Below are positions 1 to 64,000 of a DNA stretch of 64,000 nucleotides, piece by piece. Both the position numbers and the translations under genes were made by a program. Position 1 is the stretch's first letter. Every line of letters starts with the position of its first letter. The DNA comes from Anaerolineae bacterium. Lineage in GTDB: Bacteria > Chloroflexota > Anaerolineae > Anaerolineales > Anaerolineaceae. A model generated the notes under the pieces. It worked only from the letters and a program-made list of their open reading frames with translations. It was not told the DNA's origin and searched no databases. The DNA lies in the NCBI GenBank assembly GCA_013178295.1, contig JABLWW010000007.1, positions 124,001-188,000 of the forward strand, given 5' to 3'.

Positions 1-1284
1 CTCGACCTCAAGCAACCTCAGAGTTACAAAGCGCTTGAGTATATGGGGCATATTAGCTTCATTCGTCAACTCGAAGCGCAGCGTATGCTGATTCTGGCAG
101 AGTTCACTGACCCGCTTACCCATCTTAATACAATGCGCCTTGAAACACTCGCAGTAACAGACACCACCCCACAGATGATGAAGCCATTAAGCCGAGAAGG
201 CATCACCCCAGAGCTAAAACAGGCTCTCATTAGCAATGCGTTTTCACCCCAGCGACACACGCTCATTCTGGGTGGAAGCCTTCCCCACAGCCTGTGGGGC
301 GAATCCTCCATTGCGCCTTCTGCATTCCAGTATTTTGCTAATCACCCCTGGATTAACGTACTGGATCACTATGACTTGCAAATGCTTTCTAAAGAAATTA
401 ACCCCCGTTCCACCACCACCGAGATTCCATCATACATACCCGAAAACACCGCCAATCAGATCAAACCCCTACTCGAGCAACTCAAAGAACTCCCCGAGGG
501 ACAATTGACCGAGAACGCCTGGCGGTATTACCATGACCTGACTTCTCCAAGCCAGGATGAAAGGCTGTGGGAATTACGCATGACCCATCTCAAACATCTT
601 GAGCGCCTGATTATTGCAGCCCATTGGGCGCAAAAACCCGTAGCCTATTCAAGCTGTGCGCTTTCGTTCGATCCTGATGCCTGCATACTGGCTTCAGAGG
701 AAACTTTTGCATATCTCGAAAAACCCGGTGCCCGTTTGCTGATCGGCGCAAGCCTGAGCCCAGCAGGCGCATGGCAGTGGGCTGCACCCCTCTCCCAGCT
801 TGCCATCGGTCTGAGCGACCCTGCTGACTGGAAAATTGAAAACGGCAAACTAACTGATCCTAATGAAATTCCCGCTGCTTTCGCGGATGAATCACTGCCA
901 GTAAAGGTTTACCACACACAAGCTTCCCATAACCAGATTATCTTCACCGATCAGGAGAGCAATATTCAAAAAATCTTCTCAATACAGGGCAAAGGTCTTC
1001 AGGTCGAATATCAGGCTCCCATGCCCATTGAGACCATCATCCCTATGGTATCGTTGCCAATCCCTCGCTACCCCCTCAGCAAAAATGAGGAAGACCTATA
1101 CCCTGAACTCGTCCTTTCCGATGCAGAATACAGGGCAATAACCTGCTGGGACTCGAGGCAGTGGATGAGCAAAGCTGAAAACCCCAACAGTGAATACCCG
1201 CCAGGGCATTACCTACCATACCCGCTGAAAGTGTTTTATATCACCTCATCAGGAAGCTTCAAGGTCTTTATTCTTCCCCAATAA
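1..1284 (+). CDS. Unidentified protein, C-terminal part (5' end outside window)
   Basis: The frame is open from the first base of the window, so the ATG at 43 is probably internal and the true start lies upstream. At least 427 residues are visible, ending at a TAA at 1282. I see no membrane segment and no nucleotide-binding motif. The segment around GGSLPHSLWGESS and FANHPWINVLDHYDLQML loosely recalls polysaccharide-deacetylase or glycoside-hydrolase type proteins of Chloroflexota, but this is a weak resemblance and no catalytic residue can be assigned. The gene converges on mreB with only 7 bases between the stop codons. A short inverted repeat (CAGCCT / AGGCTG, 1286-1309) overlaps the end of mreB and might help end transcription. 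Function unknown. Confidence 0.7.
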   Translation, partial: LDLKQPQSYKALEYMGHISFIRQLEAQRMLILAEFTDPLTHLNTMRLETLAVTDTTPQMMKPLSREGITPELKQALISNAFSPQRHTLILGGSLPHSLWGESSIAPSAFQYFANHPWINVLDHYDLQMLSKEINPRSTTTEIPSYIPENTANQIKPLLEQLKELPEGQLTENAWRYYHDLTSPSQDERLWELRMTHLKHLERLIIAAHWAQKPVAYSSCALSFDPDACILASEETFAYLEKPGARLLIGASLSPAGAWQWAAPLSQLAIGLSDPADWKIENGKLTDPNEIPAAFADESLPVKVYHTQASHNQIIFTDQESNIQKIFSIQGKGLQVEYQAPMPIETIIPMVSLPIPRYPLSKNEEDLYPELVLSDAEYRAITCWDSRQWMSKAENPNSEYPPGHYLPYPLKVFYITSSGSFKVFILPQ

Positions 1285-1291
1285 AACAGCC

Positions 1292-2299
1292 TTACAGCCG
1301 AATCAGGCTGCGCCTCAAAATTTCCCGCATCCCCAAAGCCCGCGCCGCGCCTTGGGCTGTGCAGGTCAAAGGGTTATCCACCAGATACGCCGGAATCCCC
1401 AGCGCCTTGGTTAGGTATTTATCCACACCACGCAGCAGAGCACCGCCTCCGCAAATTGCCACACCGCGGTCAATAATATCTGAAATCAGTTCTGGTGGGG
1501 TTCGTTCCAGAACACGCCTGGCAACAGCCACCATATCCGTCAGAGGCTCTTGCAACGCCTCAACGATATCATCAGTGGTCAGGTGCACCGGCTTGGGTAA
1601 ACCAGATACCTGATCCTGCCCCTGCACTTCCATCACCTGCTGCATCTCTTGAGGTATCGCTGCCCCAATTTTAATCTTAAGCTGTTCAGCCGTAGGCTGC
1701 CCGATGATCACGCCAAATTTTCTGCGCACATAAGAAATAATTGCATCATCAAGAGCCAATCCCCCCGTGCGTGCCGTCTCCGCCACAACAATGCCATGCA
1801 TTGCCAGAACCGCCGCTTGATTCGTCCCGCCGCCCAGATAAACAATCATATTCCCAGTAGGAGTAGCAATGGGCAAATCCACACCTATGGCTGCCGCAAG
1901 GGGCTGTTGGATCAAAGTGACTTCCCGGCAACCTGCGCCAAGACCGGCTTCATGGACGGCGCGCGTCTCCACACTGGTTATCCCATAAGGCGCTGTAATC
2001 ATTGCCACTGGGCGGAAAATCAGCATTGGACCGCAGATTTTCTTGATAATATAACCCAGCAGCTTTTCGGTAATCTCATACTCAGCAATCACACCATTGC
2101 GCAGCGGGCGCACCACTTCGATAATATCTGGAACACGCCCATCCATGTCCTTTGCGGCCTGCCCCCATTCAACCATTTTCTGTTCCTCGATGACAATTGC
2201 CACAGTCGTTGGCTCTTGTAACAGAATCTGATTCCCCTCAGCAATCACCATGTTGACAGTGCCAAGATCAATTCCCAATTCTCGCGTTAAAACGGGCAT
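1292..2299 (-). CDS. mreB: MreB-like actin homologue with altered active-site acids
   Basis: A 335-residue protein of the MreB/Mbl actin-like family, which forms membrane-associated filaments guiding cell-wall synthesis in rod-shaped bacteria. Family landmarks are the phosphate-1 loop DLGTVNM (residues 11-17), the PLAAAIG stretch (133-139), LGGGTN (155-160) and the adenosine-binding GGGALLRG near the C-terminus. Several normally invariant acids are changed. The EEPMAAAIG motif reads QQPLAAAIG, the Asp of DIGGGT is Tyr (YLGGGT, about residue 154), and the usual GGDKFDEAI reads GGLALDDAI. These positions handle Mg and ATP hydrolysis in characterised MreBs, so this copy may bind ATP but hydrolyse it poorly. 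It lies 30 bases after atpC on the same strand with no clear promoter between them, so it may be co-transcribed with the ATP synthase genes. No mreC or mreD is adjacent. It could be a specialised paralogue rather than the main MreB. Confidence 0.9.
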   Translation of the reverse strand: MPVLTRELGIDLGTVNMVIAEGNQILLQEPTTVAIVIEEQKMVEWGQAAKDMDGRVPDIIEVVRPLRNGVIAEYEITEKLLGYIIKKICGPMLIFRPVAMITAPYGITSVETRAVHEAGLGAGCREVTLIQQPLAAAIGVDLPIATPTGNMIVYLGGGTNQAAVLAMHGIVVAETARTGGLALDDAIISYVRRKFGVIIGQPTAEQLKIKIGAAIPQEMQQVMEVQGQDQVSGLPKPVHLTTDDIVEALQEPLTDMVAVARRVLERTPPELISDIIDRGVAICGGGALLRGVDKYLTKALGIPAYLVDNPLTCTAQGAARALGMREILRRSLIRL

Positions 2300-2329
2300 A
2301 ATATTCTCTATGTTTTACAAATATCTAAA

Positions 2330-2758
2330 TCAGCGTGTGCGCGTATCCTTGCGATAACGCCTGGCAGCATCTACACGCAAATTGGAGCGCCTGAGGGCTG
2401 CCTGTATCGCCAGGTACTCATCCGGGTCTTTTTGCGCAGCGCCGCTTTTCAGCATTTCTTCAGCCCTGCGGCGAGCTTCCTGCGCCCGTTGAAGATCAAT
2501 CTCTGCCACATTTTCCGCTGCATCCGCCAGTACAGTTACCTGATCCGGCAAAACCTCTGCAATCCCACCGGCTACTGTGTAGTTCTCCTCCACCCCCTTT
2601 GAGCGGATGGTGATGATTCCATACTTTAAGACCGTCAACACAGGAGAATGGTGCGGCAAGATGCCCATCACACCATCTTCTCCAGGAAGAACGACAATAT
2701 CTGCATCCCCCTGAAACACAATGCGGTCTTGCGAAATAATCTCACAACGGATCGGCAC
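2330..2758 (-). CDS. atpC: F1 ATP synthase epsilon subunit
   Basis: A 142-residue epsilon subunit, the small rotor protein that sits on gamma in the F1 stalk and can inhibit ATP hydrolysis through its C-terminal helices. The N-terminal beta-sandwich is recognisable (IVLPGEDGVMGILPHHSP, then GGIAEVLPDQVTVLADAA). The last 50 residues form the expected charged two-helix hairpin (RAQEARRRAEEML and the following segment). It is the last F1 gene of the atpA-atpG-atpD-atpC set and starts 12 bases after atpD. Length and motif order are normal. Confidence 0.96.
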   Translation of the reverse strand: MPIRCEIISQDRIVFQGDADIVVLPGEDGVMGILPHHSPVLTVLKYGIITIRSKGVEENYTVAGGIAEVLPDQVTVLADAAENVAEIDLQRAQEARRRAEEMLKSGAAQKDPDEYLAIQAALRRSNLRVDAARRYRKDTRTR

Positions 2759-2770
2759 TTTTAAGCCTCC

Positions 2771-4204
<1,434 letters not shown>

Positions 4205-4214
4205 TTATAAAGAA

Positions 4215-5114
4215 CTACAGCCCCATTACAGCCGCCAGCGCCTCTGCGCCGCCCACAATGTCCAGCATATCACTGGTGATTGCCTGCTGACGGGCTTTGT
4301 TATATTCCAACTGTAAGTGTGTTATCAATTCCTGCGCATTATCCGTTGCATTGCGCATGGCAACCATACGGGCAGCATGTTCACTTGCCTGTGAAGACAA
4401 AATTGCCTTATAGATCTGTAACGCTGTAAATCTTGGCACCGTCTGATTCAACACAGTAATCTGATCCGGCTCATAAAAGAAAACCGCATGAGAAGCCTCA
4501 GGCACCGCGTTATAACCCTGTGCGTCCTCTGGCGAAACAATAACCTCCAGGGGAAGCAGTTTTTGAAAAACTGGAACCTGGAGCATCATATTTCTAAAAT
4601 CCGTGTAAGCCAGATACACTTCATCTACAATCCCTTCCAAAAAGTCCTCAACCACCAGCCGCCCAATAGCTGACACATCCATAAAAGACGGAGGAGAAGG
4701 GAGATTGCTAAATTCTGCCAGAATATTTTTGCCCCGCCGCAGTAACATATCGCGCCCTTTGCGTCCAACCGTTACGTAAACGGGGTTAGTCAACGCCGCA
4801 CTCTGCAGCAAACAATAGCGCACAATATTCACATTATACGAGCCAGCCAAACCCCGATCACTGCTGATCATTAAGACCAGACTTTTTTGGATGGTCTGCC
4901 TCTCAAACAACAACGGATGCAGACGGTGCCCCCCTGGCTGGTTCACCAAGTGCAAAAGCACCTGCCATGCTTTTTCTGCATAGGGACGTGTCGCCTGGAC
5001 TGCCTGTGTCGCTTTTCTCACCTTGCTGGCACTAACTGTTTCCAACGCGCGGGTAACCTGTGCGATATTCCGCACACTTTTTATCCGCATCCGCATTTCA
5101 CGCAATGACGCCAT
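4215..5114 (-). CDS. atpG: F1 ATP synthase gamma subunit
   Basis: A 299-residue gamma subunit, the central rotating shaft that transmits torque between the Fo ring and the F1 head. The N-terminal helix carries the family pattern SLREMRMRIKSVRNIAQVTR. The C-terminal helix carries ARMVAMRNATDNAQELI and ends with the conserved helix that inserts into the alpha/beta hexamer. The central Rossmann-like domain (SSDRGLAGSYN, VGRKGRDML) is present. It lies in atpA-atpG-atpD-atpC order, 38 bases from atpA. Confidence 0.97.
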   Translation of the reverse strand: MASLREMRMRIKSVRNIAQVTRALETVSASKVRKATQAVQATRPYAEKAWQVLLHLVNQPGGHRLHPLLFERQTIQKSLVLMISSDRGLAGSYNVNIVRYCLLQSAALTNPVYVTVGRKGRDMLLRRGKNILAEFSNLPSPPSFMDVSAIGRLVVEDFLEGIVDEVYLAYTDFRNMMLQVPVFQKLLPLEVIVSPEDAQGYNAVPEASHAVFFYEPDQITVLNQTVPRFTALQIYKAILSSQASEHAARMVAMRNATDNAQELITHLQLEYNKARQQAITSDMLDIVGGAEALAAVMGL

Positions 5115-5152
5115 ATCGTTTCCTCATCCCATTACCCCGTCAAAAATTCCCT

Positions 5153-6817
5153 TTACAGCCAGGTGCGGTTGAAATTCTCAAGCGCCTCGCGCAGCTTGGC
5201 TTCATTTTCAGGGGTAATCACCTTCCTCAACGCGATATCCTTGCCGATTTCAGGATGCGAAGTGTCCATATAGCGCAGCAAGCTCTGCTCCCAGCTTCTC
5301 ATCCGATCAACTGCCACCTGATCAGCATAGCCATTGGTACCCGCAAACAGCACAATCACCTGATGTTCCAAAGACATCGGCTCGTACTGCACTTGTTTAA
5401 GGATCTCCTGCAAACGCTGTCCACGATTAAGCTGCGCCTGCGTGGCTTTATCCAAATCCGAGCCAAACTGGGCAAAAGCTGCCAGTTCACGATAAGCCGC
5501 CATATCCAAACGCAGGCGAGCAGCTACCTGGCGCATTGCTTTTGTTTGCGCCGAACCGCCAACCCGGCTGACAGAAATACCAACATTGATTGCGGGGCGG
5601 ATACCTGCGTTAAAAAGATTGCTTTCCAAATATATCTGCCCATCTGTAATTGAAATCACATTGGTCGGGATATATGCCGAAACATCCCCCAGAAGGGTTT
5701 CAATGATAGGTAAAGCCGTCAACGAACCGCCGCTGCCCTTTACCTTCACAATCTTATACTGTTCAGGCTGTTGCATGGCTGCCAGATCAGTTTCAGCTTC
5801 GTGATATGACTGCACACCTTTATAGACAACACCATTAACTGCATCGCTGGCTTCTGCTTGGGGAGATGAAAAGTCCTTTGGCACAATGACATAATGATTC
5901 GCCAGACGCGAAGCACGCTCCAATAAGCGCGAATGGAGATAGAAAACGTCACCAGGATATGCTTCGCGCCCCGGCGGGCGGCGCAACAACAGAGATACCT
6001 GACGATAAGCCCACGCGTGTTTGGAGAGATCATCATAAATCACCAGGGCATCCCGCCCATTTTCCATGAACTCCTCCCCAATTGCACACCCGCTGTATGG
6101 GGCAATATATTGCAGTGTAGCCGCTTCATCCGCTGAGGCAACAACAACAATGGTGTGTTCCATCGCCCCATATTGTTGCAGCAAAGCAATCGTGCGCGCC
6201 ACCGCAGCCTTTTTCTGCCCGATAGCGACATACACACAAATCAAGTCTTTCCCTTTCTGATTGATAATCGTATCAATCGCCAGGGCTGTCTTTCCCGTTT
6301 GACGATCCCCAATGATCAGTTCGCGTTGACCACGTCCAATGGGGATCATTGAGTCAATCGCTTTAATCCCCGTCTGTACTGGTGTATCCACATCCTGACG
6401 CTCGACAACCCCATAGGCAATGCGTTCAATTGGACGGTAGCGATCAAATTTAATTGCCCCTTTGCCATCCACCGGCTCGCCCAGTGCATTGACCACGCGC
6501 CCAATCAGCCCCTCCCCCACAGGCACAGAGGCAATCCGTCCGGTAGAGTGCACCAACATGCCTTCTGTAATCTCAGAATAATCCCCCAGAATCGTAATGC
6601 CGACCTTATCCTCTTCAAGATTGAAAGCGACCCCCATGACACCATTGGCAAAACGCACCAACTCCTGTGAACGAACCGTTGCCAACCCTTCTGCTCTGGC
6701 AATTCCATCTCCCGCCTCGATGACAACACCAACATCTCTGACTTCATACTCAGGTTGAAACGCCGAAATCCTTTGATGCAGATCAGAAGTGAGCTCCTGT
6801 ATAATCTGGTCAGACAT
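5153..6817 (-). CDS. atpA: F1 ATP synthase alpha subunit with internal insertion
   Basis: A 554-residue alpha subunit, the non-catalytic nucleotide-binding subunit of the F1 head. Motifs: N-terminal crown domain, P-loop GDRQTGKT (170-177), and [10 protein letters not shown] containing the arginine finger (about R418). The usual length is about 500-510. The extra residues sit mainly between RLLERAS (297-303) and [10 protein letters not shown] (361-370), where other bacteria have only a short link. This insert of roughly 50 residues includes [13 protein letters not shown] recall similar inserts in other Chloroflexota alpha subunits but cannot check. The ATG follows a strong AGGAGG site with an ideal spacer. 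This is the first gene of the operon. The delta, b, c and a genes that usually precede atpA are absent here. Confidence 0.97.
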
Positions 6818-6874
6818 TAAGCCTCCTGGTTATTCTTTTGGAATAAATTGCCCTGCCCCTATAGCTATGCACAA

Positions 6875-6903
6875 ATGATACACGAAAGCCAGCCGATTGT
6901 CCA
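6875..6903 (-). promoter_or_regulatory. Promoter of the atpAGDC operon
   Basis: Reading the minus strand, TGGACA (6903-6898), a 17-base spacer and TATCAT (6880-6875) match the -35/-10 pattern of the main sigma factor. The predicted transcript starts near 6868, about 50 bases before the atpA start. The site lies between the terminator after the epimerase gene and atpA, so the ATP synthase genes are likely an independent transcription unit. Confidence 0.7.
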
Positions 6904-6915
6904 GTTTAAAAACCT

Positions 6916-6947
6916 CAATCGCTGGAGGGGGATACCCCCAGCGATTG
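6916..6947 (-). terminator. Rho-independent terminator after the epimerase gene
   Basis: A ten-base perfect inverted repeat (CAATCGCTGG / CCAGCGATTG) with further G/C pairing inside is followed on the minus strand by AGG and a run of five T. It lies 20 bases beyond the epimerase stop and just upstream of the atpA promoter, separating the two operons. Confidence 0.8.
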
Positions 6948-6966
6948 TAACATCTCTGACGCAAAC

Positions 6967-7380
6967 TTACTTGCCCGTCAGCTGGTAGAGTTCAAGAAGA
7001 ACGCCGCCTGTTGCCTTAGGATGAATAAATGCCATTTTTCGACCGGGAAGTTCGCGGGCAGTCTCGTCAATGAGGCGTACGCCTTTTTGTTTTAAATCTG
7101 CCAGCATACTGTCAATATCGTCCACCTCAATGCAGAGATGATGAATACCTGGCCCCTTCTCAGCCAGGAACTTGGCTGTTCCCGAATCATCTGTTGTCGG
7201 CTTGACCAGTTCGACATGTGATTCGCCAACATGCAAAAATGCCACTTCTACCTTTTGGCTGGGGACATCCTCTACATGATCAAAATGCAAACCAAGTTGA
7301 TCCCGCCAAAAATTGAGCCCCTGCTCAATATCACTCACCACAATTGCGACATGGTTAACCTTTGTTGCCTTTGCCATCAT
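6967..7380 (-). CDS. mce: Methylmalonyl-CoA epimerase
   Basis: A 137-residue VOC-fold (glyoxalase/dioxygenase superfamily) protein. It interconverts the (S) and (R) forms of methylmalonyl-CoA. The N-terminal NHVAIVV, the middle GIHHLCIEV and the C-terminal LLELYQL strands supply the expected His/His/Glu metal ligands. Two ATG codons stand in tandem (7380 and 7377) behind AAGGAG. It follows the mutase large-subunit gene by 37 bases on the same strand, which fits the propionyl-CoA/succinyl-CoA pathway. Length is typical. Confidence 0.95.
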   Translation of the reverse strand: MMAKATKVNHVAIVVSDIEQGLNFWRDQLGLHFDHVEDVPSQKVEVAFLHVGESHVELVKPTTDDSGTAKFLAEKGPGIHHLCIEVDDIDSMLADLKQKGVRLIDETARELPGRKMAFIHPKATGGVLLELYQLTGK

Positions 7381-7417
7381 GAAACTCCTTAATCAAAATG
7401 GTTTTGTATTCGTCATT

Positions 7418-9067
7418 TCACAGCCAGGCTGGTGGTTGATATTCACCCCATACTCTGCGCAGCGTCCCGCAAATTTCACCCAAAGTTACATAATTTTCAA
7501 CACACTCTACAAACAGCGGCATCAGGTTATCCGCGCCCTGAGCAGCCTGCTCAAGATGCGTCAATAACTCCTGCACTTTCCCGTTATCGCGTCTGGAACG
7601 CAAGTCAGCCAAACGCTTTCTCTGTCCGGCTTCTACTGCCGGATCAACCGCCAGGCGTTCCAATTCAACTGTGTCTTTGACCTGAAACTTATTCACACCA
7701 ACAACGACCTGCTCTTCGCTTTCAACAGCTTTCTGATAGCGGTAAGCAGCATCCTGTATCTCACTTTGCATAAAACCACGCTCAATCGCTGCCAGCGCAC
7801 CGCCAAGATCATCAATCTTTCGGATATATTCCATTGCCCGATTGGCTATCTCATCAGTCAGATGCTCAATCAAATAAGAACCCGCCAATGGGTCAACTGT
7901 ATCTGCAACGCCCGACTCATAAGCAATGATTTGCTGCGTGCGCAAAGCCACACGAACAGATTTCTCTGTCGGTAGCCACAACGCCTCATCCATACTGTTG
8001 GTATGCAGAGACTGCGTCCCTCCCAGCACAGCAGCCAGCGCCTGAAGCGCCACCCGCACCACATTGTTCTCGGGTTGCTGCGCGGTCAGCGTCGAGCCTG
8101 CTGTCTGAGTATGAAAACGCAGCATCATAGAGGCTTTTTTCTGCGCCCCAAAACGATCTTTCATTATCTGTGCCCACAGGCGGCGTGCCGCTCGAAATTT
8201 TGCCACTTCTTCCAAAAAATTGTTGTGCGCATTGAAGAAAAACGAAAGCTGACTGGCAAACTCGTCCACCTCCAACCCCGAATCAATCGCTGCCTGGACA
8301 TAGGCAATTGCATTTGCCAGTGTAAATGCCACCTCCTGTACCGCAGTAGAGCCTGCCTCACGAATATGGTAGCCGCTAATGCTAATTGTGTTCCAGTTCG
8401 GCACCGCTTCTTTGCAATATTTGAAGATATCCGTAATCAGGCGCATCGAAGGCTTTGGCGGGAAGATATATGTACCGCGCGCAACGTACTCTTTCAAAAT
8501 ATCATTCTGAATTGTGCCACGCAAATCCTTGAGTTCAACACCCTGCTTCTTTGCCACGGCAATATACATCGCAAGCAAGATAGATGCCGGCGCGTTAATT
8601 GTCATGCTGGTCGAAACCTTGTCCAACGGAATCTCCTGGAACAACGTCTCCATATCCTCTATCGAGGATATTGCCACCCCCACTTTGCCCACCTCACCTG
8701 TGGCTATCGGGTCATCGGAGTCATACCCTATCTGCGTAGGCAAGTCGAAAGCAACCGAAAGCCCCGTTTGTCCCTGTTGTAAAAGATAGCGATAACGTTT
8801 ATTGGATTCTTCAGCCGTCGCAAAACCTGCATACTGACGCATTGTCCACAAACGCCCACGGTACATATTTGGCTGGATACCGCGCGTAAACGGATATTCG
8901 CCCGGCATCCCAAGCTTTGCCATATAGTCCATCTCTTCCGGCAAACAAATCACCGGCAGTGTAATCCCCGAAAGTGTCTCAAAACCCGCTTTTCTTTCTG
9001 GGAACTTTTGCACAGCCGGTTGGTACACCTTTTCGTCCCATCGTTTAAATTCATCAGCTAGATTCAT
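7418..9067 (-). CDS. mcmA: Methylmalonyl-CoA mutase, large (catalytic) subunit
   Basis: A 549-residue catalytic (alpha/beta barrel) chain of adenosylcobalamin-dependent methylmalonyl-CoA mutase, which rearranges methylmalonyl-CoA to succinyl-CoA. Family stretches include [37 protein letters not shown] and [20 protein letters not shown]. There is no C-terminal B12-binding domain with a DxHxxG motif, so the cobalamin subunit must be a separate gene, and it is not in this window. The frame is open up to 9163, but I place the start at 9067 ([10 protein letters not shown]). That ATG has GAGGG just upstream, and the likely promoter -10 box lies inside the longer frame. The epimerase gene follows. 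Confidence 0.95.
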
Positions 9068-9115
9068 GATTCCCTCGATCTCAGATAGATTTTGATGGTA
9101 AAAATCACGTCCCTT

Positions 9116-9144
9116 AGTATACAACACGCCCAGCGGTTTTGAAA
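9116..9144 (-). promoter_or_regulatory. Candidate promoter of the mutase-epimerase operon
   Basis: On the minus strand TTTCAA (9144-9139), a 17-base spacer and TATACT (9121-9116) precede the chosen start by about 50 bases. The -10 is good and the -35 weak (three of six). Its place inside the longer open frame supports the shorter protein. Confidence 0.5.
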
Positions 9145-9188
9145 GTGAGTTATTTACCACCATGCTTTGACAAAACTCCTAATTTTGT

Positions 9189-9217
9189 TTGACGCCTCAC
9201 CAGACATCTGGTAAAAT
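9189..9217 (+). promoter_or_regulatory. Promoter of rplI
   Basis: TTGACG (9189-9194), a 17-base spacer and TAAAAT (9212-9217) form a near-consensus promoter. It predicts a leader of about 73 bases before the rplI ATG. It is divergent from the mutase promoter. Confidence 0.75.
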
Positions 9218-9296
9218 CCCTCCGCCTGCAGCGTTGTACCCTTCGCTCAGGCATCATAGACAAATAAACTATAAAAAAGAAAAGGGCTTGTAAAAA

Positions 9297-9851
9297 ATGA
9301 AAGTGCTATTAGTTAAAGACGTACACAAACTTGGACGGGCTGGCGACATCAAAAAGGTCGCCGATGGTTATGGACGTAACTACCTCATTCCCCAGGGGCT
9401 TGCCATGCTCGCCACACCCGGAGCAATCAAGCAGGCAGAAAACATTCGCGCCAGAGCCAACGCTGCACGTGAGGCAATGAATACCGAACTGAGCGGTGTA
9501 GCTGCTAAAATTGATGGGGCTTTTCTCACATTTGCTAGCAAAGCTGGAGAAACAGGCAAACTGTACGGTTCGATCACCCCACAAATGATTGCCGATGCGC
9601 TGAACGCAAAATACGGAACCAAAATTGACCGGCACATTGTGGATATTCAACCCATTCGCACACTTGGAGAACACAAGGCTTCCATCCGTCTAACCGTTGA
9701 TCTTATTCCGGTCGTCAAAATTCTTGTTCATCGCGAGGGAGAAAGCATTGACCTGCCCGAAACTCCTGCCGTCGCTGAAGCCAGCGACGAGCTGCAAGAG
9801 ACCCCTCCTCCCCCCAGCAATGATGCAGCTGAAACAATAAGCAGCAACTAG
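9297..9851 (+). CDS. rplI: Ribosomal protein bL9 with C-terminal tail
   Basis: A 184-residue bL9, a long two-domain protein of the large ribosomal subunit. The N-terminal domain matches well (MKVLLVKDVHKLGRAGDI, VADGYGRNYLIPQGLA), and the C-terminal rRNA-binding domain follows the connecting helix. bL9 is usually about 148 residues. The extra 35 or so here are acidic and proline-rich (ETPAVAEASDELQETPPPP), probably a disordered tail. In many bacteria rplI follows rpsF-ssb-rpsR; here that cluster lies 36 kb away on the other strand. It has its own promoter, and a weak stem-loop follows the stop. Confidence 0.96.
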   Translation: MKVLLVKDVHKLGRAGDIKKVADGYGRNYLIPQGLAMLATPGAIKQAENIRARANAAREAMNTELSGVAAKIDGAFLTFASKAGETGKLYGSITPQMIADALNAKYGTKIDRHIVDIQPIRTLGEHKASIRLTVDLIPVVKILVHREGESIDLPETPAVAEASDELQETPPPPSNDAAETISSN

Positions 9852-9877
9852 AACCATCGCTTATCTGATCAAATATT

Positions 9878-9918
9878 GCCGGTGAGAATCAGCCCTGACG
9901 CTGGTTAAGCCGGCTTTT
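9878..9918 (+). terminator. Possible terminator after rplI
   Basis: A two-tier stem (GCCGG / CCGGC outside, CAGC / GCTG inside) ends in TTTT. The outer stem is short and the loops are large, so this is a weak or partial terminator between rplI and the HTH gene. Confidence 0.4.
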
Positions 9919-9940
9919 CCTTGAAACATGCGATATACTT

Positions 9941-11311
9941 ATGGCAGGTATGTCTGAAACTGTCGGCGAAATTCTACGCAGGACACGCAAAGAGCGCAAA
10001 GTAAGCCTCGAACAGGTATCAACCGCCACCCATATCCGTTTACACTACCTGGAAGCCCTCGAAAACGACCTGCTTGACCAGCTTCCCTCTGAAGTGCAGG
10101 GGCGTGGTTTCCTGCGGCTCTATGCGGACTATTTGAGCTTGCCCGTTCAGCCTCTACTCGACCTGTGGGATGGTAAAGCTTCACAACCCGACCAGCCGCC
10201 AGTTTCTATCGAGACCTCGCCAACCCGCCCGCCTGAGAAACCCCTTCCCTCTATAGAGATCAATGACGCCCCAGCCTCTATAGAAACAGAATTCCCTGAA
10301 ACAATACCCGCAAGCGCCCAAAATGCACCATCAGCATTGCCCAAGGCAGATGAATTGTTTCGCGAAATTGGCGCAACCCTTCGCCAACAACGTGAAAATC
10401 TGGGGCTTGCCTTAAAAGATATCGAACACTATACCCACGTCCGCTTGCATTATTTGAAACTATTGGAAGAAGGTAAATTCAATGAGCTGCCTTCACTGGT
10501 GCAGGCGCGTGGCATGTTAAACAATTATGCCCATTTCCTGGAAGCAGACACAGAAGCTCTTTTGCTCAAGTTTGCTGATGCAATCCAAATACAGTTCGCA
10601 CAGCGCTCTGCTCCTAATACCCGCCAGGCTGTTACCTCAAAAGAACCTGCCCAGCAGAGAACGCGGCTCTGGCGTCTCTTTACCCCCGACCTCCTGATCG
10701 GCGGCGCAGTGATTGTACTTCTGGTCAGTTTCACGATATGGGCAGCCTCGCGGATAAGTTCTGCCAACACCAGAGACTTCGAAGCAACTGCACCGCCATT
10801 TTCGCAGGTGCTCTCTCTCGCCACGCCTTTCCCAACACCAAGCGGTGAGGTAACCGCTAGCAGAGCCAACCCGGAGGAAGGCAATGCACCCCAAGCAAGC
10901 CCTGCTCTTCCCCTTCTTTCTGAGGTTCCTATATCTATGCCTCAAGTAGCTGAGGGCAGGTTGCAGGTGTATGTCGTTGCCCGCCAACGCGCTTTTATGC
11001 GTGTAAGTGTGGATGGCAAAACCGAGTTTAACGGACGTGTCGTTCCTGGTAACGCCTACCCCTTTGCCGCAAACAACACCATTGAGCTGACCGCCGGTAA
11101 CGCTGCCGCGCTGCAAATATTTTACAACCAAAACGACCTGGGCACACTGGGCAGCACCGGACAGGTAGTGCGTCTCATCTTCACCCCCAATGGTGTCATC
11201 ACTCCCACACCCAGCGCAACCCAGACCCCAGCCGTCACCCCTACGCCAAGCCTGACAGCTCCTCCTACCCCCACCATGCCCTTACCCAGCGTCACCCCAT
11301 TGATCCCCTAA
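9941..11311 (+). CDS. RodZ-like membrane protein with two HTH domains
   Basis: A 456-residue protein of the RodZ type. Cytoplasmic part: two copies of the RodZ-like helix-turn-helix, at about residues 7-65 (GEILRRTRKERKVSLEQVS, then RGFLRLYADYL) and 139-206 (GATLRQQRENLGLALKDI, then RGMLNNYAHFL), joined by a proline-rich linker. A single membrane helix spans about 251-271. The outer part is a Pro/Thr/Ser linker, a DUF4115-like beta domain (about 325-400) and a C-terminal PTPT tail. RodZ links MreB filaments to the wall machinery, and one HTH copy is normal. ATG 9941 opens the frame; ATG 9950 (MSETVGEILRR) fits the family start better, and a TATACT box sits just before it. rimO follows 2 bases after the stop. 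Confidence 0.85.
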   Translation: MAGMSETVGEILRRTRKERKVSLEQVSTATHIRLHYLEALENDLLDQLPSEVQGRGFLRLYADYLSLPVQPLLDLWDGKASQPDQPPVSIETSPTRPPEKPLPSIEINDAPASIETEFPETIPASAQNAPSALPKADELFREIGATLRQQRENLGLALKDIEHYTHVRLHYLKLLEEGKFNELPSLVQARGMLNNYAHFLEADTEALLLKFADAIQIQFAQRSAPNTRQAVTSKEPAQQRTRLWRLFTPDLLIGGAVIVLLVSFTIWAASRISSANTRDFEATAPPFSQVLSLATPFPTPSGEVTASRANPEEGNAPQASPALPLLSEVPISMPQVAEGRLQVYVVARQRAFMRVSVDGKTEFNGRVVPGNAYPFAANNTIELTAGNAAALQIFYNQNDLGTLGSTGQVVRLIFTPNGVITPTPSATQTPAVTPTPSLTAPPTPTMPLPSVTPLIP

Positions 11312-11313
11312 AT

Positions 11314-12666
11314 ATGCGCAGCAAAACATTTCATATCGTTTCTCTTGGTTGCGCAAAAAACACTGTAGATACCCACTCCATGACCGAGCTGCTGCAACAG
11401 GCAGGCTACACCCCCGTAGAAAAGCCAAATTCGGCTGCCATTCTGATTGTCAACACCTGCGGTTTCATTCAACCCGCCCGTCAGGAATCCATCCAGGTCT
11501 TGAATGAGCTTGCCCAACGCAAAAAAGCCAATCAGGTGCTGATTGCCGCTGGCTGTATGGTCGAACTTCACCATCAGATGCTTCGCAATGCCATACCTGG
11601 GATTGACAGCTTTATCAGTACACGCCGCTGGATGGATATTCCCAAAGTGGTAGAAGATACACTGGCAAAAGCATCCCCCCAACGCACCCAACGACATTCT
11701 GCCAGAGCGATTGACCCACTGGTAGAAGACAGTGTCCTACGCGCCGCACAGCAAGGCGCCAGTGCATATCTCAAAATTGCCGACGGCTGCCGACGCGCCT
11801 GTGCTTTTTGCTCCATTCCCCTGATTAAGGGAAACGCCGTCAGCAGACCTCCTGAGGCAATTCTGAAAGATGCAGAAGCTCTTCAAAAGATGGGAGTGTG
11901 TGAGATTAATTTAATTGCGCAAGACACCACAGATTATGGACATGATCTAGGCATCAAGAACGGGCTTATCTACCTGCTAGAACGTCTTGTTGAACGCGTA
12001 CCCGATATTCCATGGATACGCGTGCTGTACACATATCCAAGCCCCGCCATTGAACATCTGGTTGCCTGCATGGTTCAACACCCACAAATACTCAAGTACC
12101 TCGACATCCCTCTGCAGCACGCTCATCCTGGGGTGTTACGCCGGATGAACCGACCCCACAACGTAGACTGGGTTCATAAAACACTACAAAAGATGCGTGG
12201 CAGCCTGCCAGAGCTTACCTTGAGAACGACCTTCATTGTAGGCTACCCAGGCGAAACGCAAAAAGAATTCCAGACACTGCTGGACTTTGTGTCTGACATC
12301 CGGTTTGACCACCTTGGCGCATTTGTTTACTCGTTTGAGCCGGGCACACCCGGAGCAGCTTTGGGCGACCCCATCCCTCCAGAAATCAAACAGCAACGCT
12401 TGGAAATTTTGATGGAACTTCAGAAAAAGATATCTCTACAGAACAATCGACGCCTGGTTGGCAAAACCCTGGACGTGCTCATCGAAGGTAGCGGCGATGG
12501 TCTGGCAGTTGGGCGCACTTATCGCGACGCGCCCGAAATTGATGGACTGGTTTTCATCAACCAGGAGATGTCCATTGGGAAACTATACCCCATCCAAATC
12601 ACGGGCGCCATGCCACACGATCTGATTGGGAAATACAGCAAAAGCGCCAACGCTCCTGTCCGCTGA
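11314..12666 (+). CDS. rimO: Ribosomal protein S12 methylthiotransferase
   Basis: A 450-residue radical-SAM methylthiotransferase of the RimO/MiaB family, which adds a methylthio group to an aspartate of ribosomal protein uS12. The N-terminal UPF0004 domain has three cluster cysteines (SLGCAKN, NTCGF, AAGCMVE). The radical-SAM domain has CRRACAFC. A C-terminal TRAM-like RNA-binding domain (GKTLDVLIEG) closes the protein. The IADGCRRACAFCSIPLIKG stretch is RimO-like rather than MiaB-like. It starts 2 bases after the RodZ-like gene, so the two are translated from one mRNA. It converges with the TPR gene; an inverted repeat (TCCTGTCC / GGACAGGA, about 12653-12688) spans both stop codons. Confidence 0.94.
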   Translation: MRSKTFHIVSLGCAKNTVDTHSMTELLQQAGYTPVEKPNSAAILIVNTCGFIQPARQESIQVLNELAQRKKANQVLIAAGCMVELHHQMLRNAIPGIDSFISTRRWMDIPKVVEDTLAKASPQRTQRHSARAIDPLVEDSVLRAAQQGASAYLKIADGCRRACAFCSIPLIKGNAVSRPPEAILKDAEALQKMGVCEINLIAQDTTDYGHDLGIKNGLIYLLERLVERVPDIPWIRVLYTYPSPAIEHLVACMVQHPQILKYLDIPLQHAHPGVLRRMNRPHNVDWVHKTLQKMRGSLPELTLRTTFIVGYPGETQKEFQTLLDFVSDIRFDHLGAFVYSFEPGTPGAALGDPIPPEIKQQRLEILMELQKKISLQNNRRLVGKTLDVLIEGSGDGLAVGRTYRDAPEIDGLVFINQEMSIGKLYPIQITGAMPHDLIGKYSKSANAPVR

Positions 12667-12672
12667 TAGCCC

Positions 12673-14055
12673 TTAGGGACAGGAATATAGCCCTGCGCTC
12701 AACCCATCTGCACAATAGGTTTCCTGACCAGGAACTGGCGCCGGGCAGCAAAGTGCCTGATACGCAGCCTGTGTTTGCATCACATCCGGTGTCGGCTGCG
12801 GGGTAGCGTCGGGTGGGCTTGTGGGTGGGATAAATATCTGCGTTGGCTCAGGGGTAGCCGTCGGCGGGTAACAAATCAGATACACTGCTGTAGCAGTTGC
12901 TCCCAGCACGGGGTCATTACCGCCCATCTGAAGCGCAGCGCGGTAATTTTGCTCCGCCCCGCAATAATCCCCCTGCGCCGCTTGTTGATCTGCCAATCCG
13001 ATGAGAGAGTAGCGGTAACGCTCCGCTGCTGTCATCGAACTATCCCTCAAATTCGCCAAAGCCGGATACACCTGCCCCAAATAATAGATAGCTTGTGACC
13101 AGTCAATTTGCCAAAAGCTGGCGCCAATCAAATAATATTGCGCAGCCTGGCGCAGGTTATAAGCCTCTTTATCCAGGGGCGCCATGCGCTCGGCTACCAG
13201 CAAATCGGCAATACCTGCCTCAAGGCGGGAATTATAGATGCGCTCCACACCGCGATTGCGTAGCGCAATATACAGCAAACCATCCGCCTCCAAGGCGCGA
13301 TAGTACTGATCCTCTTTGCGCAACAGTTCAATTGACTGGATAGCGGCATCCCATTGACCATTCTGCAAATACGCCTGTGCCGATGCCAGGTAGCCATCTT
13401 TGCCGCGTGTATCAGGCGTTGGCGTCGGTCGGGCTGTGGGTACAGATGTGGGTGCAGAAACAGTGGCTATCGCCAGCATGACCTCTGTCAACTTCTCAGC
13501 TGCTCCTGGGAAAGCTGGGTCAAGTTTGATGACATACTCAAACCGCTGGCGCGCCGAGTCGAGCCTGCCCGCTGCCTGATCCTGCAAGCCAAGTTGAAAC
13601 TGCTCCATAGCAGCGATAACCCGCTGGCTGTTTAACCTTTCAACACGCTGCTGGATGGCGGTGTTATAGCCCATCCACGAACCCAAGGCTGCCACCAGAA
13701 CAATCAGCGCCAACCCAGCCACCCCCCACAACCAGCGCCGCATGTTTTTTCTTTTCTTCACCCCTCCAGCTTTTTGCTGGCCTGGCTGCAGCGGTACAGC
13801 AACGCTCACCTCAGTTGGTCTGGTAGGTGCAATGTCCTGCCCCGACCAGAAAGCGGCATCCGTATCAACCGGCATGGTATGTTCCATACTAGGCGAAGAA
13901 CTTTCTTCAGGCACTGGGACAGGAACGGGTAGCGTATTGCCGTGATTCACAGATTGATTTTTCGATACCGGAACCGGTACGGTTTGTCCTTCAGGAAATT
14001 CCCTCGGGGTATCTTGCTCAAAAGGAATATCTTTTTCGTCATTCATGTTTTTCAT
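12673..14055 (-). CDS. Single-pass membrane TPR protein
   Basis: A 460-residue protein with no recognised enzyme domain. Residues 1-105 are polar and rich in Pro, Val and Glu (repeats of PVPVPV type). A basic stretch KKRKNMRRW precedes one membrane helix at about 110-130, so the long C-terminal part is probably outside. That part has TPR-like helices (QLGLQDQAAGRLDSARQRF, AQAYLQNGQWDAAIQSI, QAAQGDYCGAEQNYRAAL), separated by a Pro/Thr linker and followed by a PTP-rich tail ending in a Cys-containing segment. It follows murJ on the same strand but has its own promoter. The -10 lies 6 bases before the ATG at 14055; a second ATG is at 14046. A role in envelope assembly is guesswork from the neighbours. 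Confidence 0.8.
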   Translation of the reverse strand: MKNMNDEKDIPFEQDTPREFPEGQTVPVPVSKNQSVNHGNTLPVPVPVPEESSSPSMEHTMPVDTDAAFWSGQDIAPTRPTEVSVAVPLQPGQQKAGGVKKRKNMRRWLWGVAGLALIVLVAALGSWMGYNTAIQQRVERLNSQRVIAAMEQFQLGLQDQAAGRLDSARQRFEYVIKLDPAFPGAAEKLTEVMLAIATVSAPTSVPTARPTPTPDTRGKDGYLASAQAYLQNGQWDAAIQSIELLRKEDQYYRALEADGLLYIALRNRGVERIYNSRLEAGIADLLVAERMAPLDKEAYNLRQAAQYYLIGASFWQIDWSQAIYYLGQVYPALANLRDSSMTAAERYRYSLIGLADQQAAQGDYCGAEQNYRAALQMGGNDPVLGATATAVYLICYPPTATPEPTQIFIPPTSPPDATPQPTPDVMQTQAAYQALCCPAPVPGQETYCADGLSAGLYSCP

Positions 14056-14061
14056 GCCGCA

Positions 14062-14070
14062 ATTATACCA
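14062..14070 (-). promoter_or_regulatory. Extended -10 promoter, predicted leaderless start
   Basis: On the minus strand TGGTATAAT (14070-14062) is an extended -10 element. Only six bases separate it from the ATG at 14055, so transcription is expected to begin at or next to the first base of the start codon. No clear -35 is visible. It lies just before the end of murJ. Confidence 0.55.
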
Positions 14071-14084
14071 GCAAGATGCTCTTC

Positions 14085-15629
14085 TTACAGCCGCAGCAAC
14101 ATCCGCATCTCACGCCAAACCCAGGGAATAGCCATCAGGCTTGCCAAAGCCATGCCGCCCACCGCCATAGCAGACAGGACAAGCAGCGAGGTTCCATCAG
14201 ACAGAGTCATCAACACAAACATCACAACACCGCTGGTCAACATGGCAAACAATCCATGAACAAACGCCCCACCGATGGAGAACTTTTCAACGAGCTGACG
14301 ATTGAGCATCACAATCAAAAAAAACGCCTGACAGGTAAAAGCAACCGAATCCGTCAGACTGATCCCCGCTGCCCCCAGAGGACGAAATAGCTGCGACCCC
14401 AACGCAATATAGACAATCACATTGAGTATCGAACCTGCCAGAGGAATCAGGGCATTTTGGCGCGCATAGAAGGCACGCGCCGCCAGCTCCAACAAACAGT
14501 GTCCCGTCAACCCTACCAGATATCCGCGCGTAACCCACAGCAACAGGTCTGTTCCCGCTTGATCAAAACCAAAAGCGAGGTACAAAAGCGGCTGGATGCC
14601 CAGCCCAATGATGGCAATCAAGGGCATTGTTAACGCCACAAGCACTTTCATTGCCCGCTCAACGGTCTCCTTAAAAACCTGCCCTTCATGGCGCGCCACC
14701 TGTTCAGACAGGGTTGGCAGCAACGCCGTCCCAATTGCTGTGCCAATCAGTGTCTCCGGCAACTGTTGTATCATCCAGCCATACGCCAGCGCAGTAACAG
14801 AGCCTTCCGTCAGCCGCGATGCCAGGTTATCGCGAACCAGAAAAATAAGCTGGATAATAAAAATATTGAGCACACGCGGTCCCATCAGCCGCAAAACTTT
14901 CTGAACCGCCTGGTCGCGGATATTGAGAGACGCTGCCCATTGGAACTGATATTTGATTAATCCCGGAATCTGTATCCCAAGATGAAGCAGAGCGCCCAGC
15001 ATTACACCATACACCAACCCATGCACGCCCAAACCAAACGCTGGCAGGGTAAAGCCCCCAATCGTTATTCCCCTCTCCGGCGACAAAATCAGAGCGCCGA
15101 AGATCTGCCCGATGTTATACAACAAGGGCGCCATAGCTGGCAGCAAAAAATGCTGATTGGCTTGCAACCCAGCCATCACCAACCCGCTGATAGAAAAAAT
15201 CAACGTGGCGATCAGATTGAGCCGCATCAGCGACACCACCAGACCGCGTTGGGCTTCACTGAAACCCGGCGCTATCCCCAACTCCCATCCCACCATGGCA
15301 TCAGCAAAGATGGCTACCAGAACTGCCAAAAACGCCGTTACAATAAATGCCAGATTCGCCACACGCGAAAATAGAACCCAGGCTTTCTCACGTCCTTCCT
15401 TTGTCATCGTCTCAGATAAGACCGGGATGAATGCTATCGCCAACGCCCCACCGGAAATCAAAGCAAACAACAGGTCTGGGATATTATTTGCAACATTAAA
15501 GGCATCCAGCTCAGCCGAAAGCCCAAACACGCGTGCAATTAAAACTTGCCGCACAAGCGCGGCAACTTTATCAAGCGCAAAAAAAACGGCAAGAAGAATA
15601 GATATGCGCGTCAGACGTGTCATCTGCAT
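14085..15629 (-). CDS. murJ: Lipid II flippase MurJ (MviN)
   Basis: A 514-residue polytopic membrane protein of the MurJ/MviN family, which moves lipid-linked peptidoglycan precursors across the membrane. Family signatures include DKVAALVRQVLIARVFGLS, AELDAFNVANNIPDLLF and SGGALAIAFIPVLSE, followed by about 14 hydrophobic segments. The frame is open to 15695, but I place the start at 15629 (MQMTRLTRIS). A full promoter (TTGACC, 17 bases, TACAAT) ends seven bases before that ATG and lies inside the longer frame, so the mRNA would begin at this codon. The TPR gene follows on the same strand. Confidence 0.93.
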   Translation of the reverse strand: MQMTRLTRISILLAVFFALDKVAALVRQVLIARVFGLSAELDAFNVANNIPDLLFALISGGALAIAFIPVLSETMTKEGREKAWVLFSRVANLAFIVTAFLAVLVAIFADAMVGWELGIAPGFSEAQRGLVVSLMRLNLIATLIFSISGLVMAGLQANQHFLLPAMAPLLYNIGQIFGALILSPERGITIGGFTLPAFGLGVHGLVYGVMLGALLHLGIQIPGLIKYQFQWAASLNIRDQAVQKVLRLMGPRVLNIFIIQLIFLVRDNLASRLTEGSVTALAYGWMIQQLPETLIGTAIGTALLPTLSEQVARHEGQVFKETVERAMKVLVALTMPLIAIIGLGIQPLLYLAFGFDQAGTDLLLWVTRGYLVGLTGHCLLELAARAFYARQNALIPLAGSILNVIVYIALGSQLFRPLGAAGISLTDSVAFTCQAFFLIVMLNRQLVEKFSIGGAFVHGLFAMLTSGVVMFVLMTLSDGTSLLVLSAMAVGGMALASLMAIPWVWREMRMLLRL

Positions 15630-15636
15630 TGCCAGT

Positions 15637-15665
15637 ATTGTAGCCGATTGCCAGAGTGCGGTCAA
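15637..15665 (-). promoter_or_regulatory. murJ promoter, predicted leaderless
   Basis: On the minus strand TTGACC (15665-15660), a 17-base spacer and TACAAT (15642-15637) are followed after seven bases by the ATG at 15629. The spacing places the transcript start at, or one base before, the start codon, so no ribosome-binding site would be present. Confidence 0.7.
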
Positions 15666-15714
15666 CATCTCCAAAGTCTTTCCCCACAGAAACAACTTCG
15701 CTCATCATCAGGCA

Positions 15715-15723
15715 TGATACAAT
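15715..15723 (+). promoter_or_regulatory. Extended -10 promoter of the metal ABC operon
   Basis: TGATACAAT is an extended -10 element on the plus strand. It lies upstream of the GAGGTGAT ribosome-binding sequence of the ABC ATPase gene and is divergent from the murJ promoter 50 bases away. No good -35 is visible. Confidence 0.45.
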
Positions 15724-15813
15724 TAAAAGTCGAGTTTACTTTTTTGAGGTGATAAAATCAATAACCCCAGCAGTTTCTTTGAGCAACGCCCGGACGAGCC
15801 AGCCCGCCTGGAA

Positions 15814-16578
15814 GTGATCAACATCAGTGTCGCTTATGGCGACCGCCCGGCTCTCAAGAATCTCTCCTTCGATGTCCCACATGGTGAGCAAATCGCTATC
15901 GTTGGTCCCAACGGAGCGGGAAAATCCACTCTATTCAAAGCTCTGGTTGGCTTGCTGCCTCTGCAGGAAGGCAAAATATTGATCCACGGTAAACCATTAG
16001 GACATCATCTGGATTGTGTCGCTTATGTCCCTCAACGCGAAGAAGTGGACTGGCGCTTTCCAGTTACCGTCAGAGATGTGGTGCTGATGGGGCGTTACGG
16101 GCGGTTGGGCTGGCTGCAGAAACCAGATAAAAGCGATAATGAGGCCGTCCAACGCGCCCTTGAACAGATGGGGATCTCCGATTTGGCATGTCGCGCCATT
16201 GGCGATCTGTCAGGTGGGCAGCAACAGCGCGTTTTTCTGGCACGCTCCATAGCCCAGCAACCGCACATTATGCTCCTCGACGAGCCTTTTACCGGCGTGG
16301 ATGCCATCACCCAACAAGCCACCCTTGAATTGCTGGATCAGCTGCGTAAAGCGGATGTAACCGTTCTGGTTTCCACACACGATTTGGATTTGGCAGCGCG
16401 CCGCTTTGACCGCGTTTTACTCATCAACCATTCCTTAATCGCTTATGGCAGCGCTGAGCAAGTCTTCTCTCACGAAAACCTGCATCAGGCTTTTAGCGGA
16501 CAGATTCTTCACATCGGTGGCGCTGTTGTGGTTGATCAATGCTGCCCGCCAGATGACATTCACCTGCGTGAGGTGTGA
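15814..16578 (+). CDS. ABC transporter ATPase, zinc/manganese type
   Basis: An ABC ATPase of the ZnuC/MntB class that pairs with ABC-3 family permeases to import zinc, manganese or iron. Walker A is GPNGAGKST, the signature is LSGGQQQR, Walker B is LLDEPFTGVD, and the switch His is in STHDLD. From the GTG at 15814 it has 254 residues, but the frame is open upstream to 15748. A perfect ribosome-binding sequence (GAGGTGAT, 15746-15753) stands three bases before an ATC at 15757, with no ATG, GTG or TTG in frame between. Either the GTG is used with a weak site, or translation begins at the rare codon ATC (adding 19 residues). The permease gene overlaps the end. No substrate-binding protein gene is adjacent. 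Confidence 0.9.
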   Translation: MINISVAYGDRPALKNLSFDVPHGEQIAIVGPNGAGKSTLFKALVGLLPLQEGKILIHGKPLGHHLDCVAYVPQREEVDWRFPVTVRDVVLMGRYGRLGWLQKPDKSDNEAVQRALEQMGISDLACRAIGDLSGGQQQRVFLARSIAQQPHIMLLDEPFTGVDAITQQATLELLDQLRKADVTVLVSTHDLDLAARRFDRVLLINHSLIAYGSAEQVFSHENLHQAFSGQILHIGGAVVVDQCCPPDDIHLREV

Positions 16579-16580
16579 TC

Positions 16581-17459
16581 ATGTTCGAATGGCTGATTGC
16601 ACCCTTCAACTACGCTTTTATGGTACGCGGGCTTGCGGCTGGCATCATGGTGGGCATCTTATGCTCAATTATTGGCTGCTATGTCGTGCTCCGCTCAATG
16701 GCTTTTCTAGGTGATGCTCTGGCGCACGCTATTCTGCCAGGGGTAGCCATCGCCTATCTGCTTAAGGGCAACCTGGTCATTGGTGCTCTGATCGCTGCGG
16801 TCATCGTTGCCCTCGGCGTTGGCATCTTCTCGCGGCGCGGCGCAATCAAGGAAGATACAGCTATTGGGATCATGTTTACCGCCGCACTGGCGCTTGGCGT
16901 GGCACTCATTAGCAGCATCCGCACATACGCTGTTGATCTCAGCCATATCCTGTTTGGTAACATGCTAGGGGTAAGCAACGCCGACCTGTGGCTCATTGGC
17001 GGGTTGGGAGTCGCCGTGCTCTTTGCAATCCTCATCTTTTATAGACCCTTTCTGTTGATATCCTTTGACCCCATACACGCTGCAACGCTGCGCCTCCCGG
17101 TAGAGTTACTGCGTACTTTCATGCTGATACTTCTTTCCCTGACCATTGTCGTCTCCATTCAGACAGTGGGAGTGGCACTGGCAGCCGCCATGCTGGTAAC
17201 CCCTGCTGCCAGCGCCTATTTGTTGACCAAAAGGCTGCCCTCAATGATGCTGATTGCTGCCTGCATTGGAGCTTTCTCCAGCCTGATCGGGCTGTATATT
17301 AGTTTTTACGCTGGCATTGCCTCTGGGTCAGCCGTCGTGCTGACCGCCACCTTCATCTTTATTCTGACGTTTCTGCTTGCTCCACAACGCGGTTACCTGT
17401 GGGCATGGCTCAATCTCCGCCGCCCTCGTCCGCTTCATGAAACAGACACCTGTGATTAA
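16581..17459 (+). CDS. ABC-3 family metal permease
   Basis: A 292-residue integral membrane protein of the ABC-3 family (ZnuB/MntC/TroC type) with about eight hydrophobic segments. Family features are SMAFLGDALAHAILPGVAIAYL near the start, SRRGAIKEDTAIGIMFTAALALGV and a long C-terminal hydrophobic stretch. ATG 16581 is chosen because GAGGTG lies seven bases upstream; a GTG at 16575 is in frame but overlaps the end of the ATPase gene. It forms the channel for the ATPase encoded before it. The cognate binding protein and any metal regulator must be elsewhere. Confidence 0.9.
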   Translation: MFEWLIAPFNYAFMVRGLAAGIMVGILCSIIGCYVVLRSMAFLGDALAHAILPGVAIAYLLKGNLVIGALIAAVIVALGVGIFSRRGAIKEDTAIGIMFTAALALGVALISSIRTYAVDLSHILFGNMLGVSNADLWLIGGLGVAVLFAILIFYRPFLLISFDPIHAATLRLPVELLRTFMLILLSLTIVVSIQTVGVALAAAMLVTPAASAYLLTKRLPSMMLIAACIGAFSSLIGLYISFYAGIASGSAVVLTATFIFILTFLLAPQRGYLWAWLNLRRPRPLHETDTCD

Positions 17460-17468
17460 AACCCAGAC

Positions 17469-18140
17469 ATGAACCAAAAAGGCTGTCTGTATATCATTGC
17501 CACTCCCATCGGCAACCCAGAAGATATTACCCTGCGCGCCCTCAAGACGCTGCGCGAGGTAAACGCAGTCATTTGCGAGGAAAAACGCCAGGGGGCAAAA
17601 ACGCTTTCCCAGCTTGGCATCAAGGACAAAGAGATCATCACCCTCAATGAGCATAATGAGCAAACGCAGACCCCCGAGATTATTCTGCGTCTGCTGAATG
17701 GGCAAACGATGGGGCTGATTTCAGACTGCGGTACTCCGGTTTTTGCCGACCCCGGCAGCTACCTGATCAATCAGGCTGTGCACAGCGGCATCCCTATCAC
17801 CGCGTTGCCTGGAGCATCTTCACTCATGGCTGCCCTTTCTGTGCTCGACACACCCCTTGACAAATTCGTCTTTGGCGGCTTTTTACCCAGAGAAAACGAA
17901 GCCCGCTTCAGCGAATTGAAACGCCTTAAGGCAATGCACATGCCTGTCATCCTGATGGACACCCCCTACCGCATGGCAAAATTGTTAACAGAAGTTGCCA
18001 AAGTGTTTGGTAAATCTCAACATATCACTCTGGCTTGTGACTTAACCTTGCCAGAGGAGCGCGTCTATCGCGGCTGCGTAGCAGAAGTGCAAGCAAAAGT
18101 AGGACAACGCAAAGCGGAATTTATCCTTATTGTTCATTAA
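17469..18140 (+). CDS. rsmI: Short RsmI-like 16S rRNA 2'-O-methyltransferase
   Basis: A 223-residue SAM-dependent tetrapyrrole-methylase-fold protein close to RsmI, which methylates C1402 of 16S rRNA. It has ATPIGNPEDITLRALKTL at the N-terminus, SDCGTPVFADPGSYL in the middle and TALPGASSLMAAL for the loop after it. It differs from standard RsmI (about 280 residues): the CEDTR motif reads CEEKR, SDAGTPG reads SDCGTPV, and the C-terminal region is missing. It may be a divergent orthologue or a paralogue with another substrate. It starts 9 bases after the metal permease stop, so it may be transcribed with it. Confidence 0.75.
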   Translation: MNQKGCLYIIATPIGNPEDITLRALKTLREVNAVICEEKRQGAKTLSQLGIKDKEIITLNEHNEQTQTPEIILRLLNGQTMGLISDCGTPVFADPGSYLINQAVHSGIPITALPGASSLMAALSVLDTPLDKFVFGGFLPRENEARFSELKRLKAMHMPVILMDTPYRMAKLLTEVAKVFGKSQHITLACDLTLPEERVYRGCVAEVQAKVGQRKAEFILIVH

Positions 18141-18148
18141 TCAAAAAA

Positions 18149-18943
18149 TCAAGCGGGCTGGCGAATGTCATGCCACAGCACCACGTGCTGACCATCAACT
18201 GCACAAACTTTCACTGGCACGCCATAAGTCTCACTCAGCTGCTCAGCAGTAAACACTTCGTCAAAACGTCCCACATGCTTGACCTGCCCATCGCGCACAA
18301 GCACCAGATGTGTTGCAATCGAGGCCGCCACCTCAGGTTCATGTGTTGTCAACACCACCGTAACCCCTTGCTGTACAAGCTGTTCAAGCAAACGCAAAAG
18401 CCGCCCCTTGTTACCCAAATCAAGATGAGATGTCGGCTCATCCAGAAGTAAAATCTTTGGCTGCTGTGCCAGGGCGCGCGCCATCAGCACCATCTGACGC
18501 TCCCCGCCGCTCAGACTGGTAATCGCCCGCATTCTTAAATTCCCCAAACCTACCTGTTCCAACGCCGCAAGTGCAATACGGCAATCCTCCTCACCAGGCA
18601 TATCCAGCGGCTTGAGATAGGGAGCGCGCCCCAGAAGCACATACTCCATCAGCGAATACTCAAAGACAACATGCTCACTTTGCGGCACCAATGCAATCAT
18701 CTGACCAAGTGCGCGGCGTGTGTAACTGCCTAAAGGACGACCATCAAGATCAATACTCCCACCCTGACGGCGCAACCATCCCATGATCAAATGCAACAGG
18801 GTAGTCTTACCCGCCCCATTTGGGCCCAGAATGGCAGTTACAGACCCCCTGACAATATCCAGCGAAAATGCTTTCAGCGCCAGGGATTCCTGCGTGTCAT
18901 ACCGATAACTGACATCTCGTAGCGCCAACAAAACATCGCTCAT
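18149..18943 (-). CDS. ABC transporter ATPase, iron-siderophore/B12 type
   Basis: A 264-residue ATPase of the FecE/BtuD/FhuC class. Walker A is GPNGAGKTT, the signature LSGGERQMV, Walker B LLLDEPTSHLD, and the switch His is in TTHEPE. It powers the FecCD-type permease encoded just before it; the genes overlap by four bases (ATGA). It is the last gene of the padR / binding protein / permease / ATPase set. The substrate cannot be told from the sequence: siderophore, haem or cobalamin are all possible, and cobalamin would serve the B12-dependent mutase of this genome. Confidence 0.92.
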   Translation of the reverse strand: MSDVLLALRDVSYRYDTQESLALKAFSLDIVRGSVTAILGPNGAGKTTLLHLIMGWLRRQGGSIDLDGRPLGSYTRRALGQMIALVPQSEHVVFEYSLMEYVLLGRAPYLKPLDMPGEEDCRIALAALEQVGLGNLRMRAITSLSGGERQMVLMARALAQQPKILLLDEPTSHLDLGNKGRLLRLLEQLVQQGVTVVLTTHEPEVAASIATHLVLVRDGQVKHVGRFDEVFTAEQLSETYGVPVKVCAVDGQHVVLWHDIRQPA

Positions 18944-19947
18944 GCCTGCGCCCGGATACCTCTCATCAGCATCATAAGGATAAAAATCGCCGCACCAATC
19001 AGTGAGGTGAGAATACCCAAAGGTATCTCACCATTCAAAAGCGTGCGTCCCATCGTATCACAAATCAAAGTGAACATAGCACCAATCAGCATCGAAGCTG
19101 GCAACACATAGCGCGTATCTGCCCCAAAGATGCGCCGCGCGATGTGCGGGATAATCAAGCCAACCCATCCCACCATGCCGCTCACCGAAACCATCGCCGC
19201 AGTTGCCAGGGTTGCCATGGTCAGCAGCAAAGCGCGCTCGCGTCCCGGTGCAATGCCCAAAGAAAAAGCCGTCTCATCACTAAGCGCCAGCAGATTTAAG
19301 CGCCAGCGTGCCCGGTAAAGTACATACAGGCTCAACAAAACCACAACCGCCACTGAGCGCAGCTTTGCCCAGGTAATCGCATATAAGCCGCCCAGCAACC
19401 AGAACGTGATTTCCTGCAACTGGCTGAGAGGGTCAGCCAGATACTTCAATATTCCCACGCCAGAAGCATAGAGCGCCGAAATCGCTATCCCCGAAAGCAC
19501 AAGACGCAATGTCCATCCACCAAAACGAACACGTCGCGCCAGAAAATAGGACAGAAGCAACCCCAAAAAAGCAAAACCGGCAGCAGATGCCTGTACAACC
19601 CAGACACTGTTGCTGAGAAAAATGATCCCAAAAGCCGCTCCAAAAGCCGCACCTTGCGATACTCCCAGAAACCCCGGCTCAACCAGCGGGTTCGAAAAGA
19701 TCATTTGAAACACGCTGCCGGCAGCCGAGAGCGCCATACCCAGCAAAATAGAAGCCAAAAGGCGCGGCAAACGCAAATTAAGCACCAGCTGCTGAGCAAG
19801 TTTATCCTGCTCAAGCTGCTCCAGTGATACAAAGCCCAGCGATGGATAACGCCCCAAAAACAGAAACAAAACCGCCGCCCCTGCCAGAAGTACAAAAAGG
19901 ACTCTTAAGATGCGTTCAGGAGCGGCGGTTGAGGTTTGATCAGGCAT
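18940..19947 (-). CDS. FecCD-family ABC permease
   Basis: A 335-residue permease of the FecCD/BtuC family with about ten membrane helices. Conserved stretches are LRLPRLLASILLGMALSAAG, NPLVEPGFLGVSQGAAFGA, LVLSGIAISALY and GWVGLIIPHIARRIFGAD, the last being the coupling region to the ATPase. It starts 8 bases after the binding-protein stop and overlaps the ATPase gene by four bases, so the three are translated from one mRNA. Confidence 0.94.
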   Translation of the reverse strand: MPDQTSTAAPERILRVLFVLLAGAAVLFLFLGRYPSLGFVSLEQLEQDKLAQQLVLNLRLPRLLASILLGMALSAAGSVFQMIFSNPLVEPGFLGVSQGAAFGAAFGIIFLSNSVWVVQASAAGFAFLGLLLSYFLARRVRFGGWTLRLVLSGIAISALYASGVGILKYLADPLSQLQEITFWLLGGLYAITWAKLRSVAVVVLLSLYVLYRARWRLNLLALSDETAFSLGIAPGRERALLLTMATLATAAMVSVSGMVGWVGLIIPHIARRIFGADTRYVLPASMLIGAMFTLICDTMGRTLLNGEIPLGILTSLIGAAIFILMMLMRGIRAQA

Positions 19948-19955
19948 ACACCAAT

Positions 19956-21125
19956 CTATTCAAAACTTCCCTTTAATTTCGGCTGGATATGCTCTTGATA
20001 GGCTTTGTCATCCAAGCCATACATTGTATCATAGAAGCCGCGAATTTCCTGCTGCATATCCAGATTGCCAAAAAGCTCAGGATGGATTTTGGTTGCGAGC
20101 CATTGCAGACCAAGTATCCAACGCGGCGTAGGCTGATCCCAGCTGACAAAATCCTTAGGAAAAGCATAGAGCTTCCCCTCTTTGACAGCGCGTAATTGCT
20201 GCCACTCGCTGCTGGCTTGCAACCCTGCGACTGTCTTGTCCACATCACCGAAATAGTCAATAATATAAATCTGGTCAGCATCCCAAGCAGCAATCTGTTC
20301 CAAGTTAACCTTTGTCCAGCCTTTTTCCAGCTGAATATCCGTCCAGACCGGAATTCCACCTGCCATATTCACCAGAAGCGTTTGAAGCCAACTGACTGGG
20401 GGTACATTAAATGCTACCTGCCCGTCTTTCTCCGAATAGTACAACAACAGCACGCGCGGTTTTTGAGAATCATCCACCCCCGCCAGCGATTGATCAACTT
20501 GATCTATGCGGGCCTGAAAGTAACTGACGATCTCTTCCGCCCGCGCGGTATTATTAAAAAGCTGACCAATATTCCTGATATCGCGCCAGTACTGATCCGG
20601 CGTTTCAAAGTCCACATAAACCACCGCCGTACCCACACTCTCCAGCGGCTTACCCACTGTCTCAGATAAATAGCTTTTTAGCACGACCACGTCCGGTTTC
20701 AATGCCAATAACTGCTCAGGGGAAACATCCGGGGGCAGTATTGGTTTGCTGGCATGATCGGGGTCAATAACGGCAATAAAATTTTCTTTGCCCTGGGCGC
20801 CCTGCCCAAGCGTGACCAGACGCGTTTTAGCCTCCGGAAACAAATACAAGGCATCAAATATCAGCACCGATCCTTTTCCTGCCAGCGCCACGCGCTGCGG
20901 CGGTACGGCAAACTGCACCTCGCGCCCCAGCGCATCTACTACCGTTATCCCCGTCGGTGAGGATGTCGCAGGCTGAACAGTCTCTGTCGGCTCTGCAGTT
21001 GGCTGCATAGGAGCAGGCGGTGGCTCAGTTGGCGCCAGTGTGGGGATCACAGGCTGCGCTGTGCAAGCCGCCGCCAACAAAGAAATGACAAAAGCAAATA
21101 GTACAATAATATTTTGGGTCTTCAT
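19956..21125 (-). CDS. Substrate-binding lipoprotein of the FecCD-type transporter
   Basis: A 389-residue periplasmic-binding-protein-like lipoprotein of the FepB/BtuF class. The signal MKTQNIIVLFAFVISLLAAA ends in a lipobox (LAAAC) with the lipidated Cys at about residue 21. A Pro/Thr/Glu-rich spacer to about residue 60 is followed by the two-lobe binding fold (VVDALGREVQFAVPPQRVA, LLALKPDVVVL). The frame is open to 21197, but the ATG at 21125 has AAGGAG eight bases upstream and opens with the signal peptide, so I use it. It lies 41 bases after padR and probably shares its promoter. Confidence 0.93.
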   Translation of the reverse strand: MKTQNIIVLFAFVISLLAAACTAQPVIPTLAPTEPPPAPMQPTAEPTETVQPATSSPTGITVVDALGREVQFAVPPQRVALAGKGSVLIFDALYLFPEAKTRLVTLGQGAQGKENFIAVIDPDHASKPILPPDVSPEQLLALKPDVVVLKSYLSETVGKPLESVGTAVVYVDFETPDQYWRDIRNIGQLFNNTARAEEIVSYFQARIDQVDQSLAGVDDSQKPRVLLLYYSEKDGQVAFNVPPVSWLQTLLVNMAGGIPVWTDIQLEKGWTKVNLEQIAAWDADQIYIIDYFGDVDKTVAGLQASSEWQQLRAVKEGKLYAFPKDFVSWDQPTPRWILGLQWLATKIHPELFGNLDMQQEIRGFYDTMYGLDDKAYQEHIQPKLKGSFE

Positions 21126-21166
21126 TAACACACTCCTTTTATAGATAATTTTGAAACTTGTTTCCA

Positions 21167-21688
21167 TCAAACCGTTTGCAGACAGAGTTCCAACCACTGC
21201 TGTACTGCACGTATCTGCCCCAAACGGAAGTCAACCACCAGACGCCAGTAATCATCCTGGATATCGCCAGCATTTTTCTCCAAAGCATCTTCCATCTCAC
21301 CGAGCACCGCCTTCTGCTTTGTTACCAGTTCCTGCAAACCAGGCAAATTCAAGGTGCGAAAGAAATACAAACGCACAAGAAACTCAACACGAATGTTGCG
21401 GATATGCATCGTCGGCTGGTTTAACCACTGGGCAAATCTGATACGTCCAGCATCCGTCAGATAATATATCTTGCGCGCCGGGCGATTCGGCTGCGTCACC
21501 ACATCCATTGCCAGATAGCCCTGCTCAGCCAATTCCTTGAGCTGGGCATACATCAAACTTCGCCCCAGCCGCCAGACACGTCCCAGATCGTGTTCAAACT
21601 CACGGCTCAGGTCATAGGCATATCTTGGCGCATTGATAAAAAAGCCCAATAACGCAGGTTGAAGCGACAAAAAGGTATCTTCAGGCAT
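21167..21688 (-). CDS. PadR-family transcriptional regulator
   Basis: A 173-residue PadR-type repressor. The N-terminal winged helix is recognisable (LLGFFINAPRYAYDLSREFE, SLMYAQLKELAEQGYL, KIYYLTDAGRIRFAQWL), followed by a C-terminal helical dimerisation part. PadR proteins usually respond to small ligands and often control adjacent transporters. It is the first gene of a four-gene set with a FecBCD-type uptake system. Its own promoter contains two inverted repeats, one in the -35/-10 spacer and one over the transcript start, which points to autoregulation of the operon. The inducer is unknown. Confidence 0.92.
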   Translation of the reverse strand: MPEDTFLSLQPALLGFFINAPRYAYDLSREFEHDLGRVWRLGRSLMYAQLKELAEQGYLAMDVVTQPNRPARKIYYLTDAGRIRFAQWLNQPTMHIRNIRVEFLVRLYFFRTLNLPGLQELVTKQKAVLGEMEDALEKNAGDIQDDYWRLVVDFRLGQIRAVQQWLELCLQTV

Positions 21689-21707
21689 TATATATCCAAA
21701 ATATAAC

Positions 21708-21753
21708 TATTCATATTGTGAATAATTATATGACTATATGTCATATTCGTCAA
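21708..21753 (-). promoter_or_regulatory. padR operon promoter with two dyad operators
   Basis: On the minus strand TTGACG (21753-21748), a 17-base spacer and a consensus TATAAT (21730-21725) predict a start near 21718. The dyad ATATGAC-TATAT-GTCATAT (21728-21746) fills the spacer. A second dyad TATTCA-TATTG-TGAATA (21708-21724) covers the transcript start. Both have five-base centres and their midpoints are 21 bp apart, two helical turns, so they face the same side of the DNA. This suits two regulator dimers blocking RNA polymerase. Confidence 0.75.
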
Positions 21754-21830
21754 GCTCATTTTCTCCACCCCTACCACACTGTCAATCAGCGGGCTGATAT
21801 AGATATTGAAAACCTATGCTAGAGCGCTTT

Positions 21831-24350
21831 TTATTCCAAAGGAGGGTTATGTGTCTCCTCTTCTTTCCCATTCTCTTTCTCTCTGGGCTTTTTCGCATGG
21901 GCGGCGCGCGGTTTGTCGGTCTTAACAGCCTCAGGGTGCAACGCTGCTTCCAGAACCTGATCCATGTGAGTCACCGGGATAATCTTCAGACTGTCCTTGA
22001 CCTTTTTAGGCACGTCCACAAGGTCCTTCAAATTTCGCTCAGGTAATAGCACCGTCTTCAAACCGGCGCGGTGCGCCGCCAAAACTTTCTCCCGCACTCC
22101 GCCCACCTGCAGCACCCGCCCACGCAGGGTAATCTCACCAGTCATCCCCACCTCGCGTCTGACCGGGCGCTCGGTAAAAGCAGAAACCAGCGCAGTGGCA
22201 ATGGTGATCCCCGCGCTGGGACCATCCTTAGGTATTGCCCCTTCGGGGATATGAATATGAACATCCAGACGCTCATAAATCTCAGGGTTGATGCCCAAAA
22301 CCTGCGACCTGGACTTCAAGTAAGAAAGCGCTGCCTGGGCTGATTCCTGCATCACCTCGCCAATTTGTCCGGTGATTTGCATGTTCCCTTTGCCATCCAT
22401 GATCAGCACTTCCACAGGCATTATCTCCCCCCCATTTTCAGTCCAGGCAACCGCAGTTGCAACGCCAACTTCATCCTGCATTTCGGCTTCAAGCGAAAAA
22501 TACTGTGGAGGCCCAAGAAAGCGTTCGATCGTCGCCGCGGTGATACGGGCCGGAAAATGTTTATGTTCCGACTTAAGGCGCGCTACTTTGCGACAAACGC
22601 GTCCTATCTCGCGCTCTAGGTTTCGCACCCCAGCTTCATAGGTATATTCATGAATAATCTTGCTGACCGCCTTATCCAGGAAAGTGATTTCCGATATCTC
22701 CAGTCCGCTCTCTTCAACTTGGCGGGGAATCAGAAAACGGCGGGCAATCTCCAGCTTTTCCTCTTCAATATAGCCTGGAAAGTCAATCACCTCAACACGA
22801 TCCACCAAGGCAGGCGGAATAGACATCAACGTATTGGCAGTGGTGATGAACAACACTTTCGAGAGATCATAAGGCAGTTCAAGATAATGATCCGAAAAAG
22901 CAAAGTTTTGCTCAGGGTCAAGCACCTCCAGAAGCGCCGAAGAAGGATCACCGCGAAAATCCGTTCCCAGCTTGTCAATTTCATCTAACATAAACAGCGG
23001 ATTGACCGTCCCGGCGCGGCGCATGGTTTGCAAAATACGCCCCGGCAACGCTCCAATATACGTACGGCGATGTCCGCGAATTTCCGCCTCATCGCGCACC
23101 CCCCCGAGCGAAACCCGCACAAATTTTCTTCCCAGCGCCTCAGCAATTGAACGCCCTAGCGAAGTCTTCCCCGTACCGGGAGGACCGACAAAGCACAAAA
23201 TCGGCTGGCGCGCCTTTTTGGGCTTCAAACTACGCACAGCAATATATTCCAAAATACGGTCTTTGGCTTTTCCAAGCCCAAAATGATACTGATCCAGCAC
23301 CTGCGAGGCATGCACTACATCCAGATTGTCTTCCGTCTCCTGTGTCCAGGGTAAATCGAGTATCCAGTCAATATAAGCGCGCAACATGCCCACCTCGGGC
23401 GACATCGCCGGCATCTGCGCAAGACGCTCCACCTCCTTTTGTGCTGTTGCCAGCACTTCTTTGGGCAGCCCCGCCTTATCTATCTTTGCCTTAAGCTCTT
23501 CAATTTCGCGTGACCAGATATCCCCTTCCCCCAATTCGGTTTGGATGGCTTTCATCTGTTCACGCAGGTAAAATTCCCGCTGACTGCGATCCACTTCACT
23601 CTGCACGCGGGTATGAATATCATCTTCCAGCTGCAAAACATCCAATTCCTGAGCAAGCAGCCAGTTAAGCCGCTTGAGACGCTCAACTGGGTCCACCATA
23701 GCAAGCAGCTCTTGACGTTCGTTGAAAGGTAAAGAAATTGCGGTGGCGATCATATCTGCCAGCCAGCCTGGTTCAGATATGTTTAGTGAAAAGAGATGAG
23801 CTTCCTCAGGAAGACTGCGATCTAGCTGAACACAGCGCTCAAACAAATCCCGCGAAGTGCGCATCAATGCTTCGATATTACGATCCAGTGGGCGCTCATC
23901 GTCAATGATCCGCGCCCGCACGCGAAAATAGGGTTTTTTCTGCGTGAATTCCAGGATTTCCAGCCGCCGCCGCCCCTGCACCAGCGCCGAGTTATTGCCA
24001 TCTGGGAGCGTCAACAGCCGCCCGACTGCCATCTCAACCCCAACTTTCATAAAGTCCTTGGGCTTGGGGTCATCAATCTCAGGGTCTTGCTGCACCAGCC
24101 CAACCAGCGTCTGATAGTTGTACTGGCTTTCCTGGATTGCCAGCAAGTTCGCCCCCGGCGTAACAAAAATGGGCGAAATCATGCGCGGGAACACCACCAT
24201 ATCGCGCATTGCGATCGCCGGGCATTCAATAATGCCAAACTCATCCGGTTCGCTGTCCGGAATCTGATAAAGTTCCTCCGTTCTCTGGTGAAGTGAAGCA
24301 GGAAAATCTTCCATATCTTCCTGACGAGAAAACCAATCATCAGATCGCAT
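21831..24350 (-). CDS. lon: ATP-dependent protease Lon
   Basis: An 839-residue Lon protease, which degrades misfolded and regulatory proteins. It has the N-terminal LonSB-like domain ([20 protein letters not shown]), a coiled-coil region, an AAA+ module (Walker A GPPGTGKT, Walker [11 protein letters not shown]) and a serine protease domain with the catalytic Ser in [10 protein letters not shown] and the Lys further on. The C-terminal tail is highly charged. ATG 24350 is used, because AGGAG lies five bases upstream; an in-frame GTG at 24356 is less likely. The start overlaps the folC stop (TAATG), so translation is coupled to folC. Confidence 0.97.
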
Positions 24351-25777
24351 TACCACTCCTGAATTCCACCATAGTACAGCGCATTTTCAAAATTACGCAG
24401 GGGTAGCCCCAGCTTTTGCCAGGTTTCACGTACCGCCGCAGCAACAAACAGGCTGCCTGCTACAACAACTGCCACCTCATCATGCCCGGAAACCTCCAGA
24501 GCGCACTCCAGCGCCCTTTCCACAGGCACAACAGACTCTGCCTCAACAGGATATTTCCGTGCTAATTCTACCAGCTTATCGGCATCCATCGCCCGCGGAT
24601 GAACAGATTGCGTAAAGATAACCCGTTGAGCATAAGGCAACAATTCTTCCAGCATTCCATCCACATCTTTATCCTCCGAGGCACCAAACAAAAGAAGGAA
24701 AGGAACACTGGGAAAATACTCCTCAATAGTCAGGCGAAGCTTCAGCGCAGAATCACGATTGTGGGCACAATCCACGACAAACAAGGGGTTACGGCGCAAT
24801 ATCTCAAAACGTGCCGGCCAAAAGACCTGTGAGAAGCCACGCTGAATATCCTTTTCGATAAGATACAATCCGCGCTGGCGCGCAACCTGCAGGGCAGCAT
24901 ACGCTGTTGCCGCATTTTCCACCTGATGATACCCCAGCAAAGGTATCTCCAGACAGGTTGAATGCAATACCTGCCGGTCAGTATACGAACTTGAAGCTTT
25001 GCAACGCTTTTCTTTGGAAGTATGCCAAATCAGAAAGGTTTGTCCATCTAGCGATTGCTTCCATGGGGTAAAACAATATGCCTGCTCTACCCGAATAAGT
25101 GGCGCGCCGCGCTGCAAGGCTGTCTGTTCAATGACCTGTCGGGCTTCATCTCTCTGTGGTGCCACAACGACTGGCTTTCCAGGTTTGATAATGCCCGCCT
25201 TTTCACTCGCAATGGCGCTTAACGTGTTCCCCAGCACATTGGTATGGTCATAAGAAATGGATGTAATTACAGAGACAAGTGGATCAACCACATTGGTTGC
25301 ATCGAGACGACCGCCAAGCCCAACTTCAATCACTGCAATTTCTGCATTGCACTGCGCAAAATACAAGAACGCCAACGCTGTGGTAATCTCAAATGATGTC
25401 AAATGTTCAATCTCAGCCACATGCGGGCGCAGCGCCTCCACCAGCCGCACCAGATCGGCATGTGCAATCACTTGCCCATTGAATTGTATACGCTCACAGA
25501 AATCCGACAAATGCGGTGAGGTATAAAAACCCGTGCGATACCCCCCCGCCCGTAAAGCAGATGCCAGCATGGCAGATACAGAACCCTTCCCTTTGGTGCC
25601 GGTAACATGAATAACAGCGTATTTCTGGTGAGGGTTTCCCAAACGGGCAAGCAGCGCACGTACACGATCAAGATCAAATTTATCTGCCGTATACCGAAAA
25701 GTGCGCGTCAGGCTGTAATCTACAAAGCTGTAGATATAGTCCAATGCCTCTTGATAAGCAATTTCAGCATCATTCAT
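24350..25777 (-). CDS. folC: Folylpolyglutamate/dihydrofolate synthase
   Basis: A 475-residue Mur-ligase-family enzyme that adds glutamate to folates (and glutamate to dihydropteroate when bifunctional). Motifs: P-loop [54 protein letters not shown] and, in the C-terminal ligase domain, [12 protein letters not shown] 25777 ([10 protein letters not shown]) has GGAG eight bases upstream; the frame runs on to 25816 but the family start fits 25777. An extended -10 (TGGTACAAT, 25810-25802) gives a leader of about 18 bases. Its stop overlaps the lon start. Confidence 0.94.
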
Positions 25778-25848
25778 CCATTCAATTCTCCAATCCACAG
25801 CATTGTACCACCGCAAACGCGTAACGCAAGAGGAATCACAGGGGATTA

Positions 25849-25877
25849 TTGACTCCTTGAACGGGATAGATTAAAGT
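25849..25877 (+). promoter_or_regulatory. Promoter of the DUF503 gene, predicted leaderless
   Basis: TTGACT (25849-25854), a 17-base spacer and TAAAGT (25872-25877) are followed after seven bases by the ATG at 25885. The geometry places the mRNA start at the start codon. Confidence 0.65.
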
Positions 25878-25884
25878 TAGGCTC

Positions 25885-26172
25885 ATGACCGCACTCGGAG
25901 TATTAACCCTGCATTTACATCTGCCTGGCTGCCAGTCGCTCAAAGAAAAGCGCGGGCGGATTAAGCCCGTTCTGGCGCGCTTGCACAAACAATTCAACCT
26001 TTCTGTAGCGGAAACCGACCTGCAAGACAGATGGCAAGAGGCTGTCATCTCCTGCTGTCTTATCAACAACAATCCGTCGTTTGTCCAGAGCACCCTTGAC
26101 AGGGTTACAAGATTCGCCGAAGCATCTTTTCCGGATGTTCAACTCGTCAATCACCAAATCGAAGTATTCTAG
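25885..26172 (+). CDS. DUF503 (YlxP-like) protein
   Basis: A 95-residue protein of the DUF503 family. Characteristic parts are LTLHLHLPGCQSLKEKRGRI at the N-terminus, FNLSVAETDLQDRWQEAVIS in the middle and a C-terminal beta strand. The family is small and often lies near ribosome-maturation genes (rbfA, infB); its biochemical role is not settled. Here it opens a set with a dehydrogenase and radical-SAM genes. It has its own promoter and no ribosome-binding site. Confidence 0.88.
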   Translation: MTALGVLTLHLHLPGCQSLKEKRGRIKPVLARLHKQFNLSVAETDLQDRWQEAVISCCLINNNPSFVQSTLDRVTRFAEASFPDVQLVNHQIEVF

Positions 26173-26182
26173 GAGCAAAATC

Positions 26183-26974
26183 ATGGATCTCAAGTTAAAA
26201 GACAAAATCGCGTTAGTCACCGGCGCCAGCCGCGGGCTTGGATACGCCACCGCTCACACCTTAGCGGCTGAAGGAGCAAAGATTGCCCTCAACAGCCGCG
26301 ACCCTCAAAAGCTCAACAAAGCCGCACAACAAATCGCGCTCAAAACGGGCGCGGATGTGTACCCGCTCCCTGGTGATGTCAGCCATCCCAACATCCCAGC
26401 GCAAATCATTCAACAGACCGTCAGCCATTATGGAGGATTAGACATTCTCATTGCCAATGCCGGAGGCCCCCCCACAGGACCTTTTGAAACCTTTGATGAT
26501 GACACCTGGCAAAAAGCTGTGGAGCTTTGTTTTCTCAGTCAGGTGCGCCTGATTCGTGCTGCCCTGCCCTTTCTGCGCAAATCCTCTTCAGCCGCCGTAC
26601 TGACGGTTACTTCAATTGCTGTAAAGCAGCCCGTCCCCAACCTGATCCTATCGAACAGTATTCGCTCCGCCACCGCCGGGCTAACAAAAAGTCTGGCACT
26701 GGAATTGGGGCATGAGGGCATCCGGTTTAACTCCATTCTGCCTGGTTGGACTGAAACAGAAAGAGTTATAGATTTGATGCAATATCGCGCCAAAACAAAC
26801 AACACCACCGTCGAAGAGGAAATTAAAAAACAGGCACAGGATTCGCCCTTCAAGAGACTGGCTCAACCGCAGGAATTTGCCAACGTTGCCGCTTTTCTTG
26901 TTTCGCCAGCTGCTTCCTATATTACCGGCATCATGCTCAGCGTTGATGGCGGAATGTATAAGGGAATGTTCTAG
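26183..26974 (+). CDS. Short-chain dehydrogenase family protein with altered active site
   Basis: A 263-residue SDR-fold protein. The NAD(P)-binding TGASRGLG is at about residues 12-19, followed by NAGGP and the conserved PG after strand six. Where most SDRs have YxxxK, this one reads SNSIRSA, so the catalytic Tyr is Ser and the Lys is Arg. I recall a known SDR group with the same LSNxxR pattern annotated as 3-oxoacyl-ACP reductase-like, but its reaction is unclear to me. ATG 26183 has AGGAG seven bases upstream; the frame is open to 26081, inside the DUF503 gene. The next gene begins 4 bases after the stop. Confidence 0.85.
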   Translation: MDLKLKDKIALVTGASRGLGYATAHTLAAEGAKIALNSRDPQKLNKAAQQIALKTGADVYPLPGDVSHPNIPAQIIQQTVSHYGGLDILIANAGGPPTGPFETFDDDTWQKAVELCFLSQVRLIRAALPFLRKSSSAAVLTVTSIAVKQPVPNLILSNSIRSATAGLTKSLALELGHEGIRFNSILPGWTETERVIDLMQYRAKTNNTTVEEEIKKQAQDSPFKRLAQPQEFANVAAFLVSPAASYITGIMLSVDGGMYKGMF

Positions 26975-26978
26975 CCAG

Positions 26979-28847
26979 ATGCTGCCCACCCCCGCAGACA
27001 TCCAGTCCCGCCTTGAACGTCTTCTGTTGCGCGTCCAGAAACCTGGGCGCTATGTCGGCGGTGAGCTAAACCAGGTTGTCAAAGAATGGGACAATGTGCA
27101 AACCAGGCTGGCTTTGGTCTTTCCCGATATCTATGACATTGGGCTGCCCAATCTCGGGCTGGCTGCTCTGTACGAACTCCTTAACCAGCGGTCGGATGTT
27201 CTGGCTGAGCGGGCGTATGCTCCCTGGGTAGACATGGAAACGCTGCTGCGCGAAAACGATATTCCTCTCTACTCGCTAGAAACCTTTCACCCTTTAGCCG
27301 CTTTTGACATTATTGGCATCAGCCTGCCGTATGAGACGCTCTATACCAACGCGCTGAACATCCTTGATCTGTCAGGAATTCCACTGTTTTCTCATCAGCG
27401 AACAGAAAATCACCCATTGATCATTGCCGGAGGGCACGCCGCTTTCAACCCCGAGCCGATGTCAGACTTTATAGATGCCTTTGTCATCGGCGAAGGCGAG
27501 GAAGTCATCCACGAGATTGTCAACTGCTATCAAACCTGGAAGCGTAATAAACAGCCGCGCGCGGTCCTGCTCAAGAATCTTGCTCATATATGGGGTGTGT
27601 ACGTCCCCGTGCTCTACGAACCCCAATATCGCCAGGATGGCACGCTCGCCTCGATAAACCCACTGTTCGATGACGTTCCGAAAACAGTAACCAAGCGGAT
27701 CGTCGCCTGCCTGCCGCCCGCGCCCACCCATTTGATTGTCCCCTCCATTGATATTGTCCACAACCGCATCCCCATTGAAATCATGCGCGGCTGCACGCGT
27801 GGATGCCGCTTTTGTCACGCCGGAATGGTCAACCGCCCCATTCGCGAACGCTCCGTTGAGGAGATCGTAAATATCATTCAGACAGCATTGCAAAATACTG
27901 GATTTGAAGAAATAGCTCTTCTCTCCCTGTCCTCCTCAGATTACGCGCATATCGACGAACTGGTTGAAGTGCTTGGCAAAAATTTTGCCGACCGTAATCT
28001 CAAAGTCTCGCTGCCATCTCTGCGCATTGACACCTTCTCTGTGCATCTAATGGAAAAACTGCGCACTGCCCGCAGCGGAAATTTTACCCTCGCCCCCGAA
28101 GCTGCCACCGAACGTATGCGCAATATCATCAACAAGCCTATCTCCTCTCAGCTTCTCATTGACACCGCACGCGAGATTTATGCCCGCAAATGGCCGACCC
28201 TCAAGCTCTACTTTATGATCGGTCACCCCCACGAGACTCTCGAGGACGTCCACGCCATCGCCGAATTATGTAAAACTGTCATGGCTGAAGGGCGTAAAGC
28301 CGCTGGCAGGCGCGTTGCCCTGCATGTCAGCGTCAGTACATTTGTACCCAAACCACACACGCCCTTCCAGTGGGTTGCCTGTGATAGCATCGAACAGATT
28401 GACGCCAAAATCGCCCTTCTGCAGAGGGAACTCAAAAACAGCGGTATTAAACTGAGCTGGACAGACCCCAAAAAGACCCTGCTTGAAGCCTGGTTGTCGC
28501 GCGGCGACCGCCGCCTGGGACAGGTCATCTTCACAGCCTGGAAGCTGGGGGCAAAGTTCGATGCCTGGCAGGATCAATCCACCCTCGAGTTTTGGGAAAC
28601 GGCTTTCAAACAAAGCGGGCTTGATCCAGATTTCTACACCTACCGCCCGCGTGATGAGAAAGAATTATTCCCGTGGGATCACATCCACACTGGAGTCAAC
28701 AAAAGCTTTCTGCTTGCCGAATACCGCCGCAGCCTGCGCGGTGAGCTGCTGGCTGATTGCCGTGAAACATGCACCGCTTGTGGCATCAGCGCCACGTTTG
28801 CCGGGCTGCGTCGCACCTCGCCCAACACAGACTGGAGATGCCCATGA
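26979..28847 (+). CDS. Radical-SAM protein, TIGR03960-like
   Basis: A 622-residue radical-SAM enzyme with an N-terminal cobalamin-binding-like domain. Visible features are ALVFPDIYDIGLPNLGLAAL at the start, EGEEVIHEI, and the cluster motif RGCTRGCRFCHAGMVNRPIR. It matches the uncharacterised family usually found fused to or next to a DUF2344 protein, and often close to ribonuclease G and rplU. ATG 26979 is 4 bases after the dehydrogenase stop; the frame runs on upstream but overlaps that gene. Its stop overlaps the next start (ATGA). A role in RNA or ribosome modification is a guess from genome context in other bacteria. Confidence 0.9.
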   Translation: MLPTPADIQSRLERLLLRVQKPGRYVGGELNQVVKEWDNVQTRLALVFPDIYDIGLPNLGLAALYELLNQRSDVLAERAYAPWVDMETLLRENDIPLYSLETFHPLAAFDIIGISLPYETLYTNALNILDLSGIPLFSHQRTENHPLIIAGGHAAFNPEPMSDFIDAFVIGEGEEVIHEIVNCYQTWKRNKQPRAVLLKNLAHIWGVYVPVLYEPQYRQDGTLASINPLFDDVPKTVTKRIVACLPPAPTHLIVPSIDIVHNRIPIEIMRGCTRGCRFCHAGMVNRPIRERSVEEIVNIIQTALQNTGFEEIALLSLSSSDYAHIDELVEVLGKNFADRNLKVSLPSLRIDTFSVHLMEKLRTARSGNFTLAPEAATERMRNIINKPISSQLLIDTAREIYARKWPTLKLYFMIGHPHETLEDVHAIAELCKTVMAEGRKAAGRRVALHVSVSTFVPKPHTPFQWVACDSIEQIDAKIALLQRELKNSGIKLSWTDPKKTLLEAWLSRGDRRLGQVIFTAWKLGAKFDAWQDQSTLEFWETAFKQSGLDPDFYTYRPRDEKELFPWDHIHTGVNKSFLLAEYRRSLRGELLADCRETCTACGISATFAGLRRTSPNTDWRCP

Positions 28848-29512
28848 TGCGCATTCGCATCGCGTATGCCAAGACCCATCCTCTCCGTTACACCAGCAAC
28901 CTGGACATGCAGAAAATCTGGGAGCGCACGCTGCGCCGCGCCTCTCTCCCCATTGCCTACAGTCAGGGATTTCACCCCCAACCACGTCTGGTGCAGGCTT
29001 GTCCGCTGCCGCTCGGGTTCACCAGTCAGGCAGAAATCATTGACCTGTGGCTCGAAAGTGACCTCTCAATTGCAGAAGTGCAAACCGCCTTGCAGCGCTC
29101 GCTCCCCCCTGGTATCACCCTGAAAACGGTGGAAGCAGTTGACCTGCGCTCCCCATCGCTGACAAATCAGGTGCTTGCGGCGGTCTATGTAGCGGAGCTA
29201 CCTGCCCACGTTCATGATGAGACTTTGGCAGAAAGGATACAGCTACTGCTTGCCGCCCAAACCTTGCCCCGTCAGAGGCGCGGCAAGCATTACGACCTGC
29301 GACCATTGGTTCTGGATATATGCCTTATCCAATCAAATAACAACCACCCTTTACGTCTTCAAATGACCCTGGTAGCGCGTCCCAGCGCCACCGGAAGACC
29401 AGAAGAAGTGCTGGACGCACTTGAAATCGATCCTTTCTCCAGCCGCATTGAGCGCATCCGCCTGCTTTTGGAAGAACACAATGTGCACCAAAAACCAGAG
29501 CATCCTCTATAA
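28844..29512 (+). CDS. DUF2344 radical-SAM partner protein, TIGR03936-like
   Basis: A 222-residue protein of the DUF2344 family, the usual partner of the radical-SAM enzyme encoded just before it; in many genomes the two are fused. Features are MRIRIAYAKTHPLRYTSNLD and RASLPIAYSQGFHPQPRLV, which are typical of the N-terminal half. The start overlaps the preceding stop (ATGA), with GGAG seven bases upstream. The two proteins presumably act together, but the substrate is unknown. Confidence 0.88.
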   Translation: MMRIRIAYAKTHPLRYTSNLDMQKIWERTLRRASLPIAYSQGFHPQPRLVQACPLPLGFTSQAEIIDLWLESDLSIAEVQTALQRSLPPGITLKTVEAVDLRSPSLTNQVLAAVYVAELPAHVHDETLAERIQLLLAAQTLPRQRRGKHYDLRPLVLDICLIQSNNNHPLRLQMTLVARPSATGRPEEVLDALEIDPFSSRIERIRLLLEEHNVHQKPEHPL

Positions 29513-29565
29513 TAAAAAGTATCTCCGCTTTGGCTTTTACATAAGCCGAAAGGGCTGTTAAAATA

Positions 29566-30546
29566 ATGGGCTTTCTTGCTTCTCTCCTTTTGGGGTTCAT
29601 CCCCATGTTTCTATTGGCTGGCTTTATCTACTGGCTAGACCGCTACGAGAAAGAGCCAAAAGCGCTGCTGGGAGGTGTGTTCCTTTGGGGAGCAGTTGTA
29701 GCTGCCGCCTTTGCATACATTGTCAACACATTCATTGGGATAGGCGTATATATCGTAACCCAATCCGAGAGCGCAACCAGCCTGACAACCGGCTCCCTGG
29801 TAGCGCCGCTGGTTGAGGAGTCACTCAAAGGCTTTGCCGTTCTGCTGGTCTTTATGGCATTCTATAAAGAGTTTGATTCCATCCTGGATGGGATCGTTTA
29901 CGCTGCCATTACCGCACTGGGTTTTGCTGCCAGTGAGAACACTTTTTATATCTACACTTACGGTTATCAGCAAGGCGGTTGGGATGGTCTGATGCGTATG
30001 ACCATACTACGCAATCTGGTGGTTCCCTGGCAGCATCCTTTTTACACCTCTTTCATCGGCATTGGTCTTGCGCTTGCCAGACTCAACCGCAATTGGCTAA
30101 TCCGCATCGGTGCTCCACTCATCGGCTATTTCATCGCCATCTTTGCGCACTCACTCCACAATACGCTGTCGGGGCTGGGTTCACAGGTATTATGCATCTT
30201 CGGCAGCATCCTGGACTGGTCTGGCTGGATACTCATGTTTGTATTCATCATTTACGTTGCACACAATGAAAAGAAACTCAATATCCTTTACTTGAAGGAA
30301 GAAGTTGAACTAGGCATCATCACTGCCTCACAGTATCAAGTTACCTGTTCTGGGCACGCCCGTAGTGCTGCGCTGTTTAGAGCCATTCCCAAAAGAAAAT
30401 TCCGCCTCACAAGCCGCTTCTTTCAGTTATGCAGTGAACTGGTGCATAAAAAACATCAGCAAAAGCGCATGGGAAATGAAGTCAACTACGATGAAATCAT
30501 CAGCAGTTTGCGCAACCAAATCAAGACGCTGGCTGATTTGGTTTAA
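29566..30546 (+). CDS. PrsW-family intramembrane protease-like protein
   Basis: A 326-residue membrane protein with about eight hydrophobic segments and a polar C-terminal tail of about 75 residues. PrsW family motifs are present: a first helix followed by YWLDRYEKEP, the glutamate pair in PLVEESLKG, AASENTFYIYTYG, HPFYTSFIG and HSLHNTL. PrsW cleaves anti-sigma factors within the membrane in Bacillus subtilis. No anti-sigma or sigma gene is nearby, so the target is unknown. TTTACA-17-TAAAAT ends one base before the ATG, too close to serve this start, so transcription may come from upstream genes. Confidence 0.88.
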   Translation: MGFLASLLLGFIPMFLLAGFIYWLDRYEKEPKALLGGVFLWGAVVAAAFAYIVNTFIGIGVYIVTQSESATSLTTGSLVAPLVEESLKGFAVLLVFMAFYKEFDSILDGIVYAAITALGFAASENTFYIYTYGYQQGGWDGLMRMTILRNLVVPWQHPFYTSFIGIGLALARLNRNWLIRIGAPLIGYFIAIFAHSLHNTLSGLGSQVLCIFGSILDWSGWILMFVFIIYVAHNEKKLNILYLKEEVELGIITASQYQVTCSGHARSAALFRAIPKRKFRLTSRFFQLCSELVHKKHQQKRMGNEVNYDEIISSLRNQIKTLADLV

Positions 30547-30618
30547 TGCTGTTTTTCCCCAACCCAGCCAAATCATTGGCAGGCTCCGATTGCCCACGCC
30601 AAAAGACTTTTAATCACA

Positions 30619-32367
30619 ATGGCATTCTTACCAACCACCCCACAGGAAATACAGGCGCTTGGCTGGCAGCAACCCGATATTATCCTGGTTACTGGCGATA
30701 GTTACATTGATAGCCCTTTCATCGGTGTAGCAGTCATTGGCAGAATGCTGGAAGCATCTGGATTTCGCGTCGCTGTGATTGCGCAACCAGATATGACCTC
30801 ACCACAGGATATCACACGGCTAGGCGAACCCGCTCTGTTCTGGGGTATCAGTGGCGGCAGTGTTGATTCAATGATCGCCAACTACACTGCCAGCAAAAAA
30901 CGGCGCAAAACCGATGACTATACTCCCGGCGGCATCAACAACCGCCGCCCCGACAGAGCCGTGATCGCCTATGCCAACCTGATCCGCCGCTATTTCAAAA
31001 ATACCCGCCCCATTGTGCTGGGCGGAATTGAGGCATCCTTGAGACGTATCGCCCATTACGACTTCTGGAGCAATACCATACGCCGTTCCATTCTTTTTGA
31101 CGCCAAAGCTGATTATCTGCTTTATGGTATGGCAGAGCAAAGCGTACTCGAATTTGCCCGCGCAATACAGACGGGCGTCAGTCCGGCCAATGTGCGCGGT
31201 GTGTGCTATATTAGCAAACAACCCCCAGCACACTATCTGCTTCTGCCGCCCTACGAAACGGTCGCTGCAAGCCCTGATAACCTGATAGATATGTTTCACA
31301 TCTTCTACCGCAACAACGAACCCGCCACCGCTCAGGGACTGTGCCAGCAACACGGCGACCGTTTTCTTGTGCAGAATCCTCCTGCCCCTTACCTGCCCCA
31401 GACAGAGTTGGACAAAATTTTTGCTCTGCCTTTTGAACGCGCACAACATCCCTATTATGAGACCCTGGGAAAGGTCAAGGCATTGGAAACTATCCGTTTC
31501 TCTATCAGCACCCATCGCGGTTGTTACGGCGAATGCAACTTTTGCGCTATTGCCGTTCACGAGGGACGTACTGTGCGCTGGCGCAGCATGGATTCAATCC
31601 TTAAGGAGGCCGAAATACTGACCCATCTGCCAGGATTTAAGGGATATATCCTGGATGTCGGCGGCCCAACTGCCAATATGTATGGCTTTGAATGTTCCAA
31701 AAAAATCCAGCAAGGGGCATGTCAGGACAAACGCTGTCTTTACCCCATGATATGCCCCTCTCTGAACCCCGACCACACCCCCCAGATCGAAATGTTACGG
31801 CGGATTCGCCAAATCCCCGGTGTCAAAAAAGTGTTTGTCGCCTCAGGGATACGTTATGATCTGGTCATGACAGACCAAAAACAGGGTGGGAATTATCTAA
31901 GGCAAATTGTGAACCACCACGTCTCCGGGCAACTGAAAGTCGCCCCGGAACATAACGCAGCGCATGTCTTGCAGAAAATGGGCAAGCCGCCCCAAGACAT
32001 TCTGCTCAAGTTCAAGAAAAAATTTGACCAGCTTTCAAAAGAATCAGGCAAAAAGCAGTTCCTCACCTATTACCTCATTGCCGCTCACCCAGGATGCACC
32101 GAGACGGATATGCAGCAACTGAGCAGGTTCGCCAGCCACGAGTTGGGCATCCGCCCCGAACAGGTGCAAATATTCACCCCCGCACCCTCCACGTATTCCA
32201 GCATCATGTACTGCACCGGACTGGATCCGTTTACCCGCCAGCCTCTGTTTGTTGAGAAAGACCCAGCGCGTCGTCAACACCAAAAAGCTATTCTTCTGAG
32301 AAAACCAACTCCAAAGACGCAAAAACGCTCAAATTTGCGCCCAAAGACACAAAAGAAAAAGCCATGA
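30619..32367 (+). CDS. UPF0313 (YgiQ-like) radical-SAM protein
   Basis: A 582-residue radical-SAM protein of the UPF0313/YgiQ family. The N-terminal cobalamin-like domain includes TGDSYIDSPFIGVAVIGRML, the conserved IVLGGIEASLRRIAHYDFW follows, and the cluster motif is HRGCYGECNFCAIAVHEGR. A second Cys-containing stretch (CSKKIQQGACQDKRCLYPMI) is typical of the family. The C-terminal part is lysine-rich and shorter than in E. coli YgiQ (739 residues). The function is not established. It overlaps the THUMP methyltransferase gene by four bases. Confidence 0.92.
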   Translation: MAFLPTTPQEIQALGWQQPDIILVTGDSYIDSPFIGVAVIGRMLEASGFRVAVIAQPDMTSPQDITRLGEPALFWGISGGSVDSMIANYTASKKRRKTDDYTPGGINNRRPDRAVIAYANLIRRYFKNTRPIVLGGIEASLRRIAHYDFWSNTIRRSILFDAKADYLLYGMAEQSVLEFARAIQTGVSPANVRGVCYISKQPPAHYLLLPPYETVAASPDNLIDMFHIFYRNNEPATAQGLCQQHGDRFLVQNPPAPYLPQTELDKIFALPFERAQHPYYETLGKVKALETIRFSISTHRGCYGECNFCAIAVHEGRTVRWRSMDSILKEAEILTHLPGFKGYILDVGGPTANMYGFECSKKIQQGACQDKRCLYPMICPSLNPDHTPQIEMLRRIRQIPGVKKVFVASGIRYDLVMTDQKQGGNYLRQIVNHHVSGQLKVAPEHNAAHVLQKMGKPPQDILLKFKKKFDQLSKESGKKQFLTYYLIAAHPGCTETDMQQLSRFASHELGIRPEQVQIFTPAPSTYSSIMYCTGLDPFTRQPLFVEKDPARRQHQKAILLRKPTPKTQKRSNLRPKTQKKKP

Positions 32368-33536
32368 CATGCCGTCTGTTTATCGTTGTTGCGCCAGGTC
32401 TCGAAGACTGCCTGCACAAAGAGTTAACGGGATTGGGTTTATCTGTGCCTCCCCCTTTTCAAAACAGCCTGCCAGCCAGCACAGGCTGGGAAACTGGCGG
32501 TGTAGAACTTACTGCCACGCTGAGCGACCTGTACCGCCTCAATCTACACCTTCGTACAGCGAGCCGCATCCTGCTACGTTTGGGGAGCTTTAAAACACTT
32601 AGCTTTGCCGAATTGCGCCAAAAAGCTGCCCGGCTGCCCTGGAAATTGCATCTTCAGCCAGGACAACCTGTTGCGATCCGGGTTACCTGCCATAAGTCAC
32701 GTCTCTATCACTCGGACGGCGTTGCCGAACGCATCGCCGCAGCCATCTCCGAACACATGCGAACCCCCACCACGTTGGCACGCTTTGACGAAAACACCCC
32801 AACCCCATCTGCGCTGATCATAGCTCGCCTTGATCATGACATCTGCACCATCAGCATTGACTCGTCGGGCGCTCCACTGCATCACCGCGGCTACCGTCAA
32901 GAGACTGCCAAAGCCCCCCTGCGCGAAACCCTTGCCGCAGGTATCTTAATTGCTTCCGGCTGGAAGGGTACTTCCCCGCTTATCGATCCTTTTTGTGGAT
33001 CGGGCACCATCCCGATTGAAGCTGCCCTGCTGACGCGTCGCATTGCGCCAGGAAAAAATCGTCGTTTTGCCTTTATGCAATGGAGCACATTTGACCCTCG
33101 TCTCTGGCAAGAACTAACCGATGAAGCTGCTGCACAGGAACTCCCCTCAGCCACCTGTCCAATACTCGCCTCCGACCGCGATGCCGGTGGCATCCACATC
33201 GCTCAAAGCAATGCTTCCCGCGCCAGAGTTTCCCAAGATATTATTTTTGAACATCGCGCACTTTCTGCCATTGATCCTCCCGCCCAGACGGGGTGGATCA
33301 TCAGCAACCCACCCTATGGCAAACGCATCCGTTCCTCACATGACCTGAGGGATTTATACAGCCAGATAGGCAATGTGCTACGGGCAAAATGTCCAGGCTG
33401 GAACGTTGCCATTTTGTGCAACAGCGACTACCTCATCGGGCATACCAAATTACAATTGCTCACCTCCCTTTCCCTGGTCAATGGCGGTATCCCCGTCAGG
33501 TTATACACCGGGCGCGTGCGGCACAGTCACCCGTAA
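32364..33536 (+). CDS. THUMP-domain RNA methyltransferase (RlmL N-half/YpsC type)
   Basis: A 390-residue RNA methyltransferase. It has an N-terminal ferredoxin-like plus THUMP region (about 1-165, RNA binding), the linker GAPLHHRGYRQETAKAPLRE, then a Rossmann SAM-binding domain with LIDPFCGSGTIPIEAAL and the catalytic NPPYGKRI. The NPPY motif indicates transfer to an exocyclic amino group; relatives modify guanine 2445 of 23S rRNA. The start overlaps the preceding stop (ATGA). A strong hairpin terminator follows, shared with gcvPB on the other strand. Confidence 0.92.
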   Translation: MTCRLFIVVAPGLEDCLHKELTGLGLSVPPPFQNSLPASTGWETGGVELTATLSDLYRLNLHLRTASRILLRLGSFKTLSFAELRQKAARLPWKLHLQPGQPVAIRVTCHKSRLYHSDGVAERIAAAISEHMRTPTTLARFDENTPTPSALIIARLDHDICTISIDSSGAPLHHRGYRQETAKAPLRETLAAGILIASGWKGTSPLIDPFCGSGTIPIEAALLTRRIAPGKNRRFAFMQWSTFDPRLWQELTDEAAAQELPSATCPILASDRDAGGIHIAQSNASRARVSQDIIFEHRALSAIDPPAQTGWIISNPPYGKRIRSSHDLRDLYSQIGNVLRAKCPGWNVAILCNSDYLIGHTKLQLLTSLSLVNGGIPVRLYTGRVRHSHP

Positions 33537-33625
33537 CATCTCTTCGCCTCTCCATCAGAATCAGCCATCATCAACGCGGCGCATCGCCGTTTTCTAGCTC
33601 GCAGTTCTCACTGCCTTATCGCAAA

Positions 33626-33662
33626 AAAATCTCTCCGCTCAAATATAGAGCGGAGAGATTTT
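33626..33662. terminator. Bidirectional terminator between the RNA methyltransferase gene and gcvPB
   Basis: A perfect 15-base inverted repeat (33626-33640 and 33648-33662) with a seven-base loop has A-runs on the left and T-runs on the right, so it works in both directions. It separates converging transcripts. Confidence 0.9.
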
Positions 33663-33677
33663 ACCTAAAATATTGCG

Positions 33678-35138
33678 CTATTGACCTGGCGTCCAGCAAC
33701 ACAGGACAAGGTCACGTGCTGCTTTGACCTCGTCCAGCCGTCTAACTGGCGTAGAGTGAGGAGCATCTTTAAGCACCTGTGGATTCGCCCGCGCCTCCTC
33801 AGCAATTTTCAACAGCGCGTCTGCAAAGGCATCCAGAGTCTGCTTGCTCTCGGTTTCTGTAGGCTCAATCATCAAGGCTTCATGCACAATTAGCGGGAAG
33901 TAATTCGTTGGCGGATGAAATCCGTAATCCATCAAACGCTTGGCAATATCCAGCGCGTGGATCTCAGGACAGTCATCCCATTTGCCTTCCAGCACAAATT
34001 CATGCATGCACACCCGGTCATAGGGAAGGCTGTACTTACCCTTCAGCTTTGAAAGCAGATAATTGGCATTCAGCACAGCATACTCCGCCACTTTTCTAAG
34101 CCCATCAGGACCAAGCATGTTGATATATGTGTACGCCCTGACCAGGACACCAAACTGCCCATAAAAAGATTTGACACGCCCTATGGTATAGGGCGGCATG
34201 ACCAGCCCATATAATGGCGGCATCTCTTCGGTGGCTTCCTCTACAATCTTGACCAGAGGGCCAGGCAGAAAATCCACAAGATGCTCAGCTACCCCTACCG
34301 GACCAGAGCCAGGCCCACCCCCGCCATGCGGCGTGGAAAATGTCTTGTGCAGGTTATAGTGCATGACATCAATTCCCAGATCACCCGGGCGGGCAACACC
34401 AACCAGGGCATTGAGATTAGCGCCATCGCCATACACCAAGCCTCCGGCTTTGTGCACCGCCTCAACAACCTCTAACAGATTTTCATCGAATAACCCCAGT
34501 GTATTTGGGTTGGTCAACATCAAACCTGCCAGGGTATCATCACAGTGGGATAACAGCACCTGCAAATCAACGTTGCCGCGAGCATCGGTAGGCAAGGGAA
34601 TAACCTCAAAGCCAGCCATCGCAGTGGTCGCCGGGTTCGTGCCATGTGCCGAATCGGGCAAGAGCATTTTATTGCGCCTTGTATCACCGCGTGAACGATG
34701 ATAGGCACGTATGATTAAAACCCCGGTCAACTCGCCCTGCGCCCCGGCTGATGGCTGCAAGCTGACACCCGCAAAACCGCCAATTTCTTTCAGCCATTCC
34801 TGCAATTCAAACATCAGCGCCAAACAACCCTGTACAGTTTCGATTGGCTGTAAGGGGTGCGCATGGGCAAACCCAGGCAGGCGGGCAGTCTCCTCATTAA
34901 CCTTTGGGTTATACTTCATCGTGCACGACCCAAGCGGATAAAAACCGCCATCAATCGAGTAGTTCAGCTGCGAAAGATGTGTAAAATGGCGAATGACATC
35001 AACTTCTGAAAGCTCTGGCAGATTCAAGCTCTGACGCACAAACCCCTGCGGCAGCGGCGCCGCAGGAACATCAGGGGCAGGAAACTTGAAACCGCACCGC
35101 CCAGGAGAGGACATCTCAAACACAGTGGGTTCAGTCAT
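33678..35138 (-). CDS. gcvPB: Glycine dehydrogenase (decarboxylating) subunit 2
   Basis: A 486-residue PLP-binding half of the P-protein of the glycine cleavage system, which decarboxylates glycine and passes the aminomethyl group to the lipoyl arm of GcvH. The PLP lysine is in MHYNLHKTFSTPHGGGGPG. YPLGSCTMKYNPKVNEE and LLPDSAHGTNPATTAMAG are also family signatures. ATG 35138 has GGAGGAGG nine bases upstream and overlaps the end of gcvPA by eight bases; the longer frame (to 35186) is not needed. It is the last gene of gcvH-gcvPA-gcvPB. Confidence 0.96.
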   Translation of the reverse strand: MTEPTVFEMSSPGRCGFKFPAPDVPAAPLPQGFVRQSLNLPELSEVDVIRHFTHLSQLNYSIDGGFYPLGSCTMKYNPKVNEETARLPGFAHAHPLQPIETVQGCLALMFELQEWLKEIGGFAGVSLQPSAGAQGELTGVLIIRAYHRSRGDTRRNKMLLPDSAHGTNPATTAMAGFEVIPLPTDARGNVDLQVLLSHCDDTLAGLMLTNPNTLGLFDENLLEVVEAVHKAGGLVYGDGANLNALVGVARPGDLGIDVMHYNLHKTFSTPHGGGGPGSGPVGVAEHLVDFLPGPLVKIVEEATEEMPPLYGLVMPPYTIGRVKSFYGQFGVLVRAYTYINMLGPDGLRKVAEYAVLNANYLLSKLKGKYSLPYDRVCMHEFVLEGKWDDCPEIHALDIAKRLMDYGFHPPTNYFPLIVHEALMIEPTETESKQTLDAFADALLKIAEEARANPQVLKDAPHSTPVRRLDEVKAARDLVLCCWTPGQ

Positions 35139-36483
35139 GATGAGATACCTCCTCCAGCGCTGCGCACAGCGCGTCAATCTGTTCACGGGTGTTCATTTCT
35201 GTAACAGCAAACAGAACATGATCCTTCAACATGGGGTAGTCTGCTCCCAAATCATATCCTCCCAGGATTCCATGCTCAAGCAGATGATCATTAATCTCGC
35301 TTACCGATTGAGGGCAGCGAACAACAAACTCATGAAAGAACGGTTCGCTGAAAGCCAGCGCATAGCCGGGGATCTGGCCAATTTTCTTGGCAGCATAATG
35401 CGCCTTGTGATAACAAAGCTCTGCCACCTGACGTAAGCCATGTTTTCCCAGCAGGCTGAGGTAAATTGCCGATGCCAGAGCCATCAGCCCTTGATTGGTG
35501 CAGATATTCGAAGTCGCTTTTTCCCGCCGAATATGCTGCTCGCGCGCTGTCAGTGTAAGTACATAGCCCTTTCTTCCATCGCGGTCTACCGTCTCACCCA
35601 CCAGCCTGCCAGCAATTTTACGCACATATTCCTGCCTTGTGGCAAAAATTCCCAGATACGGACCGCCAAAAGAAAGCGGCAGACCCAACGATTGTCCCTC
35701 ACCCACGACGACATCAGCGCCAAACTCGCCGGGAGGTTTAAGCAAGCCCAGCGAGAGGGGGTTCACCACCACCACGAACAGTGCTCCCCGTTCATGAACG
35801 ATTTTCTCCAGCGCCGAATAGTCATAAACGCGCCCAAAAAAGTCAGGGTACTGCACTGCTACCATCGCAGTCTCATCATCAATAAACGCTGCCAGACTTT
35901 CTGGCTTCTCGGCGACATTCTCGGGCTGGTCACCTAGAACATACATGCAATCATAACCACTCATGTACGTACGCAGCGTCTGACGATATTGAGGATGAAC
36001 ACATGGAGAGACCACAAATTTGCAACGCTTTCCGCGAAAGTGGTGATATGCCATTACACCTGCCTCAGCAAGCGCTGTGGCACCGTCGTAATGTGAAGCA
36101 TTGCACACTTCCATCCCGGTCAACGCCGCTATCAGACTTTGGTATTCAAAGATAGCTTGCAATGTACCCTGTGAGATTTCTGGCTGATAGGGTGTATAAG
36201 CAGTCAAAAATTCACCCCGGCGAATAAGTGCATCCACCGCAGCTGGTGTGTAGTGATGATATGCTCCAGCCCCCAGAAAACAAATCAACTCATTTGTGCT
36301 TTCATTCGCCTCAGACATCTCCTGCAACTGCTGCACAGTCTCCATCTCACTTAGCCCCTCGGGGATATTGAGCTTTGGAAAACGATATTGCGCAGGAATG
36401 TCTTGAAAGAGGTCTTCGATCTGCTTCACGCCAATCGCCTGAAGCATTTCCTTAACTTCTTGTTCCGTATGAGGTGTGAACAT
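35131..36483 (-). CDS. gcvPA: Glycine dehydrogenase (decarboxylating) subunit 1
   Basis: A 450-residue N-terminal half of the split P-protein. It has the typical start (MFTPHTEQEVKEMLQAIGV), FLGAGAYHHYTPAAVDALI, TPYQPEISQGTLQAIFEYQS and ASHYDGATALAEA. It forms an alpha2beta2 complex with GcvPB. ATG 36483 overlaps the gcvH stop (TGATG), so the genes are translationally coupled; the frame to 36504 lies inside gcvH. The split two-gene form is common outside proteobacteria. Confidence 0.96.
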   Translation of the reverse strand: MFTPHTEQEVKEMLQAIGVKQIEDLFQDIPAQYRFPKLNIPEGLSEMETVQQLQEMSEANESTNELICFLGAGAYHHYTPAAVDALIRRGEFLTAYTPYQPEISQGTLQAIFEYQSLIAALTGMEVCNASHYDGATALAEAGVMAYHHFRGKRCKFVVSPCVHPQYRQTLRTYMSGYDCMYVLGDQPENVAEKPESLAAFIDDETAMVAVQYPDFFGRVYDYSALEKIVHERGALFVVVVNPLSLGLLKPPGEFGADVVVGEGQSLGLPLSFGGPYLGIFATRQEYVRKIAGRLVGETVDRDGRKGYVLTLTAREQHIRREKATSNICTNQGLMALASAIYLSLLGKHGLRQVAELCYHKAHYAAKKIGQIPGYALAFSEPFFHEFVVRCPQSVSEINDHLLEHGILGGYDLGADYPMLKDHVLFAVTEMNTREQIDALCAALEEVSHHD

Positions 36484-36875
36484 CAGTGACTGCGCTCCGC
36501 ACAATATTGGTCATAAGCAGCTGCGTCCATCAGTGTATCCAACTCACCAGGGTTAGCCAGCTCGATCTTAAAGAGCCATCCTGCTCCATAAGGATCGCTG
36601 TTGATCACCTCAGGCGACTGAGAAATTGCTTCATTGATCTCAACCACTTTGCCGGAAACAGGGATATTTACATCTGCGGCAGCTTTCACAGACTCAATCG
36701 TTGCACCAACCGCGTTTTTCTTTACCTGATCGCCCACCGCAACCGTAATTTCGACAAAGACAATATCTGACAGCTGGTTCTGGGCATAGTCCGAAATGCC
36801 CACCGTAGCAACATTTCCTTCCAACTTGACCCATTCATCAGACGTCATGAATTTGAGATTAGCAGGTGTTGTCAT
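36483..36875 (-). CDS. gcvH: Glycine cleavage system H protein
   Basis: A 130-residue lipoyl carrier of the glycine cleavage system. The lipoylated lysine is in IESVKAAADVNIPVSG, and GISDYAQNQLSDIVFVE is the family hallmark. An AGGAG site precedes the ATG. It is the first gene of the operon. No gcvT, lpd or lipoate gene is in the window, so the T and L proteins are encoded elsewhere. Confidence 0.97.
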   Translation of the reverse strand: MTTPANLKFMTSDEWVKLEGNVATVGISDYAQNQLSDIVFVEITVAVGDQVKKNAVGATIESVKAAADVNIPVSGKVVEINEAISQSPEVINSDPYGAGWLFKIELANPGELDTLMDAAAYDQYCAERSH

Positions 36876-36938
36876 AAATTTTTTCTCCTGAAAATTTGGG
36901 ATTGCATAAGATTTGCCGATTGGCTGGCTACTTCTGTA

Positions 36939-36967
36939 ATTCTAAAGACGCCAAGTTAAAAAGTCAA
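36939..36967 (-). promoter_or_regulatory. Promoter of the gcvH-gcvPA-gcvPB operon
   Basis: On the minus strand TTGACT (36967-36962), a 17-base spacer and TAGAAT (36944-36939) predict a start about 57 bases before the gcvH ATG. The leader is too short and lacks the sequence of a glycine riboswitch. Confidence 0.7.
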
Positions 36968-36989
36968 GCGTCATTCTTCTTAATCATTA

Positions 36990-37766
36990 TCACTCCTCAA
37001 ATTCCAGTTCCATCGTCTGCTCATCAATTTCTCCAACCGAGCGCATTTCGATCTCATCGAAAAGAGAGGGCTGCTGTGCCACCACCACATGTCGTTTAAT
37101 CAACTCCAGCAAAGCCAGAAAAGTAACCACCACCTCCAAACGCGTGCCAGTCTGCAAAACGGTACGAAAAGAAGCGCTTGAACGTTTGCGCAACGTATCC
37201 AGGATTGTATGAATCTTTTCACGAATGGTGATACGCTGCGGAGACATCATTACCGCCAAAGGCGGAAGACTGAGAGTGATAAAAATCTGCCGCGCAGCCA
37301 AAATCACATCATCCAGATTGATACCCTCCAAATCAAGTTTGGCTTCCACCATCAGAGGAGGGGGCACCATGCGCAAATACGTGCGCAACCCAGCCGCTTC
37401 CCGTTGCGCAAGAACATCGGCAACACGCTTAAACTTTCTGTATTCAATGAGCTGGCGCACAAGAGCGTCGCCCGCATCTTCTTCCTCGACTTCCTCAAAC
37501 ACAATAGGGCGTGGCAGAAGAGCCGAGGACTTGATCTGCAATAACCGCGCGGCAATCACCAGAAAGGCTGAAACTTCAGCAACATCCTGCTCCTGCAAGC
37601 AGCGCATGTATGCAATATACTGATCGGTGACTTGAGCCAGCGCAAGACGGGTAATATCCAGCTCGGCACGCTCAATCAGCTGTAAAAGCAAGTCTAATGG
37701 GCCGCTGTAAACCTCTGTGTTGACACGATATCCTTCGGTTTGTCGGCTGGCTAACAATGAACGCAT
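36990..37766 (-). CDS. scpA: Segregation and condensation protein A (ScpA)
   Basis: A 258-residue kleisin that bridges the SMC heads in bacterial condensin. The N-terminal YSGPLDLLLQLIERAELDI is the classic kleisin start, and the C-terminal winged helix (SFRTVLQTGTRLEVVVTFLALLELI) binds the SMC cap. scpB, usually next door, is not in the window, while smc is 2.2 kb away on the other strand. The mRNA is predicted to start eight bases or fewer from the ATG, so it may be leaderless. Confidence 0.94.
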   Translation of the reverse strand: MRSLLASRQTEGYRVNTEVYSGPLDLLLQLIERAELDITRLALAQVTDQYIAYMRCLQEQDVAEVSAFLVIAARLLQIKSSALLPRPIVFEEVEEEDAGDALVRQLIEYRKFKRVADVLAQREAAGLRTYLRMVPPPLMVEAKLDLEGINLDDVILAARQIFITLSLPPLAVMMSPQRITIREKIHTILDTLRKRSSASFRTVLQTGTRLEVVVTFLALLELIKRHVVVAQQPSLFDEIEMRSVGEIDEQTMELEFEE

Positions 37767-37774
37767 CGCGAGGT

Positions 37775-37783
37775 ATTATAACA
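37775..37783 (-). promoter_or_regulatory. scpA extended -10 promoter, predicted leaderless
   Basis: On the minus strand TGTTATAAT (37783-37775) is an extended -10 with a consensus TATAAT. Eight bases separate it from the scpA ATG at 37766. It is divergent from the moaC promoter, with about 30 bases between the two elements. Confidence 0.6.
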
Positions 37784-37811
37784 GAGCAACACAAAGCTGC
37801 ATGAGATGATC

Positions 37812-37820
37812 TGATATAAT
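37812..37820 (+). promoter_or_regulatory. moaC extended -10 promoter, predicted leaderless
   Basis: TGATATAAT is an extended -10 with a consensus TATAAT. Six bases separate it from the moaC ATG at 37827, so the transcript should begin with AUG. No matching -35 is seen. Confidence 0.6.
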
Positions 37821-37826
37821 TGCCTC

Positions 37827-38309
37827 ATGCCCTCGAAACAGCTTTCTCATCTTGATGAACACGGACAGGCGCGCATGGTCAATGTGGGCAAAAAGCCGCC
37901 GACCGAGCGCGTGGCAATTGCCGCAGGCGAAGTGCATTTGAGCAAGGCAACACTGGATTTGATTCGTCAGGGGTTGGCAAAAAAAGGGGACGTTTTGACC
38001 GTAGCCCAGGTAGCAGGTATTCTGGCAGCGAAACGCACCTCCGATCTAATCCCCCTGTGCCATCCCATTCCACTAACCCACATTGATGTTACACTGGCAA
38101 TTGACGAATCGCTCTCAGCCGTGAACATTCAGGCAACAGCGCGTACCTTTGACCGTACGGGCGTCGAGATGGAAGCGCTGACAGCCGTATCCATTGCTGC
38201 GTTGACCGTGTACGATATGATCAAAGCCGTGGAGAAAACTTGCCGCATTCAGAACATCCGTCTGCTTGAAAAACACGGCGGTCAAAGCGGAGATATTGTC
38301 AATGCGTAG
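37827..38309 (+). CDS. moaC: Cyclic pyranopterin monophosphate synthase MoaC
   Basis: A 160-residue MoaC, which converts the MoaA product into cyclic pyranopterin monophosphate in molybdenum cofactor synthesis. Signatures are [37 protein letters not shown] and [21 protein letters not shown], carrying the active-site His and Lys residues. It heads a two-gene unit with the MoaD-MoaE fusion. moaA, moeA and the mog/moaB genes are not in the window. No ribosome-binding site precedes the ATG. Confidence 0.96.
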
Positions 38310-38347
38310 CCTGCTAAGGTTTGTCATGACGAGTAGAAAGTAACACA

Positions 38348-39046
38348 TTGAAAGTCACCATTCTCTTTTTTGCCTCCCTAAAAGATGCTGCCGGATGCCC
38401 GCGCCTCATCCTTGATATCCCTGAAGGAACAAGCACCGCTGCGTTGAAAGAGGTTCTCACTGCCAGTTACCCCCAATTACAGCCTCTGTTGAACAGATGT
38501 ATTACCGCCATCAACCACAAATTTGCATCCGCAAAAGAAAATATTCCACCTGATGCGGAGGTGGCTTTCTTCCCGCCAGTCAGCGGGGGTACGGATTCGC
38601 CAACTTTGGTCAAGGTAACATACGAACCGCTTGATTTGAACGCACTAACCGCAGCCATCACACAACCCACAACCGGCGCAGTGTGTTGTTTTACCGGAAT
38701 CGTACGCGGTATAACCCGGCGCGAAAATAAAACCACCCTGCATCTGGAATACGAAGCCTATATCCCTATGGCTGAAGAAAAGCTAGCACAGATTGCCGGT
38801 GAAATACGCCAACGCTGGACAACGATACAGGGGATTGCCATTGTGCAACGGATTGGAACGCTGCAACCCGGTGAACCCAGTGTTGCGGTATTATGCGCCG
38901 CAGAGCACCGCGACACAGGTGTATTCGAGGCTGCCCGCTACGGCATAGACCGCCTCAAGCAAGTCGTCCCCATTTGGAAAAAGGAGTGCGGCGCAAATGG
39001 CGAAAGCTGGATAGAGGGCAATTACATCCCTCACGAAGACGAATAA
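38348..39046 (+). CDS. moaE: MoaD-MoaE fusion (molybdopterin synthase)
   Basis: A 232-residue fusion of both subunits of molybdopterin synthase. Residues 1-81 are the ubiquitin-like MoaD (KVTILFFASLKDAAGC ... FPPVSGG), ending in the Gly-Gly that must carry the thiocarboxylate. Residues from about 85 are MoaE, with TGAVCCFTGIVRG, EYEAYIPMAEEKL and the active-site Lys region (IDRLKQVVPIWKKE). In the usual two-gene form MoaD has a free C-terminus, so this fusion must either be cut after Gly-Gly or work otherwise; the mycobacterial MoaX fusion is known to be cleaved. The start codon is TTG (38348) with a weak AAAG site. It follows moaC by 38 bases. Confidence 0.93.
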   Translation: MKVTILFFASLKDAAGCPRLILDIPEGTSTAALKEVLTASYPQLQPLLNRCITAINHKFASAKENIPPDAEVAFFPPVSGGTDSPTLVKVTYEPLDLNALTAAITQPTTGAVCCFTGIVRGITRRENKTTLHLEYEAYIPMAEEKLAQIAGEIRQRWTTIQGIAIVQRIGTLQPGEPSVAVLCAAEHRDTGVFEAARYGIDRLKQVVPIWKKECGANGESWIEGNYIPHEDE

Positions 39047-39109
39047 CCCCCGACAAACCCAACAGAAACTGAATAAACGCCAAATCTTCGGCACAATAGC
39101 TAACATAGA

Positions 39110-39118
39110 TGGTATACT
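39110..39118 (+). promoter_or_regulatory. Candidate extended -10 promoter of rnc
   Basis: TGGTATACT is an extended -10 on the plus strand. It predicts a transcript start near 39125 and a leader of about 120 bases that contains the hairpin in front of rnc. No good -35 is visible. Confidence 0.45.
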
Positions 39119-39172
39119 ATACGCTGTTTTGACAGCATATTCAAAATCAAAACTTTTTATATCTTATTTAAA

Positions 39173-39233
39173 CCAGAACTTGTGGTACGCCAGCCACTGA
39201 CATGATGAGTGGCTTGCGCACCCTGGGTTCTGG
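39173..39233 (+). promoter_or_regulatory. Long irregular hairpin in the rnc leader
   Basis: The arms CCAGAAC (39173-39179) and GTTCTGG (39227-39233) enclose a continuous helix: three G-T wobble pairs, GGT/ACC, CGC/GCG and GCCACT/AGTGGC, closing on a nine-base loop (39199-39207). In total about 23 pairs are broken by three single mismatches, over two turns of duplex RNA. The GGAGG ribosome-binding site of rnc starts right after it (39234). This is the kind of structure RNase III cuts. Confidence 0.75.
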
Positions 39234-39245
39234 GGAGGAACTTCT

Positions 39246-39995
39246 GTGAATCAAAACTCCACCCCCCCCCGGCACGAAAGTGCTGAGGACCTGTCGAGGC
39301 GGTTAGGGCTGAAATTCAACGATATTCTCCTGCTCAACCGAGCACTCACACATCGCTCTTACCTAAATGAACACCCGGACGCGCTCGAAGATAACGAACG
39401 CTTGGAATTTCTGGGAGATGCTGTTCTGGACTTTATGGTAGGCGCCTGGCTGTATAACCAGTATCCAGAGATGTCCGAAGGCGACCTGACACGTATGCGT
39501 TCGGCGCTGGTGCACACCGAAAAACTGGCGGATTTTGCCCGTGCCATTGGGCTAGGCAACGCCATGCGTCTTGGGCGCGGTGAAGCGCAAAATGGCGGCA
39601 ACCAGCGCGATGCGCTTCTTTGTGACACTTTTGAGGCGCTGATCGGCGCCCTCTATCTGGACGGGGGTATGGAAACCGTCCGCGGCTTCATCGAGCCATT
39701 TCTCGAAGAAGCAGCGGATGACCTGCTGATCAATCAAAAGATTGACGACCCCAAAAGTCTTTTCCAGGAATGGGCACAGGCAAAACTCTTTTGCACACCC
39801 AAGTATGTCACCCGCAATGTAAGTGGCCCTGATCATTGCAGAGAGTTTGAGGTGGAAGTGATCGTAAACGGCGAGAGCTACGGCTGCGGCAAGGGCGCCA
39901 GCAAACAAGCCGCGGCAAAGTCCGCCGCGCAGGATGCATTGAACCGTCTTGGGATTGCAGGCAATGCGCGAGAAAACCTGGGCAAAGGTTTCTGA
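39246..39995 (+). CDS. rnc: Ribonuclease III
   Basis: A 249-residue RNase III, which cuts double-stranded RNA in rRNA processing and mRNA control. The catalytic signature is DNERLEFLGDAVLDFMVGAW, with the second acid pair in CDTFEALIGALYLDGG. The C-terminal dsRNA-binding domain begins at PKSLFQEWAQAK and includes GKGASKQAAAKSAAQDAL. The start codon is GTG (39246) behind GGAGG. smc follows after six bases. The leader carries a long hairpin that may be an RNase III substrate. Confidence 0.96.
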   Translation: MNQNSTPPRHESAEDLSRRLGLKFNDILLLNRALTHRSYLNEHPDALEDNERLEFLGDAVLDFMVGAWLYNQYPEMSEGDLTRMRSALVHTEKLADFARAIGLGNAMRLGRGEAQNGGNQRDALLCDTFEALIGALYLDGGMETVRGFIEPFLEEAADDLLINQKIDDPKSLFQEWAQAKLFCTPKYVTRNVSGPDHCREFEVEVIVNGESYGCGKGASKQAAAKSAAQDALNRLGIAGNARENLGKGF

Positions 39996-40001
39996 ATCGC
40001 T

Positions 40002-43000
40002 ATGAAATCAAAACTAAAAACATTGGAGTTGCATGGCTTCAAAACCTTTGCCAACCGCACTGTGTTTGAATATCCGGCTCAGATCACCACAATTGTTGGG
40101 CCAAATGGGTCAGGAAAATCCAACATTGCCGACGCGTTGCGCTGGGTCTTAGGAGAACAATCCTTCAGCCTGTTGCGCGGCCGCAAAACGGAAGATATGA
40201 TCTTTTCTGGCTCAGAACAACGCGCACGCGCCAGTATGACCCAGGTCACCCTGACCATGGATAACGAGGACAAATGGCTTCCCATTGACTTTTCGGAAGT
40301 AACCATTTCACGCCGTGCATATCGAGACGGGCAAAACGAATACTTTCTCAATGGACAGCGTGTCCGCCTTAAAGAGATTTCCGAACTGCTGGCGCAGTCA
40401 GGTCTAGGGCAGCGCACATATACCATTATTGGGCAAGGGCTGGTAGATGCAGCTCTCTCTCTAAAACCGGAAGAGAGGCGGCGTTTTTTTGAAGAAGCCG
40501 CTGGCATCGGGCTATACCGCAGCCGCAGAGAAGAAGCTTTGAGCCGTCTCGAAGACACCCGCCGCAACCTGGAACGTTTGCACGATATTATTCTGGAACT
40601 GGAGCCACGCTTACGCAGCCTGGAAAAACAAGCGCAGCGCGCCCAGGAATACGAACGCATCAAGGCAGACCTGCAAGTGCTCCTGCGCGAATGGTACGGG
40701 TATCACTGGAACCGCACCCAGGCCGAGCTGAGCAATGCACACACTGTGCAAAGCGCACAACAACAGCGGTTGACCGAAGCCCGCAAACGACTGAGCGAAG
40801 TCAGTGATGATCTGGAACACCAACGCAAAACACTGCAGGACTTGCGCCAACGGCTTAACACAATGCACATCGAAACCGGCGAGTTACACGCCCAGCGCGA
40901 AAAAGTCAGCCGCAACCTTGCCGTGCTCGAAGAACGTCAGCGCTCGCTGCTTGATCAACACAAAAGTCTGCAAACGGATCGTCTGCGGCTGGAAGGCGAA
41001 TACCAGTCACGCTGCGCTCGCCTGGAAGCCCTTAAACAGGAAGAACAAGAGTTGCTGGAAGAGCTAAACGACGTTCAAGTCCAACGGCAGCAGGCACAAA
41101 ACGAGTTGAATGGGCAACAGACAAAACGAGAACAGCTGGAGAAAACCCTGCGTGAAACGCGGCAGCAACTTATCAGCGCCGAGAAACACAAAGTTGAACT
41201 TGCTGCACGTCAGAGAGAGCTTGAAGAACGTTTTGAAACTCTCCGCAAGATGCACGAAAATCTTGAAAAAACGTTACAGAATGATCTTGCATTGCAAAAA
41301 GCGGCTGAGGAGCACATCAAGCTCTGCCAGGAGCAGAGAGACAAGAGTGAACAGGCTCTAAAACATGCAGAAGATGATCTCAACCTCCAGCGCAAACAAT
41401 CGGCACAGATAGAAGAAAACCTAAAGTCTCTCAATGACAAACTGGCAGAAATGAGCGCAACCAAAGCACGCCTGCAAGCCCAGCTTGAAGTTTTAGAACA
41501 GGCAGAACGATCGCTGAGTGGATTGAACCAGGGAGCACAATCTCTTCTCGAAGCCTCGCGCAAGGGACAGCTGCGCGGCAAGTTTCTTGCCCTGAGCCAT
41601 CTGATGGATGTCCCCAAAGATTATGAGGTTGCTATCGCCGCAGTGTTGGGAGAGTATCTCGATTCCATCCTTCTCGGCGACCCGGCTGATGCAGATTCAG
41701 CGCTCGACTGGCTTTCCGCAGACGCCAAAGGGCGCGCAGTGCTGCTCCCGCCAACGCTGCGGCATGATATACCCAATCTCGCTTACCCGGCAAATAAAGA
41801 CATCATCGGTTTGGCATCCGACCTTGTCAAGGTTGAGCCCCACTTGCAGCCAGTGATGCAGCTGCTTTTGGGAAATGCAATCGTGGTACAGGATCGCCAG
41901 ACAGCCCGCAAGCTGGTGAAAAACCTTCCAACGCAGGCAAAAGTGGTAACGCTCAAGGGCGAAATTTTCTGGGGCAACGGTGTCATCACCGCAGGGCAGG
42001 ATAACCGCGCCGGAATCATCGGACGCCCACGGCAAAAGCGCGAACTGCAAGATGCCATTAATAAAGCAAGCGAAGAGATACAACAAACGCAAAAGCATAT
42101 CCAGGAGTTGCGCAAGAATCTTGAGGAACAACGTCTTATTGAAAAACGCCTGCAGAGCGAATACCAAACACGACAACAGGAAAACTCTGCTGCTCAACAA
42201 AAATATCAAAAAGCAAATCTAGAGGTAGAACAGGTACGGCAACGGGTTGCATTTCAGCGCCACCAGCTAGAACAAACCGTTGAGCAAATCACCCAGGGAA
42301 CAGAGACCCTTAAAAATATTGACGTGGAAAACAGGCAAGCCGACGTTCTGCTACAAGACCTGCAATCTGGCATCCGTGTCCTAAATCGGCAACTGGCGGA
42401 GCTTTCGCTGGAAGAACTGCAAACGCAGCTGGCACACTGGAACACCGCTTATGCTGTACTTGAAAAGAGCATCGAGAATAAAAAAGCTCAACGTGAAGAA
42501 TATCAAGCCAGCATGCAGGCAGACGTTTTGCAACTGCAAACCTTTAATCAACGCCTGGATAACCTCAACGTCGCCATGCGCCAGCTGGAAACCGAAAAGG
42601 CTGCCCTGCTCGAGCAAGAAAATAGCCTCAATCAAAAACTCCACGCCCTACAGGCGCAAATAGAGCCGCACGAGCAAGAACTCAGCCTGCTGGAAAAAAG
42701 CTTTTCCGAAAAGCAAAACCAACAGATCACTGCGCAGCAGGCAGTTACCGTAGCAGAACGATATGTCGCACAGGCGCAAATTGAGGTAAGCAAACACCGC
42801 GAAGCGCTGGACTCGCTGCGTCGGCGTATCGAGGATGACTTTGGTTTGGTAGCTTTCCAATACACCACAGATGTGCTCGGGCCGACACCTTTGCCATTAG
42901 AGGGCATGGTGCAGCAATTGCCCAAAGTGGTTACCCTCTCCCCCGAAATTGAGGAGAACGTCTCGCGCCATAGAGCCCAGTTGCGCCGCATGGGCGCAGT

Positions 43001-43604
43001 CAACCTTGAAGCGCAGGCAGAATATAACACCGTCAAGGAGAGATATGAGTACCTCTCCGCCCAGATTCAAGACCTGCGCAAAGCTGAAGCAGACCTGAGA
43101 AAAATCATCAGCGAGTTGGACGACCTGATGCGTAGAGAATTTCGCAAAACGTTCAACGCAGTAGCGGCTGAGTTTCGCCGCACATTTACCAGACTGTTCG
43201 GCGGTGGCACAGCACGTCTTGTTCTGGTCGATGAGGATAACCTTTCAGAAACAGGTATCGAAATCGAAACCCGTCTACCTGGTCGTCGAGAGCAGGGTTT
43301 GCTCCTCCTTTCAGGTGGAGAGCGCAGCCTGACAGCCGTTGCGCTCATTTTCTCCCTTCTCAAAGTCTCGCCCACGCCCTTCTGTGTGCTGGATGAAGTC
43401 GATGCCATGCTCGATGAAGCCAACGTGGGAAGATTCTGCGAACTGTTGCGTGAGCTGAGTCAAAACACACAATTTATCATCATTACCCATAACCGCAATA
43501 CCGTCCAGACCTCCGAGGTCATTTACGGTGTCACCATGGGGCATGACTCCACCAGCCAGGTGATCAGTCTAAAGTTAGACGAAGTTGACAAAGTGGTCAA
43601 ATAG
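40002..43604 (+). CDS. smc: Chromosome segregation ATPase SMC
   Basis: A 1200-residue SMC, the long-armed ATPase of bacterial condensin that works with ScpA and ScpB. The N-terminal head has GPNGSGKSNIADALRWVLGE (Walker A). Long coiled coils flank a hinge at about 510-670 (KDYEVAIAAVLGEYLDSIL, TLKGEIFWGNGVITAG). The C-terminal head has the signature LLSGGERSLTAVALIF and Walker B FCVLDEVDAMLDEANVGRF. Length is normal. It is cotranscribed with rnc (6-base gap). scpA is 2.2 kb upstream on the other strand. Confidence 0.98.
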   Translation: MKSKLKTLELHGFKTFANRTVFEYPAQITTIVGPNGSGKSNIADALRWVLGEQSFSLLRGRKTEDMIFSGSEQRARASMTQVTLTMDNEDKWLPIDFSEVTISRRAYRDGQNEYFLNGQRVRLKEISELLAQSGLGQRTYTIIGQGLVDAALSLKPEERRRFFEEAAGIGLYRSRREEALSRLEDTRRNLERLHDIILELEPRLRSLEKQAQRAQEYERIKADLQVLLREWYGYHWNRTQAELSNAHTVQSAQQQRLTEARKRLSEVSDDLEHQRKTLQDLRQRLNTMHIETGELHAQREKVSRNLAVLEERQRSLLDQHKSLQTDRLRLEGEYQSRCARLEALKQEEQELLEELNDVQVQRQQAQNELNGQQTKREQLEKTLRETRQQLISAEKHKVELAARQRELEERFETLRKMHENLEKTLQNDLALQKAAEEHIKLCQEQRDKSEQALKHAEDDLNLQRKQSAQIEENLKSLNDKLAEMSATKARLQAQLEVLEQAERSLSGLNQGAQSLLEASRKGQLRGKFLALSHLMDVPKDYEVAIAAVLGEYLDSILLGDPADADSALDWLSADAKGRAVLLPPTLRHDIPNLAYPANKDIIGLASDLVKVEPHLQPVMQLLLGNAIVVQDRQTARKLVKNLPTQAKVVTLKGEIFWGNGVITAGQDNRAGIIGRPRQKRELQDAINKASEEIQQTQKHIQELRKNLEEQRLIEKRLQSEYQTRQQENSAAQQKYQKANLEVEQVRQRVAFQRHQLEQTVEQITQGTETLKNIDVENRQADVLLQDLQSGIRVLNRQLAELSLEELQTQLAHWNTAYAVLEKSIENKKAQREEYQASMQADVLQLQTFNQRLDNLNVAMRQLETEKAALLEQENSLNQKLHALQAQIEPHEQELSLLEKSFSEKQNQQITAQQAVTVAERYVAQAQIEVSKHREALDSLRRRIEDDFGLVAFQYTTDVLGPTPLPLEGMVQQLPKVVTLSPEIEENVSRHRAQLRRMGAVNLEAQAEYNTVKERYEYLSAQIQDLRKAEADLRKIISELDDLMRREFRKTFNAVAAEFRRTFTRLFGGGTARLVLVDEDNLSETGIEIETRLPGRREQGLLLLSGGERSLTAVALIFSLLKVSPTPFCVLDEVDAMLDEANVGRFCELLRELSQNTQFIIITHNRNTVQTSEVIYGVTMGHDSTSQVISLKLDEVDKVVK

Positions 43605-43640
43605 AAAAAATCAGCTAACATCTGCCACGGAAATAAAAAA

Positions 43641-43669
43641 AGCCCTGGTGTCAATATACAGCCAGGGCT
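43641..43669. terminator. Terminator between smc and the foldase gene
   Basis: AGCCCTGG (43641-43648) and CCAGGGCT (43662-43669) form a stem. On the minus strand it is followed by TTTTTTATTT, making a strong terminator for the foldase gene; on the plus strand the tail is TTCT, weaker for smc. Confidence 0.8.
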
Positions 43670-43689
43670 TTCTCGTGCAAAACCGAACC

Positions 43690-45003
43690 TTATTGTTGGA
43701 GGGCTGGCTCTAGCGGAACTTTTCCCTTCCAGTGATCGAATTTTTCGATCGAATATTGTGCGCGCGTTTTTTCCAGCCACTCATCAAATTTTTTCTGGCG
43801 CAAATTATCAAACTGGGTTTGAGAAATTGGGCGAATCTCATGCCCCAGAACCTGGATGATATGCCATCCAAATTCGGTCTTCACCGGTTGGCTGATCTCA
43901 CCGATCGCCAGTCCAAAAGCGGCGGTCTCAAACTCAGCTACCATTTTACCCTTTCCAAACCAGCCCAGATCACCCCCGCGGTCTTTGTTGCTGGTGTCCA
44001 GTGACTTTTCGGCAGCAAGCTGGGCAAAATCAGCGCCATTTTTAATTTGAGCATACACCTCGTTGGCTGTTGATTCTTCAGCAACCAGGATATGTCTTGC
44101 CCAGACCTGTTCCTCTTCTGGCTTCATATCAGACGTAATCTGATTCAACACCTTCTCGCGCAACAGCCGATTGCGGATATCTACCCGGAACATCTCCAGC
44201 GATGTGCTGCTTTTAACCAGTTCTTCCTCAAAGGATTTCAATTGCTTCTGATACTCTTCAAGCGTGTAAGGGGTAGCCGTAGCCTCAGGAGCGGGGGAAG
44301 GTTGTGAGACATCCTCCTCAGGAGTCGCTGATATTTCGGACATTGGGGTTGCCTCAGGCTGGCTCACCTCTGTGGGCAGCAAAGTAGCAGTAGGGGCTTC
44401 GGTCGGAGTGGGCGTAAGAGTAACAATAGCGAGCTGCTCTGGCGAAAGAGTCGAAGTCGAAAAAGCAGTAGCGGTCAGCGTGGGTGTCGGCTTGCCATCA
44501 GGGTAAAAGTTAAACAATGCCTGCAGCTCTGCCTCTATTTCTTTATCGCTCACCGAGATGCCCATTTTGCGCGCTTCCTGAGCGATCACCAAATTATCAA
44601 CCATCTGATCAAGCACCTCAGCGCCCAGACTGTCGGCATACGCCGCGCTCATTTTGAACTCGTACTCGCGCAAAGACTGGTCAAACTGGGCGCTAAAATT
44701 TGGATCGCTCCCAAAATATTGTTTAAACTGCAAAGTCTGCATGTACTGCTGAAGAATCTTATTGCGCTCAAACCGTACGCCTTCCTGGAATTGCTGAAGA
44801 GAAATCTTCTCCTCACCCACTTTGGCAACCGGCCGCCGCGGCTGAAAAACAAATTGATCCAGCAAACCAAAGATAACCACTCCAATGACAATTACCGCAG
44901 TGCTGACTGTGGCAATTAAAACCCAACGCCTTTGCCTTCTTTCAAGCGTAACACGGTCTAAATGTTTCTTAGATAGAACCTTCTGTTTTGGTGATTTTGC
45001 CAT
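43690..45003 (-). CDS. Membrane-anchored parvulin-type peptidyl-prolyl isomerase
   Basis: A 437-residue foldase of the PrsA/SurA type. A basic N-terminus is followed by one membrane helix (about 28-48), so the rest is outside. Next come an N-terminal chaperone domain (about 60-165), a Pro/Thr/Ser/Glu-rich insert of about 75 residues (PTPT-type), more helices, and the parvulin domain near 305-400 (ARHILVAEESTANEVYAQIK, FAQLAAEKSLD, RGGDLGWFGKGKMVAEFE, VKTEFGWHIIQVL). It assists folding of exported proteins. A TGGTATAGA box lies eight bases before the ATG, again suggesting a very short or absent leader. Confidence 0.92.
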   Translation of the reverse strand: MAKSPKQKVLSKKHLDRVTLERRQRRWVLIATVSTAVIVIGVVIFGLLDQFVFQPRRPVAKVGEEKISLQQFQEGVRFERNKILQQYMQTLQFKQYFGSDPNFSAQFDQSLREYEFKMSAAYADSLGAEVLDQMVDNLVIAQEARKMGISVSDKEIEAELQALFNFYPDGKPTPTLTATAFSTSTLSPEQLAIVTLTPTPTEAPTATLLPTEVSQPEATPMSEISATPEEDVSQPSPAPEATATPYTLEEYQKQLKSFEEELVKSSTSLEMFRVDIRNRLLREKVLNQITSDMKPEEEQVWARHILVAEESTANEVYAQIKNGADFAQLAAEKSLDTSNKDRGGDLGWFGKGKMVAEFETAAFGLAIGEISQPVKTEFGWHIIQVLGHEIRPISQTQFDNLRQKKFDEWLEKTRAQYSIEKFDHWKGKVPLEPALQQ

Positions 45004-45085
45004 ATTGTCTCTCTATACCAACCAGAACATCCAGCCAAACGCCTAAAGCCTGGACGCGATGCAAATAGTTATCATGAACACGCTC

Positions 45086-45367
45086 TTAATCAATCATGTC
45101 CTGCCAGGGCACAGGGACAAAAGGCAAAAGCGCGATATGACGGGCACGCTTAATGGCGCGCGCCAGCAAACGCTGATGGCGGGCGCAAGTTCCCGTCTGA
45201 CGGCGTGGTCTTATCTTACCGTCTTCGGTAATGAAGCGCTGAAGCATATCCACCTGCTTATAATCAATATCAACTGCCTTATCCGCACAAAACTGGCAAA
45301 ACTTGGGCCGTGCGATATATTTACGTCCGCCGTACTGCGGAACTTCATTATTTACCTGATCTGTCAT
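45086..45367 (-). CDS. rpsR: Ribosomal protein bS18
   Basis: A 93-residue bS18. The core [41 protein letters not shown] is diagnostic (only its pattern is needed here: [14 protein letters not shown] and [12 protein letters not shown]). The N-terminal CQFC and the later C..H are the zinc-binding set of the Cys-containing form. Last gene of rpsF-ssb-rpsR, 16 bases after ssb. Confidence 0.97.
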
Positions 45368-45383
45368 TCTTTATTTCTCCATA

Positions 45384-45788
45384 CTAAAACGGATATTCTT
45401 CTTCACCTTGAAATGAAGCGGGAATATCTGCATCATGGTTAGGAATCTGTTCACGCCGGTCGCCTAAAATCATCATCTCAGAGGCAACAACTTCAACGCT
45501 GGTATGCTTGACCCCTTCGGTATCTTCCCAGCGGCGTGTTTGCAAACGTCCTTCTACATAAACCTGTTGACCTTTGCTCAAGCATTGTTTACAAATCTCC
45601 GCCAGGTTACCCCAGGCAACGACATTAAACCACTCGGTCTCCGTACGTCGGTCTCCATCCGCCGTGTTCCAGGTTCGGCTCGTTGCCACCGTAAACGTGG
45701 TTACCGGTCTCCCTGAGGGCGTATAGCGCATTTCCGGATCACGTCCGAGATGACCAATGATCATCACCTTATTTAGATCCCGCCCCAT
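45384..45788 (-). CDS. ssb: Single-stranded DNA-binding protein
   Basis: A 134-residue SSB with an OB fold (KVMIIGHLGRDPEMRYTPSG, TEWFNVVAWGNLAEICKQCL, KGQQVYVEGRLQTRRW). The linker is short and the acidic tail ends EEEYPF, close to the DDDIPF type that recruits repair and replication proteins. It lies between rpsF and rpsR, the usual arrangement. AAGGAG precedes the ATG. Confidence 0.97.
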   Translation of the reverse strand: MGRDLNKVMIIGHLGRDPEMRYTPSGRPVTTFTVATSRTWNTADGDRRTETEWFNVVAWGNLAEICKQCLSKGQQVYVEGRLQTRRWEDTEGVKHTSVEVVASEMMILGDRREQIPNHDADIPASFQGEEEYPF

Positions 45789-45823
45789 GATTCATACTCC
45801 TTGTGCAAACACAATATGCACCC

Positions 45824-46108
45824 TTAATCAACAGCAATAATCAGAAAACGCAGCACAGGCTCCAAAAAGCGCAGGTTGCGTTCCAGTTCGGCGCTGAATG
45901 CTGGCGGCATATTCACATGCAGGAGCACATACACGCCTTCTCGCTGCTTGCGGATGCGGTAAGCAAGCTGCCGCTTGCCCCAGTTGTCCACTTTCTCAAC
46001 TGTGCCGCCAGATTCAGTGATCCAGCCTGTAACCTTTTCGATAACACCTTGCGTGGATGCCTCGTCCAGGTCAGCCTGGATAATGAACATGACTTCATAC
46101 TTATGCAT
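45824..46108 (-). CDS. rpsF: Ribosomal protein bS6
   Basis: A 94-residue bS6 (MHKYEVMFIIQADLDEA, WGKRQLAYRIRKQREGVYVL), which binds bS18 in the small subunit. ATG 46108 is chosen because GGAGG lies nine bases upstream; the frame open to 46186 would add 26 residues with no counterpart in bS6. It heads rpsF-ssb-rpsR. An extended -10 (TGATAAACT, 46219-46211) predicts a leader of about 96 bases, which can fold and may bind the S6:S18 pair. Confidence 0.95.
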   Translation of the reverse strand: MHKYEVMFIIQADLDEASTQGVIEKVTGWITESGGTVEKVDNWGKRQLAYRIRKQREGVYVLLHVNMPPAFSAELERNLRFLEPVLRFLIIAVD

Positions 46109-46210
46109 TTGGGAAGACCTCCTTTCCTCGGGTTTGCCCCTGGTCATCGCCGTTGACGAGCCAGAGGCGGAAAGACAGCACCACAACCATCGTGCCGACT
46201 ATCGGGCGCT

Positions 46211-46219
46211 AGTTTATCA
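46211..46219 (-). promoter_or_regulatory. Candidate extended -10 promoter of rpsF-ssb-rpsR
   Basis: On the minus strand TGATAAACT (46219-46211) is an extended -10 element; no -35 is clear. It is divergent from the promoter of the tRNA methyltransferase gene (TATAAT at 46286-46291, plus strand). Confidence 0.4.
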
Positions 46220-46324
46220 CAAACTACGGTTTTTTGGAAGGTGGCATTTTCGTTGTTCAAAATCCACCAAACGCAGAGGATTGGGTATAATCGGAGAAAA
46301 AGCCTACTCAAAAGGAGAAAATGG

Positions 46325-47176
46325 TTGACCTGGTCATTGCACGGCACCCATGCCAGAGAAGGTGATTTGGTGGAACTGGTTGGTTTGAGCCACAAATATT
46401 TTATCTTTGAGCTCAAAGCGGATTCCACCTTGCACACCCACAGAGGTGTCATTGCACACAACGACCTGATCGGCAAGCCCTGGGGCAGTCAGGTCTTCAG
46501 CCACTTGGGCAGCCCCTTCTTCTTGCTACAACCATCACTGGGAGATGTGATCCGCGAAATGCCGCGCAATTCACAGATACTCTACCCAAAAGACATCGGT
46601 TTTATCCTTATCCAGTTGGGTGTCGGAAACGGACACTATGTGATCGAGGCAGGCAGCGGCTCTGGCGCAATGACCACTGCCCTGGCATATGCTGTGGGTT
46701 CAAGCGGAAAGGTTATTTCATACGATAATCGCCCCGACTTACAGCGCGTGGCAGTCAAGAATCTGGAACGTACAGGTCTCATAGACCGCGTTGTATTCAA
46801 AACCCGCGATATTGGCGAAGGCTTTGAAGAAACAGACGTGGACGCAATTTTTCTAGATGTACCCAATCCCTATGATTACATCGCACAGGTACGTCAGGCG
46901 CTCAAGCCCGGTGGCTTTTTTGGTTGCATTCTGCCCACCGTCAACCAGATTGAAAAACTCCTGATCGCTCTACACCAGCACAAGTTTGCCTTTTTGGATG
47001 TTTGCGAACTGCTGTTACGGTATTATAAGTCGGACCCATTGCGTTTCCGGCCAGTTGATCGGATGGTAGCACACACCGGGTTTCTGATCTTTGCTCGCCC
47101 CATCTTACCTGTCACCGACACCTCCGAAACCATCTCTCTTTTAGACGAAATCGAACAGGGTAGCTCAGCCGCATAA
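46325..47176 (+). CDS. trmI: tRNA (adenine-58-N1)-methyltransferase, TrmI-like
   Basis: A 283-residue SAM-dependent methyltransferase of the TrmI/Gcd14 class, which methylates A58 in the T-loop of tRNA. A small N-terminal beta domain (EGDLVELVGLSHKYFIF) is followed by the family motif QILYPKDIGFILIQLGV. The SAM-binding fold has VIEAGSGSGAMTTALAYAVG and the catalytic-type AIFLDVPNPYDYI. The start is taken as TTG 46325, seven bases after AAGGAG. An ATG at 46321 lies in another frame and would give only 14 residues. The frame is open back to 46241, but that segment overlaps the promoter. Confidence 0.9.
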   Translation: MTWSLHGTHAREGDLVELVGLSHKYFIFELKADSTLHTHRGVIAHNDLIGKPWGSQVFSHLGSPFFLLQPSLGDVIREMPRNSQILYPKDIGFILIQLGVGNGHYVIEAGSGSGAMTTALAYAVGSSGKVISYDNRPDLQRVAVKNLERTGLIDRVVFKTRDIGEGFEETDVDAIFLDVPNPYDYIAQVRQALKPGGFFGCILPTVNQIEKLLIALHQHKFAFLDVCELLLRYYKSDPLRFRPVDRMVAHTGFLIFARPILPVTDTSETISLLDEIEQGSSAA

Positions 47177-47192
47177 GCTCTTGTAAGCTAAC

Positions 47193-47780
47193 ATGTTTCT
47201 CACAGAAAAAAAGATTATCCAGCTTCTGCAAAACCATGCAGCAAAAAGAGCTCCTGTTGAGTGGGACAGCGCATTCCGCATGGCTGCTGTTCTCACTCCC
47301 TTACTTATCGAAAACGGCAAATGCCATCTGCTTTTTACCCGCAGAACTGAAATGGTCAACAGCCATAAAGGGCAGGTTTCCTTTCCCGGAGGGCTGATTG
47401 AGCCCCAGGACAATGGGCCAATTGCAACAGCATTGCGCGAAACATACGAGGAAATTGGTATCCCTCCAGAAAAAATAAAAATTCTCGGACAGCTAGATGA
47501 TGTATATACCGCATCCACCGGATTTGTCATTACCCCCATCGTGGGACGCATCCCATGGCCAGTTCAACTCAAAATCTCAGCAGACGAGGTAAGCCGGGTC
47601 TTCACCATTCCTCTGAGCTGGTTGGCAAATCCCGACCACCTGGAAGAGAGAAGCATGATACTGCCCGACGGACGTGTCATACCGGATGTGCTGTATTACA
47701 AACCCTACAACGGAGAAGAGGTATGGGGAATCACCGCCAGAATTACTTTGAAACTTCTGCAGGTGCTTGAACTGGCTTAA
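47193..47780 (+). CDS. Nudix hydrolase, probable CoA pyrophosphatase
   Basis: A 195-residue Nudix protein. The Nudix box runs from GGLIEPQDNG to RETYEEIGI, and the preceding HKGQVSFPGG is the extended motif of the CoA pyrophosphatase (NudL/YeaB) group, which splits coenzyme A into phosphopantetheine and adenosine 3',5'-bisphosphate. The substrate is inferred from that motif only. It starts 16 bases after the TrmI-like gene and converges with rplY. Confidence 0.88.
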   Translation: MFLTEKKIIQLLQNHAAKRAPVEWDSAFRMAAVLTPLLIENGKCHLLFTRRTEMVNSHKGQVSFPGGLIEPQDNGPIATALRETYEEIGIPPEKIKILGQLDDVYTASTGFVITPIVGRIPWPVQLKISADEVSRVFTIPLSWLANPDHLEERSMILPDGRVIPDVLYYKPYNGEEVWGITARITLKLLQVLELA

Positions 47781-47794
47781 AAAAGCAATAACGG

Positions 47795-47825
47795 GCAGCA
47801 CGGTTTTCGCCAAGGCTGCCCGTTG
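47795..47825 (-). terminator. Terminator of rplY
   Basis: Inverted repeats (CGGGCAGC and GCTGCCCG) surround a loop near 47803-47815. On the minus strand the stem is followed by TTATTGC and TTTTTT. It may also stop the Nudix transcript from the other side. Confidence 0.75.
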
Positions 47826-47842
47826 TATCTCTTACAAGAGAA

Positions 47843-48496
47843 TCAGTCCTCGACCTCTTCTTCCTTCTTGCCCTTTTCAATCACTTCAGGCTCAGCCATA
47901 GCGCCTTCAACTTCTTCCACCACCTCTTCGGCGCCAGCAGCGGTGACGACCGCAATCATTTCATCCGGGTCGGAAAGAATTTGCACTTTGTCAGGCACAG
48001 CAAGATCACGGACAAAAATACTATCCCCAATGGACTTCAACACAGAAATGTCCACCACAAATCTCTCCGGCAAGTCCTGCGGCAGCGCTTCAACCTCAAC
48101 CTGATTAATCCCGCTCACCAGAACTCCGTTAAAGTCCTTCACTGCCGGGGCAACACCCACCAGTTCAACTCCAACCATAGTACGCAGCTTCTCGCTTAAA
48201 GACACAGCCTGAAAATCCACATGTAACAACTTGCCTGTGATAAAGTTGCGCTGCTTTTCCCGTACCAGCGTTGGATATTCTTTGCCGTCCAGGTCAACAG
48301 TAACCAGCGTAGATGATGACAGATGCTGCAGCGCTTTAGCTGTCGAATGCAAGTCAAGCATGACTGCTATCGGTTGGTCAATATGCCGACCGTAAATCAC
48401 TGCTGGTAATTGTCCCTGTCTGCGCAGCGTCCCAACCTGTTTGCCCTTAACTGATCGCCGGGTGGCATGTAGTACTACTTTTTCCATCTTTTCCAT
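47843..48496 (-). CDS. rplY: Ribosomal protein bL25 (CTC form)
   Basis: A 217-residue bL25 of the long general-stress (CTC) form. It binds 5S rRNA through the N-terminal domain (VVLHATRRSVKGKQVGTLRR, GQLPAVIYGRHIDQP) and has the C-terminal TL5-type domain (VGVELVGVAPAVKDFNGVL). The last 35 residues are acidic and Lys/Glu-rich. Two ATG codons (48496 and 48487) are close together; the second (MEKVVL) fits relatives slightly better. Promoter TTGACG-17-TAAAAT lies upstream, with a leader of about 113 bases containing two hairpins. Confidence 0.95.
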   Translation of the reverse strand: MEKMEKVVLHATRRSVKGKQVGTLRRQGQLPAVIYGRHIDQPIAVMLDLHSTAKALQHLSSSTLVTVDLDGKEYPTLVREKQRNFITGKLLHVDFQAVSLSEKLRTMVGVELVGVAPAVKDFNGVLVSGINQVEVEALPQDLPERFVVDISVLKSIGDSIFVRDLAVPDKVQILSDPDEMIAVVTAAGAEEVVEEVEGAMAEPEVIEKGKKEEEVED

Positions 48497-48576
48497 CCTT
48501 CGGGCGCCTCTCACCCCTGCTTGGGGTTACCTTCACCCTGATTTAGTTTCGGCTTCCGCCGTGGTATTTAACTGTT

Positions 48577-48603
48577 TTTGGGAGCGCGGACGCCTCTCCC
48601 AAA
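48577..48603 (-). promoter_or_regulatory. Hairpin at the start of the rplY leader
   Basis: On the minus strand TTTGGGAG and CTCCCAAA form a perfect eight-base stem with an eleven-base loop, a few bases after the predicted transcript start. A second small hairpin (ACCCC / GGGGT) lies just before the ribosome-binding site. Such leaders often regulate ribosomal proteins; here that is inference. Confidence 0.5.
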
Positions 48604-48615
48604 CAACGAAGACTG

Positions 48616-48644
48616 ATTTTATCCGCCTTTGGCATATACGTCAA
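48616..48644 (-). promoter_or_regulatory. Promoter of rplY
   Basis: On the minus strand TTGACG (48644-48639), a 17-base spacer and TAAAAT (48621-48616) are near consensus. The predicted start is about 48609. Confidence 0.75.
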
Positions 48645-48652
48645 GAAAAAAA

Positions 48653-48674
48653 CCCCTCCGTAAACACGGAGGGG
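48653..48674 (-). terminator. Terminator of the cold-shock gene
   Basis: CCCCTCCG and CGGAGGGG form a perfect eight-base stem with a six-base loop. On the minus strand TTTTTTT follows. It lies 24 bases beyond the csp stop and directly upstream of the rplY promoter. Confidence 0.88.
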
Positions 48675-48697
48675 AAAAACATCATATATGATTTTCT

Positions 48698-48907
48698 CTA
48701 AAGAATTACGACATTTGTAGCCTGGTAGCCCTTAGCCCCGCGCTCGATCGAAAACTCGACTTTCTGACCCTCGACCAAATTGCGGTAACCCTCGCTCTGA
48801 ATGGCTGAATAGTGCACAAAGACATCTTCCCCCCCCTCGCGGGAAAGAAAACCATAGCCTTTTGTACCATTGAACCACTTTACGGTACCGACGGTGCGTT
48901 CTGACAT
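48698..48907 (-). CDS. csp: Cold-shock domain protein
   Basis: A 69-residue CspA-type nucleic-acid-binding protein, one OB-fold domain. RNA-binding motifs KGYGFLSR (RNP1) and DVFVHYSAI (RNP2) are intact. Such proteins melt RNA structure and bind mRNA, in the cold or in normal growth. AAGGAG lies nine bases before the ATG. The leader appears short, unlike the long cold-responsive leader of E. coli cspA, so expression may not be cold-regulated in that way. Confidence 0.96.
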
Positions 48908-48975
48908 TTGACAATACTCCTTATAAAACTTTTACTGAAATGACACAGGAGGCAAAAGGGTTCCGCCTTACCAAC

Positions 48976-49003
48976 AAACCCCAGGTTAATGCACCTGGGG
49001 TTT
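48976..49003 (-). terminator. Terminator after the DUF3795 gene
   Basis: An eleven-base perfect inverted repeat (AAACCCCAGGT / ACCTGGGGTTT) with a six-base loop. It stands in the gap between the DUF3795 gene and csp on the minus strand, where its T-rich tail is only moderate (TTTGTT). Confidence 0.6.
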
Positions 49004-49126
49004 TGTCTTCACTTGCTTGAGGCGAACATAAACCAAATTGCATCCAACAACAAGGTGCACTATATCATGTTTCGGCATTTCCTGCAAGGTTTTTTACAAA
49101 ATCAATTGTATGCAAATGCTCCACCA

Positions 49127-49483
49127 TCAAACCGAGCGCCCCGTCCGAATCCCATCCAATGTGATTTTGACATGCGGCACCATATTAAAAAAATTGGATA
49201 GTATCCCGCACGTCTCATAGTCACCACAATACGCACAATTTGCCAGTCCACGCCCCAACCCGCAGGCGCGAATTTCACATTCGTAGCAATGCGCTCCCAA
49301 CCTGCCACTCGAAGCGTGGCATCCATCACAAGTAACCCCCGCCACGTCAATCTCAGGAGCGTTGTACTCAATACGCCACTTTTCCACAAGACGCTGTTTT
49401 CCAGGCTCATCGTTTGCCTGTGTTACCTGATATGCCTCGCACGTCATACAGTTCAACCCACAATATGCAATCATCAAATGCAT
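49127..49483 (-). CDS. Cys-rich DUF3795 protein
   Basis: A 118-residue protein of the DUF3795 family. It has twelve cysteines, including AYCGLNCMTCEAY at the N-terminus, CDGCH in the middle and CYECEIRACGLGRGLANCAYC towards the end. This pattern suggests bound metal, zinc or an iron-sulfur cluster, but the family has no established function that I know of. ATG 49483 has GGAGG six bases upstream. The promoter contains a GAAC-N4-GTTC palindrome next to the -10. The gene stands alone. Confidence 0.85.
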   Translation of the reverse strand: MHLMIAYCGLNCMTCEAYQVTQANDEPGKQRLVEKWRIEYNAPEIDVAGVTCDGCHASSGRLGAHCYECEIRACGLGRGLANCAYCGDYETCGILSNFFNMVPHVKITLDGIRTGRSV

Positions 49484-49515
49484 CTGGCACCTCCAAAAGG
49501 AATGATTTTCATCAC

Positions 49516-49533
49516 ATTATAGAACAAATGTTC
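49516..49533 (-). promoter_or_regulatory. -10 box with adjacent SOS-box-like palindrome
   Basis: On the minus strand TATAAT (49521-49516) is immediately preceded by the palindrome GAACATTTGTTC (49533-49522). GAAC-N4-GTTC is the core of the LexA box known in Gram-positive bacteria. Bound there, a repressor would block the promoter of the DUF3795 gene. Whether LexA in this organism reads this sequence is unknown. Confidence 0.45.
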
Positions 49534-49571
49534 TTTTTCGGAAGTGCCAATTTGCCTGTGTACGGCGTATC

Positions 49572-49667
49572 CTAACCTCCGCTCTGCACGATTGCAAAGA
49601 TCACTGCCAGAAGCACCGTCAAAAACGCAATCAAGATCACCACGCCTAAAGCCAGTTTTTGACGCAC
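49572..49667 (-). CDS. 31-residue single-pass membrane peptide
   Basis: A small gene that starts with GTG (49667) 12 bases after the stop of the flavoprotein gene, behind a strong GGAGG five bases upstream. The predicted peptide has a basic start (MRQK), one hydrophobic helix of about 23 residues (LALGVVILIAFLTVLLAVIF and a few more) and ends QSGG. This composition is typical of a membrane-inserted small protein. It may be a helper or regulator of the flavocytochrome-like protein encoded before it, which is inferred only from position. Confidence 0.6.
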   Translation of the reverse strand: MRQKLALGVVILIAFLTVLLAVIFAIVQSGG

Positions 49668-49679
49668 ATCACCCTCCAG

Positions 49680-51017
49680 CTACACCAGATCGAAACGCTC
49701 AGAATGATAGTCGCCAGGAAAAATCCCCATCTGTGCAAGGGAACGTTCAACCGAATCCATCATTGGTTTTGGACCACAAATGAAAACTTCAAATTCGTTT
49801 GCCTGTCGCACTGGCGGCAGATACCGCTCCAGAATTTCCATGGTAACATATCCGCTTTCACCTTGCCAACCTTCTGGCGGGCGTTCCAGAACATGCACGA
49901 CTTTCAAGTTGAGTCGATTTTTCAGCTCATCTATTTCTTCGCGAAAAACCACGCTTTCCCAGTCAGGATTTGCGTCAATCAGTAACAATGGTCTTGTATC
50001 CCTCCGGTCAGCAAGCGTCCGCAACATACTCATGATCGGCGTAACACCCACACCCCCGGCGACAAAAACATAGCTCTTTGCGTGAGGATGCCTGTCCACT
50101 GAAAATGCCCCGAAAGGTCCATCAATATACACTCTTTCTCCCAGGGCAACATGTTTGATCGTCGCGGTAAAATCGCCAAGCTCCTTGATAGTAAACGCAA
50201 TCCTCTCCGGCTGCATGGCGCTGGAGGAGAAAGAGAAAGGATGTTCATGATGCGCATAAGGAGAATCGCCTATCGAAAGCCAGGCAAACTGTCCGCTCAT
50301 AAAATTCAAGCCACGATGAGAAACCGGTTCAACCACCAGCGTCCAGCAATTGCCCCGCTCCTGACGAACATCCACCACCCGGTATGGCTTGCGCATCAGC
50401 CATAGAGGTTTGATGACGCGTGTATATAGCAACAGCCCAACCCAAAACAACGCATATACCAGCCATAAAATGCGCTTCCATGGAGTATTGACGTAATGTC
50501 CCACCAGCTCCACGTGCACTAACGCCAAAAGCACCGCCAGAGTCGCCAGGACGCCGTGCCAGATACGCCACTTTGTGTAGTTAATCTTGAGCTGTTTCCT
50601 CCACAACGAAAATACGATCAGCAAAACAAGCGCCACAACAGAGGTAACCCCAGCCCGCGCACGCCAGGGGGCGGCAAATAGATTCAATAGCCTTAATGTA
50701 TCCACCCGCTCGATAATCAGCAAAAGCGGGTGCGCCAGAATCATCACAAAAGCCGCCAGCGAAATCTGGCGGTGAAAATAATAGACAATGTCACTGCCGT
50801 AGGGCGACTTTACCACCTTAAACCGCGCTGTCAGCGCAAACTGTAACGCCATCATTGAAAGACCAGCAAAACCCAGCGCTACCGAAAACTCGCGTAGAAA
50901 TGCTCGCCCTGCAGGTCTTTCAGGTCCAACCAGCATAATAAACAGCGGCAGCAGGGTAAACGCCAGATAAAGCAATATCCAGAACACCCCTTGGGCAATA
51001 ATCTTTAGCCTGGACAC
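49680..51017 (-). CDS. Ferric-reductase-like transmembrane flavoprotein
   Basis: A 445-residue protein in the ferric reductase/NADPH oxidase superfamily. The N-terminal 220 residues hold about six membrane helices with histidines suited to haem binding (YYFHRQISLAAFVMILAHPL, WRIWHGVLATLAVLLALVHV). Next is an FAD-binding domain (HPFSFSSSAMQ) and an NAD(P)-binding domain (FVAGGVGVTPIMSMLRTLA, ending FICGPKPMMDSVERSLAQMG). It would move electrons from NAD(P)H through FAD and haem across the membrane. It follows the receptor gene by 11 bases and precedes the small membrane peptide, so the three may form an operon. Confidence 0.9.
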   Translation of the reverse strand: MSRLKIIAQGVFWILLYLAFTLLPLFIMLVGPERPAGRAFLREFSVALGFAGLSMMALQFALTARFKVVKSPYGSDIVYYFHRQISLAAFVMILAHPLLLIIERVDTLRLLNLFAAPWRARAGVTSVVALVLLIVFSLWRKQLKINYTKWRIWHGVLATLAVLLALVHVELVGHYVNTPWKRILWLVYALFWVGLLLYTRVIKPLWLMRKPYRVVDVRQERGNCWTLVVEPVSHRGLNFMSGQFAWLSIGDSPYAHHEHPFSFSSSAMQPERIAFTIKELGDFTATIKHVALGERVYIDGPFGAFSVDRHPHAKSYVFVAGGVGVTPIMSMLRTLADRRDTRPLLLIDANPDWESVVFREEIDELKNRLNLKVVHVLERPPEGWQGESGYVTMEILERYLPPVRQANEFEVFICGPKPMMDSVERSLAQMGIFPGDYHSERFDLV

Positions 51018-51028
51018 AAAAATACCCT

Positions 51029-52636
51029 TTACAAAGTGAAGCGGTCAACCGCCGTTTCCAAATTGCCAGCCATAGAAGCTAAAGAGCGCGATAGCGTTGA
51101 GACTTCCTTCACCTGGGCATTCAATTCTTCGGCAGCCGCTGAAACTTGCTCAATAGCAGCGCTGTTTTCTTCACTCACACCAGCCACATCTTCAATCTTC
51201 CTATTCACCTCGCTGACGCCACCCGTCATGGCATTAGTTGCTGCAAGATACTCCTCAACAACTGCCGAAACCACATCCATTGAATCTACCAGGTGCTGTG
51301 TTGAGGTTTTCATGTGCTGCACCGCTCTATCCGCCTGGCTCGCCAGAGCGTTTACCTTTTCTGCCACTTCAAGAATTTGCAAAAGCGCTTGCCCCGTCTG
51401 CTCAGCACGCCCCACGCCGTCGGCAACTCGGTTTGCGCTCTCCTGCATGGTTTGCACAGCTTCCTCAACCGTCCTGAGAATATCTGCCACCAAACTGCCA
51501 ATTTCCTTAGTGGCAATGGCAGATCGCTCAGCCAGTTTGCGCACCTCATCCGCTACCACAGCAAACCCCTTCCCATGCTCACCAGCCCGCGCTGCCTCAA
51601 TCGCGGCGTTAAGTGCCAACAGATTGGTCTGTGCTGCAATATCACCGATGGTCTCCACAATGACGCCAATTTCTTTGGAACGGTTTCCCATGTCGCGCAC
51701 TTTTTCCGCGGAAAGCTGCACTTTCCTTTCCATATCCCGAATCTCAGACAACATCTCATCCATCGAGGTTTTACCACCTTGCGCAGCTTCGGTCATCGCA
51801 GCCACTTGCAGAGCAACTGCCGCCGTGTTTTCAGACACTTGCTCTGCCGCCGCACCCATTTGAACGGTTACATCCGATGTTTGCGTCACAGCTTGCGACT
51901 GTTCCCGCGCCCCCTGCGCCACACGCTCAACAGCCAGAGCAATTGATTGGATGGAATGCGTTACCACATTAATATTTTCCGACTGTTGGGCAGCCCCCTG
52001 CGCAATCTGCTGCATGGTATCAGAAATCTGCAGAGCGGCCCCTTCCGAAATCTGAACCACCTCTGCCAGTTGCCGGGCGAACTTCGCAAGATCGAGCGCA
52101 CTCTCCTTTAGCTGTGCAACCAGCCCGCGCAGGCTTCCAAGCATATCTGCCATCGCCATCCCCAGAACATCGCCGCTCGAACGAGGAACTACCTGCACCG
52201 TTAAGTTGCCTGATGCCAAAGACTGGCTGGCGTTAGCAAGGCTTCGTAGATAAGCAATCATGTCGCGAAACGCGGTTGACATATCCCCTATTTCGTCATT
52301 AGAAGAGAACATAACCGCGCCATCCACCTCACCTATGGCAATTTTTTGCGCCTGTCGGGTGATCTCCTTAATCGGGTAAATAATCTGCCGCAGTAATATG
52401 TAGACGATAAAAAACATAATTGGCAAACACACCGCCATTGCCACTGCTAGCCGCCCAAGCGTAATCCCCTCCTTTCCCAAAACAAAAGCCGCAACCGCAG
52501 GCAAAATCACAAAAGCCAGCATCAACGCCATGATCTTGATCGCCAATCCGCGCCGATAGACCAAATAGATAATCAGCATCAGTGCAGAAACGCCAAAAAC
52601 CACTCCCACAGCCAGGTAGATATAGTCGCTATCCAT
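51029..52636 (-). CDS. Methyl-accepting chemotaxis protein without an outer sensor domain
   Basis: A 535-residue receptor. The N-terminal 100 residues are three closely spaced membrane helices with no extracytoplasmic domain. HAMP segments follow (about 100-210), then the long signalling domain with its hairpin tip ([31 protein letters not shown], shown by [15 protein letters not shown]). ATG 52636 has AAAGGAG upstream; the frame to 52654 adds six residues. With no sensor domain outside, it probably senses through the membrane segment or a partner. No cheA or cheW is in the window. The flavoprotein gene starts 11 bases later. Confidence 0.92.
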
Positions 52637-52671
52637 TGGAAACTCCTTTTCCAAGCATAACTGACAACGCC

Positions 52672-55419
52672 CTACCCATTTCCAGATGTCAGAACACGCT
52701 TAAGATGTGGCACAACCTGATCAATGGCATCCTGCAGCCGTGCCGGAGCTTTGCCGCCTGCTTGTGCCAGTGTGGGACGTCCGCCGCCACTACCTTCCAT
52801 TAACACCGCAATTGTTTTGACCAGTTCCCCGGCATGCACTCCGCGTTTTACCAGGTCTTCTGTCACTGCGGCGATAATCACAGGACGACCGTCTTCTTCC
52901 ACCGTCCCCAAAACAACCACACCACTCGGGTATTTCTGGCGGAAACGGTCGGTCATCTGACGCAGAGTATCAGCATTCGCATTGGGCAAAACAAGCGATA
53001 GCACTGGGATGCCATGTACTTCGGACACACTCTGCAAATGGCGGTGGAACTCAGCCGCCACCAGTTCCTGACGCAAACGTGATATCTGTTTACGCGCCTG
53101 TTCAATCTCATGCTGTAAAACCCGCGCTTTATCAGCTACCTCATCCTGAGAACAGCTAAGCAGCGCCGCACACTCCTTGAGCACACGGAAGCGCTTCTGA
53201 ATAAAACCATACGCACCCTCTCCGGTGATTGCCTCGATGCGGCGTATCCCCGCTGCAGCACTGCCCTCACTCACGATAATGAATACGCCTATATCCCCTG
53301 TCTCGCTCACATGCGTCCCGCCGCAAAGTTCGTAGGAAAGAATATCTTCATCACCGATAGTAATCGTGCGCACCACATCCGCATACTTCTCGCCAAACAG
53401 CGCCATGGCGCCTTCTGAAATCGCTTCATTGAGAGGCTTGTGGGCAATTTTCAAGGAGTAGTTCTGCAGAATCGCCTGATTGACGCCAGCTTCAATTTGC
53501 TCCAACTGAGCATCCGTCAACGCCTCGGGATGCGTAAAATCAAACCGCAAACGGTCTGGTGCCACCAGCGAACCCGCTTGACGGGCGTGTTTGCCAAGCA
53601 CCTTTTGCAATTCAGCATGAAGCAGATGGGTGGCAGTATGGTTGCGCATAATATTCCTGCGTCTGTGAATATCCACCGCTGCCACACACATATCCCCCAC
53701 ATGCGGCTGCCCAGCGACCACCTGCCCCACATGCGCAATAACACCCGCCGCAGGCCGGTACACGCTTTCGACTTTAATTTCCCACTGTGGTGACTGTATA
53801 GAACAGATGCTGCCTGTATCAGACACCTGGCCACCCGACTCAACATAAAAACCGGTGGAAGGCAAAACCACCTCAACCGTGTTGCCAACCTCAACCACAT
53901 CAACCGCCTCACCATCTCTTACCAGAGATAACACTTCACCCTGCGCATTGAGTTGGTGATATGGGTCATACACCACACCCTGTGCCCCCAGCTTTCCCTG
54001 AGAAACAAGCTGCTCAAATATCGAGCGGTACACGTTGACATCCTCGCCACCAAGCGGACCAAATTCTTTACCCGCCCCGGAGGCAAAGCGGTGTTCCTCC
54101 ATCGCCTGATGAAACCCACCCTGGTCAACTTCAAGTCCTTCCTCCAATGCCACATCGCGGCTGATCTCCAAAGGTAAACCATGTGTGGCATATAAGCCAA
54201 AGGTTTTCTTACCATCCAGAATTCTTTTGCCTTCCCCCTTTGTCTCAGCAATCAGCTCATAGAGATGCTCCATACCGGCATCGACCGTACGGCGAAAGCG
54301 TTCTTCCTCCCTGGTCAGGTTATCTCGAATGGTTTCTGCATTGCGTCGCAACTCCGGATAGAAATCACCGTACTCCTGAATGACAGTATCCGCTACTTTT
54401 GCCAGAAACGGCTCATACAAACCTATCTTTCTGCCAAATTGGGCAGCGCGCCGAATGATCATCCGGCAAACGTAATTGCGCCCCACATTGCCAGGGACAA
54501 CTCCATCCGCAATCAAAAAAGTTGCCGCCCGACCATGATCGGCAATCACACGGTACGGTGTAAGGTTTGCCTCGCGTTCTTCCTCAGTCTGCCCGGTCAG
54601 CCCCAAAACCGTATCCATCAGCGGCAACAGCAAATCGGTCTTATAGTTCGAGTACGTGCCCTGCAACACGGCAACAATACGTTCCAGCCCCATACCGGTA
54701 TCCACATGGCAGGCGGGCAGCCGCTCCAGCTGCGTGGGAGACAAACGGTTATACTGAATGAACACCAGGTTCCATAATTCAAGGAAGCGCTTACAGTTCC
54801 CATTCACCGCGCACTGGTGTCCAGGTTCTTCTTTACGGTCGCAGAACTCTTCCCCCAGATCAATATGAATCTCGCTGCACGGTCCGCATGGACCTGTTTC
54901 TGCCATCTCCCAAAAATTATCTTTGCGTCCAAAAAACAGGACATGCTGCGGATCGGCGCCGGGCTGCTGACGCCAGTAATTTGCTGCCTCATCATCCGCA
55001 GGAATTTCGCCCTTCTCATCTTTGAAGCAGGTAAACCACAAGCGGCTTTTTTCCAGCCCCCAGACCCCCGTTAACAACTCCCATGCCCACTCAATAGCTT
55101 CCTTCTTGTAGTAGTCTCCGAACGACCAGTTTCCCAGCATCTCAAAAAAAGTGTGGTGAGAGTTATCCCTGCCCACATCATCAAGATCATTATGTTTTCC
55201 CGCTACCCGCATACACTTTTGGGAATCAACTGCCCTAGTATAAGGGCGAGTATCCGTGCCAAGAAAAACCTCCTTAAACTGCACCATGCCAGCGTTGGTA
55301 AACAGCAAGGTCTGATCACCGCCGGGTACAAGCGACGCAGAAGGAACATGGGTATGCCCCCGCTCAACAAAAAAATCCACAAAAGATTGGCGTATCTGGG
55401 CACCGGTAAGTTTACTCAT
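52672..55419 (-). CDS. alaS: Alanyl-tRNA synthetase
   Basis: A 915-residue class II AlaRS. It has the aminoacylation core ([50 protein letters not shown]), the editing domain with the zinc ligands HTATHLLH and CGGTHV, and a C-terminal DHHA1/C-Ala region with [12 protein letters not shown]. Length is slightly above the usual 870-880. The promoter lies about 126 bases before the start, and the leader is too short and lacks the sequence for a T-box. The MCP gene follows 35 bases later on the same strand. Confidence 0.97.
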
Positions 55420-55544
55420 TTACATATCTCCCAAACGTTTTTTACCTGCGAAAATAAAAAAAGAAAACTGCTTATGATGAAAGCTGCCATCTAAAATTGG
55501 CGTAGATGTTTCCCAATTGCTCGATTCGCTGGCGCTAAGCGTAC

Positions 55545-55573
55545 ATTATACGCGAGGAATACAATGACTGCAA
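55545..55573 (-). promoter_or_regulatory. Promoter of alaS
   Basis: On the minus strand TTGCAG (55573-55568), a 17-base spacer and a consensus TATAAT (55550-55545) predict a leader of about 118 bases. The leader ends in a T-rich stretch and a GGGAGA site near the ATG. Confidence 0.7.
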
Positions 55574-55586
55574 CAAAATGATAAAA

Positions 55587-55625
55587 CAACCTCCCTCTCT
55601 TTTACCCGGTGAGAGAAGGAGGTTG
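55587..55625 (-). terminator. Terminator of the TPR / C25-like protease operon
   Basis: CAACCTCC (55587-55594) pairs with GGAGGTTG (55618-55625) and CTCTC with GAGAG, with a two-base bulge. On the minus strand TTTTAT follows. It ends the protease transcript before the alaS promoter. Confidence 0.85.
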
Positions 55626-55649
55626 CGCAACGGGTTCACAAAACGCGTA

Positions 55650-58292
55650 CTAGCGCGAAATGGCAAGCTTAACCACCTTGCCTTGCGCGTTGAGTGTGGC
55701 ACGGGCATAATGCTGGTGTGTATGCTGCGACCCGCGCACCTGTTTGCTGATGGTAACCACTACACGCCCATCCGCAGCCACCTTTTTCTGTTTCCCCTGG
55801 CTATCTTTCCCGCTATCCTGCTTATCCTCCTCTACCAGCTGCTGCTGGCTGATAGCCACCCGCGCATCTTCAAGACCAGGCAGGTAAGATGAAACGATTT
55901 GCTTCACCTCTTTGATGACTTGATCCGATAACCGATTCGCAGAAAGCTCAGATACCTGATGATCGCAGATGGTTCTGACTCGCGGTAAGCTTTTCATACG
56001 CATCACAGTTTTGGCACGCATACCACCCGTTTCATCAGTTACCAGCGGGTCCCCATAGAGGACAAACGAGAGCAATGTCTTCTGATCCTCACCATCCAGA
56101 AAACCCTGCCGTTGATCCATCTCACGGACAAGTTCCACTTTTGCCTGCATCAACGCCTCGCCAGCAGAGCAACCGGAGCGAAGATGCTTCCAGAAAAAAT
56201 ACCCCAGTAAATCAGCGCCTATCAGAGGCGCACTGACGGAGCCGTAAGAAACGCAGGTTGACCCAACAAATGCCAGCGTGCCAATTGAGATGAACTTCAA
56301 AGCCAGTGCATCCATCTCCCTTTTGTTGACAACATTTGCCCCAAAGCATGACTCCGTAAACACCACCCGCGGCGCCTTCCCATTCTTGATCAAATCCTTT
56401 GGCGAAAGCGCCACAGGATAGTCCTGCATTGAATCGGTTACAGCCGCTTCCTTTTGTCCATACCAGTCCGGCGAGTCAACCAAACCATGCAGATTGTAGT
56501 AGCCATACTGCGAGTCTGTAATCTTATTGTTGGCAAAGCTGCCAGAGTACTCAGGTGGAGATATCAGCAAGGTATCAGTATCTCCTAGCTGCTTATACAC
56601 TGCCTGTGAGGATTGCTTCCACACAGCCGCAGTATATCCCAGACTGAATGGCGGCTTGCTGCCAAACAGCAAGCGCAGAATAGCCTGGATGATATTTCCC
56701 CCATTGATCAAGGAAGAAAGAAAACTGACCGCCTTTTGTGAAGTGGAAGTGGGGGTATGATACTGAATAATCTTGCGCAATTGCTCCAGTAGTAATCCCG
56801 CATCCGAGCCTGCTTCGCCCGGCACACGCCCAACAGGCCATTCAGTAATAAAATAATTCGAGTCAAGCGAAGCGTATGGGTTATCCGAAAGCACATTGAG
56901 GTCTGTGTCATCTGTCGGGTTTGGCAACTGATGAAAGGGCACCACCTCTGGCCCGCCCACAATCAAAAGTGCCCCAATCATCTCTCCCTTTTTGGCTAAT
57001 ACCGCATCCAGGTCTGTCAACGCAAGTTTAATCTTCCAGGGGTCAATTGAGTCGACCGGCTCAATATGCAAATCCTTGAGGTTCTGCACATCATCCGGAT
57101 AGAATACCAACGAGCCCCAACGCGGTTGCTGAGCAATCAGATCAGCCAAACGGTCAAGCTCAGTCATCACAACTGCTGCCGTTTGCTGCCCATATTGCTT
57201 GATCAAACCGGACTTGGTAGACAAAATGACGTAAATTGGATAACGACCGTCCGACCTGCCAATGGAAGGACGGTTCAATTTCTTCGCAATACGGGCAAAT
57301 GCCTCTTCCACCGACTTCAATTCCTCATTCGCCGTCGTCCTCCAGGTGGCAGCCTGGCTGTCCGAAGGAACAGACCCTTTTTGAGTTTGAGGAGTCTGCG
57401 GCACGGCATCTGGCACAGTTTCCTGAGGCGTCAAATCCGCATTCGTAGCCATCGGCTGTGTACTGGAAGCGATATCTATCTCACCAGCAGGTAATTTGTT
57501 CCACCCTAAAATAGCCGCTGCAGCAGCGGGAATGGCATAATCAAATGGAATTTCAAAATTATCGGGATAGAGAGGACGATAGCGAAAATCGCTTCCCCAC
57601 AGACGTATCGCCGCCAACCCAATGGCATCCGCCGCGACACATTGATGCAGCAGATTAACCCCATTGGTCTCATCCCCCATCTCCATCTTTGCATCTGCCA
57701 GACAAAGCTTAAACTGCAGACAATCAGGCCAACGGGTATGATACAGATTCGCCAGCTGATACGTCTGCAGTAGCTCTCCCCTGGCAATGGTAATTTTCAG
57801 ATGCAACACAGCTGCCAACAGCAAATTAGAGTCCATACCGATAGACTGATGCACCAGCGCTTCGGCTTCATCCAGCTTGCCCTCATTGAATAAACTATAA
57901 GCCTGTCGTAACAAGGTTGCCCAGGCAGGCAAAGTGATTGCATACAAAGACTTGCCCAAGGCATAAGCACAGCCCGCAGCTTCCAGCGCCTGCCCTGAAC
58001 CGCGATCAGCATCATACGCCAGCGCCTCCTGCACCTCTGCAAACTCAGGCTCAAGCTGACTGATGCGTGCAAGAATCTCTACCGCCTGTGACTTATTCCC
58101 CTCTGCCAACAAAGCTTTGGCTAACAGGAAGCTCACCTGCAAGTCGCCGGGAAATGAAACCAGCCAATTTTGGGCAATTTGTCTGGCAAAACGGAATGAC
58201 TGGCTTTCCAACGCTGCGTTAAGCACCAGCATAAACCGATGCCGTGAAATTACATTGACCACACTTTGGTTGCCTTGATCATGCTCGCTCAT
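55650..58292 (-). CDS. TPR protein with caspase-fold (C25-like) cysteine protease domain
   Basis: An 880-residue soluble protein with no signal peptide. Residues 1-230 are TPR-like helices (NWLVSFPGDLQVSFLLAKAL). A Pro/Thr/Gln linker (275-320) leads to a peptidase C25/gingipain-like domain (about 345-755). Within it are ALLIVGGPEVVPFHQLP (441-457), DNPYASLDSNYF (470-481), WPVGRVPGEAG (485-495), YYNLHG with the likely catalytic His602, FTESCFGAN with the likely catalytic Cys649, and AFVGSTCVSYGSVSAPLIGA (674-693). The order His then Cys is that of clan CD (caspases, gingipains). The last 120 residues are lysine-rich and of unknown fold. The start overlaps the stop of the giant TPR gene (ATGA), with AGGAGG upstream. 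Substrate and trigger are unknown. Confidence 0.82.
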   Translation of the reverse strand: MSEHDQGNQSVVNVISRHRFMLVLNAALESQSFRFARQIAQNWLVSFPGDLQVSFLLAKALLAEGNKSQAVEILARISQLEPEFAEVQEALAYDADRGSGQALEAAGCAYALGKSLYAITLPAWATLLRQAYSLFNEGKLDEAEALVHQSIGMDSNLLLAAVLHLKITIARGELLQTYQLANLYHTRWPDCLQFKLCLADAKMEMGDETNGVNLLHQCVAADAIGLAAIRLWGSDFRYRPLYPDNFEIPFDYAIPAAAAAILGWNKLPAGEIDIASSTQPMATNADLTPQETVPDAVPQTPQTQKGSVPSDSQAATWRTTANEELKSVEEAFARIAKKLNRPSIGRSDGRYPIYVILSTKSGLIKQYGQQTAAVVMTELDRLADLIAQQPRWGSLVFYPDDVQNLKDLHIEPVDSIDPWKIKLALTDLDAVLAKKGEMIGALLIVGGPEVVPFHQLPNPTDDTDLNVLSDNPYASLDSNYFITEWPVGRVPGEAGSDAGLLLEQLRKIIQYHTPTSTSQKAVSFLSSLINGGNIIQAILRLLFGSKPPFSLGYTAAVWKQSSQAVYKQLGDTDTLLISPPEYSGSFANNKITDSQYGYYNLHGLVDSPDWYGQKEAAVTDSMQDYPVALSPKDLIKNGKAPRVVFTESCFGANVVNKREMDALALKFISIGTLAFVGSTCVSYGSVSAPLIGADLLGYFFWKHLRSGCSAGEALMQAKVELVREMDQRQGFLDGEDQKTLLSFVLYGDPLVTDETGGMRAKTVMRMKSLPRVRTICDHQVSELSANRLSDQVIKEVKQIVSSYLPGLEDARVAISQQQLVEEDKQDSGKDSQGKQKKVAADGRVVVTISKQVRGSQHTHQHYARATLNAQGKVVKLAISR

Positions 58293-61200
58293 AGATACGA
58301 ATTAGCCTCCTGAGGGTTATGTACAAGGTTTAGTGCAATAACCGCGCCAAGTTGACGTCGAATATTCAGATCATCCGGAGAAAGTTCCGATGCCCTGCGC
58401 AGCATCGCCTCAGCCCCCACGTAATCCTTTATCTCGCGCATCACCAAAGCAGCCGCATAAAACAGACGAGGCTCATCGGGCAACACCTTAATTCCCATCT
58501 CATACACTTGCAGCGCCTGCAACAACTCACGGCGTTCCTGGTATGTCGCGCCCAGTTCCTGGTAGGCTTCAAACATTTGTGGCGACTGGACAATTGCCTG
58601 GCTCAGGTGGTGAATTGCCGTGTCCAGCTGACCCGATTTGCGCATCAAGCGCCCCAGCAGCAAATTGAGTTCAGCATTCTCTGGTTGCAAACGCAAAGCA
58701 GCCAGCGCGGCACGTTCGGCATCGGCAAACTCGCCACAATCTGCCAAAACCATCGCCAGCAACCCTAACACATCTGGCTGATTGGGGTAAAGTTCCTCAA
58801 GTTTTTGTGCAAGTGGCAAAGCCGCCTGCGCATCATACCGCTGGCGCGTCAACCTGACACGTGCATAGAGCACAGACTTGGATAACTGGTATTCCTGCGG
58901 CATGCCATCCAGCACATCAAGCGCTTCCTGCAATTTACCCTGCTCCTCAAGAATATGAGACATCAAAAGCCAGGCTTCCTGCGATTGTGATTGACGCTTC
59001 AGCCCCTCCTGAGCATACTGATACGCCGTCTGATAATCTTTCATTTGCAAGCAAATTCTGCCGCACAGCAACGCCGCGGCAGAAGACGTACTATCCAGCT
59101 GATCTGCCATGCGGGCACATTCCAGCGCTTCCAGTAAATTTCCAACGCGCTGATAGGCTTCGGACAGCAAAAACCAGGTTTTGACCTGATTCGCACTGAT
59201 CTGCGAGATGTTGCGCAGAACCTGTATCGCCTTGTTGGGGTCATTCTGCTCAAGATACACCTCCCCAAGCGCCAGACCGTACTCGACTTTTGTGGGCTGC
59301 AACGAGAATGCCTGTTTCCAGTGGTACAAACTCTCTTCATTCATCCCGATTTGCAAAGCAATGCGGGCTGCACTGGCATGCCATTCCGGTTCATCACCCC
59401 AAGTCCGCAATGCCGTTTGCAACGCCCCCAACGCCTGATCAGGAAGACCAGCCTCCCAGGCTAGCAGAGCCACAACCACATTGTACACCGGGTCAGCAGG
59501 GCGATCCTCAACCGCCTGACGCGCATACTCCAGACCAACTTCAGCACCATTTGCCCGATAACATAATGCTCTCTGAATAAGATAGTCTGCTTTCTCCGGG
59601 AGTCTTAAAGCTAACTCCAGTGCCAGTTTCGGGTTCTTCAACTGCCGCAAAGCTGCCACGATCGCGGCTTTATCATCCAATGCTTCCGAAAGTTTGTCCA
59701 ACACCTCAATGCTTTGCACTGTCAAATCAAATGCCAGATGCCCTCTGGCATGCCAGCGTTTCACCTCTTTACTGTTGCTAATTTGCCACGCACTTGCCAG
59801 CGCTCTCTCTAGTTTGGCAAACGTCTCCTTTGAGAGACTTTCCCGCCCAGGGGCATGTGACACACAGCCAACCTCGTCAAACAAACGCTGCTTTTCAGCA
59901 CACATCACCAATGCTTTTGCATATTGAAGCATCACATATCCATTGTTTGCATGGCGCGTCAGGGTCAACTCAAAAAACCGAAGTGCCTGATCCCATAGAC
60001 AAAGCTCAAAAGCCACTTGCGCCAGCCAGAGATAGCTCTCCCGTTGCCAGTATAAAACCAGCGCATCACCAAAGAAGTCGCTCACTGTCTCAATTTCAAC
60101 AGCTTCATGCCCCGCAACAACCTCCGCCAGCTTGCTGTAAATCTCCTCAGCTGCTTTCAATTGCCCCTGTCTGATAAGCAAGCGCGCCTGTATTGCCTGA
60201 AGACGCACGGCATCGGGGTCAAACTCCAGCCCCTGGCGTACCAGCTCCGCTGCCGCCATCTCATCACCCTTCTCAAGAGTACGCTCCGCACGGGCACAAA
60301 GCAAAGACATCCAGGCATGGGGCGTCCTCTCCCTTTCGGCGCTTGTCTGCTGATCTTCCCCTTCAAGCGCCATCAAAGATTGGAGCACGCCATCACCCTG
60401 CAGAAGCGCCAGAGCAATATCAAAGGCAAAAAAGCGGCAGACAAGGTTGTCGGGCAACAACTCCGCCGCTTTCTGAGCATGGTATAGCGCTGATGAAAGA
60501 TTGCCCCCCATGCGCAGAAGATGGGCAATACGAATATGAATGCCCGCTTTGGAACGCACCGTCTCCAGCCATTGTTCTGCCATCAGTCCCGACTTAATCA
60601 GTCTATAGAAGTGATCACGAGGTGCCACTGCGAAGCCCATGTCCAAAATCGCAAGGGCGCGTTCCAGACACGCCTGTGCTGCCTGAGGGCGGTCTAACTT
60701 CAAAAGCAAGTCGGCTTCAAAAACCTGTAACACAGCATCAGAGGGGGCAAACCCTATTGCCTTTTGCACAGAATACAAAGCCGCTTCGGCGTCTCCCATA
60801 GCCGCCTGCAAGCAGGATAGCTCAAAGAGAAAATCAACGGATTGGCTATCCTCCTGCACCAACGCCTGCCCAAGACTGGAAAGAGCAGAAGCCTTGTCGT
60901 TCAACTCAAGAAACACGTATGCCACCCGTCTCCAATGATCTCCCGATAACTGCTCAAATTTGAGCAGAGAGGATAGCGCCCGACGCGCCTCCTCCTCGTT
61001 ACCAGTGCGTACGCAAGCCTCAGCTAACAGGAGCCAGTTTTCAGGGCTGGTTGCGTCAAGCTCGGTAACACAGGTTAATGCCTCTATCGCCTCCCCGTCT
61101 TCTTCGAGCCTGATTGCAATGTCGGCAAACCATAGCAGCACGTGGATATCATTTGAGGCAAGTTTCAAAATCGTACGCGCTGTCTGCATTGCTTCATCCC

Positions 61201-64000
61201 TGAGCTGCGCCAGCAATAGCGCCTCTGCCAGAAGTCTTTGCAAAAGAATGTTCTCGGGGCGAGCCTGAACTGCTTCCTTCAAAACAGCCAATGCTGTTTC
61301 GACTTCTTGCTGTTGAAGAGCGACTTTTCCCAGCCCTCCCATCACCCGCCAGTGCCACTCAGGTGAACCAGCCAACGGGTGGTCAACAAGCTGCTGGTAG
61401 CATTCGAATGCCAACTGCCACTCCGCCTGGGCAGCAAGAACTTCAGCATACAGAAGGCTGATTTCAAAGTCTTCTGGCTTGATCTGCCGGGCTTTCTCCA
61501 AAGCGTAGCGTGCATTAACAAGCCTGCTAAAATCCGGGCACGGTGCGTCGCACAGAAAAACATTCTTATCTCCCAACAAAGCTTTGACATACATGTTCAG
61601 AACATCAAAGTCGGCATTACCCCCTTGAACAACCAGCTCCAACCCCGGCAATGCTTCATCGGTTTTTCCCAAAGCCAGCATGACGCGGGCATAGATTAAC
61701 ACCAGGTCAGCATTTTGTGGCCACTTTTGAACAGCCTGCTCAAGGCTTAAGCGCGCTTCCTCATACTGCTTCAAGGAGAAAAGCGCGTTGCCCAGCCGAA
61801 GCGAGACTTCAACTGATTCGGGTGCCAGTCTTGCAGCCTGTTGCAAAAACGGCAGTGCCTGGCTTGTCAACCCCGCTGCCATGCTTGCCTCTGCCAGTGC
61901 CAGATTCACCTTAACCGAATCAGGCACAGCCAAAACCGCAGCGCGAAGAGTTTCCAAGCTGCGCTGATCGTCCCCATCCCGCTTATACAGTTCCGACAAT
62001 AATAGCCAGTTATCCGCCACATCCGGCGCCAGCAATGTGGCACGGCTAAGGTAATGCTTAGCTTTTTCATCTTCCCCCAATTGATAAAACGCCTGGCCAA
62101 ACAGAGAGTTTGCCATGCCATTGTCAGCATCCTTATCAAGGACTGTCTCACAAACACGAATGGTTACCTCGGGTTGACCAACATGTAAAGCACAGCGAGC
62201 ATAAGCCATCACATCCGATGGTTGCGATGAAAGAGAAAAACGTAAAACATTTTCGCGATGAACAAATGCTCGCACCCAATTCTCACTCTGCTCAAGCTTT
62301 TCCGCCAAACGGCGCTGAATGTTAACATCCTGTGGCAAAACCTCCGCCGCTGACTGCAGCGTGTCCAGCGCGCCGGATGTGTCTCCCTCCCTTTCCTGCA
62401 AATTGGTTAGCACAATCCAGTTCTCAGCGACATCTGGTTTTAGAGCAATTGCCTCCTTAACACACTGGGCTGATTTTTCAAACTCGCCCAGCTGATACAA
62501 AGCCCACCCCATCATGGACTTTGCCATGCCATCCTCCCCTTTTGCCTGCAGCACCCTCTCGCATGCCTCCAGCGTCTGCCGGTAATTCTTGGTTTCATAC
62601 GCACTGCGCGCATAGGCAAGCAAATCCCTGTCTTCTGGATCGGGTGATAAATACACCACATGGTTGCGATGATCGAACGCTTTGTGCCATTCGTTAAGCG
62701 TCTCCCAGATTTCTGCGATCTGTCTGTGAACCTCCACACAATCGGGAACTGCGTTAACCGCCAAATGCAAAGTCTCCAGACTTTGCTGGACTTCACCATT
62801 TTTCCTCTGCAAATCTGCCAGTACCAGCCAGCTCTCTTTTTCAGTGGGTGCAAGCGAAATGGCTTTCTTAAGATATTGAGCAGCGTCGTCTTTCCTGCCC
62901 AGTAGCGCCAGCGCCTTCCCCATCAATGCAATAGCCTCCAGGTGATTTGGTTGCTGCTCCATCACTTTGGCACATGCCTCCACCGCATGGCGGGGTTTTT
63001 CTGCACCTACTGCACTTCGTGCCAGTGCAACCCAATCCTCAACCGCTGGTTGTTGTAACAGCTTTGCCACACGATGTCTGTGCTCAAATGACTTTTTCCA
63101 ATCGCCGTGTTTCTCCCACAATTCTGCAATCTTGCGCAGCAGATCAGGCGCATCAGGCTTGAGAATGGCACACACTTGCGCATAACCCAGCGCCTGATCA
63201 TTATCTCCCAATTTCTGGAGAATTAAACTGACCAGTTCAAGAAGCTCCACATCTGCCGGACGCACCTGTAAGAAAAGCAAAGCCAGTTGCAGCGCTTCCT
63301 GTGTCAAGTCCAACCCCAATAATGCCTCTACCCACGAGATTGGCTGCCAGTTCAATAGAAATTGTGCACGAAATAGCTGCTCCCCTTTTGCCGCTCTTTC
63401 CACCAACACAGCAACCGCCCTGCGCCCCAGAGCCTGCGCCTTAGACCGATCTCCCTTCCCAGCAAGCCGCGCTGCCTGCCAAAGCTGTATAAAAGGATCG
63501 TCAGATTTTCCCATTTCAGGGATTTGCACCTGTTTTGCCCTTTCAGTGTGGTCAAACAACAAGGCTATCTCGGCATATAGACTATCCGCCTCAGGCAAGG
63601 CAGCAATAGATTTCTTGATTGCCGCCAGCGCCTCCTCCATCTGCCCCTCCTGAGAAGCTACATCAAGCAATTGAAGATGCACCCCGGTCATGTAGTAAAG
63701 AATAGCCTCTTTTGAACGGTGAAGAAGCTGTGCAGCTTTTTCTGGCTGCCCAGATAACTGATACAGCCCGGCAAGCTGCTGCAATGTCAATGCGCTGCCC
63801 ACAATTCTATTCAGATCGTTATCCGAGTGCATCTCGCGTAGAACTCCAGACTCAGCAGCTTTTGCATCGGTCAACAGCTTGTCTGATAATTGAATCACCA
63901 GTTCTGTGTGTCCCTGGAAGTTCATCAAACGCAGCCAGGTCAACTGCTGCGATAACGAAAGAGCATCCATGACCTCAAGAAAAGTTTTCAACCGCTCTTG
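58289..64000 (-). CDS. Giant TPR protein (N-terminus outside the window)
   Basis: At least 1903 residues, open to the right edge, so the true start lies beyond the window; TTG 63991 is just the first possible start inside. Almost all of it is tetratricopeptide repeats, dozens of them, from residue 70 to the C-terminus (for example LGDNDQALGYAQVCAILKPD and LLGRLMRKSGQLDTAIHHLS). Residues 289-699 (counting from 63991) hold three units of exactly 137 residues. No enzyme domain, signal peptide or membrane helix is visible. TPR arrays are scaffolds for protein binding. It is translationally coupled to the protease gene, so its likely role is to bind, control or recruit that protease. Confidence 0.85.
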   Translation of the reverse strand, partial: QERLKTFLEVMDALSLSQQLTWLRLMNFQGHTELVIQLSDKLLTDAKAAESGVLREMHSDNDLNRIVGSALTLQQLAGLYQLSGQPEKAAQLLHRSKEAILYYMTGVHLQLLDVASQEGQMEEALAAIKKSIAALPEADSLYAEIALLFDHTERAKQVQIPEMGKSDDPFIQLWQAARLAGKGDRSKAQALGRRAVAVLVERAAKGEQLFRAQFLLNWQPISWVEALLGLDLTQEALQLALLFLQVRPADVELLELVSLILQKLGDNDQALGYAQVCAILKPDAPDLLRKIAELWEKHGDWKKSFEHRHRVAKLLQQPAVEDWVALARSAVGAEKPRHAVEACAKVMEQQPNHLEAIALMGKALALLGRKDDAAQYLKKAISLAPTEKESWLVLADLQRKNGEVQQSLETLHLAVNAVPDCVEVHRQIAEIWETLNEWHKAFDHRNHVVYLSPDPEDRDLLAYARSAYETKNYRQTLEACERVLQAKGEDGMAKSMMGWALYQLGEFEKSAQCVKEAIALKPDVAENWIVLTNLQEREGDTSGALDTLQSAAEVLPQDVNIQRRLAEKLEQSENWVRAFVHRENVLRFSLSSQPSDVMAYARCALHVGQPEVTIRVCETVLDKDADNGMANSLFGQAFYQLGEDEKAKHYLSRATLLAPDVADNWLLLSELYKRDGDDQRSLETLRAAVLAVPDSVKVNLALAEASMAAGLTSQALPFLQQAARLAPESVEVSLRLGNALFSLKQYEEARLSLEQAVQKWPQNADLVLIYARVMLALGKTDEALPGLELVVQGGNADFDVLNMYVKALLGDKNVFLCDAPCPDFSRLVNARYALEKARQIKPEDFEISLLYAEVLAAQAEWQLAFECYQQLVDHPLAGSPEWHWRVMGGLGKVALQQQEVETALAVLKEAVQARPENILLQRLLAEALLLAQLRDEAMQTARTILKLASNDIHVLLWFADIAIRLEEDGEAIEALTCVTELDATSPENWLLLAEACVRTGNEEEARRALSSLLKFEQLSGDHWRRVAYVFLELNDKASALSSLGQALVQEDSQSVDFLFELSCLQAAMGDAEAALYSVQKAIGFAPSDAVLQVFEADLLLKLDRPQAAQACLERALAILDMGFAVAPRDHFYRLIKSGLMAEQWLETVRSKAGIHIRIAHLLRMGGNLSSALYHAQKAAELLPDNLVCRFFAFDIALALLQGDGVLQSLMALEGEDQQTSAERERTPHAWMSLLCARAERTLEKGDEMAAAELVRQGLEFDPDAVRLQAIQARLLIRQGQLKAAEEIYSKLAEVVAGHEAVEIETVSDFFGDALVLYWQRESYLWLAQVAFELCLWDQALRFFELTLTRHANNGYVMLQYAKALVMCAEKQRLFDEVGCVSHAPGRESLSKETFAKLERALASAWQISNSKEVKRWHARGHLAFDLTVQSIEVLDKLSEALDDKAAIVAALRQLKNPKLALELALRLPEKADYLIQRALCYRANGAEVGLEYARQAVEDRPADPVYNVVVALLAWEAGLPDQALGALQTALRTWGDEPEWHASAARIALQIGMNEESLYHWKQAFSLQPTKVEYGLALGEVYLEQNDPNKAIQVLRNISQISANQVKTWFLLSEAYQRVGNLLEALECARMADQLDSTSSAAALLCGRICLQMKDYQTAYQYAQEGLKRQSQSQEAWLLMSHILEEQGKLQEALDVLDGMPQEYQLSKSVLYARVRLTRQRYDAQAALPLAQKLEELYPNQPDVLGLLAMVLADCGEFADAERAALAALRLQPENAELNLLLGRLMRKSGQLDTAIHHLSQAIVQSPQMFEAYQELGATYQERRELLQALQVYEMGIKVLPDEPRLFYAAALVMREIKDYVGAEAMLRRASELSPDDLNIRRQLGAVIALNLVHNPQEANSYL
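61895..63127 (-). repeat. Three 411-base (137-residue) super-repeats in the TPR gene
   Basis: Units at 63127-62717, 62716-62306 and 62305-61895. Anchors AELWEKHGDWKKSFEHRHRV, AEIWETLNEWHKAFDHRNHV and AEKLEQSENWVRAFVHRENV begin the units exactly 137 residues apart (positions 289, 426, 563), and a fourth start (AEASMAAGL) is at 700. Tryptophans at 388, 525 and 662 keep the same spacing. Each unit is about four TPRs. Confidence 0.85.

Follow-up and report, generated by a model that had tools for sequence, protein, structure and literature searches.

A TPR and C25-fold protease pair linked to sigma-54 promoters and a second FtsZ in Anaerolineae: a putative cell-division regulon

From sequence comparisons we consider, at slightly better than even confidence, that a giant TPR protein and a putative C25-fold cysteine protease (the TPR-C25 pair) form the core of a sigma-54-controlled cell-division or septation regulon in Anaerolineae, together with an alternative FtsZ (FtsZ2). 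The pair was found in a stretch of 64,000 nucleotides of an Anaerolineaceae genome (C19:124001-188000, hereafter the window). We favor this reading because -24/-12 sites occur at smORF-TPR-C25, at the operon of FtsZ2 and a barrel protein, and at ftsL, and because of fixed synteny and co-occurrence. The separate clade and tail peptide of FtsZ2 also argue for it, as do MraZ, a DivIVA-like coiled coil and Amidase_2 in deep relatives. The regulon and the linkage are well supported, and we infer a role for the protease as a cytoplasmic trigger or processing factor.

Results

A TPR-C25 gene pair with an invariant His and Cys

A preliminary description of the window had reported two open reading frames overlapping as ATGA, encoding a TPR protein of more than 1900 residues and an 880-residue C25-like protein. 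This was confirmed, the full TPR protein being 2,096 aa long with its gene start 579 bp past the window end (Table 1). The gene downstream of the protease is alaS. The ordered pair noted earlier in the protease, His602 in YYNLHG and Cys649 in TESCFG, withstood a conservation check, as both residues were invariant in 41/41 aligned relatives and in all 131 distinct sequences once deep relatives were added. Also fixed in the 41-relative alignment were N600, G603, W610, E647, D733, E735 and K738, with K875 and S879 invariant in a small C-terminal beta domain.

Table 1. Positions of the genes and sigma-54 sites discussed in the text. Coordinates without a prefix are those of the window.
Feature	Position	Strand	Remarks
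TPR + C25-fold cysteine protease	55650..58292	(-)	880 aa, ATG start; His602, Cys649
Giant TPR protein	58289..64000, onward to C19:188579 (gene C19:182289-188579)	(-)	2,096 aa; ORF
Two-TM small protein (smORF)	~C19:188638-188961	same as TPR-C25	~107 aa; outside window
Sigma-54 promoter of smORF	C19:189003-189018	same as TPR-C25	AGGCACATTTCTTGCA; outside window
Sigma-54 activator	C19:189025-190203	same as TPR-C25	receiver-AAA+; outside window
PAS/GAF histidine kinase	C19:190200-192146	same as TPR-C25	outside window
rpoN	C19:192143-193576	same as TPR-C25	outside window
Sigma-54 site before rpoN	C19:193604-193619	same as TPR-C25	TGGCATAAAACTTGCA; outside window
Barrel protein	L182:5760-7343, C17	(-)	GH39-like model
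FtsZ2	L182:4593-5756, C17		basis: FtsZ profiles
Sigma-54 site of barrel-FtsZ2	C17:183338-183353		basis: -24/-12 motif
ftsL sigma-54 site	C1:269903-269918		basis: -24/-12 motif

The AlphaFold model of the protease (pLDDT 81) was laid out as a TPR array (residues ~17-240), a low-confidence linker, a catalytic region (~350-758) and the C-terminal beta domain. Its best structural match was RgpB (Z 31.3 over 306 residues, rmsd 2.8), bearing out the clan-CD, C25-like fold suggested beforehand; RgpB and Kgp (Z 29-31) ranked above separase (14-17), which in turn ranked above Csx29/TPR-CHAT (12-14). Pfam C25 (PF01364) matched 17/28 relatives with a best E of 4.3e-15, and the CHAT profile, weak and not the best profile, matched 4/28 (best 0.0038). 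Pfam made no C25 call for the window protease itself, and PDB sequence searches with the whole protease or the catalytic domain returned TPR or chance matches only. Judged by its predicted structure, and with weak profile matches, the 880-aa protein is C25-fold; it is outside any known C25 system. We looked for a hydrophobic N-terminus in relatives of the protease and the TPR protein and found none, and no signal peptide, suggesting that the protease is apparently located in the cytosol, as had been predicted. The same genome encodes a second C25-like protein of 594 aa (L004:9690-11474, minus strand, contig C1; PF01364 E 3.5e-4), which is membrane-bound, adjoins an iron-sulphur membrane protein and is unrelated to the cluster.

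The pair belongs to a conserved cluster with rpoN

The earlier statement that no sensor or effector lies beside the pair proved to be an artefact of the window edge, as a kinase, a sigma-54 activator, rpoN and a two-TM protein are encoded just outside it. The gap of ~290-510 bp between the activator and TPR genes, seemingly intergenic, encodes a smORF beyond the promoter. The smORF product, found in 118 loci, has two hydrophobic segments flanking an amphipathic stretch (GLVGNAS..L...N.L..T..GIG.FL) and matched no Pfam family by sequence. As a -24/-12 site lies near the activator stop and the smORF fills the remaining gap, smORF-TPR-C25 can be read as one transcription unit.

Within Anaerolineaceae the synteny rpoN-HK-NtrC-TPR-C25 is fixed. 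Across the class Anaerolineae the full set is rpoN-kinase-activator-smORF-TPR-C25-(GH39-like barrel)-second FtsZ. Outside Anaerolineaceae the arrangement is often smORF-TPR-C25-barrel-FtsZ2, or barrel-FtsZ2 is upstream, and rpoN-kinase-activator lies upstream in several lineages (L061, L221, L223, L237 and L241). Most other families of the order, and also other orders of the class, have the barrel and FtsZ2 genes near the protease; in Anaerolineaceae these lie away from it, with their own sigma-54 promoter.

The protease gene was present in 88/101 relatives of the order, nearly always as a single copy. We found 276 related stretches in GTDB species genomes, and 80/80 of those listed were from Chloroflexota. 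In the class outside the order the protease is patchy; it also occurs elsewhere in the phylum, with 36/400 sampled genomes carrying it in all. Adjacency of the pair, a point raised by the preliminary description, was near-constant: where enough upstream sequence was available, the TPR gene almost always lies directly upstream of the protease. A protease relative lacking a TPR partner, named beforehand as a refuting case, was seen at three loci only, G017, G074 and G082, which have no adjoining TPR gene. The single-contig genome G017 (L390) is a natural variant that could show what the TPR protein contributes, having lost the TPR gene and the smORF promoter and kept kinase, activator, smORF and protease.

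The TPR-C25 pair is apparently inherited vertically, which fits the grouping of the FtsZ2 tree by family. The smORF-TPR-C25 set is kept across several Chloroflexota classes, and in these other classes no sigma-54 site was found upstream of it. The protease there is thus independent of sigma-54 control, suggesting that its function is older than that control. Among the 75 genomes with a completeness of 90% or more, RpoN and the protease were both present in 66, the protease only in 2, RpoN only in 1 and neither in 6. FtsZ2 and the protease likewise co-occur, FtsZ2 presence being scored from the number and strength of FtsZ matches; the genomes are related, so that the co-occurrence p-values are indicative.

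Sigma-54 sites mark three shared targets

In every locus (74/74) in which smORF-TPR-C25 follows the activator, a -24/-12 site lay upstream of it, close to the activator stop. Such a site also preceded the barrel-FtsZ2 operon in 23/25 loci (two of the 25 from a neighboring family), and one of the two loci without a site is that of G018, which keeps FtsZ2 without detected RpoN or protease. A further site is often found before FtsZ2 itself. In the dcw cluster, ftsL lies between rsmH and a septal-type PBP gene (ftsL-ftsI), and in ~25/30 loci tested the short rsmH-ftsL gap held a site with a score of 10 or more out of 11. For each of these three targets the binomial probability was below 1e-40, with independence assumed. 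The strict motif occurred 12 and 8 times genome-wide in two Anaerolineaceae genomes, the targets common to more than one genome being rpoN, smORF-TPR-C25, barrel, FtsZ2 and ftsL; most of the sigma-54 matches listed in the window's genome have unclear spacing. Some genomes in which no RpoN was found still have ftsL sites, partly in degenerate form.

The idea that sigma-54 is devoted to a single operon was rejected, as barrel-FtsZ2 and ftsL are further targets. An 858-aa membrane protein (L183:5481-8057) was also rejected as a core member, being near-universal (97/101) with a patchily conserved promoter; this protein (L183:5481-8057/L330, family unassigned) has a sigma-54 site close upstream in few genomes only. 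In the window's genome a sigma-54-type site (L148:1501-1516) also lies 84 nt before the gene of a multi-TM GAF protein.

One activator without a DNA-binding domain

The window's genome gave one strong sigma-54 activator match. As sigma-54 needs an activator (PMC3162934), all sigma-54 output probably passes through this kinase-activator pair; the PAS/GAF kinase is probably cytosolic. The activator has GAFTSA instead of GAFTGA, with the F and T kept. In the order, activators mostly end ~37 residues after WPGN, lacking a Fis-type DNA-binding domain, and class-level relatives keep a Fis-like tail. A second activator, often of ~665-740 aa, was present in about 15 of the 88 relatives with RpoN, and G065 and G078 carry one of this second type without detected RpoN.

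FlgR of Helicobacter and CtcC of Chlamydia are the sole known sigma-54 activators in their hosts. Both resemble the activator described here in having no DNA-binding domain (PMC3162934), but they are tied to flagella or development and ours to division genes.

FtsZ2 is a genuine FtsZ outside the dcw cluster

FtsZ2 has Tubulin (PF00091, 1e-45) and FtsZ_C (PF12327, 1.5e-20) domains and, in nearly all members, a conserved C-terminal peptide LDxPAFLRRR (LDLPAFLRRR-type). It is 45-51% identical to the dcw FtsZ, forms a clade apart from it (support 100/100) and diverges faster. In two loci inspected in full FtsZ2 lay outside the dcw cluster, in which the dcw FtsZ, a different gene, follows ftsA. Protease-less genomes of groups f12 and f6, as well as G063 and G087, had one FtsZ only.

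The barrel protein matched no family by sequence in Pfam or PDB. Its model (pLDDT 68) is a clan GH-A TIM-barrel, with a best Z of ~18 to GH39 enzymes. The catalytic Glu motifs NEP and YENG were present in only two class-level members of the alignment (L237 and L241), and the barrels of Anaerolineales have FDxPN with no Glu, suggesting that an enzyme has likely turned into a pseudo-glycosidase in this order. At two deep loci (L238:14698-18383 and L239:13798-17315) an insertion between barrel and FtsZ2 encodes MraZ, a secreted Amidase_2 and a coiled-coil protein that weakly matches DivIVA, and the L241 cluster also contains the amidase.

Discussion

In the septation regulon that we propose, the kinase would phosphorylate the activator, which would open sigma-54 promoters from solution, so that FtsL-FtsI and FtsZ2 would be raised through sigma-54 and FtsZ2 could form a ring, either alternative or auxiliary. 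The two-TM protein may anchor the TPR superhelix at the membrane, where the TPR arrays would bring a substrate to the C25 domain. This domain may then cut a component of the apparatus irreversibly, for timing, disassembly or abscission, much as helical repeats and a clan-CD protease are combined in separase and Craspase. Some observations speak against the proposed regulon, namely the smORF-TPR-C25 sets of other Chloroflexota classes with no upstream sigma-54 site, the FtsZ2 of at least one genome (G018) with neither RpoN nor protease detected, the G017 protease with no adjoining TPR gene, and the ftsL sites of genomes in which no RpoN was found. A bolder version, which we hold only tentatively, is a second, switchable division machine, in which sigma-54 and the activator without DNA-binding domain command the FtsZ2 ring, part of dcw and a membrane-anchored TPR/C25 complex whose separase-like cut finishes septation or filament fragmentation.

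The secreted Amidase_2 of deep relatives, the septal-type PBP downstream of ftsL and the barrels of some deep members with both catalytic Glu motifs would also suit an envelope-biogenesis programme, with FtsZ2 and ftsL-ftsI recruited to wall synthesis and the protease, not itself active in division, maturing or degrading envelope-assembly factors; control of the bacterial exterior has been proposed as a role of sigma-54 (PMC3162934). However, a polymer-type FtsZ, complete with tail peptide, is the central conserved partner, and neither protease nor TPR protein has a hydrophobic N-terminus, so we regard this explanation as unlikely. FtsZ2 could also have a task outside division. It might build a cytoskeletal filament, a vesicle or an internal membrane that TPR protein and protease help to assemble or turn over, which the faster divergence of FtsZ2 and the link of other extra FtsZ-like families to membrane remodelling (PMC2875224) would allow. 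The sigma-54 sites at ftsL-ftsI and the association with MraZ and amidase point instead to division, making such a structure somewhat more doubtful still. An anti-phage or programmed-death module resembling TPR-CHAT/Craspase or a gasdermin-cleaving protease, in which the two-TM protein would be a pore-forming effector, would match the architecture (TPR, clan-CD protease and small membrane protein) and the Z of 12-14 to Csx29 and Craspase TPR-CHAT, but is very improbable. Nearly the whole order carries the genes, as single copies in fixed core synteny; they share promoters with division genes, are closer to gingipains than to CHAT and gave only generic TPR matches in PADLOC.

The preliminary description had weighed defence islands against fixed core synteny for the relatives and had drawn the TPR-CHAT/Craspase immune analogy. 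The core-synteny part stood, and we rejected the defence-island part; the immune analogy was not upheld, the genes being core-like with rpoN, histidine kinase, activator and second FtsZ as neighbors, which MraZ and amidase join in deep relatives.

Returning to the proposed septation regulon, its protease shares with the gingipains RgpB and Kgp the catalytic fold, the order of His-Gly then Glu-x-Cys and a GDP motif near the domain end. In contrast to them it is apparently cytosolic, carries an N-terminal TPR in place of the secretion prodomain and belongs to a sigma-54 operon. Separase (C50) similarly joins helical repeats to a clan-CD protease, with a possible one-way cut in cell division as a further parallel, whereas the protein here is bacterial, has a lower Z to separase (~14-17) than to gingipains, has its repeats mostly on a separate protein and has no known securin or cohesin. 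Craspase TPR-CHAT/Csx29 also combines TPR with a clan-CD protease, but our protein is C25 rather than CHAT and a core gene product rather than a defence one, and no Cas7-11 was among the neighbors inspected (rpoN, kinase, activator, AlaS and FtsZ2). The likeness to separase and Craspase is one of architecture only. FtsZl1 and FtsZl2 are likewise extra tubulin-superfamily proteins, FtsZl1 also in a conserved operon (PMC2875224), whereas FtsZ2 has the Tubulin and FtsZ_C domains and tail peptide of a genuine FtsZ.

Our search of the open-access literature found no description of this cluster. To our knowledge sigma-54 is not known to govern cell division, and we found no such case in that literature either. 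The C25 fold, TPR, FtsZ and RpoN are parts of known kinds, and we rate as new their combination and promoter wiring. In a group of filamentous bacteria that is widespread but poorly understood, promoters, synteny and co-occurrence connect sigma-54 with a second FtsZ, with ftsL-ftsI and with a putative protease complex of large size. If the proposal is true, these bacteria would have a dedicated division switch and a clan-CD protease likely to act in the cell cycle, which would be directly testable in cultured species (Anaerolinea, Longilinea and Bellilinea).
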